From: Scytolyngbya sp. HA4215-MV1
GTDB lineage: Bacteria; Cyanobacteriota; Cyanobacteriia; Leptolyngbyales; Leptolyngbyaceae
Assembly: GCA_019359045.1 (NCBI GenBank)
Contig: JAHHIA010000025.1
Span: 1-34,390 of the forward strand
DNA length: 34,390 nt
Direction: 5' to 3'
The notes beneath the pieces are model-generated. The model made no database searches. It was not told where the DNA came from and saw only the letters and a program-made list of their open reading frames with translations. The stretch's first letter is position 1; each line of letters starts with the position of its first letter. Of this stretch, positions 1-34,390 are shown piece by piece. A program made the position numbers and the translations under genes.

Positions 1-127
1 AAAAAAAATAATTTTCAGCAGCCACCAAGTTCAAAACAACCGTCACAACCCTCACAATCATCACAGTCAAGGGTTTCAGCCGTCACACCATCCATCACAG
101 ATTCGTCACAGTCCATCACACTGCCCA
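1..127. repeat. Terminal direct repeat, left copy (circular join)
   Basis: Identical over its full 127 bases to 34264-34390. The primase reading frame is in the same phase in both copies and stays open across the join. The odd length of exactly 127, a common maximum k-mer in short-read assembly, fits a circular contig cut open with a k-mer overlap better than a biological terminal repeat. The non-redundant molecule is therefore 34,263 bp. Confidence 0.93.
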
Positions 128-489
128 AAAAGACGCACGCGATCGACCCTGCAACATGGCGATGGAGATCGGACGATGACGAGTTCTGGGGAAGATTCCC
201 CGGCAGCTACGATCAGCCGCTAGTCACCCGAAAAAATCGCGCTTTGCAGCTGCGTAACGAGTTGCTGAAATGCAGCCAACTATCAGAACTAAATGCAGTC
301 AAGGCACGATGGGCAATCTCAGACGAACTCGGTAATAACGATGGCGGCGAAACGTGGTGCAGTCTGATTTACAACCGAGTGCTGACGACTCAGGAACGAT
401 CGAGGATTAACTTCGTTGCCACCGTCAAGCAACCGACTGCATTCGATCCAGCCGAAGACTTAGATGATGATGACGCATACGTTTTTTGA
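1..489 (+). CDS. Primase-helicase, C-terminal part (continues from 31645-34390)
   Basis: This is the 3' end of the gene that starts at 31645. Position 1 is a first codon base in that frame, and the frame runs without a stop from the join to TGA at 487-489. Joined, the protein is 1035 aa: 873 codons before 34264 plus 162 here. The first part of this segment is Ser/Gln-rich low complexity, encoded by TCA, CAA and CAG codons, followed by a better structured acidic tail ending in DLDDDDAYVF. I see no known catalytic motif in this tail; it may be a linker plus an interaction domain. A TTG at 244 could be called as a start by a linear annotation but would give an artefactual 81-aa protein. See the entry at 31645 for the catalytic domains. 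Confidence 0.9.
   Translation, partial: KKNNFQQPPSSKQPSQPSQSSQSRVSAVTPSITDSSQSITLPKKTHAIDPATWRWRSDDDEFWGRFPGSYDQPLVTRKNRALQLRNELLKCSQLSELNAVKARWAISDELGNNDGGETWCSLIYNRVLTTQERSRINFVATVKQPTAFDPAEDLDDDDAYVF
43..120. repeat. TCACA array (same bases as 34306-34383)
   Basis: Seven TCACA pentamers, starting at 43, 52, 61, 83, 95, 106 and 116. Spacings are 9, 9, 22, 12, 11 and 10 bp, close to one or two helical turns. It lies inside the primase coding sequence. TCACA occurs in two different codon phases (TCA-CAx and xTC-ACA), so the repetition is at the DNA level and not only a by-product of a Ser/Gln-rich protein. It forms the right arm of the inverted array described at 34116-34383. Confidence 0.75.
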
Positions 490-550
490 GTGCGCGATCG
501 TTCCCGCCTAACTTTCCGAATCTTTCACCCGAAAAAAAGAGGAACCACCG

Positions 551-868
551 ATGAACCGATGGCAACAAGTTTCTGAATTACGAACCAAAAGGCAACAAGC
601 AGCCATGCTCCAGCAACGCGAGATCGATCGCGCCCTCCTGGAGGCAGAGACAGACGCACCTCAAGAGGAAGAATTAGTGCCATCTCCTGTGGGATTGGTG
701 CCCCCAAAGTTTGCGCGATGGCTTGAACTGGACGCAGAGCGCGAGAAAGAAAGGTTAGATCGTCTTTCTCGATCCAACGTCACCCAATTCAAGCCACGGC
801 TCAACACAGCCGAAGCATGGAACGCGGTCGATCGGATGCGCGGCTTTTTGCCAGATGAACCCGCCTGA
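551..868 (+). CDS. Hypothetical 105-aa protein after the primase gene
   Basis: Not a family I recognise. ATG at 551 follows a GAGG ribosome-binding site about 8 bases upstream and lies 61 bases after the primase stop, so it is probably the last gene of the replication operon. The protein is rich in Arg, Glu and Gln, with a likely helical, partly coiled-coil first half (residues 1-35 and 60-75) and no membrane segment or signal peptide. The bidirectional hairpin at 976-1010 is the likely end of the transcript. A replication accessory or DNA-binding role is only inferred from position. The 124-aa frame on the other strand (661-1035) is a shadow. Confidence 0.7.
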   Translation: MNRWQQVSELRTKRQQAAMLQQREIDRALLEAETDAPQEEELVPSPVGLVPPKFARWLELDAEREKERLDRLSRSNVTQFKPRLNTAEAWNAVDRMRGFLPDEPA

Positions 869-890
869 CCACGCTCTTTCGGCTTTTTTG

Positions 891-909
891 GGTGGATAAA
901 TGTGGATAA
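891..909 (-). promoter_or_regulatory. Pair of DnaA-box-like sites
   Basis: 901-909 reads TGTGGATAA, the exact complement of the classical DnaA box TTATCCACA. 891-899 reads GGTGGATAA, one mismatch. The two are in the same orientation and 10 bp apart, on one face of the helix. Binding by host DnaA is inferred from the match to the family consensus. Confidence 0.6.
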
Positions 910-975
910 ATGTTTCAACTTACTTGATCGACGATCAAGCAACCTGACTAGCCCCGGCAAACCTACCCACCAAAA

Positions 976-1010
976 AAGCCGATCGCGTTTTGACGCGATC
1001 GGCTTTTCTT
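976..1010. terminator. Bidirectional rho-independent terminator
   Basis: A perfect 12-bp stem: AAGCCGATCGCG (976-987) pairs with CGCGATCGGCTT (994-1005) over a 6-base loop. A T-rich tail follows on the plus strand (to 1010), and six A residues precede the stem at 972-977, giving a T-run on the minus strand. It would stop the replication operon from the left and any minus-strand transcription from the right. Confidence 0.85.
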
Positions 1011-1285
1011 CACTCCATTTCGACTCGAAAAACATGGCGGTAACGTCATTCTAGCTTAATCACCGTAATCCCGACCGATTTACCGTAGTTACGAAATTAG
1101 AACAGATTGAAGTTCTTAAATTACGTAATATTTGAATCTACGGTAATCCTATGGGGATTTTGTAGATTAATAACCGACTTTTCCGACCGCCTTCTTATTC
1201 GAGTCGGGATCTCGTTATCCTGACTTTTCTGACTATGCCCGATCTCGGAGTCAGGATAAAAGCGATGCTCAAAAGGTCTAATACC

Positions 1286-1477
1286 TTAATCCGTTGAAAG
1301 CATAAGAGCTTGTCTCAACTCTTCAGCATTGCGGATTTGATTCCAGTCCACCTCGGAGGTTTTCAGCAGTTCTACAGCTACCTGGATTAAATGTTGGGGG
1401 TAAATGCGATCGCTGGCAGGGACAGGGAGATCGTTGTTATCCCTCACCCTTGGACTGAAACCTGATGTTGAAAGCAA
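1286..1477 (-). pseudogene. Possible gene remnant, 63 codons
   Basis: An open minus-strand frame starting at a TTG, with no clear ribosome-binding site. The C-terminal half (from about residue 20) looks like real protein, a helical stretch containing QVAVELLKTSEVDW. The N-terminal part looks random, and a different frame upstream (MLAQQQPEIAFNIRFQ, near 1440-1500) also looks protein-like, as expected of a frameshifted remnant. I do not recognise the family. It sits at the left edge of the signalling block, between it and the origin-like region, and may be debris from the event that brought that block in. Confidence 0.3.
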
Positions 1478-1600
1478 TTTCAGGCTGTTGCTGAGCTAGC
1501 ATCAAGGGCATGAGAGCGATACAGTGAGTGCTTGAAATTCAGGGACACCCCATGAGTTTGCCTTATGCTGAGGCGTGTACGACAGCTACAGGTTCAAACT

Positions 1601-1631
1601 AAGCTACCCCGTCTCGGTGACGGGGTAGCTT
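1601..1631. terminator. Perfect 13-bp hairpin
   Basis: AAGCTACCCCGTC (1601-1613) pairs perfectly with GACGGGGTAGCTT (1619-1631) over a 5-base loop. There is no T-run directly after the stem on either strand, so its strength as a terminator is doubtful. GC-rich hairpins of this kind also occur at the ends of IS200/IS605-type elements, but no transposase or second end is visible nearby. It lies in the gene-free stretch 1478-1776 at the left border of the signalling block. Confidence 0.5.
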
Positions 1632-1681
1632 AACCCCTCAAAGCTAGTTCCAGTAAGCCTGCCAGACTACGCCAAAGCTCA

Positions 1682-1703
1682 TTAACTATTTCTTAATAGT
1701 TAA
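1682..1703. repeat. 9-bp inverted repeat downstream of the kinase operon
   Basis: TTAACTATT (1682-1690) and AATAGTTAA (1695-1703) pair perfectly over a 4-base loop. It begins 73 bases beyond the stop of the kinase gene ending at 1777. It is AT-rich and has no T-run, so it may be a protein-binding site or a weak transcript end. Confidence 0.4.
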
Positions 1704-1776
1704 TCAGTTGAAGTGAGGGCGATGGGAGCGAACACCAAGTTTGATTGCTCAAGATGCGTGTCTAGAGATCCGCAAC

Positions 1777-3282
1777 TCAACCCTCTCCCTGAAGCCTACA
1801 AGGTAAAGCTACGGTGAAAGTTGTCCCAACACCAACCGTACTGGTGAAGTCGATTTGCCCTTGATGGAGTGCCACACACCGCTTTACGATCGCTAGCCCC
1901 AAGCCTGTGCCTTGAATGGATTGAGTATTGGAGGCTCGAAAAAAAGAATCAAACAGTTGAGCTTGTTCCGACTGGGGAACACCAAGGCCCTGATCCTGCA
2001 CTCGAAAGCTCACCGTCTGCCCGTCCTCACTGTAGCTGTAGTCGAAGTGGATGCGTCCTCCGGCTGGCGAATACTTGATCGCATTGTGCAGCAAGTTGGA
2101 CAGAATCAGGTGGAGGAGATTTTCGTCTAACCAAGTTTCTAGAACCTCATCTGGATGAGTGAAAACCAGCTCGTGCGTATCTGTGAGGTGGAGGGAGCAT
2201 GCTTCTAATAAGTCCTGGCATACTTGCTGTAGATTGACGGGAGCGGGTGTGAAGTCTAAGCGTCTTGCTTCAACGCGTCCCATCAACAGCACATCTTCCA
2301 TTAGTTGATTCATCTGATGGACGGAGGCTTTAATCCGTTGTACATAGCTTTTCATTTTTTCATCAAATACATCGGCTCCGCGTAGCTCTAGCAGTTCGGC
2401 GGCTGTCCGAATCACGGCTAAGGGGCTGCGAAATTCATGAGAGACGGTCGTCACAAACTGAGATTTGAGTTGATTCAGTTCTTGTTCTTTTTCTAGGGCT
2501 TTTTGCAGTAACTCGCTCCGACGATACGCACTCATATCCCAAAACACAACAACGACTCCGCTAATCCCTGCCAGTTGATGCTGTAGCGGCGAAGCACTAT
2601 CGCCAATGGGAATGCGATCGCCATTCCGCTTCACTAAAGCCGTAAATTCTTTCAGAAAGGCAACTTCGTGCGTTTCTAAGACTTGAGTCACGGGATGCTC
2701 AGCCAGGAGATCGGTCACTTCATCCACCAGATACAGCACCTCAGCCGCATTCTTGCCAAAGGCGTCCGTTTCTCGCCAACCGGTTAAGGCTTCTGCTGCC
2801 GGATTCATGAAGGTCACTAAGCCCTGCTCATCTGTAGCCATGACGGCATCATGCATCGAACGTAGCAGCGTAGACAGATAAGCGCGATTGGCCCGGAGTT
2901 CGCGTTCTACCTGGTGCTTAAACAGCGCTAACTCAACCGCGACGCGCAGTTCTGCCGGACTAAAGGGTTTCACGATATAGCCCAGGGGCAGCGTATTTTT
3001 GGCTCGTTGGAGTGTGTTTTCGTCTGCATACGCCGTTAGAAAGACGATCGGCACGTCCTGCTGCTGGCAAATCTGGCTGGCAGCAGTAACCCCATCCATT
3101 GCACCTTTCAACACCACGTCCATCAACACCAGATCGGGTTGAGTGCGGTTGGCTTTGTCGATTGCGACCGCTCCAGAGGATGCGGTGCCGACCACCGTAT
3201 AGCCAAGCTGCGTCAACTGGTTGGCGATGGTGCGAGCTACGATGACCTCATCTTCAACGACTAAAATTTTGGCTGACACCAT
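1777..3282 (-). CDS. Receiver-PAS-histidine kinase (501 aa)
   Basis: A cytoplasmic signal-transduction protein. Residues 1-120 form a response-regulator receiver: acidic pair E10-D11, phospho-acceptor D55 in LMDV, T83 and K105 in the IVKPF motif. Residues about 130-255 form a PAS sensor domain (MNPAAEALTGW). A HisKA domain follows with the H-box SHEFRSPL, phospho-accepting H282, and then a HATPase with N-box NLLHNAIKYS and G-boxes DQGLGVP and GTGLGLAIVK. All catalytic residues are present, so it should be active. It has no membrane segment. It lies 103 bases downstream of the giant kinase on the same strand and is probably its partner: the receiver could take phosphate from the upstream kinase and control this kinase's own output. 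No DNA-binding output domain is seen. Stimulus and target are unknown. The architecture is typical of cyanobacterial chromosomes and unusual cargo for a plasmid of this size. Confidence 0.9.
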   Translation of the reverse strand: MVSAKILVVEDEVIVARTIANQLTQLGYTVVGTASSGAVAIDKANRTQPDLVLMDVVLKGAMDGVTAASQICQQQDVPIVFLTAYADENTLQRAKNTLPLGYIVKPFSPAELRVAVELALFKHQVERELRANRAYLSTLLRSMHDAVMATDEQGLVTFMNPAAEALTGWRETDAFGKNAAEVLYLVDEVTDLLAEHPVTQVLETHEVAFLKEFTALVKRNGDRIPIGDSASPLQHQLAGISGVVVVFWDMSAYRRSELLQKALEKEQELNQLKSQFVTTVSHEFRSPLAVIRTAAELLELRGADVFDEKMKSYVQRIKASVHQMNQLMEDVLLMGRVEARRLDFTPAPVNLQQVCQDLLEACSLHLTDTHELVFTHPDEVLETWLDENLLHLILSNLLHNAIKYSPAGGRIHFDYSYSEDGQTVSFRVQDQGLGVPQSEQAQLFDSFFRASNTQSIQGTGLGLAIVKRCVALHQGQIDFTSTVGVGTTFTVALPCRLQGEG

Positions 3283-3385
3283 TAAATACCCTTTTTAGTG
3301 AGAAATATTAGGTGTTGGAGGTTACTTAGAGGTTATCACTGCAATACGAGTGTTTCCAATGTTCGTTACGGGGTGCAAACAACGG

Positions 3386-6300
3386 TTACCTCTCGCCCAA
3401 CTGAGCTGTGAACAGAGGAGCCAGAGGAAATCGCAGGGTAAAGGTTGTGCCACCCTGGCGCTCAACGGTCATACATCCCTCTAGCTGTTCTACCACCAGG
3501 TCATGCACCAGTGACAGCCCCAGTGATTGGGCATATTCCCAGTTCACTGCTTCTGGTAAACCGATGCCATTGTCCTGGATGATGATTTCAACCTGGTTGT
3601 CGGCAGCGAGATGCAGGTGGATCTGAATAGTACCCTTGCGATCGTCTGGAAAGGCATACTTCAGAGCATTCGAAACCAGTTCATTGACAATGAGACCACA
3701 GGGAATGGCCTGATCAATGTTTAACCGCACAGAAGCAACATCCATGTGTAAAGTGACATGACCGGGAATGATTTGATAGGACGCTAAGAGGTGACTGGAC
3801 AGGCTAGGAATATAGTCTGCCAAGTCAATTTCGCCAAAATCAGAGGAAGCATACAGTTTTTTGTGAATCAGTGACATTGATTCAATGCGGTGTTGGCTTT
3901 CTTGCAGGATGGCGACGGTACTAGCATCCGTGACACTTTGAGCCTGGAGTTGTAGCAAGCTAGAGATAATTTGTAAGTTGTTCTTTACCCGGTGGTGGAT
4001 CTCTTTCAACAAAACTTCTCGCTCACTAAGGCTTTGTCGGAGCTGCTCTTCGGCACGAGTACGATCGCTCACTTCCTGTTGCAAAGCGCGATTGTTCGCT
4101 TCTAGCGATTGCGCGTCGATTGTCAATTGTTCATACAATCGGGCATTTTCAAGGGCGATCGCGGCCTGAGCTGTCAATACTTGGAGGATAGCTATCCGTT
4201 CAGGCGTAAAGGCATCGGTCGTGAGATTGTTTTCGAGATACAAAAGGCCAATCAGTTTGCCATGTCCCTGGATAGGCAGACACAAAACTGACTTGGGTTG
4301 CTGTAACTGAATGTAGTCGTCAGCCGCAAAGCGTGCTTCCTGACTGGCGTCCGCCAAAATCAGCGGTTCCTGCTTGCGTGCCACGTATTGAATGAGCGCA
4401 ATGGGCACTTGCGTCGTTGCTGCTAACGGAATCGACGGTTGAAGGGCGATCTCGGCTGGGTCAGCGGTGCCAGTTGCTTCTATCTGGAGCGTTTCATTGG
4501 TTGCCAGTAACAGCGTTCCAGTTTGTGCTCCGGCATTTTGTAAAACCAAGGTCAGCAGTTGCTTGAGCAGTTTTTCTATGTTCAGTTCTCCCGCTAGGGC
4601 CTGGGACGCTTTGATCACCATTGCGAGATCCAGCGCTTCAGCATGAGTGCTGGTAGTCGTGATCAGGGACGCTTTTGGATCAGTAACAATCGCTTTGGGG
4701 ACACCAGCTTGCTGGAATAACTCAGTATGGGCTTCCTCCAGCGCTTGAACTTTGGCGATCGCGCCCCATTTCAAATAGCAGTACCGCGCTTCTTGCAGGT
4801 ATGCTCTGGCGACGATTGCCTTGCCCTGCTCTAGATAAAACAGGGCGGTTCGTTCATGGACTAACGCTTTTTCATGAATGTAATCATGCTTTTTAGCAAG
4901 CTCTGCCGCTTGATCGTAATCCGCGATCGCCGCTACAGGCTCCTCTAATACCCGATGCCGCTCCGCTTCAATGAGATGCCAGCGATGCAAGTTGTTCATG
5001 GGCGCGTGCTGTGCCCAAAGCTGCAGCTTTGACTGGTTCTCAACGACCCGTTGCCAAAGTGCTGCTTGCTGCACTGAATCAACCGTGGGGTATTGCATTA
5101 ACCGCGCTAAAGAATCGTAGAAGTGAAAAATCGGAAACACCGCGTTCGATCTCCCACCGTCTGGATAGCGACTCGCCTGATCCGCATTTTCCACTGCCTG
5201 GTCTGCATCCTGGAAATAGCAGCTGAGCAACAGTTTATTGAAGTACAGGTAGAATAAGCCTTTATGGTGGTTTGCCTGCTGCAATAATGGCACTGCCTGC
5301 GCTTCATCGTAGGCCTCGCCAACCAATATAGTTGGATGAGTGGTTGGTTTTGTCAGGTTCAACAGCGTTTGGTGATAAACCCGGAGAGCATTCGTGTTGG
5401 TCGATTCTTTCAGCTGGGTTAACGCTTCGATGTAGCCTGTAATTTTCCTTTCCAGGTCTGCGAGGGGCATACCCACAAAGAAACAATGATCGCAATGATG
5501 CAGAATGCTATAGCCAGCAAACTCAATGTCGCCTGACTCAATGCCAAGCTGATACGCCTCCTGAAGGGGTTGAATCGTTTCTTTGAGATGAATTTTGCAG
5601 AACCGCACCGAGCAATTTGCCATGAACAGGGTTTTACACCGTAACAACGGATGATGAAACTGGTCTAATAATTGCAGCGCTAATTCGACAAACTGATAGC
5701 TTCGATCGAGATCAAAAACCACACAGTTCAAAATATTGGCGTAGGCCGCATAGGCAAAGGCTGAAAGTTCGTGGTTGCCATAGCGAATCGACAAATTGAC
5801 CATCTTTAAGATGATCAGAGGAAACAGGGGCGGCGCGGCTTGATAAGAGGGGGCAATGATATAGGTCAGGATGCGGAGACTCAACGCCGCGATCTCATCC
5901 GTCATCTGTGGCAAGTGAATCAACGACTGAATCGGTCTGTCTGTAAGTAATGCGGTTGTTTCAGCCAATGCCGCTTGACTGTCTGCTGCTGTTGGTGATG
6001 CTGGCAGCGGTACGCCCAACGCTTCGAGTGTCTCTAGCCCTACTTGCAACGCTGCCAAAAACTGCATTTGAGAGCTATACGCCTGAATCTTCACTTCATA
6101 AATTTTGACTTTGTCGAATAAAGTCCGTGCGTGCTCTAGGACGGTGGCTGCAAATTGCTCGGTCTGCTCTAGATTGCCATTAAGATAAGCCGCTTCTGCT
6201 GCCAGACTGTGCAGCGTCAATGTCAGGGCATACTCCGTGTGCCAATAATTCTGGGGTAAGAACGCTAAGGCAGTTTTTAGGTACGTCATGGCGGCGGTGA

Positions 6301-8644
6301 AGGCGGCAGATGCCTTCGCTTTCTGTCCAGCGATTAGGTTCAGCCGTACCAGTGTTTCTCGCTCGTCTGGTTGGGCAAATATTTCTCCCCCAACATTCAA
6401 TTGATTCACGATATCAAAAAGGCGCTGTTCTCGTTGTTCGATCGAGGTGTGTTGGAGAATTTCTTGTCCAATTTGCCAGTGAATGGCAGGACGTTCGGCT
6501 GGAACTGTAAGGGAATAGGCCGCTTGTTGAATGCGATCGTGGGCAAATTTATAGACCATTCGCAAGGCATCATCTGGTTGAGCCAGACCCAACTCAATGC
6601 GCTTGTAGTGATCGGTGCACGGGATGATAAAGCCCAGATTGACAGTTTCTTTGAGCAGGGCGATCGTTGCAGCAGGATCAGGTTCCTGAAGCACACCTGC
6701 CGTCTGTAAAACAAACGTCAATGTTTGGAGATCAAAGTGATTTCCAATACTGGCGGCTCGCCGTAAGGCTTCCTGGGTGCTGGGCGCTAACCGTTGCAGC
6801 TTTGTGACGAGCAACTCCACCACGTTGTCTGTGATGTTAAGTTGCTGGATCGCCGCGATCAACCATGTCCATTGATTGGATGAATAGTCAAACGTTAGGA
6901 GCTGTTCAACATACAGCGTCCGCAGAAATTCATTGACAAAAAAGGGATTGCCATCCGTCTTGGTCATGACCAGATCGGACAGGGGTGCCACGTCTTCCAG
7001 TGAATGCTTCAGGGTGTCTGCTAACAAAGATTGGACATCCGCTTTTTGCAGGGAGGAGAGGGCGATCTTCTGGATGGTAGCGCCTGCTTTTTGCATCGCT
7101 TCGATCGCTTGCATCAGCGGGTCAGCCGCACTCACTTCGTCATCTCGATAGGCTCCAATCAGCAAGAAGCAAGGCACAGTTGCGGACATGAGCACCTGGA
7201 TCAAATGCAGGGATGCCATATCCACCCACTGCAAATCATCCAGAAACACCACCAACGGATGTTCCGGTTGCGCCAACACTTGAATGAACTGCTGGAACAC
7301 ACGATGAAAACGGTTTCTGGCTTCGGTAGGTGGCAGTTCCGGTACAGGGGGCTGTTGTCCGATAATCAGTGCCAGTTCAGGAATCACGTTCACCATGATC
7401 TGAGCATTGGGCTCCAACGCTGCCAGGAGTTGAGATCGCCACTGGCTGAGCTGATCTTCTGGTTCAGTTAACAACTGCTCTGCCCATCCAGACAAGGCAC
7501 TCACAAAAGCGCTATAGGGCAGATCCCGCTGGTATTGATCAAACTTTCCGGTCGCGAAGTAGCCTCTGCGCTGTGTCACGGGTTTGTAGATTTCTTTGAC
7601 TAAGCGTGTTTTACCAATACCCGAGTAGCCCACAATCAGTATTAACGCGCTCTCTGAAGACTGGGTGCTGGTTGGTTGGGTCGGTTCCTTGGCTGTGACT
7701 CGCTCAAAGGCGGTGAGCATTGTCTCAACGTCTCGCTCTCTGCCGTACAGCTTTTGGGGAATGTGGAAAGTATCTGAGTAATCCTGTTGCGCTAATGGAA
7801 AGGCCATGATTTCTTGGTTTGCCTGTAGCTGGTTGAAGCAGTGTTCTAGATCAAGCTGAAGACCACGACCACTCTGATAGCGATTCTCTGCGGTCTTTGC
7901 CAGCAACTTCATGACAATGTCCGAGACGGCTTTGGGAATGGTGGGTGTGAGATCGCAGGGCGCAAGGGGATGTTTCGCCAGGTGGCAATGCACCAATTCC
8001 AAAGCATCATCGGCTGCGAAAGGAAGTTGCTGTGTCAGCAGTTCGTATAACGTGACTCCGAGCGAATAGAAATCTGTGCGGTAGTCGAGCGATCGATTCA
8101 TTCGCCCGGTCTGCTCGGGAGACATATAGGCGAGTGTGCCCTCTAAACGAGAGGGACTGCTTAGGGCTGGGGTTTCGCGAGTAATGCGGCTGGCAATGCC
8201 AAAGTCGATCAGCTTGAGCTGTCCTGTCGCTGGATGCCAAATAATATTGGCGGGGTTAACGTCTTTGTGAATCACCTGCTGTTGGTGCACCTGTCCCAAA
8301 ATTTCTGCTAACCGCACCCCAAGCGTCAGCACTTTCTTGAGGGAGAGCGATCGCTCTGTGAGCCAATGCCTTAAGGACTCCCCACCAAAATCCTCGAGAA
8401 ACATTACCAGCGTGTTCTGGTAGGTTTCGATGCCATAGACGTTGATTACCCCTTCCAAATGCAGCGAGCGGGTCACCTCGTACTCCTGCCAGTACCGGGT
8501 CAGCTCATTCGGCGTGGGGTAGTGAGGCTTCAAAACCTTAAACACCAAGGGCTGTTGATCCCGCTCCCGGATACCTCGATAAACAAGAGAATTCGCACTC
8601 TCATAAATGCAAGACGTGATGCAATAGCCGGGAAGAGACAGCAT
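3386..8644 (-). CDS. Ser/Thr kinase-AAA ATPase-GAF-histidine kinase giant (1752 aa)
   Basis: A multidomain signalling protein of the type found in filamentous cyanobacteria as combined Ser/Thr and His kinases. Residues 1-270 are a eukaryote-like protein kinase: Lys K36 in VFKVLK, catalytic D128 and N133 in [11 protein letters not shown] at 147-149, and an APE-like SPE at 175-177. A predicted AAA/STAND ATPase follows (YGRERD near 300, Walker A GYSGIGKT at 339-346). A long helical, TPR-like region occupies about 700-1270, then a GAF domain near 1330-1490. A HisKA_2-type H-box with HHRVKNNLQ lies near 1547, and a HATPase with [12 protein letters not shown] ends the protein. All motifs look intact. 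No membrane segment is evident, so it is probably a soluble sensor whose ligand binds the GAF or TPR region. The ATG at 8644 has AGGG 9 bases upstream. The truncated kinase at 8812-9255 lies upstream on the same strand; the receiver-kinase follows. Confidence 0.92.
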
Positions 8645-8811
8645 GCTTTGTTCACCCTAAACGCATCAATGTTTATGCTCCTTAGCTTAGAGCACTTCCT
8701 TTTAGGGAAAATGACCATTAAACTGTCGTTGGTTTGGTCTGCTTCCCCGGATTGTAATGCTGAAGCCAAATTGGTGGATCGGACAATGGAATGCATCCAT
8801 TGAATGCTCGC

Positions 8812-9255
8812 CTAACTCCACTGAAGCTGGCGGAGCGGTAGCTCGATGGTAAATTCCGTTCCCTTACCCAGAACTGAATGACAGGTTAGCAATCCACGAA
8901 GCTTCTCGGTGATAATCTGGTAGCTGATTGACATCCCCATCCCGGTTCCTTTGCCGACCGGCTTTGTAGTGAAGAAGGGATTAAACAAGCGCTCCTGCAC
9001 CGAGGCGGACATCCCCGGTCCTTTATTAGCAATTTGGATTGTGACGCGATCGGAACTCACTTGCGCGGTGCGAATGGTAATTGTCGGAGAAAATGAAGAC
9101 GTGAGAACTGAGACGTGAGAGGTTGTTTCGGTTTGCTGGCTCAAGCGAGTCCGTTCAAGGACGCGTTCCTCCAGCGCATAGATCGCATTGGTGAGGATAT
9201 TCATCAAGACCTGATTGAGTTGTCCGGCGTAGCACTCCACTTCCGGTAGGCGGAG
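8812..9255 (-). pseudogene. Histidine kinase remnant, HATPase domain only
   Basis: Codons from about LRLPEVECYAGQLNQ onward match the end of a cyanobacterial histidine kinase. The N-box (NILTNAIYALEE), a G1-like NKGPGMS, the F-box NPFFTTKPVGKG and G2 GTGMGMSIS are present. The H-box, dimerisation helices and any sensor are missing. The open frame continues upstream to 9435, but that part reads as nonsense (MVYYDAPNKVLF...) because it is antisense to the ParB-like remnant. Homology stops near 9255, exactly where the plus-strand remnant begins. It is therefore a 5'-truncated gene, cut by recombination and very probably without its own promoter. It was probably the first gene of the kinase cluster. 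Confidence 0.8.
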
Positions 9256-9705
9256 AGATCGGACAATATCACGAATGCGATCGCTCAAGAACTGAAAACC
9301 AAAGGTAAAAATATCCTGCCAGTTGTTGTTAGAGTGCTGGGTGAAGATAAGTATCAGGCAATTCTCAACACTCAGGTTCTGGATGCAGCAAAGCAAGCGA
9401 AACAGGACTTTGTTTGGTGCATCGTAGTAGACCAAGAAATGCAGGCACAGGTAGAGGTTGAGACAGGACAGGTTGTGAAGGTGGATATCACAACAGCCTC
9501 AGAAGAAGAGCTGGTTAGTGTTCTGGACTTTATTCGAGTTAGCAAAACAGGTTTTGGCAAGATTAGCCCTGAGAAGATTGCAGCAGCGATCGTTCAGTAT
9601 CGGCAGTCTAATCAAATAACCAACCTGAACTTTTTGACCAAGGCAAAGTGTGGAGTGGGTAAGGCTAAGCTGCCAGCGCTGGCAGAAAGCTTGGTAACGA
9701 ATTAA
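9253..9705 (+). pseudogene. 5'-truncated ParB-like gene, paralogue of 13310-14104
   Basis: Read from 9253 the frame gives a protein aligning along its length with the intact 264-aa ParB-like protein at 13310-14104. ITNAIAQELKTKGKNILPVVV matches the segment YIVAAAAASLLQTGGHNWIPL, DFVWCIVVD matches EVWCLVIK, and the end carries one copy of the repeat domain (ITTASEEEL ... TKAKCGVGKAKL). An in-frame TAG at 9247-9249 closes it upstream, so roughly the first 25 residues and the promoter are gone. A GTG at 9334 could start a 123-aa protein, but this would cut the ParB-like fold in half. It ends 4 bases into the convergent parB gene. Only one repeat domain is present, against two in the intact gene. 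Confidence 0.75.
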
Positions 9706-10487
9706 TCTTTTTTATTTTCTTCAAGAATATTCTCGATCAGCTTGATAATCGACGGCAGTTTTTTGGCTAAACTCTCCTCTTTCTGGTTACTCGGTTCAAC
9801 TTGTTGCCACTTCTGAAGGGCGCGATGGGCAGCTTTAAGCGATTGATGTCCTTTCTTTTTTTCAGTAATTGCGACATCTGTCGCATTTGAATCTTCAAGG
9901 TATCGCTCTACAGTTCTCCTGTGTTTACCGATCGCGGCTGCAAGTGTGGGAATCAGTAGTTTATCCCCTGGCGCGGGCTTGCCACGTTTCGACACGTAGC
10001 CAGCATCCTTCAGTCGTTCTGCGAGCGCTCGAACTTCGGATTCGGTATAGTCCTTTCTTTGAGCATTTTCAGCAGTTTCGATCGCCAGTGCCAGCCCCGG
10101 ATCGGTTTCTGAGTCGAATGGCATGGTTAGAACTGGCACCAATCCACCGGGAAACTGTAGATCGAATTCGTCTGGACTGTTCTGCTTGACCAGTGCGATC
10201 GCGGCTCTCCTGTGGCTACCAGCTAACAATCGGTTTTTAGAGTCGATCGCCAGTGGCTCGATTAAACCCAAAACAGCGATGGACTCTGCTAGGGCTGCAA
10301 CATGATCCTGGTTCAACTGCCTTGTGTCGTTGCCGAAGCGGTCTTTGATGGACTCTAGAGGCAGTTTTGAAGCACTGGCTTGCTGTTGGATTCTGGCGAG
10401 TTCTGGATCGATGCCCGCCTGTTTTGCCCATCGATCTGCTTCTGGTGGCAAAGATGGTTTGCCCGTTACCCTGGGTCGTTTCACCAT
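9702..10487 (-). CDS. parB: ParB-type partition protein (261 aa)
   Basis: A centromere-binding partner of ParA for plasmid segregation. Residues about 40-125 form the ParB/Srx N-terminal domain (LPLESIKDR, then HVAALAESIAVLGLIEPL and the arginine-rich GSHRRAA box). A helical DNA-binding region follows, with a likely helix-turn-helix near LAAAIGKHRRTVERYLED (about 185-200), and the Lys/Glu-rich C-terminus probably dimerises. The ATG at 10487 overlaps the parA stop by 7 bases and has GGGGA about 6 bases upstream, so translation is coupled. The arrangement parA-parB from one minus-strand transcript is standard. I could not pick out a parS centromere with confidence; the 11126-11295 gap or the repeats at 11517-11534 are candidates. 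Confidence 0.88.
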   Translation of the reverse strand: MVKRPRVTGKPSLPPEADRWAKQAGIDPELARIQQQASASKLPLESIKDRFGNDTRQLNQDHVAALAESIAVLGLIEPLAIDSKNRLLAGSHRRAAIALVKQNSPDEFDLQFPGGLVPVLTMPFDSETDPGLALAIETAENAQRKDYTESEVRALAERLKDAGYVSKRGKPAPGDKLLIPTLAAAIGKHRRTVERYLEDSNATDVAITEKKKGHQSLKAAHRALQKWQQVEPSNQKEESLAKKLPSIIKLIENILEENKKD

Positions 10488-11125
10488 ACTCTCATCCCCA
10501 ATAGCTTTAAGACATCTTTCGACATCGCCTTGATTTCTTTGGCTGCTGCGCCATTTGGAGTGGTCTCAAAGACGGTGTAGCCAGCGCTTGACTCAGCAAA
10601 TGCAATTCTTTGCCCGATCGCGGTTTTCAGGACTGGCAAATCGAATTCTTTGAGCAATTCAATCACATCATCAGCGATCGCAGTTCTGGCAACTTTGCGG
10701 TTAAGAACAAAAGCCGCCAGAAGGTCAGGTTTGAATTCCCTGGCTTCCTTGATAAGCTGCGCTGTCTCAGATGATGCCCAAACATCGAAGCTGCTTGGCT
10801 GTACTGGAATCAACACCAGGTCAGAAGCCAAGATTGCCGATCTTGCCAGGGCAGAGACACGCGGCGGTGAATCGATCAAAATGTGGTCGTACTCAGTCAT
10901 GCCCATGACCAGGGTGTGCAGGTCAGCCGATGTCATGGTCATGACCTCAAACGGCGGCTTATCTTCGGTTTGCCTGACTGCCAGCCAATTAGAAGCGCTG
11001 GCTTGCGGATCAGCGTCCACTACCAAAACTTTTCGCATTGCCAGTGCGATCGCACCTGCCAGATGAATGCACAAAGTTGATTTGCCCGATCCGCCCTTTT
11101 GACTCGCAAAAGTGATAACTGCCAC
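10481..11125 (-). CDS. parA: ParA-type partition ATPase (214 aa)
   Basis: A small Walker-type (type Ib-like) ParA without an N-terminal DNA-binding domain. The deviant Walker A is KGGSGKST at residues 10-17 with the signature lysine K10 and catalytic K15. Switch I is VVDADPQASAS and Walker B is HILIDSPPRV. Length and motifs are complete. It should form ATP-dependent dimers that bind the nucleoid non-specifically and move ParB-bound plasmid copies. It precedes parB with a 7-base overlap and follows the ribbon-helix-helix gene at 11296-11508 on the same strand after 170 bases, an arrangement in which the small protein often acts as centromere binder or autoregulator. Confidence 0.92.
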   Translation of the reverse strand: MAVITFASQKGGSGKSTLCIHLAGAIALAMRKVLVVDADPQASASNWLAVRQTEDKPPFEVMTMTSADLHTLVMGMTEYDHILIDSPPRVSALARSAILASDLVLIPVQPSSFDVWASSETAQLIKEAREFKPDLLAAFVLNRKVARTAIADDVIELLKEFDLPVLKTAIGQRIAFAESSAGYTVFETTPNGAAAKEIKAMSKDVLKLLGMRVW

Positions 11126-11295
11126 TGCGAACGCTCAATGCAACACCAGCAGATTACCCCGCATTGCTTCCACATTCAACCCGATCGCCCCAGCAGAATG
11201 AAGGAGTGACAGCCCCCTTATCGGGTTTTGCGACTATCATCACGCGCCAAAAAATGATGCTTTGAAGCCTAGCAAATCCTAGCCCCCCGGATTGC

Positions 11296-11508
11296 TCAAC
11301 CTGATAGCCTTGATAGCTTCCGTTCAAGCACTGCCACCCGATGAGACAGACTCTTCACCGTGGCAACCGTGCCAGATCCGATCGATTCTCGAATTAAGTT
11401 GTAGAGCCAGCTGGATCGGCTCTCTCCCAATTCCTCACAAATCCGATCGATTTGCTCCAATTCATCTGATTCCAATCGAGTGCCGATCGTTGGTTTTATT
11501 TTTTTCAT
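11296..11508 (-). CDS. Small ribbon-helix-helix protein upstream of parA (70 aa)
   Basis: MKKIKPTIGTRLESDELEQIDRICEELGESRSSWLYNLIRESI has the pattern of a CopG/Arc ribbon-helix-helix: a short basic beta strand followed by two helices with a turn at GESRSS. The last 25 residues (TVKSLSHRVAVLERKLSRL) form a short coiled coil. I chose the ATG at 11508. The ATG at 11544 adds a Cys/Val-rich segment that falls in the probable promoter and tandem repeats. It lies upstream of parAB on the same strand and may autoregulate, or bind the centromere like other plasmid RHH proteins; neither role is proven by sequence. Confidence 0.75.
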   Translation of the reverse strand: MKKIKPTIGTRLESDELEQIDRICEELGESRSSWLYNLIRESIGSGTVATVKSLSHRVAVLERKLSRLSG

Positions 11509-11814
11509 TTTGAGAACACACAAAACACACAAAACTAACTGCATCCGGTCAATTTGCCATTTTTCTCATTTGGGGCGTTTTGACGGGAAACATATAAAAC
11601 AATCTTATCAGCCAAACCCATGGAACGGATTTATAAGGGTTTCAGCCTTAGCGATCGATAAGTAAACCGAAATTAGCCCCTTCAAAAAACGAGTACAGGC
11701 AGTTGGACGCAAGAATAAGGCTTTGAGCCTCATGAAGTGTCTATAAAATAGCCATTAATTAGACAGTTCTGAGTTATAAAGGTCTAAGAGGATTAAAGGA
11801 TTAGACGACAACCG
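11509..11814. other. Divergent intergenic region before the recombinase gene
   Basis: About 306 bases between the RHH start and the recombinase start. Besides the tandem repeat it holds two related 19-mers 82 bases apart, ATAAGGGTTTCAGCCTTAG (11633-11651) and ATAAGGCTTTGAGCCTCAT (11715-11733). They agree at 15 of 19 positions, and each contains a small inverted AGGC/GCCT core. These could be recombination or regulatory sites for the adjacent recombinase. I see no credible gene. Confidence 0.35.
11517..11534. repeat. Tandem 9-bp repeat before the RHH gene
   Basis: CACACAAAA occurs twice in tandem (11517-11525 and 11526-11534), directly upstream of the RHH start at 11508. A -35-like TTGACC lies just upstream of it on the minus strand (near 11550). 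Short tandem repeats at this place are typical operators or centromeres for RHH proteins. Confidence 0.5.
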
Positions 11815-12381
11815 ATGGTCACCCGGCTAAAAAATACTGACTACAGATCTCGCGAGTATCTGACTCACGATGAAGTGAAGGAACTGATCGCAACTGCTGA
11901 GATTCGGGGTCGTTATGGCTTGAGAGACAAGGCTTTACTACTGTTGATGTTTAGGCATGGCTTAAGGGTTGGTGAGGCTTGCCTGCTGCGCTGGGATGCG
12001 ATCGACCTTAAGGCGGGCACGATTTTTGTCACCCGATTAAAGCGCGGCAATTCGGGCAATCATTTCTTGCAGTCGGATGAGGTAGAACTGCTGGCAGAAC
12101 TTAAGGGAGACAGACAGAGCGGGCATGTTTTCATTGGTGAAAGGGGAAACCCGTTGACGACTATGGCGATCGGCAAGATTGTCGATCGAACGGGCAATTT
12201 TGCCGAGTTTCCGTTTCGGGTGCATCCCCATATGCTTCGCCATGGCTGCGGTTATTGGTTGGCAAACCAGGGCTATGACACGCGATTGATTCAGGAATGG
12301 ATGGGTCACCGAAATATTGTGCATACGGCTCGATACACCGCCATTTCGCCCGCTCGTTTCAAGTGCTTCAAGTGGGGGTGA
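11815..12381 (+). CDS. Small tyrosine recombinase (188 aa)
   Basis: A complete catalytic domain of the XerC/FimB-type tyrosine recombinase family without the usual N-terminal core-binding domain. Catalytic residues are all present: R51 (GLRVGEA), K76 (beta hairpin, LKRGNSG), H139 and R142 (HMLRHG), H165 (WMGHRN) and nucleophile Y174 (ARYTAI). The compact size resembles FimB/FimE invertases. It probably resolves plasmid multimers or inverts or integrates a segment by site-specific strand exchange. Its ATG has only a distant AAGGA. It overlaps the convergent gene at 12368 by 14 bases. A fragment of a second, different recombinase lies 0.5 kb downstream. Confidence 0.88.
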   Translation: MVTRLKNTDYRSREYLTHDEVKELIATAEIRGRYGLRDKALLLLMFRHGLRVGEACLLRWDAIDLKAGTIFVTRLKRGNSGNHFLQSDEVELLAELKGDRQSGHVFIGERGNPLTTMAIGKIVDRTGNFAEFPFRVHPHMLRHGCGYWLANQGYDTRLIQEWMGHRNIVHTARYTAISPARFKCFKWG

Positions 12382-12643
12382 CATCCAGAGCGATCACTCG
12401 CTTAACCCAAAGTTCACCGATCGCTTTGCTATTTGGAACTGATTCGGGATCTTCGTAATACGCAGTCAGCAGGACTTGAAATAAGCAGTTCTCGCAAGTG
12501 TTTGGGTCTATCAGAAATATGCCTTCACTGACCTCGAACAGATGATCGACCATGAGATCACCCATCCACTGAGCAGGATCGTCAGACAGCTTTATGTCGT
12601 AAAAAAAATACATCGGATTTGCTTGGGTGAAGATGTGATACAT
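12368..12643 (-). CDS. Hypothetical 91-aa protein
   Basis: No family recognised. ATG at 12643 has a good AAGGA about 7 bases upstream; an alternative ATG at 12613 would remove the first ten residues. The product is acidic and rich in aromatic residues, with the paired Cys motif CENC near residue 50. It has no membrane segment or signal peptide. It overlaps the end of the upstream minus-strand frame (12592-12918) by about 50 bases and the recombinase gene tail-to-tail by 14 bases. Real coding is likely from its composition. Confidence 0.55.
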   Translation of the reverse strand: MYHIFTQANPMYFFYDIKLSDDPAQWMGDLMVDHLFEVSEGIFLIDPNTCENCLFQVLLTAYYEDPESVPNSKAIGELWVKRVIALDVTPT

Positions 12644-12918
12644 AGATCATCCTTCACCCACACAAATGGAAAAGCCCACGCCATACCAGCCTTTACACCC
12701 CTTGACTCGCAAGCGTTCCGAATATAAAGGCTTTGTTTTTTAACCTCTGTCACAACGCGGATCGGATGAGCAGCGATCGCACTGCCAACGCCAGAAACTG
12801 ATCCAGCCAATGTGTCAAAGATGCTTTGACCAATGCCTTGACCGATACCAGTCACCACATCACCAAAACGGCTTGCCTGTCTGGCAGTTCCTTGCAACTT
12901 GCCTTCCAGCTTGTCCAG
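12592..12918 (-). pseudogene. 5'-truncated hypothetical gene
   Basis: An ATG-free upstream extension and a 101-codon frame (from 12897) read as a plausible protein: LDKLEGKLQGTARQASRFGD followed by a Gly-rich stretch with GIGQGIGQSIF and then KAGMAWAFPFVWVKDD. Protein-like sequence continues upstream of the first ATG-type codon to about 12918, where it meets the remnant recombinase that starts on the opposite strand at 12924. I infer that the 5' end was lost at this junction. It could still be translated from a TTG near 12896. The last 17 codons may be out of true frame, as the ribosome-binding site of the next gene lies inside them. Confidence 0.4.
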
Positions 12919-12923
12919 ATTGA

Positions 12924-13235
12924 TTGAAGCCTTTCTTGGCAGCCTATCAGCAGCGAGCAGGTAAACCCCACTTGTTTTTCGGTAGGCATGGGCGCGGGCA
13001 TATTAACCCCCGGTCGGCTGATGCGATTTTGAGGGAGGCATGTCAGCAAGCAGGAATTGAAGGGGTTTCAACCCACAGTTTTAGACGAACCGCACTGACA
13101 ATGATGAGTACTGCGGGTGTACCGTTGCGAGTTATCCAGCAGGTGTCTGGGCACCGAAGTTTGCAGGCGTTGCAACGATATCTGGAAGTGTCAGAGCAGC
13201 AAGTTGCAAGTGCGGTAGCGGCGATCATCTTTTGA
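12924..13235 (+). pseudogene. C-terminal remnant of a tyrosine recombinase
   Basis: 103 codons matching the C-terminal half of an XerC/D-type recombinase. HSFRRT supplies the catalytic His and Arg, SGHR the second His, and RYLEV the nucleophilic Tyr. The first catalytic Arg and the Lys are missing, and an in-frame TGA at 12921 closes the frame directly upstream. About 80 residues have been lost. The family is distinct from the intact recombinase at 11815: GIEGVSTHSFRRTALTMMS against the intact protein's HPHMLRHGCGYW. It is not expected to be active alone. Confidence 0.8.
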
Positions 13236-13309
13236 GTCAATCGGAAACACTCAGATAGAGGAATCGCAGTACTTCAAAACAGCAACAGAAGTTAACTTGA
13301 TGCTTAACT

Positions 13310-14104
13310 TTACAGTGTGAATAGGGTTTTTAATGTCTTAACTTTTGCTGTGTTAATACCGCAATTCATTTTAGTGATTGGATTCAAACTCTTCCATTTA
13401 CTCCTATCAGCATTGACTATTAGTTCAGATAATTTCTCAGGATCTACAGTGCCAAACCCGTCAATCTTGTGGATGACTAAATAATTCAACCGCTCCAAGA
13501 TTTCTTGTTTTGAAGCCTGTTTGATACTCATGGTAGAAGGGGGAGAGGGTGGTGGTGGTGGTGGCGACAGATAAAAAGCTGACGCGAACTCATCCAATTT
13601 TTTGCCTTTGGTAATTCCGCACTTCAGCTTGGCAATAGGAGCAAAATCTTGCCAATTACTCCTGTCTTCAGCAGCAATCTTACTGGCTGAGATCGTGACA
13701 TCCACACTTTTCAATGAAGTTCCTGGCTGGCTGGCTAAATACTTCAAGACTGACGTGATAGTTGCTCTAGAGGCGGTTGTAAGGTTTACCTTTGGAGTGA
13801 CTTCCCCAGCCAGAATTCGAGCTTGTTCAATGTCTGTTGGGCTGGATTTAATAACAAGGCACCAGACCTCTTCTAGTCCTGCGTGAGCAGCAACCACATA
13901 GATGAAATGATTAGTAATGGCTCGGTATGCGTAATCTCCTGCCTCTTCCACAATTAATGGTATCCAGTTATGACCTCCCGTCTGCAAAAGAGAGGCCGCT
14001 GCTGCTGCAACAATGTACTCAGATGGAGCAGAATAGCTGTCACTGGGTTGAATAGCATCCAGGGGAAGGCACATTAGTTGCCCTACGTTATCAAAATCAC
14101 TCAT
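13310..14104 (-). CDS. ParB-like protein with a duplicated C-terminal domain (264 aa)
   Basis: Residues 12-90 resemble the ParB/Srx N-terminal fold: LPLDAIQPSD, then YIVAAAAASLLQTGGHNWIPLI, YAYRAITNHFIYVVAAHAG and VWCLVI. The classical arginine box GERRxRA is replaced by AITNHF, so CTP-dependent clamp function may be absent. Two copies of a ~70-residue domain follow, at about 105-177 and 193-263, separated by a poly-proline linker (180-189). Shared features include LTTAS/IKQAS, DRSxW and PIxKxxCGIxxxK. I do not recognise this domain. The start overlaps the stop of the upstream nuclease-ParA gene by 8 bases, so the two are translationally coupled. A third copy of the domain lies in the remnant at 9253-9705. 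Role inferred: DNA- or target-binding partner of the ParA ATPase. Confidence 0.75.
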   Translation of the reverse strand: MSDFDNVGQLMCLPLDAIQPSDSYSAPSEYIVAAAAASLLQTGGHNWIPLIVEEAGDYAYRAITNHFIYVVAAHAGLEEVWCLVIKSSPTDIEQARILAGEVTPKVNLTTASRATITSVLKYLASQPGTSLKSVDVTISASKIAAEDRSNWQDFAPIAKLKCGITKGKKLDEFASAFYLSPPPPPPSPPSTMSIKQASKQEILERLNYLVIHKIDGFGTVDPEKLSELIVNADRSKWKSLNPITKMNCGINTAKVKTLKTLFTL

Positions 14105-15461
14105 TTAAGAAGTACTCCCTGGCTAACGCAAGATAATATTCAAGCACTTTCTTGTGCTTATATACTGCTGGAACTCTGGCAAACGCTGAACTGGCAACAA
14201 CAGCGTAGTCTGGAAGATTAAAAACTGTTTTGTTCATATCTCCGGGCTTAATCTTAGGAAAGAAATATGGAACTAAATTAATTTTGTCTACTGTCTTAGC
14301 AGTCGCAATAACCTGCTCAATTTCTTTCTGTGCCATGTCAATCGAACGACCATCAGCAGGACTGCCGTTAAAGAAAATAGGCAAAGCAATGGGTCCGCCG
14401 TCTTGTCTGATTTTTTTGACATCATTCAAGATAAATTCTTGAATCACTCTGGCAGCGTTTTGCAGAGAAGATAGGTCGTTATGGCGGGTTGGAATCAAGA
14501 TTGCGTCTGCCGCATAAACCCCACTTTTACTGAAAAATAACCATTGAGTGGGACAGTCGATGAATATGTAGTCGTATTCGTTGGCAAATGGCTTTAGTAG
14601 ATCTCTCAGTCTAGCTGCACCCTTCTGAATTCGAGATTGAGTCTGATGAGTAAAAGCTTCCATACCATGATCAGCAGGAATCACATCAAAAACGCGATAA
14701 ACCTTGTTGGATTTGCCAGACTTTTGAGTCAGTTTGAATGGAATGATCGCGGATCGAATATCGAGAGAATTGTCTGTTAAACACTCCGACAATTTAACAC
14801 TACTGGGTTCTAACCCCAATGATTTTGTTAAGTCTCGCTGAGAGTCGAAATCAACCAGCAGGACTTTCTTTTTCTGAGTCACTAATGTTGCCGCTAGATT
14901 AATCGTAGTGGTGGTTTTCCCTACCCCACCTTTGTTGTTGTAAACACAAACCGTAAGGCAGCGAGGGGTGTCCTCAATTAGATTTTTGATGTGATTGACA
15001 ACCGAAGTAATGTTTTCTTCTGTAAGCTCAATGCATTCAGTAGCGGGTGTCACGACCTTATCGTGACATCGAAAAAGCTGAATGTGACTTGAATTAGTGA
15101 TGATTCCCCAATGTGCAGATTTGCATTTGGGAGATAGCAGATACCTTTTTAGCTGCTCTCGCGTTGATACATACTGATGAGAGTTTTCCGTTAAATTAAT
15201 GGCACCGCCCGCATTTGTAAATCGTCCTTTGACTTCTATCAGCAAATCAGGCTCATTTCTGGTGAAAAGAAAAACATCGTCAGATGTGTTCTTGCGAGCT
15301 GCAAAATCAACACAGTCGTTCCCTGCTCCAGTCGAAAATTGCGGTAACCTCTCTTTTTCACTGAAGCCTAACGCTTCAAGCAAGTGCGGTACAAATTGCG
15401 TACAAACTTCCGCCTCTTTCGCTTGCGGGGGAATATTAGCTAAAACCTTGCTCCAATCCAT
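14097..15461 (-). CDS. HsdR-type nuclease domain fused to ParA ATPase (454 aa)
   Basis: Residues 1-135 match the N-terminal nuclease domain of type I restriction R subunits (HSDR_N type). Visible features are an early Glu (E18), P71-D72 followed by LLIE76-V-K78 (the PD-(D/E)XK core), QLKRYL at 103-108 (the QxxxY-like helix) and WGIITNSSHIQLF at 118-130. Residues 168-450 are a ParA/MinD ATPase: deviant Walker A KGGVGKTT at 177-184, switch LLVDFDSQRDLT, and Walker B YIFIDCPTQW. Both active sites look intact. Ordinary ParA proteins carry at most a helix-turn-helix at this place, so the fusion is unusual. It follows a ribbon-helix-helix gene and precedes the ParB-like partner with an 8-base overlap. 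Possible jobs are partition with a built-in nuclease, anti-plasmid or anti-phage defence, or post-segregational killing; the sequence does not decide. Confidence 0.85.
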   Translation of the reverse strand: MDWSKVLANIPPQAKEAEVCTQFVPHLLEALGFSEKERLPQFSTGAGNDCVDFAARKNTSDDVFLFTRNEPDLLIEVKGRFTNAGGAINLTENSHQYVSTREQLKRYLLSPKCKSAHWGIITNSSHIQLFRCHDKVVTPATECIELTEENITSVVNHIKNLIEDTPRCLTVCVYNNKGGVGKTTTTINLAATLVTQKKKVLLVDFDSQRDLTKSLGLEPSSVKLSECLTDNSLDIRSAIIPFKLTQKSGKSNKVYRVFDVIPADHGMEAFTHQTQSRIQKGAARLRDLLKPFANEYDYIFIDCPTQWLFFSKSGVYAADAILIPTRHNDLSSLQNAARVIQEFILNDVKKIRQDGGPIALPIFFNGSPADGRSIDMAQKEIEQVIATAKTVDKINLVPYFFPKIKPGDMNKTVFNLPDYAVVASSAFARVPAVYKHKKVLEYYLALAREYFLNE

Positions 15462-15600
15462 CAGGATCTATCCTTGTACCTTGAAATACCGCACATATCA
15501 CAATGTTTCCTTCGTGAGGGCACCACGATCTTAAAATGCCCTATTTATGGGGGGTATTACCGATACTTCATCAATAAAAGATAAAAAGTTGTTTAATTCT

Positions 15601-15789
15601 TTATTGGTGCATTAATTCCCTTTCAACAGCCTCAGCTATCACCTGTCGTAACCACTTAGCTCGATCCGCTTTTAATCGTACATACGTGTCTAAATTTTTC
15701 GGAAGGAATACGGAGATGGGTTTATCTGCCAGTGCCTCATCCCCTGCTGGCTTGAAGCGGGTTTGATAGTCTGCGCGCTGCTTATTCAT
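15601..15789 (-). CDS. Small RHH-like protein (62 aa)
   Basis: The segment KPISVFLPKNLDTYVRLKADRAKWLRQVIAEAVEREL fits a CopG/ribbon-helix-helix protein: a strand (ISVFLP), a first helix, a turn at RAK and a second helix. The basic N-terminus (MNKQRADYQTRFK) could contact DNA. It lies 139 bases upstream of the nuclease-ParA gene on the same strand and probably regulates that operon or binds its centromere-like site. No strong ribosome-binding site is evident. Confidence 0.65.
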   Translation of the reverse strand: MNKQRADYQTRFKPAGDEALADKPISVFLPKNLDTYVRLKADRAKWLRQVIAEAVERELMHQ

Positions 15790-16214
15790 TGTTAATTTGC
15801 TACAAGTCTAATGCCAGTTTAAATAAACCAGCCTTAAATTCAAGAGTCTAAGTTTCCGAATGCTTGATTAGTATGCTGAAGCAAAAGATACAGCCAGTTT
15901 CGAGCATTGGAAATTGAGGATGAGTTGTACCGGATGAAGAAAGAGATGGGGTTCATTTAGCTTCAAAACCAGAGCGAGAATCAGTTGATACCGACATCAC
16001 CCAACGTCCCATCTGCCCTTTGAAAACACCCAGTCCAGCGTTGACGCACATATCCATCAATCGCCACTGGTAAGTGATTACCTCAATTAATTCTGGAGAT
16101 GGCAACTCATTCATTTTTAGAAGGCAGCATAAAGAATTTGTGATCTTTTGGGTAAAAAAACCAGTTTTTCTCTAAAACTTGCGAAAACTGAGACAACCCC
16201 TACGTATACGAAGT
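15790..16214. other. Mostly gene-free stretch with a coding remnant
   Basis: Apart from the possible 53-aa gene at 15953-16114 I see no gene. On the plus strand about 15884-15960 reads KRYSQFRALEIEDELYRMKKE before a stop. This looks like the coiled-coil tail of a lost gene, without a start or ribosome-binding site. The segment 15790-15840 is AT-rich and should hold the promoter of the minus-strand RHH gene. Confidence 0.35.
15953..16114 (-). CDS. Possible 53-aa small protein
   Basis: ATG at 16114 to TGA at 15955-15953 encodes MNELPSPELIEVITYQWRL followed by DMCVNAGLGVFKGQMGRWVM and a short polar tail. The composition is protein-like, with an amphipathic helix near residues 8-24, and no membrane segment. 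No ribosome-binding site of normal strength is seen. The family is not recognised. It lies between the RHH gene and the divergent secreted-protein gene. Confidence 0.4.
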   Translation of the reverse strand: MNELPSPELIEVITYQWRLMDMCVNAGLGVFKGQMGRWVMSVSTDSRSGFEAK

Positions 16215-16730
16215 ATGTTTCTCAAGCGTCTATCTGTTGCATTATCACCTTTTTTTCTCGCTCTTACCCCAGGAATTGCTTTAAGTGAAGCCCTTCCAGA
16301 TGTTCCTTCTTCTGAAATAAACAACTTGGCTTGCTACGTACAAACTGAAGAGGGTCAAACGGTTGATTTGACAAGGTTGTGCGGTGGCTTTTACTCAAAT
16401 AGCATTGCAAAGGGGAGCGGAATAGATAACCCTACAGGAGGTTATGCCAGAGCTTCAAGTGTAAATCCCTTGTCTGGTGCTGCCAGTTCTCGTTCCAGGC
16501 ATAAACCTCTGAGGTCTAAATCAAGCTCTTCTACTTTTCAAAACAGTAGGCGCAACAGGTGGACTTACCTCCCTGTTGATAGTGGATTGGTCATTGATGG
16601 TTATGCTGACTTGGGTACATCTGGAGGATCTAGCGGAGGAGGATCTGACGGACCAGTTCAGGTGCACGGATATACACGCAAAAACGGAACCACCGTTCGC
16701 CCACATACACGCAGCGCCCCTAGCAGGTAA
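16215..16730 (+). CDS. Secreted protein with GYTRKNGT-type tail (171 aa)
   Basis: A typical signal peptide opens the protein when the ATG at 16215 is used: basic MFLKR, hydrophobic LSVALSPFFLALTPGIA, then a cleavage region at LSEA. The mature part has two cysteines (ACYVQTEEG and RLCGG) that could form a disulfide, a Ser/Arg-rich linker, a Gly-rich stretch (SGGSSGGGSDG) and the ending VHGYTRKNGTTVRPHTRS. Similar GYTRKDGT-x-V-x-PH-x-RS tails occur on many cyanobacterial exported proteins; their function is unknown to me. The TTG at 16179 would place 12 extra residues before the signal peptide and is less likely. A cell-envelope or periplasmic location is inferred. Confidence 0.7.
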   Translation: MFLKRLSVALSPFFLALTPGIALSEALPDVPSSEINNLACYVQTEEGQTVDLTRLCGGFYSNSIAKGSGIDNPTGGYARASSVNPLSGAASSRSRHKPLRSKSSSSTFQNSRRNRWTYLPVDSGLVIDGYADLGTSGGSSGGGSDGPVQVHGYTRKNGTTVRPHTRSAPSR

Positions 16731-16801
16731 ACTTGCCGTTGTAAAAAATGCTGGGAAAGCACTGATTGACGCGAGTTTTAGAACAAACTACAAGGATTGC
16801 T

Positions 16802-17311
16802 ATGCAACAGGTCAATACCGGAACTGCTTACATTTTTTGGTGCCTTTGGCTTTTGGGGCTAGGCGGCGTTCATCGGTTGTATACCGGGCAAATTGGCAGC
16901 GGACTGATATATCTGCTTACGTGGGGATTGTTTGGTGTCGGTCAAGTGATTGATCTAGCTTTAATTCCGGGGATGGTTGATCGGCGTAATTTATACCTGC
17001 GAGGTGGTCATAGTGGATCACCGATCGTCAATCAGTCTGTCACCTTGAACATTGGTGATATTCCACAATTAAAAGAACTTCAGCAATTAAAAGCAACGCA
17101 GCCCAAAGACCAGTCAAACAACTCCATGCAAAAATTGCTGAAAGCGGCTAAGGAGCATGGTGGACAGTTGTCAGTTGCTCAAGCTGCTATGTATGTAGAT
17201 CTGCCACCAGAGCAAGTAAAAGAGTTGCTACTTGAGGCGGTCAAGGCTGGATATGCAGACATCAACAACGATTCAAAAACTGGCGCAGTGCGATACTACT
17301 TTGATTTGTAA
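16802..17311 (+). CDS. TM2-domain membrane protein (169 aa)
   Basis: The ATG at 16802 has AAGGA 7 bases upstream. Residues 6-62 are a TM2 domain: two transmembrane helices ([21 protein letters not shown] and the [21 protein letters not shown] segment) with the conserved G-x-H-R-x-Y-x-G turn. A polar linker follows, then about 70 residues resembling a winged helix ([29 protein letters not shown]...) ending in YYFDL. This gives a membrane-anchored protein with a cytoplasmic helical domain. It lies 71 bases after the secreted-protein gene and may be co-transcribed with it. The function is unknown; TM2 plus a similar C-terminal domain is common in cyanobacteria. Confidence 0.8.
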
Positions 17312-17316
17312 CCCTT

Positions 17317-17415
17317 TTACTTGTTGAGATCAGAATCGTGTGCAATGAGGTTTAATACTTGTTCAATTTGATTGAGCTTGACAAGCATCTTAGAGACCCG
17401 CTCCGACTCTGACAT
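17317..17415 (-). CDS. Possible 32-aa coiled-coil peptide
   Basis: ATG at 17415 to TAA at 17319-17317 encodes MSESERVSKMLVKLNQIEQ followed by VLNLIAHDSDLNK, an amphipathic helix with heptad-like Leu/Ile/Val. It begins 8 bases after the tape-measure stop on the same strand, which suggests the last cistron of that operon. The ribosome-binding site is weak (GGTG). It ends 6 bases from the convergent TM2 gene. It is too short to assign. Confidence 0.4.
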   Translation of the reverse strand: MSESERVSKMLVKLNQIEQVLNLIAHDSDLNK

Positions 17416-17423
17416 CACCAAGG

Positions 17424-20400
17424 TCATTTGACCAGTTGCAGCGCTTTGGTGATGTCAGATGTGACTCGTTTAGCCGCGATCGTAGCGACTTGATTCGGGT
17501 CTTGCATGGGTTGGATTTGTTGATTTACTTGGACAGTGGTTTGTGCTGGTGTCGCTGTGCCCAACGAAATAATGGCATTGTGAATTTTTTCGAGTGCAAG
17601 TTGGCTGACTTTGGCAATGTCCAATTGTTCTTTAAGAATCAGTTGTGGTGGCTGTCGTGAGAGAATTGCATCTTTCAAGCTTTCCAGGTTCTTGCGATCG
17701 CCTGAGGATGATGCTTTAGAGATCCGGTCATCTATATCTTTAATTTGGGTTTTCTGTGCATCAAGCAATTGCGACAATTGCTGATCTTTTTGCTGAGCTT
17801 GTGGATTGGTGCCCCTGGCGGCTGCTAACTGTTGCTGGAAAGCTTGTCGATCGTCATTTGTGCCAGGGGTAAGCGTTGCGAGATCTGCTCTAAGGTTAGA
17901 GACTTTTTGCTGCGCCTCTGACACTTCTAGTTGTCGTTCAAGCTGCCTGAGCAGGCGATCGCCTGCAATGCCCTGTTCAAAAACTTGCTGTTGTTGGCTG
18001 ACAGAACTCTCCCTTTGCTGTGCTGCACTAACCTGCAATCGTGCTGCCTCTAGCGCTTCAGGGGTTGATGATTTGTCAGCTTTTGCCTTAGCCAGGTCTG
18101 CTACTGCTTGGGCTGTTGCTGCCTTAGCCTCAATTGCTTGTAATTCGAGTTGGGTGCGTTTTTGCTTTTCGAGTGCGACGGCTTGCAATTCTTCAATCTC
18201 AAGCCGTTTTTCTGCCAGCGCTGCCACTTGCTCTGCTGCGGCAATTTCGGCAAGTTTGGCTTGCACCTTTAGCTGATTGATTTGATTCAGCCGTGCTTCT
18301 TGTTTGTCGAGTGCCTTCAGTTCCTCCGCGGCGGTGGAATCACCAGCCCCGGCACGTTCTTCCAGTTCCTTGCGTCGTTTTTTAGATTCAGTAATCCGGT
18401 CTTCCTCGGCAAACTGAGACTCTAAGAGTCGAATAGCATTAGAGAATTTGGACTGTTGAGCGCTGGCGACACTTTCTTGCAAGCGTTTTTGAGCATCTAT
18501 TAGTTTTTTCCGGTTTTCCAGAGTCGCATTAAGAGAGTCCTGAAGCTGTAGCTGTTTCTGTAACTCTTGAGATTCGGCGGTGTAAGCGTTTAGAGTGCCC
18601 TTCAGTTGCTTATCGATCCGTGCTTGAATGGCACGGGTTAAGGCTTCCTGCTGTGCCCTCTCGTTCTCCACAAGTCTTAGGGTGAGTTCATTCGCTTTCT
18701 GTTTGGCTGCAGAGATCTGGCGTTGCCGATCTCGCTCTAATTCTGGTGTTGCGCCTTTGGGAATTTTTTCGAGTGCTGCAAGGGAAGCCTTCTCAGCTTC
18801 AAACTCAGCTTTGATAGTTTGCTCGGCACTTTTCAGCCGTCTTTGATCCGCTTCCTCTTTGGTAATGAGGTCAGCATTGATGAGCTTTTGAGTCTCAATG
18901 GAACGGCTCAATTCGGCGGCTTTGATGGCTTCATTTGCCTTGTCTTCAGCTTTTTGGATCTCGTTAATCCGGGCTTGCTGAATACGCTTCTCGCCATCAA
19001 TCGCGGCTTTCTCACGCTCTGCCTGTAATTTGCGTTGCTGACTCTGCAAACTCTGCAATCGCACCTGGTCGCCATTCCCTTTCTCGATCGCGTCCTGCTC
19101 GCGTGAGATCGAGTCTTGTAGGTCAGCGAGTTGGATGTCATATTCCTGTTGCTTCAGTGCAGTGACTTGCCTTGCCCCATCCACTTCGGTGATGGTGCCA
19201 GCGGTAACGGCGGCTTCAATCTCGCTAACCTGGCTTTGCAGTTCGGCACGTTGTTGATCGAGTGCATCCTTTCGGATTTTGGCGATCGTATCGGCGGCAT
19301 TCTGCTGAATGTCGATCGATGCATTGGCATTGCTTGCAATCTTTTCAAGTTCCGCCTGGGCTTGCTCAGGGTTAAATACCCCGGTTTTGACAGCATTCTG
19401 AATTGCCTTGATCCTGTCCTGCAAGGCTTTGGCAAATTCATCTTGTTTTCCACTGGCAGCATTGACGATGTTTGCAGTGCGTTCTAGTTCCGCATTAACC
19501 TGCTCTGTTTGGGTTCCCAGCCGGGTTAATGCCTGACTCTGGAAACTGGTAGCACTGGCTGACTTCTTACCCTCGGATTCCAGCTTTTTGCTGGTACGCT
19601 CTGCCACACTGCCAACATCGTCGTAAGCCTTTTTGAACTCATTCAGCCCTGCCTGAATTGCCTTGGTATCAATGCCTAGCGCCTTAGAAAGGGCTTTGAA
19701 TGCTGGGTTGCTGATTACTTGCTCGATCGTTCCTACGACCTTGCCAATAAATGCTTTTTGGAACTCGGCTAGTGATTCGATGCTGCCTTTGATTGCAAAG
19801 CCAATTTCGTTAAAAACTGGGGAGAGCACCCTGGTAAGCAACCCTGCGACCGTGCCGATTACATTGGCGATCTCCTCAAAAGCCCCAACATATTGCTTCA
19901 AGGTTGAGACCAGTTGCACCTTCGCGAACTCATACAAAGCGCTAACTGCTGCTACTGCTAACCGGGTGAACGGTTCAAAAGCCTTGCTCACTGACTCGAT
20001 CGCAGAATTGAAACCGCCAAACGACTCAGCAAGCCCATCAGCCGCCTTAAACAGTTCATTGAACCCAGATTGCAAGAATCTTGCTAAATCCCCGCCTAAA
20101 GTGCCGATGGCATTTAGCAAGCCACCGATCGCCCCGGTAGTCAACGACCGGATGAACTCATCAATCGGGGAATTGATGACAGTCCCGATCGCTTTTGCTG
20201 CGATGGTGCCGATGTTGTTGATGAGAACGCCAATAGGAGCGAGTAACCCGGTGATAGCGTTCAACGCTCCACCCAGCACGCGCCCAATGTCGTCACCAAC
20301 ACCAGCAAAAGCCTCGCTTAATAGCTGCCCCACTGCGAACACTTGCCTAAAGTTGGAAGCAAACACAGGTGCCAGATTTTTGAATGCTGCTTGCAGTCCT

Positions 20401-21491
20401 GGCAGCAAAGTAGATCCGAGACCTGCAAATCCTTGCTTCAGCGAGTCGAATACTGATGCAAACTCTTTTGTCAGGTTGGGCAACTGCGCTTTAAGAGCGG
20501 GTCCGATCGCTAAAACAACATTGGTAATCGATTCGCTAATACCCGTGGCAAACCCGATAAGGGAGTCCCTGTTGTTGTTGAGTAGTTCAAAGGTGGACTG
20601 CAAGCCACTTACCAGCGGTTGTAGCAGGGGCTTACCCAGCTCTCGCCCAAAAAGTTGAAACAGGTCAACCAGGTTAGAGAATTGACCACTTACCGACTGG
20701 GAAGCTTTCGCGTTCCCGACTACAAAGGTTTCTAACCGTTTTGATAGGTCGGTAACAAGCTGGTTTTGTGACTTCAACCGGGCAATGTCTTGAGGCGTGT
20801 AGCCCAGTTTTTTCGCTAAATCCGAGTCTTGGGTGATGTTGCCAGATAGCAAGGAGTTGATCTCGAATCTTGCTTGCTCTGCGTTAATGCCCAAAACCGA
20901 AAGACCACTTGCAAAGCCCTTTGTAAGCAATGTGGCAGCCTTAATCGGGTCGTTATAAGCAGCGTCCAGCCCTTTCGCTTGGTTGGTTAGGGCTGCAACG
21001 TTCGTCAGCGTCGTTTGAAACAGCGAGACCGCAGCTTCGGATGTAATCCCAGTGAGAAGGATCGTATCCTTCTCAATTTGCTTGAGGGCTTCTTCGATCT
21101 CCCCCTTGGTCGCATCAATCTTCTCTGAGGGGTCGGTAATTTCGATGCCGTCCTTGAACACCCTAGACGTAGCGGCAAGGCTAGTTTGAGAGCTTAGGAT
21201 CTGCGAATTTAGTTTCTCTGCTGCCCCGATCGTGTAGTCATAGAACGGCTTTGCTGCATTGAGTGCAGTTTGGACGGCTGCAACGATGTTGTTGAAGGCA
21301 AAAGCGATGCTGCTGATGCTTTGAGCCGTGTTTTTGCTGCGATCGCCCAACCTCTCAATATCAGTCCCAACATTGTCCAAACCACTGGACTTTGTAGTGA
21401 TTCCAGTGAGTTCGGACTGAATCTTTTTTAGCTCATCTGCCGCGATCGAGCGTACTTTGATGATAAGTTCGAGAATTCGCTGAGACGACAC
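17424..21491 (-). CDS. Phage tail tape-measure-like protein (1355 aa)
   Basis: The largest gene of its operon, with a GTG start at 21491. Residues about 1-350 resemble the conserved N-terminal part of tape-measure proteins: an amphipathic start, ITSEAAVSLFQTTLTNVAALT, and GLSVLGINAEQARFEINSLLSGNI followed by SDLAKKLGYTPQDIARLKSQ. This is the quality-control-like segment in which short helices alternate with Gly. Residues 350-620 are alternating hydrophobic/Gly/Ala helices with possible membrane-active segments (IGGLLNAIGTLGGDLARFL). Residues 650-1300 are long Gln/Ala/Glu/Lys coiled coil. In phages such proteins set tail length. Here there is no major tail, baseplate, portal, capsid or terminase gene, so the role is open: a relic, a packaged satellite component or a membrane-active effector. 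The Ser/Pro-rich frames on the opposite strand (for example 19663-20658) are shadows. Confidence 0.8.
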   Translation of the reverse strand: MSSQRILELIIKVRSIAADELKKIQSELTGITTKSSGLDNVGTDIERLGDRSKNTAQSISSIAFAFNNIVAAVQTALNAAKPFYDYTIGAAEKLNSQILSSQTSLAATSRVFKDGIEITDPSEKIDATKGEIEEALKQIEKDTILLTGITSEAAVSLFQTTLTNVAALTNQAKGLDAAYNDPIKAATLLTKGFASGLSVLGINAEQARFEINSLLSGNITQDSDLAKKLGYTPQDIARLKSQNQLVTDLSKRLETFVVGNAKASQSVSGQFSNLVDLFQLFGRELGKPLLQPLVSGLQSTFELLNNNRDSLIGFATGISESITNVVLAIGPALKAQLPNLTKEFASVFDSLKQGFAGLGSTLLPGLQAAFKNLAPVFASNFRQVFAVGQLLSEAFAGVGDDIGRVLGGALNAITGLLAPIGVLINNIGTIAAKAIGTVINSPIDEFIRSLTTGAIGGLLNAIGTLGGDLARFLQSGFNELFKAADGLAESFGGFNSAIESVSKAFEPFTRLAVAAVSALYEFAKVQLVSTLKQYVGAFEEIANVIGTVAGLLTRVLSPVFNEIGFAIKGSIESLAEFQKAFIGKVVGTIEQVISNPAFKALSKALGIDTKAIQAGLNEFKKAYDDVGSVAERTSKKLESEGKKSASATSFQSQALTRLGTQTEQVNAELERTANIVNAASGKQDEFAKALQDRIKAIQNAVKTGVFNPEQAQAELEKIASNANASIDIQQNAADTIAKIRKDALDQQRAELQSQVSEIEAAVTAGTITEVDGARQVTALKQQEYDIQLADLQDSISREQDAIEKGNGDQVRLQSLQSQQRKLQAEREKAAIDGEKRIQQARINEIQKAEDKANEAIKAAELSRSIETQKLINADLITKEEADQRRLKSAEQTIKAEFEAEKASLAALEKIPKGATPELERDRQRQISAAKQKANELTLRLVENERAQQEALTRAIQARIDKQLKGTLNAYTAESQELQKQLQLQDSLNATLENRKKLIDAQKRLQESVASAQQSKFSNAIRLLESQFAEEDRITESKKRRKELEERAGAGDSTAAEELKALDKQEARLNQINQLKVQAKLAEIAAAEQVAALAEKRLEIEELQAVALEKQKRTQLELQAIEAKAATAQAVADLAKAKADKSSTPEALEAARLQVSAAQQRESSVSQQQQVFEQGIAGDRLLRQLERQLEVSEAQQKVSNLRADLATLTPGTNDDRQAFQQQLAAARGTNPQAQQKDQQLSQLLDAQKTQIKDIDDRISKASSSGDRKNLESLKDAILSRQPPQLILKEQLDIAKVSQLALEKIHNAIISLGTATPAQTTVQVNQQIQPMQDPNQVATIAAKRVTSDITKALQLVK

Positions 21492-21533
21492 GATTAAAAG
21501 GGTTTTAGGATACCTTTCATCGTGCCGTCAATA

Positions 21534-21785
21534 CTATTTTCGTCTCGGTTTTCGTCCGAATTTTGAGTATTTTACGCATGGTTTCCACTTTGCTGCGCTA
21601 GCCTGCGATCTTGCCTCAGACGCAATGCGAATTTGCTCTAATTCTGCATTGATTGCAGTAACTTCTTCATCGCTACAGCCTTCGCTCAATCTCGTCAGCA
21701 ATTCGATGCAGCGATCTATCTCGGCAATTCTTTGAAAAGCATTCGTTTGGATAGCCAGCAATGTCTTGATTTTTCTTTTAGGCAT
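21534..21785 (-). CDS. Hypothetical 83-aa helical protein
   Basis: No known family. The middle (residues 12-60) is a predicted helical hairpin, AFQRIAEIDRCIELLTRLSEG then EEVTAINAELEQIRIASEAR, flanked by basic ends (MPKRKIK and GRKPRRK). ATG at 21785 has AAGG about 9 bases upstream. It sits 42 bases before the tape-measure gene, where phages often encode tail-assembly chaperones, but the sequence gives no direct support for that role. Confidence 0.6.
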   Translation of the reverse strand: MPKRKIKTLLAIQTNAFQRIAEIDRCIELLTRLSEGCSDEEVTAINAELEQIRIASEARSQASAAKWKPCVKYSKFGRKPRRK

Positions 21786-21843
21786 ACGGTAAAAACCTTA
21801 TATTTCAAATGCAACCAGCAAGTCAGCATCAGAACGCGCTTTT

Positions 21844-21894
21844 GCAACCGGGAGATCGTTAGGAGCTTGCCAACGATCTCCCGGTTGCTTTTTT
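21844..21894 (+). terminator. Strong 17-bp hairpin with plus-strand T-run
   Basis: GCAACCGGGAGATCGTT (21844-21860) pairs perfectly with AACGATCTCCCGGTTGC (21872-21888) over an 11-base loop. Six T residues follow on the plus strand (21889-21894). All neighbouring genes are on the minus strand, where the stem is followed by AAAAG, not by T. It would therefore stop plus-strand (antisense) transcription. On the sense transcript it may act as a processing or stability hairpin between two cistrons. Confidence 0.75.
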
Positions 21895-21899
21895 GGCGA

Positions 21900-22463
21900 T
21901 TAGTCTACGATTTTGCTCAGACCCCGCTCGGTGCCTTCATTCGCAAATCGAGAACCGTTTAGCCACACTTCAAACTGGAATGCCTCGATCGTTGCCTCAC
22001 CGTCCCCACAAATCACAGCTTCGGCAATCTCGTTCTGTTGACCCCAAAACTTACGCGCTTGAGCTTCATTTTTTGCGTTGACAATTAGCACTGGAGTACT
22101 GTTTTGCTTGATGCGATCGTGCAGTTTCGATTCTTGTTCTTTTGCGAGTTTTACCGCATCATCCAGTAGCCAAGTGATTCGATCCATTGCTGCAACTGCA
22201 TAGCCGCCATGAAGATTTGTCCAATGCAGTGTTAAGCTCTGCTCCAAAGCTTCCAAAACTGTGGATAAAGGGAAACCCCGATCGTGCATTTGTTGGATCA
22301 CTGGGTTGAGCACTTGTTGCAGTGCTGAGATCTGGGATTCTCTGAGGAATGCGTCGATCGACTCTGCTGATTGTTCCGCAATCTCTGCGGCTGTTTTTGG
22401 GGGCATGTTGTAGGTTACGGTTGACGGAATTACTTCGTATCCTTCTTTTGTCGATTTAGCCAC
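21900..22463 (-). CDS. Hypothetical 187-aa protein of the tape-measure operon
   Basis: Start GTG at 22463 with AAGGA about 9 bases upstream. The protein is soluble and acidic. The N-terminal half is helical (AAEIAEQSAESIDAFLRESQ, SALQQVLNPVIQQM, LEALEQSLTLHWTNL); the last third is mixed and includes VLIVNAKNEAQARKFWG and FQFEVWLNGSRFAN. No catalytic motif is recognised. Its place between the small genes under the repressor-controlled promoter and the tape-measure gene suggests a structural or chaperone partner of the tape-measure-like protein, but this is inference from order only. Confidence 0.65.
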   Translation of the reverse strand: MAKSTKEGYEVIPSTVTYNMPPKTAAEIAEQSAESIDAFLRESQISALQQVLNPVIQQMHDRGFPLSTVLEALEQSLTLHWTNLHGGYAVAAMDRITWLLDDAVKLAKEQESKLHDRIKQNSTPVLIVNAKNEAQARKFWGQQNEIAEAVICGDGEATIEAFQFEVWLNGSRFANEGTERGLSKIVD

Positions 22464-22536
22464 GATTTTCAGTCCTTTAATTTGGTTAATTGGTGAACAA
22501 TTTTCTAAGGGGCATTGCAGCCCCCTGACTGGTCGG

Positions 22537-22695
22537 TTAAAGACTACGGATCAAGTCGGCAAGCAGTAGTTTTTTGATTTCAGGCGATAGCTGCTCCCAC
22601 TGCTCTTTAATCTGCTAGATCGCTTCACTCTCTGCGCTAGTCGGGATTCCGACCGGGCGAACGTTTTCCGCGATCTGTTGCTGTCTGCTTTTCAT
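22537..22695 (-). pseudogene. Small coupled gene interrupted by an in-frame TAG
   Basis: ATG at 22695 overlaps the stop of the 88-aa gene (ATGA). The frame reads MKSRQQQIAENVRPVGIPTS then AESEAI, meets TAG at 22617-22615, and continues in the same frame as QIKEQWEQLSPEIKKLLLADLIRSL to TAA at 22539-22537. The protein-like sequence on both sides and the coupled start show that a 52-codon gene existed. The TAG is one base from CAG (Gln), the natural neighbour in this Gln-rich stretch. It may be a recent nonsense mutation, a sequencing error or, less likely, read through. Confidence 0.65.
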
Positions 22696-22958
22696 GCGGA
22701 GTAGGCTCCTTCGTCTGGCGCACCGTCCATGCAGATCGGCTTTACGTTATCGATCGACCGGAAGTAGTCGGAACACCCTTCAATGTAGCCATCGCGGTAT
22801 TCCTGAATCTTTGAGTATTTTGGGTTGCGTAATGCGCCCGTAAAGCCTGCGAACCAACCCAGAGTTTTCAGGGGAATACCAGGAGTTGGTGTAGGTAGGC
22901 TGGCGATCAGTTCATCGATGTCGATCTGGTTGGAGTCTTTGGTCTGAGCTTGTAGCAT
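22692..22958 (-). CDS. Hypothetical 88-aa protein, first gene of the tape-measure operon
   Basis: ATG at 22958 has AAGAGG 7 bases upstream. The product is soluble and has no recognised family. It has a polar N-terminus, a Pro-rich segment (LPTPTPGIPLKTL), an aromatic central part (GWFAGFTGALRNPKY) and a Cys pair in the C-terminal third (EGCSDYF, PICMDG). It is the first cistron after the promoter at 23026-23054 and is coupled by ATGA to the following interrupted gene. Transcription is probably repressed by the divergent XRE protein. Confidence 0.6.
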   Translation of the reverse strand: MLQAQTKDSNQIDIDELIASLPTPTPGIPLKTLGWFAGFTGALRNPKYSKIQEYRDGYIEGCSDYFRSIDNVKPICMDGAPDEGAYSA

Positions 22959-22980
22959 TGGGTTACCTCTTCTTGGGGTA

Positions 22981-23013
22981 GGGCAGTGTTCTGATTGCGA
23001 GTCGGCACTGCCC
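22981..23013 (-). promoter_or_regulatory. Leader hairpin before the 88-aa gene
   Basis: GGGCAGTG (22981-22988) and CACTGCCC (23006-23013) form a perfect 8-bp stem over 17 bases. It lies in the untranslated leader between the -10 element (23026) and the ribosome-binding site of the 88-aa gene. It could modulate translation or transcript stability. Confidence 0.45.
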
Positions 23014-23025
23014 TTTGATATTTCA

Positions 23026-23054
23026 ATTCTACGTCACACGTAGAATAAAGTCAA
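23026..23054 (-). promoter_or_regulatory. Minus-strand sigma70-type promoter with embedded operator
   Basis: On the minus strand TTGACT (23054-23049) and TAGAAT (23031-23026) are separated by exactly 17 bp. Each has one mismatch to the vegetative consensus. The perfect palindrome TTCTACGT-CAC-ACGTAGAA (23027-23045) covers the -10 element and part of the spacer, so a bound repressor would block RNA polymerase. This should drive the tape-measure operon. Confidence 0.75.
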
Positions 23055-23062
23055 TGTTAAAA

Positions 23063-23078
23063 GTAGAAATTTCTACGT
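23063..23078. promoter_or_regulatory. Second operator palindrome
   Basis: GTAGAAATTTCTAC (23063-23076) is a perfect palindrome. TTCTACGT recurs exactly at 23071-23078, 44 bp (four turns) from the copy at 23027-23034. It lies in the probable promoter zone of the plus-strand XRE gene, so it could mediate autoregulation. Binding by the XRE protein is inferred. Confidence 0.65.
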
Positions 23079-23112
23079 TAAACTGTGAGTAGTAACATTG
23101 AAGGGTTTGATT

Positions 23113-23343
23113 ATGGTTGCTACTACAGTGATTAAGTGGAAGTTGAACGAATTGATGTCAGCACAGCGAAAGACCAGTAGAGATCTGGCTAATTTCCTGA
23201 AGATTCATGAGAACAGCGTGTATCGACTGCGGAAGGAAGATAAGATGCCACGATTGAGCCATGAAACGCTCAACGGGATTTGCAGATTCTTGCAGTGTCA
23301 GCCTGGAGACTTGCTGGTGTACCTGCCTGATGAAGGGGAATAA
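23113..23343 (+). CDS. Cro/CI-type XRE repressor (76 aa)
   Basis: A single helix-turn-helix domain: LNELMSAQRKTSRDLANFLKI is helices 1-2, followed by the recognition helix in ENSVYRLRKEDKMPRLS. The C-terminal LNGICRFLQCQPGDLLVYLPD closes the five-helix XRE fold. ATG at 23113 has AAGGG about 8 bases upstream; the in-frame TTG at 23098 is less likely. It is transcribed divergently from the tape-measure operon across two TTCTACGT palindromes, the arrangement of a temperate-phage switch or an autoregulated plasmid control gene. Likely role: repress the minus-strand operon and control its own level. There is no inducible cleavage domain. Confidence 0.85.
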   Translation: MVATTVIKWKLNELMSAQRKTSRDLANFLKIHENSVYRLRKEDKMPRLSHETLNGICRFLQCQPGDLLVYLPDEGE

Positions 23344-23395
23344 GGGAGGGGAGGATGGGAGTTCAGTCAAACATAAAATACTAGGAGATAGACAG

Positions 23396-23551
23396 GTGAT
23401 TAACAAAAAAGAGATCATTGAAATCATCATCGAGAATTCAAAGCGCCCTATCACTTCAGAGACGGAGCAACGGGTTCAAGACTACATGAATCTCCCCAGA
23501 CTCAAAATCAATGAAGACCTTACTCAAAAAAGACACAAACAAGCGTCATAA
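23396..23551 (+). CDS. Hypothetical 51-aa protein after the repressor
   Basis: Start GTG at 23396 with a strong AGGAG 8 bases upstream. The product is a charged helical peptide starting MINKKEIIEIIIENSKRPI, with SETEQRVQDYMNLPRLK in the middle and a basic end. It lies 52 bases after the XRE gene on the same strand and is probably co-transcribed. No family is recognised. A longer frame without its own ribosome-binding site extends upstream to 23261 and overlaps the XRE gene; I reject that start. Confidence 0.6.
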   Translation: MINKKEIIEIIIENSKRPITSETEQRVQDYMNLPRLKINEDLTQKRHKQAS

Positions 23552-23598
23552 CTCCAAAGGAGTGAAGTTTGCGATTGCTTAACATCCGAAGGGAATTT

Positions 23599-23682
23599 AT
23601 GGCGCAAAAGCAAACAGAGATGATCAAGCATTTGCTTGTAGAAAGACAGCGATGGCAATTGGCAAGCAAGGATCGGAAGTAA
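23599..23682 (+). CDS. Possible 27-aa peptide
   Basis: ATG at 23599 has GAAGGG 6 bases upstream and encodes MAQKQTEMIKHLLVERQRW then QLASKDRK. The peptide is a basic amphipathic helix. It sits between the 51-aa gene and a terminator on the same strand. The rest of the gap 23552-23856 holds only that terminator and the promoter of the next gene. Confidence 0.4.
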   Translation: MAQKQTEMIKHLLVERQRWQLASKDRK

Positions 23683-23731
23683 CGATCGCACCCTTCCCCA
23701 CTCATCACCGCTTCCCAAAAGTTGAAACTTA

Positions 23732-23766
23732 GAAGCCCGGCTTATTGACCGGGCTTCGTCGCTTTT
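23732..23766 (+). terminator. Rho-independent terminator after the repressor transcript
   Basis: GAAGCCCGG (23732-23740) pairs perfectly with CCGGGCTTC (23749-23757) over 8 bases, followed by GTCGCTTTT. It would end the XRE transcript. Confidence 0.65.
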
Positions 23767-23856
23767 ATGAAGCATTTATCGCGTCAACCAGAAATAAATA
23801 CCGCCGGTTTGAGTATTTACTGTTATATTTAGTATGTACTCAACAAAGGAGTATGC

Positions 23857-24285
23857 ATGACTGTGGCGCAAAGGATCACGATTACGATTCCCGATGCTTT
23901 ACATGAGCGATTGCAACGGGTCAAAGACTCGCTGAATGTCTCTCAAATTTGCCAGAGAGAAATAGAACGATTTGTTCAGATTGAAGAAATTAAACAAAAG
24001 GAATCCCCGGCTATGGAAAAGCTACTTGAGCGATTGCGGATTGAGAAGCAGCAGTCTGATGCTGCCTGGAAGGCAGAGGGTGTGACGGATGGGAAAGAAG
24101 ACGCTACCGATTTGTCTTACGACGAGTTCTGTCAAATCGAGACCGAGGGACTAAGTGAAGACTTACTTGATTGGATTCGGAATAAGCGGATTCGGTACTT
24201 GGAAAACCCAACCGAAGAAGCGTACTTGGAAGGCTGGAAGGAAGGCACCTTGTGCGTCTGGAAACAGGTAAAAGAGCAATTGTAA
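23857..24285 (+). CDS. RHH-type DNA-binding protein with acidic C-terminus (142 aa)
   Basis: ATG at 23857 has an excellent AAGGAG 6 bases upstream. Residues 1-45 fit a ribbon-helix-helix: strand RITITIPDALHERL, helix LQRVKDSLNVSQ, and a second helix ending QREIERFV. Residues 45-75 are charged coiled coil; the rest is acidic with aromatic patches (TDLSYDEFCQIETEG, EAYLEGWKEGTLCVWKQV). The architecture is like an antitoxin or autoregulator in which the C-terminus binds a partner, but no toxin gene is adjacent. The segment TGAGTA...TACTCA at about 23809-23841, directly upstream, is an inverted repeat that could be its operator. Confidence 0.65.
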   Translation: MTVAQRITITIPDALHERLQRVKDSLNVSQICQREIERFVQIEEIKQKESPAMEKLLERLRIEKQQSDAAWKAEGVTDGKEDATDLSYDEFCQIETEGLSEDLLDWIRNKRIRYLENPTEEAYLEGWKEGTLCVWKQVKEQL

Positions 24286-24455
24286 GTACGATCTCGCCCT
24301 CGCCAAACAAAGCACTCCTGGACAGCCAGGGGTGCAGACTCAATCATCAAAAAAGGTACATCACTTTGCTTCAGTATTCCCAAAGCTGCCGATAGTAACC
24401 AATGGGCAGGAGCAAAGGTTAGTGGATGACCACTGCTTTTGCTCGGATTATTCAT
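24132..24455 (-). CDS. Doubtful 107-codon frame, N-terminal part protein-like
   Basis: The first 55 codons from ATG 24455 read like protein: MNNPSKSSGHPLTFAPAHW followed by a hydrophobic stretch LLSAALGILKQSDVPFLMIES. The rest is antisense to the RHH gene and looks random. There is no ribosome-binding site at normal distance. It may be a truncated gene whose 3' end was lost where the RHH gene now ends (24285). No other gene was seen in the 24286-24585 gap. Confidence 0.3.
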   Translation of the reverse strand: MNNPSKSSGHPLTFAPAHWLLSAALGILKQSDVPFLMIESAPLAVQECFVWRGRDRTYNCSFTCFQTHKVPSFQPSKYASSVGFSKYRIRLFRIQSSKSSLSPSVSI

Positions 24456-24490
24456 GACGATTTTGAAAAATCCTCAAAAGCCCTGCGCGG

Positions 24491-24560
24491 GCTAGTAAAT
24501 GCTAGTTTTTGCTAAGGTTGCGATCGTATTTTTGGACAAAAAAGCTAGCAAAAGCTAGCC
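24491..24560. repeat. GCTAG repeats at 10-bp steps in two opposed sets
   Basis: Three head-to-tail decamers start at 24491, 24501 and 24511: GCTAGTAAAT, GCTAGTTTTT and GCTAAGGTTG. After about 23 bases two GCTAGC copies lie 10 bp apart in the inverted context AGCTAGCAAAAGCTAGCCCC (24543-24562). The outer parts form an imperfect inverted repeat. Exact 10-bp phasing suggests binding of a multimeric protein. It lies directly downstream of the last of the three paralogous small genes. Confidence 0.55.
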
Positions 24561-24585
24561 CCATCGATCGTATTGCTACAGATGA

Positions 24586-24696
24586 TTACTTCTTTTCGCG
24601 TCGGGCTTTGCACTGCTCTGCCCATTTTTTTAGGATGGCTTTTGCAGCCGGAGATAGCTTGATTCTAGGCTTTTGCGGTTGCTCTGAGTTTTGCAT
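24586..24696 (-). CDS. Small paralogue 3 of the MQN-QPQKPR family (36 aa)
   Basis: Encodes MQNSEQPQKPRIKLSPAAK then AILKKWAEQCKARREKK. Its first 18 residues match the two genes upstream (consensus MQ-x-x-x-QPQKPR-I/L-KLSPA). It is shorter and ends in a basic tail. The upstream sequence, including AGGATCGACAA before the ATG, is nearly identical to that before paralogue 2, so the whole unit was duplicated. No family is recognised; the basic N-terminus and helical remainder could bind nucleic acid. Confidence 0.65.
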   Translation of the reverse strand: MQNSEQPQKPRIKLSPAAKAILKKWAEQCKARREKK

Positions 24697-24727
24697 TTGT
24701 CGATCCTGTACGAAGGTGAGTCGATGA

Positions 24728-24922
24728 TCAGCTTTCTGCGATCGCTTGCTCTTTGTCCTGTCCAGTGAGGCTGGGCAACTGGCTGGCTGGCATCGGTGGT
24801 AGATCGGTTGTTGCTGTGGACTTAAGGCTTTCCTGAAGTTCTTTTGCGCGTTCCAAAATAATGCGCTTAACTGCCGGGGATAGCTTTAATCTTGGTTTTT
24901 GGGGTTGATCTGTGTTTTGCAT
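24728..24922 (-). CDS. Small paralogue 2 of the MQN-QPQKPR family (64 aa)
   Basis: MQNTDQPQKPRLKLSPAVKR followed by IILERAKELQESLKSTATTD, then a Pro/Ser linker ending in QAIAES. It is the same length as paralogue 1 and similar over the first 44 residues. ATG at 24922 has AGGA 8 bases upstream. A helix with the pattern AVKRIILERAKELQESL is followed by a disordered tail. It is the second of three tandem copies in one transcript. Function unknown. Confidence 0.7.
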   Translation of the reverse strand: MQNTDQPQKPRLKLSPAVKRIILERAKELQESLKSTATTDLPPMPASQLPSLTGQDKEQAIAES

Positions 24923-24969
24923 TTGTCGATCCTGTACGAATGTGAGTCGATGATCAGCTTTCTGGATCG

Positions 24970-25164
24970 CTATGGTGATCCATTGCCATGGTTAATTTCC
25001 TTTTGTTCGTTCGTTTGTTGCTTGCTAGCTGATATCGGTGGCAGATCTGTTGTGCTAGTCGATTTGAGGCTTTCTCGATACTCCTGAGCGCATTCTATAA
25101 AGATCCGCTTCACGGCTGGGGATAGCTTGATTCTAGGCTTTTGGGGTTGATCTGAACTTTGCAT
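24970..25164 (-). CDS. Small paralogue 1 of the MQN-QPQKPR family (64 aa)
   Basis: MQSSDQPQKPRIKLSPAVKR, then IFIECAQEYRESLKSTSTTD and a polar tail ending in NHGNGSP. I use the ATG at 25164 because GGAG lies 8 bases upstream and the alignment to the other two copies begins there; an upstream ATG at 25209 would add 15 unrelated residues. It is the first of three tandem copies, reading away from the phased CTGAT array, which is therefore in its promoter region. No known family. Confidence 0.7.
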   Translation of the reverse strand: MQSSDQPQKPRIKLSPAVKRIFIECAQEYRESLKSTSTTDLPPISASKQQTNEQKEINHGNGSP

Positions 25165-25225
25165 TTTTAGATCTCCGTAGGGTGTGAGTTGATCGACGTA
25201 TTCTACCAAGTAATTACTTTGCCTC

Positions 25226-25253
25226 TCTTAATAGATAGATTATTTCTTAATAG
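25226..25253. repeat. Direct repeat TCTTAATAG x2
   Basis: TCTTAATAG at 25226-25234 and 25245-25253, 19 bp apart in an AT-rich segment between the CTGAT array and paralogue 1. It is possibly part of the promoter or operator of the small-gene cluster. Confidence 0.4.
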
Positions 25254-25274
25254 AAACTCAGCTATTTATAGCTG

Positions 25275-25455
25275 CTGATAATTTACTGATGGAGTGCTGA
25301 TAGACCACTGATGCGATCGCTGATGGGCTACTGATGGAGTGCTGATATCAGCGCTGATTGAGGCTGCTGATGCTTGAATCAGCGTACATCAGCAACCCAT
25401 CAGCACCTTTTTTACCATCAGCGCTGATGGGCATCGGTGGCTTATGGTTGCTGAT
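25275..25455. repeat. Helically phased CTGAT/ATCAG array
   Basis: CTGAT starts at 25275, 25286, 25297, 25308, 25320, 25331, 25342, 25354 and 25367: steps of 11, 11, 11, 12, 11, 11, 12 and 13 bp. The inverse ATCAG follows at 25378, 25388, 25399 and 25417, with a further ATCAG at 25347 and CTGAT at 25424 and 25451. Perfect palindromes GCTGATATCAGC (25341-25352) and CCATCAGCGCTGATGG (25415-25430) lie within it. All but the end is non-coding; the last copies run into the 3' end of the ATPase gene. One-turn spacing means every site faces the same side of the helix, as in iterons, centromeres or operators of multimeric proteins. Confidence 0.85.
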
Positions 25456-26857
25456 AGTAATTCGCTCCAGAGCGTCTAACTTTGCCTTGTCTCTCAAGTA
25501 GGTCGATCGCTGTTTGCAAATCCGCTGATGTTTGCTGCTTGAGAAGTTGTCTTTGCCCTTGCAATTTGCTGATCGTCATGCCATTGGGATAAACCTTTTT
25601 CAGCACGTCCAAAATGGTTTGCTCTACCTCTCCCAGTGGTTGACTTGCTGGCGCTTGTGATTGAGATTGCCCGATCGAGTAGAGCCGTTCCAATTCCGCA
25701 CGATCGAGCGCAAATTCACTCACCAATGCTTGCTGATTCTGTTGCTGCTGTGTGGGGGCTGGATGGGCTTGCGCTGACTTTGTCGGTTCATATCCTGCCT
25801 TTAATTCAGGAATGCGATTAAGCACCCACAGAACCGGGTCAGGTTGTCCAAACTGATTCAGGTCAGAAAGCATCCAGTTTGGTACTGTCCATTTCTGTAT
25901 TGCCTCACCGGGAAAAGTAACCAGGTATTCTCCGGTCGGATGCGGTTCCCCCATGTCATCCTCGGCGCGAACTGGTGCAATCAGCACACGGGCATAATCG
26001 ATCGCGTGCCTAGTTCCGCTCAAGCGATGGGCTTCTAATGTGTCAAGCTGGCTGATTATCGATACCTTGCCTTTTGTCTTTGCACCTTTCGCCAGGATTT
26101 GTACCATCAACGGGTTAAGGTCAACGCCTTGGGAAAGCTGGTAGAACTCATCAAGAGTCCAACAATCTGCATCAAGCGACCCCTTACCAGCTTCTTTCAG
26201 CAATTCAGTTAGGGTCTCTAACATCGCGCTATAGCCTGCGCTGTCGCTGACCAAAGTATCCCAGCGCAGGGGCGCGATATCGTCGTCTAAAGTCCCATAA
26301 GAGACCCGATACCCCAACCCCAACCGTAGGCAGTTCACCAGATTGGCGATCGTGCTTTTACCGCTTTGCGACTGCCCAAAAAACCATAAAAGAGGGTGCT
26401 TAATCAAGCGCTGGATGGGGAACCCCTGACTTGCCATTGCTGCTATCAAGAGTGTGACTCGATTCTTGACACTGCCTGTCAATTCTGGCTCTCCATCTTG
26501 CAGGCATGGCGCATTGGGAATCACGGGTTCTGGTTCTGGCGCGAAACTTTCAGCCGGTCCGATCGTATCTGCCTCCACATCAACCGCGCCAGACAGCAAA
26601 GCATTTGCCCGTTGCCAACCCTCCGACTCTGGCAGCGCCGGGGAAGATTCAAGCGCCTTTTTGCGACAGTAAAACAGGTCATTGGCAGAAATCAACGCAA
26701 TCAGCGCGGCGGCTGGCAAGCCAAAAAAGGCACATCCGATAAATGCTAACGCCAGGGCACCAACCGCGATCGCCCCTGCATCGTCGGTGATATGCGCCAA
26801 AAGTAGGGGATTTTCGCCTAGATCGTTCTCAAATGCGGGTTTAGTAGAATGAGACAT
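25442..26857 (-). CDS. Membrane-anchored HerA/FtsK-like ATPase with winged helix (471 aa)
   Basis: Residues about 28-60 contain one or two hydrophobic helices (AGAIAVGALALAFIGCAFFG, LPAAALIALISA). Walker A is GQSQSGKS at 161-168 (K167), and Walker B is CWTLDEF ending in D236-E237. A sensor-like strand KVSIISQLDTLEA follows near 255. This pattern suits a P-loop ATPase of the HerA/FtsK/VirD4 type that handles DNA at the membrane. A Gln-rich linker (about 365-380) leads to a C-terminal winged helix (EQTILDVLKKVYPNGMTISK ... KVRRSGANYY), comparable in position to the DNA-reading gamma domain of FtsK. Likely role: move or position plasmid DNA at the membrane. No relaxase gene was recognised, so conjugation is not established. 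It ends in the CTGAT array, which its winged helix might read. Confidence 0.75.
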   Translation of the reverse strand: MSHSTKPAFENDLGENPLLLAHITDDAGAIAVGALALAFIGCAFFGLPAAALIALISANDLFYCRKKALESSPALPESEGWQRANALLSGAVDVEADTIGPAESFAPEPEPVIPNAPCLQDGEPELTGSVKNRVTLLIAAMASQGFPIQRLIKHPLLWFFGQSQSGKSTIANLVNCLRLGLGYRVSYGTLDDDIAPLRWDTLVSDSAGYSAMLETLTELLKEAGKGSLDADCWTLDEFYQLSQGVDLNPLMVQILAKGAKTKGKVSIISQLDTLEAHRLSGTRHAIDYARVLIAPVRAEDDMGEPHPTGEYLVTFPGEAIQKWTVPNWMLSDLNQFGQPDPVLWVLNRIPELKAGYEPTKSAQAHPAPTQQQQNQQALVSEFALDRAELERLYSIGQSQSQAPASQPLGEVEQTILDVLKKVYPNGMTISKLQGQRQLLKQQTSADLQTAIDLLERQGKVRRSGANYYQQP

Positions 26858-26886
26858 ATTGCTTTGTACTCCAAAAAAGCGATATA

Positions 26887-26926
26887 GAAAGCCTGAGAAG
26901 TCCTACGTCTCAGGCTTTCATTTTTC
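26887..26926 (+). terminator. Hairpin between membrane-protein and ATPase genes
   Basis: GAAAGCCTGAG (26887-26897) pairs perfectly with CTCAGGCTTTC (26909-26919) over an 11-base loop. ATTTTTC follows on the plus strand, while flanking genes are all on the minus strand. As with 21844-21894, the T-run serves antisense transcription. On the sense transcript it may partly separate the ATPase from the upstream genes. Confidence 0.65.
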
Positions 26927-26927
26927 T

Positions 26928-27668
26928 TTAGCGTAGATACCGGATGCCTTGCCACAAGCGCAGAATCAAGCGCAGACCGACTTCAAAGCCAAACATGGTC
27001 ATCAAAAACAGGGCAAGTTGCCACCACAAAATCAGAGATGGGTCAAAGTTGGGGAAGTCAGCGACGATCGCCTCTACTCCTCCCTCATATGGTGGGAAAC
27101 GGAGGAAGCACACCAAAAACTCGATCGCATAGGCGGCTGCTCGGTACTGTGCAAGAGAGGCAAACCACTCGGTTGGGAACTGGTTAAAGATTGTCTTGAG
27201 TTGGTCAGCGGATGACCCGTCACCCCGAACCCGAAATTCTTTGCCGTCCCAACGTTCGACCCACATCGCAACGATTTGCGGGTCTTTGGCAACCATGGGG
27301 ATGATTTCAATTAGTTGGACAGAGAACCAGAGCAGTAAACCCAAGATTCTTGCACCATTCACTGCAAGCCATTGAATCCAGCCACCCAGATAAGGGATGA
27401 GGATTAACGAATCAAGGAATGGGATAATCCTGATTTGACCTGCGATTTGGGTGGCAAGCTCAAGCCATGGCTGACAGTTCAGCAACATCATTGCTCCCAA
27501 GCCCATAGTGAATAGGAACTTGCTAAAACCCCGAATGATACCCCATGGATTCCGACCCACAACGGTTGTTTTCGTGCTTTTGGTGGTCGTTTGGTTTTGG
27601 CGATTGCGATCACTCTGTTTTTGACGATCGCTGTTGTTACTGGAATTGTTGGTCGTGGTCGTGGTCAT
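26928..27668 (-). CDS. Polytopic membrane protein (246 aa)
   Basis: A Thr/Asn/Gln/Lys-rich disordered head (residues 1-38) precedes about four hydrophobic segments: FSKFLFTMGLGAMMLL, IPFLDSLILIPYLGGWIQW, ILGLLLWFSVQLIEIIPMV and, near the end, LILWWQLALFLMTMFGFEVGL. A polar loop with WVERWDGKEFRVRGDG lies between. ATG at 27668 overlaps the stop of the preceding gene by 4 bases. No family is recognised. The position before the membrane ATPase suggests an inner-membrane partner of it. Confidence 0.7.
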   Translation of the reverse strand: MTTTTTNNSSNNSDRQKQSDRNRQNQTTTKSTKTTVVGRNPWGIIRGFSKFLFTMGLGAMMLLNCQPWLELATQIAGQIRIIPFLDSLILIPYLGGWIQWLAVNGARILGLLLWFSVQLIEIIPMVAKDPQIVAMWVERWDGKEFRVRGDGSSADQLKTIFNQFPTEWFASLAQYRAAAYAIEFLVCFLRFPPYEGGVEAIVADFPNFDPSLILWWQLALFLMTMFGFEVGLRLILRLWQGIRYLR

Positions 27669-28117
27669 CTCTGAAATCTCCCCAACGAGGTTTGAGCTAA
27701 CAATGCTTTCATCTGCGGAATGTCTTCGGTAGAGACCCGTGCAATGTCGGTAATCGCGCCATGGGCATCAATTTCAGCGGTATCACCCAACGAGTTACAA
27801 ACGATCGCGCCTTCTCTTAGCATCCGGTTGGTGCCTTCAACATCCCCGACCAGTGCACCCTCTTGGAAAAAAGCTTCTTTGCCCGTGGTTGCGTCTGCAA
27901 CTAGGATGCAGTTTGCTCGAAAGCGGTCTAATGCAATCTGAGAAAGCTTTTTAGCGTTGCGCGCTTCCTCTTTGTTCTGCCGTAGTCGATCGTTGAATTC
28001 GCTTCGCTGTTCGTTGATTTGCTGCCCTTTCGCCATGGTTTTGCGGACATTTTCACCCTGGCTAAGGGCAAAGAGGGCGATCAGAATCAAGATGATGTGA
28101 GAAGTTTTGAAAGTCAT
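27665..28117 (-). CDS. Exported or membrane-anchored protein (150 aa)
   Basis: The N-terminus SHIILILIALFALSQGE is a signal peptide or anchor. A charged coiled coil follows (NVRKTMAKGQQINEQRSEFNDR to about residue 60), then a compact domain with two cysteines, one in ANCILVAD and one in AIVCNSLG, which could form a disulfide if exported. No known family. It is coupled to the membrane-protein gene by a 4-base overlap and follows the 68-aa gene after 15 bases. Confidence 0.7.
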   Translation of the reverse strand: MTFKTSHIILILIALFALSQGENVRKTMAKGQQINEQRSEFNDRLRQNKEEARNAKKLSQIALDRFRANCILVADATTGKEAFFQEGALVGDVEGTNRMLREGAIVCNSLGDTAEIDAHGAITDIARVSTEDIPQMKALLAQTSLGRFQR

Positions 28118-28132
28118 AGGTCACCTCGTTAG

Positions 28133-28339
28133 TCATTGCTGCATGTGGCTTACAGCAGTTTGGTAATCGGAGATCGTTGCACCATCGGGGAATTCAACCG
28201 CAAAATCCTGTTCGTATGGATCATCGGCATCAGGCACAATAACCACTTGTCCATCAACTTCATCGGCAATATCGCGGGCATCACGTACTTGCATCGTTTT
28301 TAGCTCCAAAAAAAGTGTGTTCTCGGTCGGTTGGCTCAA
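28133..28339 (-). CDS. Hypothetical acidic 68-aa protein
   Basis: ATG at 28339 overlaps the stop of the 71-aa gene as ATGA. The product is acidic, with VRDARDIADEVDGQVVIVPD in the first half and DFAVEFPDGATISDYQTAV in the second. It probably has an alternating strand/helix fold. No family recognised; coupling supports real translation. Confidence 0.6.
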   Translation of the reverse strand: MSQPTENTLFLELKTMQVRDARDIADEVDGQVVIVPDADDPYEQDFAVEFPDGATISDYQTAVSHMQQ

Positions 28340-28551
28340 TCCTTCAGCAGTTCGATAGACCTCAGAAAATCCAACACCCGATCGACTTGCTCATCATTCA
28401 AAAATCCGTTGTTTGAATCGATTTGATCGGTGTCTGCAACGTCCAAAACATCAGCATGGGTGCCAATTCGGTAAAGTGCGTCATGCTGCATCCGAAGGTA
28501 GCGATCGAGTTGCTTTTGCAGGTAATGCAAGTTGTAATTTGTGGTGATCAT
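28336..28551 (-). CDS. Hypothetical 71-aa protein
   Basis: I start at ATG 28551, which overlaps the stop of the 38-aa membrane peptide (ATGA); the frame extends further upstream to 28782, but that part overlaps the upstream gene and looks random. The product is helical and acidic: LHYLQKQLDRYLRMQHDALYR, then DTDQIDSNNGFLNDEQVDRV and a final helix. No recognised motif. It is coupled at both ends. Confidence 0.6.
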   Translation of the reverse strand: MITTNYNLHYLQKQLDRYLRMQHDALYRIGTHADVLDVADTDQIDSNNGFLNDEQVDRVLDFLRSIELLKD

Positions 28552-28664
28552 GGCTGGTTTGAGTTCTGTTTGTGAGTTGAGTGGCAGTGAGTAGTTGTTG
28601 CCATGGCGATCGCCCCAATCCCCACCCCAAGCAGCAGAGCCAGGGTGAGGATCAGGAGCTTCAT
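28548..28664 (-). CDS. Membrane peptide (38 aa) coupled on both sides
   Basis: MKLLILTLALLLGVGIGAIA followed by MATTTHCHSTHKQNSNQP: one hydrophobic helix or signal peptide and a short polar tail with His and Cys. The start forms ATGA with the stop of the HTH/coiled-coil gene and its own stop forms ATGA with the next start. Two 4-base overlaps are strong evidence for a real gene that is easily missed because of its size. It could be a small subunit of the membrane complex encoded downstream. A coat-peptide-like role is conceivable but unsupported. Confidence 0.65.
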   Translation of the reverse strand: MKLLILTLALLLGVGIGAIAMATTTHCHSTHKQNSNQP

Positions 28665-29245
28665 TCGCCAGCGGGCTTTCCCAGTTGTTGCAATGCTGAT
28701 AGAGCAGATTGCAATCCTTGCGTTTCCTGAGTTTGAGCATTGTCGATTTGCGCGGTCTGCAATTGGTAGAGGCGCGCTTCAAGCTCTAATTGCTGTTTCT
28801 TGGCTGCGATCGTGTCTTTGGCTTGCTTGGTTTGCTGCAACTTCTGCTGACGGATCTGGATGTCAAGTTGCATCGCGCTTGTAACTTGGTCTGCAACCTG
28901 TAAGAAGTGCTCTGCCACTGCCAAGGGATCTTCAAAGCTGACCGCTTCAGACTGGCGCAAACCTTCAAGGCTATAGGTTTGGGGTAGCTGGGGGGTTGTC
29001 AGAACTAAGGAGTGATTGCCAGTTTCAACAGTCACCGGAGTGACTGGAGCTTTGCTGCTTGTTGCGTTTTCACAGTAGTGACTGACCAGCCATCCGCGCT
29101 CCTCATCGTTGAATCGGCGGGTTCCGTCGATCAACTCGCCAAACTCACCGCGATCGGCTTTTTCTGCTGAATACCAGGTCTGAACAGTTCTCTTATCGCG
29201 TCCAAGCTCATCAGAAATGCTGCGTAGCGTGTGGGGTCGGTTCAT
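28661..29245 (-). CDS. HTH/coiled-coil protein, first gene of the membrane-ATPase operon (194 aa)
   Basis: From ATG 29245 the N-terminus MNRPHTLRSISDELGRDKRTVQTWYS reads as a helix-turn-helix (SISDELGRDKRTVQTW). RRFNDEERGWLVSHY follows. Residues about 110-185 are Gln-rich coiled coil (QIRQQKLQQTKQAKDTIAAK). An upstream ATG (29278) would add 11 residues encoded inside the 18-bp operator-like repeat, so I prefer 29245. Likely a DNA-binding autoregulator, or a link between plasmid DNA and the membrane proteins of the operon. Confidence 0.65.
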   Translation of the reverse strand: MNRPHTLRSISDELGRDKRTVQTWYSAEKADRGEFGELIDGTRRFNDEERGWLVSHYCENATSSKAPVTPVTVETGNHSLVLTTPQLPQTYSLEGLRQSEAVSFEDPLAVAEHFLQVADQVTSAMQLDIQIRQQKLQQTKQAKDTIAAKKQQLELEARLYQLQTAQIDNAQTQETQGLQSALSALQQLGKPAGE

Positions 29246-29291
29246 AGGGGTTTCATACCTTTTTCGTACTGATTTCATAGGGGTTTCGTAC
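29241..29291. repeat. 18-bp direct repeat in the operon leader
   Basis: On the minus strand GTAYGAAACCCCTATGAA occurs at 29258-29241 and 29291-29274, 33 bp (three turns) apart with one mismatch. Further GTACGAA and CATACGAAAC half-sites lie nearby (29264-29270 and 29321-29330). Position over the start of the HTH gene suggests an autoregulatory operator. Confidence 0.6.
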
Positions 29292-29336
29292 TGATTTCAC
29301 ACCGTCTTTCATATGTCATTCATACGAAACGCACCT

Positions 29337-29377
29337 GTCATTAATCAGATAATGACGTATCATGAATGAAGTGTCAA
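29337..29377 (-). promoter_or_regulatory. Promoter and palindrome for the membrane-ATPase operon
   Basis: On the minus strand a perfect TTGACA (29377-29372) stands 17 bp from CATTAT (29354-29349, four of six matches). GTCATTA (29337-29343) and TAATGAC (29350-29356) form a 7-bp inverted repeat covering the -10 element, so repression is likely. Confidence 0.6.
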
Positions 29378-29394
29378 GAATGGATCAGTGATCG

Positions 29395-29712
29395 ATGAAT
29401 GATGAGCGTGTAATATTGAGTCAAATAGCCGAAAATGAGAACTTCCCTGATATGGATTGGAGCAAAGTGGATTTGCCCGCGCCAAAGAACCCGCGCCCGC
29501 AGTGTGGCGAGTTGGGAGACTTGGACTACTGGAAAATGGTTGTTGCGTCGAAGCTAATCAAGAAGTCGATCGCGGCAATGATCCAGACAGCCGTTTATAC
29601 CTACCTGTCTAGAAATTGGGAAGAGCATGAAAAAAGACTCCAGATTGAAGCCACAAGGGAGGGAGTTACACCTGAAGAAATGTTTATGAAGCTTTCCAGT
29701 GAGGATAAGTGA
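29395..29712 (+). CDS. Hypothetical 105-aa protein
   Basis: Divergent from the membrane-ATPase operon. The N-terminal half is polar and Pro-rich (DLPAPKNPRPQCGELGDLD). Residues 45-90 form a helical segment with YWKMVVASKLIKKSIAAMIQ and TYLSRNWEEHEKRLQIEA, perhaps for dimerisation or DNA binding. No family recognised and no strong ribosome-binding site. It is followed after 13 bases by the next gene on the same strand, so an operon of three is likely. Confidence 0.6.
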   Translation: MNDERVILSQIAENENFPDMDWSKVDLPAPKNPRPQCGELGDLDYWKMVVASKLIKKSIAAMIQTAVYTYLSRNWEEHEKRLQIEATREGVTPEEMFMKLSSEDK

Positions 29713-29725
29713 GGGGCGAGCGCCA

Positions 29726-29932
29726 ATGCTAAGAGACCCTGAAAATCCATATGAAGAGTGGGAGGATACGGTATGGGCACCAAATCAAGATGCAGCACGT
29801 TCACAATGTGAGCGCATCGCTGAAGAGTATGACCTGACTGAGGTTATCAACGTGACCCAAGCAGTTAAAAAGCAAAGCAAATCAGGCAACTATAAATTCA
29901 TTTGTTGGTTCAGAACGGAGATCAAGCCATGA
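29726..29932 (+). CDS. Hypothetical 67-aa protein
   Basis: I chose ATG 29726, with GAGG about 11 bases upstream; the GTG at 29699 lies within the previous gene. The product is MLRDPENPYEEWEDTVWAP, then a helix (QDAARSQCERIAEEYDL), then two strands (VINVTQAVKKQ, YKFICWFRTEI). This is a small alpha/beta fold. Its stop overlaps the next start as ATGA. Function unknown. Confidence 0.65.
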   Translation: MLRDPENPYEEWEDTVWAPNQDAARSQCERIAEEYDLTEVINVTQAVKKQSKSGNYKFICWFRTEIKP

Positions 29933-30240
29933 CTACAGCAACGATCGAAGGCATCAAGACTTTTCGCGCCATCCCAGAACCAGGGAAACGTTTTCTGTCT
30001 GTTAACCTCGCCTTGGTTGATCTATCTGAGTTATCTGAAATCGCCAAAGAATTAGAGTTGAAGCCTGAATTGGTGCAAATGCAAAGTAAGTCGGGTGTTC
30101 AAATCCACGCTCTGCTTTGGCACGGTGCAATTTCAGACACCCCAGCAGACATGGATGAAAGAGTTGATGTATTGGCAGACCGCATCAATACTGAAGCCAT
30201 CCGTTACGCGACTGGAGGATGGACTCACAAAGCAGCGTGA
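29929..30240 (+). CDS. Hypothetical 103-aa protein
   Basis: ATG at 29929 overlaps the preceding stop (ATGA) and has GGAG 8 bases upstream. The N-terminal half has strand-like segments (IKTFRAIPEPGKRFLSVNL) and a helix (LSELSEIAKELEL). The middle VQIHALLWHGAIS and a C-terminal helix complete a small globular protein. No motif recognised. It is the last gene before a 0.6-kb gene-free stretch. Confidence 0.65.
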   Translation: MTTATIEGIKTFRAIPEPGKRFLSVNLALVDLSELSEIAKELELKPELVQMQSKSGVQIHALLWHGAISDTPADMDERVDVLADRINTEAIRYATGGWTHKAA

Positions 30241-30853
30241 ATGATGAACTAAACTGCTGCATTTAGCCAAATCTGCGGTCCGATCGCTACACTCCCCCGC
30301 AGATTGCCAAAGTTTTCCACTTGAACACGGAGGATGCCAGATGACCTAAACACCCTTTAAAAGTCGAAACCCCGACCGCTGCGAACGGTAGGGGCGAAAG
30401 ACTGTATTTATTTTTGGCTGAGACTTTGGGACTAACCAGCTTTTGATCGGGCAAGTGTTAGATCCAAGTTTTACTATGCCTAATTTTAGAGGACATTCAC
30501 CAAATGACGCAACTATTTGGCAGAGTGCCCTAGTTTTGTGATGCAAATTTGTAACGCAAAATAGCAAAAAATAGCGCATTCTGTCGCCTGCGATCGTCAA
30601 CCGGGTTAACCAAATGGTTAACACTTAGCTGCCAAAAGAACGCAATTTTGAACTTATTGTGCTGTCAACAGTTTTTGCGGTTAACTAATTGGCTGGCAGG
30701 CTGGAATCCTCCCAGCGATCGTGATTTGGTATGTATCTTTTTATTTTTTATGCCTAAATCACTCTAATTTCGACATTTCTGGAGAAACCATCTCCCTCTC
30801 TTTTTGGTTTATGGCATCATGTGGTTAGATTGTTTAACGACGGGGAAGAGAAA
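30241..30853. other. Gene-free stretch before the replication genes
   Basis: About 610 bases without a credible gene. It contains several inverted repeats: ATCTGCGG/CCGCAGAT around 30269-30304, a CCCC-ACCG/CGGT-GGGG hairpin around 30371-30395, and GTTAACC-AAAT-GGTTAAC (30605-30622), with a further GGTTAAC at 30679-30685. A DnaA-like TTTTCCACT lies near 30314. It may hold the promoter, control RNA or incompatibility functions for the replication operon. The 92-codon minus-strand frame at 30346-30624 does not look like protein. Confidence 0.4.
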
Positions 30854-31015
30854 ATGAATAGTCGAGTCAACAAAAAAACTTGGTTTACTGCTTTTCGTGT
30901 GCCTCTCCACGTTCCCAAAACTTTGAGTTTGCCTGACGGTCGGGTGACATCACCCGCGCTGTTGGCGCGTGAATTATTGCTTGATTACCTGGCTAAAAAT
31001 CAAAAAGCCAGCTAG
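30854..31015 (+). CDS. Small basic protein (53 aa)
   Basis: ATG at 30854 has GGGAAGAG upstream; the GTG at 30821 is less likely. It reads MNSRVNKKTWFTAFRVPLH, then VPKTLSLPDGRVTSPALLAR and a helix ELLLDYLAKNQ. This resembles a small DNA-binding regulator with strands followed by a helix, but I cannot name a family. Its stop codon lies inside the hairpin at 31004-31033, so the transcript is probably independent of the primase genes. Confidence 0.55.
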   Translation: MNSRVNKKTWFTAFRVPLHVPKTLSLPDGRVTSPALLARELLLDYLAKNQKAS

Positions 31016-31036
31016 TAAAAACTAACTGGCTTTGTT
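31004..31036 (+). terminator. Hairpin overlapping the stop codon of the 53-aa gene
   Basis: AAAGCCAGCTAGT (31004-31016) pairs at 12 of 13 positions with ACTAACTGGCTTT (31021-31033) over AAAA. The T-tail is short (GTT), so termination may be partial. Confidence 0.55.
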
Positions 31037-31048
31037 CGATTCATTCAC

Positions 31049-31089
31049 CCGTCGAAAGCTTTGAGTTTGGCGACCGGAGCTTTCGACGG
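31049..31089. repeat. Perfect 12-bp inverted repeat upstream of the primase operon
   Basis: CCGTCGAAAGCT (31049-31060) and AGCTTTCGACGG (31078-31089) pair perfectly over 17 bases. It is followed by an AT-rich leader with a further CTTTTTTGG/CCAAAAAG hairpin near 31128-31151 and no gene until 31269. It could be a regulatory leader structure, a protein-binding site or a priming structure. Confidence 0.5.
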
Positions 31090-31268
31090 TTCGCAAAGGA
31101 AAAATAAATGGACTCAGTCTCCTTTACTTTTTTGGGAAAACCAAAAAGTTTTGCCCGTTCCAAATGTAAACCGTTGCCTACAAGATCGACAACCCCCCTT
31201 CTTTCCCCTCCATCTGATTATACCCTAAGCCCACGTATTTACCGGGGATTGGTGAAGGGGGTGAAGCC

Positions 31269-31478
31269 ATGAGAACCCCTAATCGCCCTTCGGATAAGGA
31301 TTTTCAGAGTTTAATTGCCAGTTTCGAGCGGGTCAACTCGATCTCAAATCCAACGCGCAGAGAGTTCGAGTTAATCTGGCTTGCACCCTATCACTCCATT
31401 CCCAGAACGGAAATTCGGCGGCTTTATAGGCTATGGATCATCGATCGCGCTGCTAGCAGTGCCGGAGGTGCCGAATGA
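31269..31478 (+). CDS. Hypothetical 69-aa protein, first gene of the primase operon
   Basis: ATG at 31269 with AAGGGG about 10 bases upstream. The product is basic and helical: SDKDFQSLIASFERVNSISN, REFELIWLAPYHSIP, TEIRRLYRLWIIDRA. No recognised family. Its stop overlaps the start of the zinc-ribbon gene (ATGA), and that gene in turn overlaps the primase gene, so all three are coupled and probably function in replication initiation. Confidence 0.65.
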   Translation: MRTPNRPSDKDFQSLIASFERVNSISNPTRREFELIWLAPYHSIPRTEIRRLYRLWIIDRAASSAGGAE

Positions 31479-31648
31479 TTTGTACCTGTGGAATTCCCTT
31501 CAAACACCCAGGTTTGGATCACAGCTTTTGCGTCAGGTGCCAACTTTGGCGCGTAAGTCCTGGCGGTTGGATGCCAGTGTCCAGGACAAAAAATGAAGCT
31601 ACCCACTCGTCGAAGCCACCAGCAGCCCCGATCGGAGGTGCTAGATGA
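31475..31648 (+). CDS. Zinc-ribbon-like peptide coupled to the primase (57 aa)
   Basis: ATG at 31475 has GGAGG 6 bases upstream, overlaps the previous stop (ATGA), and its own TGA at 31646-31648 overlaps the primase ATG at 31645 (ATGA). It encodes MICTCGIPFKHPGLDHSFC followed by VRCQLWR. C3, C5, C19 and C22, with H11 and H16, make a plausible zinc site; the last third is Pro/Ser-rich. DNA primases usually need a zinc-binding domain for template recognition, and the large protein downstream starts without an obvious one, so this may be a detached zinc-binding subunit. That role is inferred. Confidence 0.65.
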   Translation: MICTCGIPFKHPGLDHSFCVRCQLWRVSPGGWMPVSRTKNEATHSSKPPAAPIGGAR

Positions 31649-34390
31649 AGCCTCAAAATTCAGCCATTCCCCTCACCACTCCCTTCACCCCCCAGAATCC
31701 AGATATGCCGGAAGCAGTTGCCTCAAACCCCAAAATCTCAGCCCTTCTCACCCACCACAGAGATCACCTCCTGTCAGAAGGCTTTACTCCTGAGCACATC
31801 GAACTGTTTGAAACGATTGGAGTAAGGTCTATAACCGAAGCAGAAGCAGTCAAGCTTGGCTTTAAGGCTAAAGCTTCAGACGGCTCGATCAGGTCTTCGA
31901 GCGGCTTGCTTTTCCCGTTTGATGGTAGCTTTGCTCAAATCCGGTGCGATCGCCCGATCGAGCGCGAGAACGGTAAAGCAGCCAAATATTTGACCCCGAT
32001 CGGTGAGGCAGCAAAGGTATGGAATCCCCCAAAAAGCTGGTTTGCTGTTCAATTATCGCGAGTAAAAGTTATCACCGAGGGATGGAAGGATGCGGCGGCG
32101 GGTTCATTATTTGGCGGCATTTCGACAAGTGCCCTTGCTGGCATTTCTCATGCCAGCAAGGCGATCTCCAGTGGCAAAAAGCAAACTTTTTTGGGCGATT
32201 ATGATACCTGGACGAATCCTAATCTGATCCGATCGATCTCTACTGCTGCAAGTCATTCGGGTGGCAAAATCCAGATTGTCCCTAAAGTCGAGGGTGAGCC
32301 TAAAGCGGGACTCTGCGAATGGTTCAAAGCCTTGAAGCAGGCAGGCAAAGACACAAAATCCGAGTACGAAAAGCTGATCGGTTCAGCTATGTCGATCGAG
32401 GCTTTTGTCTTTGCTTGTGTAGACCACTGGCGCGAGATCGACCAAGAAAAATTGAGTGAATGGTTGGGTGCGTTGTTTTTTGTTGCAGCAAGGCACTTTT
32501 CGGATTTGAACAAAGAGAATTTGATCGAAGTCGTCAGCCAGACACTTAAGGGCTTCGGAAAGAAAGCTTTAAGGGCTGCGCTAGCCAAAAAAGCGAAGGG
32601 CGTTGAAGCCCTTAAGAGAAAGGAACGGCAAAAGAATGCACCAAAACGACAACAGGGCATCATTCCGATCAAGATCGAATACGACGACGAGGGGGAACCC
32701 TTTGTCACAATGCCTGAAACGTCAACGGTTGCAAATGTTCTTGCTGAGCATTACAGGTCGAAGCTGGCTTTCTCAACTGAGGATCAAGAATGGTATCGGT
32801 ACGAATCGGAATTGCCAGGGGTTTGGAGTCGAGAGCCTGATGCATTTATCGAAGCAATGATAGCGACCGAGATCGATGCATCGGGTGGGGCAGATCATTA
32901 CAGCTTCGGTTACATTGCCTCATCCAGAAGCTTGCTTAAAGCCAAGCTAGCGGTCAGGCATTGGGATGAAGCAACCGACCTTTTGCCGCTTCAGAATGGC
33001 GTTTTGAACCTTGCGACAAACAAATTAGAACCCCACTCACCAGGTTATCGATTTACCTGGCAACTCCCCTACTGCCATGATCCGGCTGCAACCTGCCAGC
33101 CGATCGTTGATTGGCTGCATTTTACGCAAGACGGTGATGGGCAAAGGGTTCAGCTTTTGCGGGCATACCTGAAAGCGATCGTAACTGGCAGATCCGACCT
33201 ACAACGATTTCTGGAAGCGATCGGACCGGGCGGCAGTGGCAAGTCAACCTTTGGGAATCTAGCTGTAGCTCTGGTAGGAATGCGAAATGTGTTGCCAACC
33301 TCGCTTGAACAGTTGCAAAACAACCGCTTTGAAACTGCCAACCTAAAGCGGAAGCGGTTGCTTTACATCACCGATAGCGATCGCTACGGTGGCTCGGTGA
33401 GTGTCCTTAAAACCATCACCGGGGGCGATATCCTACGGAATGAAGAGAAGAACAAGCAGCAAGGGGATGGATTCATAGCTCGGTTAATGGTGTTGATGGT
33501 CGCCAACGAGCCGATTCAGTCCACCGACTATACCAGCGGATTGGAGCGCAGACGGATCACGGTTCCATTCCTGAAGCCCGTGCCAGCACATCAGCAAAAA
33601 GACTTGCTATCCATCACCAGCGCCGGGGCATCGGGTGAATTTGTTCCCCATTTGCCAGGGCTGCTTAATTGGGTTCTCGCCTTACCAGACAACGAAATGA
33701 AGCAATTGATCAAGCAAACAGTTGTCAACGTGCCAGCACTCGCCAAATGGAAAGCAGAAAGCTTAGTCAATGGCAACCCGATCGCGGAATGGCTTGATGC
33801 TCGATGCATTTTAGATCCCAATGCCATAACCCGCATTGGCGATGCGAAGAAACAAAGATTCTCAGAATCCGAAGGTGGGTCAGGCTCAAGCTGGGACGTT
33901 TACATGAACGCAAGCACCTGGCTCTATGCAAACTACTGCGATTACTGCGATCGCGTTGGAGCAAACAAGCTCAAGATCCAGCGGTTCAGTCCATTGCTGA
34001 TCGACTTACTCAACAATCAGTTAAAAGTTCCAGCGGTCAAGACGCGGACTAGGGATGGTGCTTTCATTTCTGGAATCGCGATCAGATCCGAATCGCACCA
34101 CGGATACCCCACCCCTGTGACGAACTTTGTGATGGACTGTGACGAACCTGTGACGGCTGAAACCCGCACTGGTGATAAGCGTGAGGGTTGTGACGATTAT
34201 TTTCAAACTCAATCTGATGTTGAAAATAATTTTTCTTGCAGCCCCCAGATCGAAGGCGATGAGAAAAAAAATAATTTTCAGCAGCCACCAAGTTCAAAAC
34301 AACCGTCACAACCCTCACAATCATCACAGTCAAGGGTTTCAGCCGTCACACCATCCATCACAGATTCGTCACAGTCCATCACACTGCCCA
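31645..34390 (+). CDS. Toprim/SF3 plasmid primase-helicase, main part (continues at 1-489)
   Basis: ATG at 31645 has GGAGG 6 bases upstream. Residues about 60-240 look like a DUF3854/Toprim primase domain: catalytic Glu E145 in ITEGWKDA and the DxD pair D185/D187 in FLGDYD. Residues about 400-700 form an SF3 helicase of the P4/D5 type: Walker A GPGGSGKST at 527-535 (K533), Walker B LLYITDSD (D577, D579) and motif C VLMVANEP with N621. Together these synthesise primers and unwind the origin, as in the alpha protein of phage P4 and related plasmid replicases. The C-terminal third is variable and Ser/Gln-rich; its DNA carries the inverted TGTGA/TCACA arrays. Full length is 1035 aa across the circular join. 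It is probably the main replication protein. Confidence 0.92.
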   Translation, partial: MKPQNSAIPLTTPFTPQNPDMPEAVASNPKISALLTHHRDHLLSEGFTPEHIELFETIGVRSITEAEAVKLGFKAKASDGSIRSSSGLLFPFDGSFAQIRCDRPIERENGKAAKYLTPIGEAAKVWNPPKSWFAVQLSRVKVITEGWKDAAAGSLFGGISTSALAGISHASKAISSGKKQTFLGDYDTWTNPNLIRSISTAASHSGGKIQIVPKVEGEPKAGLCEWFKALKQAGKDTKSEYEKLIGSAMSIEAFVFACVDHWREIDQEKLSEWLGALFFVAARHFSDLNKENLIEVVSQTLKGFGKKALRAALAKKAKGVEALKRKERQKNAPKRQQGIIPIKIEYDDEGEPFVTMPETSTVANVLAEHYRSKLAFSTEDQEWYRYESELPGVWSREPDAFIEAMIATEIDASGGADHYSFGYIASSRSLLKAKLAVRHWDEATDLLPLQNGVLNLATNKLEPHSPGYRFTWQLPYCHDPAATCQPIVDWLHFTQDGDGQRVQLLRAYLKAIVTGRSDLQRFLEAIGPGGSGKSTFGNLAVALVGMRNVLPTSLEQLQNNRFETANLKRKRLLYITDSDRYGGSVSVLKTITGGDILRNEEKNKQQGDGFIARLMVLMVANEPIQSTDYTSGLERRRITVPFLKPVPAHQQKDLLSITSAGASGEFVPHLPGLLNWVLALPDNEMKQLIKQTVVNVPALAKWKAESLVNGNPIAEWLDARCILDPNAITRIGDAKKQRFSESEGGSGSSWDVYMNASTWLYANYCDYCDRVGANKLKIQRFSPLLIDLLNNQLKVPAVKTRTRDGAFISGIAIRSESHHGYPTPVTNFVMDCDEPVTAETRTGDKREGCDDYFQTQSDVENNFSCSPQIEGDEKKNNFQQPPSSKQPSQPSQSSQSRVSAVTPSITDSSQSITLP
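34116..34383. repeat. Inverted TGTGA / TCACA arrays around an AT-rich core
   Basis: Left arm: TGTGA at 34116, 34128, 34138, 34149 and 34189, with variants GGTGA at 34171 and CGTGA at 34180. Right arm: TCACA at 34306, 34315, 34324, 34346, 34358, 34369 and 34379. Spacings are mostly 9-12 bp or twice that. Between the arms lie TGAAAATAATTTTTC (34221-34235) and GAAAAAAAATAATTTTCA (34263-34280), an imperfect AT-rich inverted repeat. The pentamers occur in two codon phases in both arms, so they are not explained by amino-acid repetition alone. The layout resembles iterons flanking a DNA-unwinding element inside a replication gene, as in the lambda O gene. Confidence 0.75.
34264..34390. repeat. Terminal direct repeat, right copy (circular join)
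   Basis: Identical to 1-127; see that entry. Only one copy exists in the circular molecule. Coordinates after 34263 therefore duplicate the start of the window. Confidence 0.93.

Follow-up and report, generated by a model that had tools for sequence, protein, structure and literature searches.

The stretch of DNA analysed here (the window, 34,390 nucleotides of Scytolyngbya sp. HA4215-MV1) is a circular plasmid, with a 127-bp overlap of its ends. Its minus strand carries a gene that joins a predicted nuclease domain to a ParA ATPase, and an overlapping gene for a ParB-fold protein. The relevant features are the following.

14097..15461, minus strand: fusion gene, 454 aa, predicted HsdR/type IIG-like PD-(D/E)XK nuclease domain followed by a ParA ATPase (Pfam, conservation, AlphaFold2 model)
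14967..15461, minus strand: predicted nuclease domain, N-terminal, aa 1-165, with presumed catalytic set E16, D52, E76 and K78 (conservation, HSDR_N_2, BpuSI 3s1s)
14100..14966, minus strand: ParA ATPase part, aa 166-454; the deviant Walker A lysines K177 and K182 as well as D206 and D302 are invariant (AAA_31, conservation, 5u1j)
13310..14104, minus strand: 264-aa partner of ParB fold, its gene overlapping that of the fusion; aa 9-102 are ParB/Srx-like
15601..15789, minus strand: 62-aa ORF upstream of the fusion, called RHH by an earlier note on this DNA, local to the window plasmid

The ParA part is recognised by the Pfam family AAA_31 on aa 170-337 of the fusion (E=2e-32), with KGGVGKTT at aa 177-184 and YIFIDCP at aa 298-304. 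The AlphaFold2 model aligns with ParA of pNOB8 (5u1j) at Z 16.7, indicating a ParA fold, and a Foldseek search with the whole model returned ParA/MinD/NifH-type folds only among the best 50 matches. A survey of genomes gave 131 rows, of which 30 did not span model positions 20-380 and were dropped, leaving 101. In an alignment of 101 non-identical fusions, K177, G178, G179, K182, T183, D206 and D302 are each found in 101/101. The earlier note had described an HsdR-type nuclease and a ParA protein in one 454-aa frame, a description that is borne out on the minus strand, and the fusion extends far beyond this one sequence.

For the N-terminal domain, the HMM search proposed in that note gave a score for HSDR_N in the window fusion of 16.0 bits, below the Pfam cut-off of 25.1 bits (E=0.012 for the whole protein and 8.6e-4 for aa 1-165, both under the cut-off). 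Across 39 N-terminal domains including that of the window, matches at E<=0.1 were obtained to HSDR_N_2 in 29 (best 6.7e-9), to HSDR_N in 21 and to MmeI_N in 9. Profile searches of solved structures with this domain gave best rows that were chance-like, with MmeI at E=0.65. The restriction-endonuclease fold was found by structure prediction: in the model, computed from a three-row alignment, ten-residue pLDDT means over aa 1-160 are 65-89 with a single loop at 38, and a stretch of the type IIG enzyme BpuSI that we take to be its nuclease part (3s1s, residues 7-170) aligns with model residues 1-166 at Z 12.8 (143 residues, 3.2 A).

The residues to which we assign catalytic roles are among the six most conserved positions of the N-terminal domain in the 101 proteins: E16 is present in 101/101, D52, which sits in VDFAAR, in 100/101, E76 in 101/101 and K78 in 100/101. 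This conservation is about as strict as that of the Walker lysines, and it holds across two superclades in which identity to the window domain falls to 19%. The earlier note had chosen E76 and K78 correctly, but its E18 (51/101), P71 (50/101) and D72 (7/101) are poorly kept; E18 and D72 had been mis-assigned, and the real set is retained. In the QLKRYL motif, Q103 is Q in 53/101 and Y107 is Y in 88/101. The conservation of both the fusion and its active site in 101 proteins excludes chance, and together the profile and model comparisons support a restriction-endonuclease fold with an intact predicted active site. One natural variant, L047 (absent from a 32-row alignment, present in all 101-protein residue counts), has lost D52 and K78 while retaining its ParA part and partner, which indicates that the ATPase pair can persist without the nuclease.

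A ParB-fold gene directly follows the fusion in 93/100 other loci, including two partners (L081 and L321) found on re-inspection, and 7/100 fusions have no detectable partner. The 100 loci exclude L009-L014, three of which repeat loci of genome G042, the rest coming from a different collection. In the 91 cases measured, the partner starts between -59 and +53 nt from the fusion stop; 51/91 overlap, and 73/91 overlap or start within 3 nt. The pair named in the earlier note is therefore conserved (93/100), but the third gene of its proposed operon is not: the RHH-like ORF has no Pfam match at E<=1 and no homologue in any of 100 other fusion loci, and we rejected it as a component. Among the neighbour groups listed (at least 4/100 loci, within 5 kb) there is no methyltransferase or other defence-type group, and the neighbours of chromosomal copies resemble ordinary cellular genes. 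On the Leptolyngbya plasmid pLBA a methyltransferase lies about 40 kb from the module.

The ParB fold of the partner is indicated by ParB_N in 27/35 partners at E<=0.1, by a profile match to Noc (7nfu, E=7.6e-9) and by alignment of the partner model with ParB (7bnk, Z 9.8). ParB has a GxRR-type motif for CTP binding. At position 67 or 68, arginine occurs in 0/91 partners, one of which is gapped there; this count excludes one partner of <120 aa and includes that of the window. ParB binds CTP through boxes of this kind (PMC12704722). Past aa 102, the window partner has two copies of a 'W..L.PI.K..CGI' element and matched no HTH family, nor do the Pfam families listed for a set of 35 partners, 25 out of 37, include one. 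HhH/SAP-type modules are frequent at the C-terminal end (in 35 partners, Rho_N 12, SAP 9, HeH 6 and HHH_6 4, with members partly shared). The ParB-like partner, described earlier as unusual, is indeed so. Judged by sequence comparison and modelling, this is a conserved two-gene cyanobacterial module, in which a predicted nuclease-ParA fusion stands directly ahead of a putative ParB-fold adaptor.

Intact fusions number at least 99 copies in at least 75 of 386 cyanobacterial genomes, from 23 families; both counts are lower bounds since four candidates were scored per genome. Degraded copies exist, and those of G119 and G355 were not counted as intact, their frame being broken by an internal stop. 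Four distinct fusions coexist in genome G042, spread over three plasmid-size contigs and one of 6.4 Mb. No fusion occurs among the matches listed for 596 genomes of four non-cyanobacterial phyla, and whole-protein scans of genome and viral contigs gave mostly ordinary ParA among the matches listed. When 187 loci (80 + 80 from these scans, 27 from others) were scanned with profiles, the nuclease-domain and both-domain matches were found solely in L131, which is titled uncultured cyanobacterium, and L165. A phage origin is not supported: there is one IMG/VR contig and no phage record covering 80% of the query, and phage/viral scans with clade-B and plasmid-subclade domains gave no match. A 453-aa match from Pseudomonadota (L335) has no nuclease-domain match and was rejected as a fusion, as were plasmid matches in Persicobacter, Calothrix, Anabaena, Azospirillum and Tolypothrix, distant hits that are annotated as genes of ParA type, 253-392 codons long, and in four cases adjoin a ParB-annotated gene.

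The nuclease domain shares its fold, family resemblance and E / D / E-x-K order with the HSDR_N/HSDR_N_2, MmeI and BpuSI nuclease domains. It is, however, followed by a ParA ATPase where the type I R subunit HsdR has a helicase motor, and, unlike the type IIG enzymes MmeI and BpuSI, the fusion has this ATPase and no methyltransferase. With ParABS systems (Soj/Spo0J, pNOB8, plasmid ParA/ParB) the module has in common the ParA fold, the invariant deviant Walker A and an adjoining ParB-fold gene, but it differs in the fused N-terminal nuclease, in a partner whose CTP arginines are missing, and in HhH/SAP-type modules with no HTH detected. A ParB/Srx fold also occurs with a nuclease in the type IV restriction system GmrSD and in further ParB-fold/nuclease proteins; there the nuclease goes with the ParB fold itself and is HNH (PMC4619093, PMC12704722), whereas that of the cyanobacterial module is PD-(D/E)XK and fused to ParA. 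PADLOC returned no family specific to this module; the window fusion matches PDC-M28B, of the candidate defence system PDC-M28 (E=1.6e-8; best stretch aa 99-206 including the P-loop, model positions 59-166 of 438). Identity with PDC-M28 was rejected, as inspection by eye of a full-scoring member (L245) revealed a KGGVGR-type ATPase with another N-terminus and no nuclease domain. The earlier note knew of no system of such make-up, and our literature search found no description of a ParA-nuclease fusion module.

The module is most likely an ATP-switch-controlled nuclease. On binding ATP, the ParA part would dimerise on DNA, like ordinary ParA proteins, and this would juxtapose two nuclease domains; nucleases of the PD-(D/E)XK fold commonly need paired domains for a double-strand cut. 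The adaptor may hold DNA through its HhH/SAP-type tail, and its ParB domain could recruit the ATPase or trigger hydrolysis, thereby setting where the nuclease loads and when it is released. Such a system would survey cellular DNA and remove competing or wrongly structured replicons. We infer DNA surveillance or incompatibility as the preferred role, with DNA maintenance as the main rival. That this nuclease and its adaptor serve surveillance, restriction or incompatibility, rather than partition of their own replicon, is a tentative conclusion to which we give slightly less than even confidence. In its favour are the retention of the active site and of the Walker lysines, the adjoining ParB-fold partner with its tail modules, the separate segregation genes on four plasmids, the several fusions of G042 and the existence of degraded copies. 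Standing against surveillance are the neighbourhoods free of listed defence-type groups, the ordinary genes near chromosomal copies, gene trees coherent within genera, the partnerless fusions, the loss of D52 and K78 in L047, the lack of another listed partition gene on the Pseudanabaena plasmid ABRG53g and of a specific PADLOC family.

In the maintenance reading, which we consider possible but clearly less probable, the ParA/ParB-like pair would gather the DNA of the resident genome, and the nuclease would process joints, dimers or broken ends while this DNA is segregated or repaired. Many cyanobacteria are polyploid. The location of 42/100 fusions on contigs >1 Mb suggests that the module is not just a plasmid-stability device, and the coherence of the fusions within several genera in the gene tree resembles residence rather than rapid transfer. 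Both favour maintenance, as do the ordinary neighbours, the HhH modules of the partners, a type frequent in repair proteins, and the strong conservation of the clade B nuclease in one genus (dN/dS 0.10; six genomes, 15 non-independent pairs), the clade A/B split being a midpoint division from one FastTree run. Against it, the module is intact in just at least 75/386 genomes, some copies have decayed, plasmid copies have their own variants, and the clade A fusion of the same genus shows a dN/dS of 0.56-0.65. For the nuclease part of ten mixed pairs, dN/dS is 0.07-0.96.

It is rather unlikely that the pair is a variant partition system segregating its own replicon, in which the nuclease would merely help, for example by nicking the centromere. 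The adjoining ParA and ParB-fold genes are arranged as in par operons, and the annotation table of ABRG53g, itself incomplete, lists no further partition gene, but the partners have neither the CTP-binding arginines nor an HTH among the families listed. No convincing iterated centromere-like repeats were found around the window operon (12300-16800); parS sites can be short and single. Moreover, on four of the plasmids examined, that of the window and three from Nostoc, the fusion module is not the sole segregation system, since each also has its own ParM or canonical ParA/ParB pair. We regard as very improbable a post-segregational killing or toxin-antitoxin role, in which the nuclease would poison cells after replicon loss with the partner as antidote: two adjoining and often overlapping genes would fit this, but both are large, and an unopposed toxin should not tolerate the 7/100 loci without a detectable partner. 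Least credible of all is a dead nuclease fold serving DNA binding alone, which the variant L047 would suit and which the ranking of E16, D52, E76 and K78 among the best-conserved positions opposes.

Returning to the preferred reading of a controlled nuclease, its fullest form, which we advance a shade more cautiously still, is a new DNA-cutting machine in which a ParA-type ATP switch would drive nuclease dimerisation, loading and release with a CTP-independent ParB-like adaptor, and which would be ancient in cyanobacteria and police both chromosomal and plasmid DNA. ParA switches move DNA, organelles and protein clusters; a ParA family with an intact predicted nuclease would link this switch to DNA cutting. 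The system is testable, with two genes, four catalytic residues and one natural variant missing two of these. It bears on how cyanobacteria control plasmids and genome copies within the cell, and it may also be a barrier to the introduction of DNA into these organisms.

The two ends of the contig (1-127 and 34264-34390) overlap exactly over 127 bp, which makes a closed circular plasmid of approximately 34.3 kb very likely. It carries the following genes.

9702-10487: ParB-like gene, 261 aa, reading GSHRRAA (weak ParB_N match)
10481-11125: ordinary ParA, 214 aa (Pfam and ORF reading)
11296-11544: ribbon-helix-helix (RHH)-like ORF of a second par-type locus (ORF reading)
11815-12381 and 12924-13235: beside the module, a phage-integrase-family gene (Pfam) and a truncated second tyrosine recombinase-like ORF (by eye)
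13310-14104, minus strand: ParB-fold partner of the fusion
14097-15461, minus strand: fusion gene, 454 aa (ORF translation)
16766-17311: TM2-domain protein (Pfam)
31645 to contig end: large ORF, plasmid primase/helicase-like (by eye)

The fusion and its partner, together the module, share the plasmid with the second par-type locus (9702-11544: RHH-like ORF, ParA and ParB-like gene). The TM2-domain gene has the module on one side and, on the other, a 1355-aa ORF, coiled-coil-rich by eye.

The earlier note had read the 454-aa frame as a ParA ATPase joined to an HsdR-type nuclease, and domain searches bear this out. Residues 170-337 match Pfam AAA_31 (E=2e-32), with the P-loop KGGVGKTT at residues 177-184, and residues 1-165 match HSDR_N only below the curated cut-off. 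At E<=0.1, window protein included, HSDR_N_2 matches 29 of 39 N-domains (best 6.7e-9), HSDR_N 21 and MmeI_N nine. An AlphaFold2 model built from a three-row alignment has a whole-protein mean pLDDT of 56, with ten-residue means of 65-89 over residues 1-160 apart from one loop at 38. In this model, residues 1-166 align with BpuSI, a type IIG restriction enzyme (3s1s residues 7-170; Z 12.8, 3.2 A, 143 residues; VIA-align 2), which suggests that the N-domain has the expected restriction-endonuclease fold, and the predicted ATPase part resembles pNOB8 ParA (5u1j; Z 16.7, 3.5 A, 230 residues; VIA-align 2). BpuSI was the sole restriction enzyme among the best 50 structure matches, the remainder being ParA/MinD-type folds.

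The fusion is not confined to one sequence. A profile of 32 fusions, searched against 386 cyanobacterial genomes at E<=1e-40, returned 131 rows, of which 101, from 76 genomes, span both domains. After a frame check 98 remained intact besides the window protein, in at least 75 of the 386 genomes and 23 families; these counts are a lower bound because scoring was limited to the four best candidates in each genome. In a plasmid tblastn search, seven of 3266 matching records reached 80% coverage, all cyanobacterial and two of them representing one Leptolyngbya plasmid in two strains. Among 187 loci obtained by other routes the nuclease domain was present only in an uncultured cyanobacterium MAG (L131) and a viral-collection contig (L165). 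Four other phyla, named here after the titles of the loci used as search centres, were searched with up to 11 candidates scored per genome; a weakly scoring fusion there may have escaped. At E<=1e-30, 137 of 150 Pseudomonadota genomes match, and among the matches listed none starts before model position 124. Matches at E<=1e-48 occur in 6/149 Bacillota, 0/148 Bacteroidota and 3/149 Actinomycetota genomes; among those listed for Bacillota and Actinomycetota, all start at model position 133 or later, inside the ParA part or just ahead of it.

Conservation was assessed over 101 non-identical fusions (the 98 intact sequences, the window protein, L131 and L165). The six most conserved N-domain positions are E16 (101/101), D52 (100/101), E76 (101/101), K78 (100/101), and residues G119 and N123 (100/101 each), and the Walker lysines K177 and K182 (101/101 each) are level with them. 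E18 and D72, previously proposed as catalytic, are kept in only 51 and 7 of the 101, and must be abandoned in that role; within the QLKRYL element, Y107 stands (Y in 88/101) and Q103 does not (Q in 53/101, otherwise mostly R/K). FastTree recovers two superclades of 45 and 56 members (supports 0.999 and 1.0). Since the putative active-site set is kept across both, despite N-domain identity to that of the window falling to 19%, its retention points to selection on catalysis. One locus (L047, G155:C5), in which D52 and K78 are replaced by G and T and ParA and partner are retained, is probably a naturally occurring variant whose catalytic set is broken.

The suspected unusual ParB-like partner proved to be a regular companion. 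It lies directly after 91 of 100 other fusions, on the same strand, starting -59 to +53 nt from the fusion stop (overlapping in 51/91; overlapping or within 3 nt in 73/91), and a stop-to-stop search raises the total to 93/100. Seven fusions have no detectable partner (L049, L054, L056, L082, L285, L286 and L287); five of these (L049, L056, L285-L287) form one subclade. At E<=0.1, ParB_N matches 27 of 35 partners (best 9e-10), and Rho_N (12), SAP (9), HeH (6) and HHH_6 (4) also occur. The window's partner has no ParB_N match and was placed by alignment and model; its C-terminus reads as a repeated W..L.PI.K..CGI element. A 35-partner profile finds Noc among solved structures (7nfu, E=7.6e-9), and residues 9-102 of a model from a two-row alignment (mean pLDDT 59) align with ParB-CDP (7bnk; Z 9.8, 3.1 A, 88 residues). 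In ParB, the phosphate-motif arginines bind CTP. They are present in none of 91 partners (window included; one is gapped there), whereas the ordinary ParB-like protein of the window plasmid has GSHRRAA at this motif.

Of the gene groups lying up to 5 kb from 100 fusions, only that of the partner is common (91 loci). The RHH gene at 15601-15789, taken earlier as a third operon member, has no homologue in 100 other loci. The remaining groups reach at most 18 loci each, and no defence or methyltransferase group is among those listed. One, an additional ParA, occurs in 18 loci, 17 of them in clade B (one of the two superclades); it is an ordinary ParA of ~290-330 aa, mostly on the opposite strand (e.g. 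L079, L080, L289, L303). The other recurrent neighbours look like ordinary cellular genes, judging from their sequences, and include two groups that we take to be glycosyltransferase and methionyl-tRNA synthetase. On the window plasmid the module coexists with an ordinary ParA/ParB-like locus. In Nostoc sp. UHCC 0870 it is accompanied by ParM and two ParA/ParB pairs (unnamed4), by ParM and one ParA (unnamed9), and by ParA/ParB (unnamed10). Pseudanabaena ABRG53g has no canonical segregation gene besides the module among the annotated genes listed; for Pseudanabaena pPg_01 the fusion surroundings were viewed. Leptolyngbya pLBA, viewed over 1-50000 and the fusion surroundings, carries a DNA methyltransferase ~40 kb from the module.

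One genome (G042) encodes four fusions. Genera with more than one copy form single clades in 2/5 cases in clade A and 7/10 in clade B. We compared dN/dS among six genomes of one genus covering both clades (G093, G095, G233, G235, G251, G310; 15 non-independent pairs). Mean values are 0.56 (nuclease), 0.65 (ParA) and 0.11 (partner) in clade A, and in the opposite order, 0.10, 0.24 and 0.40, in clade B. Clade A fusions in that genus thus change unusually fast relative to the partner, a pattern suggestive, though not decisive, of diversification or relaxation. In-frame stops break the fusions of genomes G119 and G355, that of L334 is split in two pieces, and the window's own genome holds a decayed clade-B-like copy (G000:C14).

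A literature search, judged mostly by titles and abstract beginnings of the best-ranked hits and mostly outside subscription papers and bioRxiv, returned no description of the fusion; at this level the view that no system of the same make-up has been described holds. In the portions available, PMC4619093 treats GmrSD, with HSDR_N and partition appearing separately; PMC12704722, a survey of ParB-fold proteins, contains neither "hsdr" nor "sap domain" and names only a DUF3850 fusion as consistently adjoining parA; PMC2743648 and PMC2701414 contain nothing on a ParA-nuclease fusion; and in PMC8713573 the phrase "HsdR N-terminal domain" occurs, along with a word that starts with "ParA".

As for mechanism, ParA proteins with these residues dimerise on DNA once ATP is bound, and the ParA part should do likewise because the residues are invariant. 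Dimerisation would bring two nuclease domains side by side, so that the switch state could gate double-strand cleavage, and the adaptor, which combines a ParB fold with a DNA-binding-like tail, may provide location and turnover. A role in genome maintenance, which we consider less likely than the role preferred below, is favoured by chromosomal residence (contigs longer than 1 Mb carry 42 of 100 fusions, 20 from clade A and 22 from clade B) and by the ordinary cellular-type neighbours. A variant partition system is improbable, since on four of the plasmids examined canonical segregation genes coexist with the module, which therefore seems not to be their sole partition system. We prefer, tentatively, a role in DNA surveillance or incompatibility, because the module seems not to be alone in partitioning those plasmids, lacks a methyltransferase among its listed recurrent neighbours, can be present as several distinct versions together and has decayed in places; it may be a switch-gated predicted nuclease with its adaptor, serving one of these two ends.
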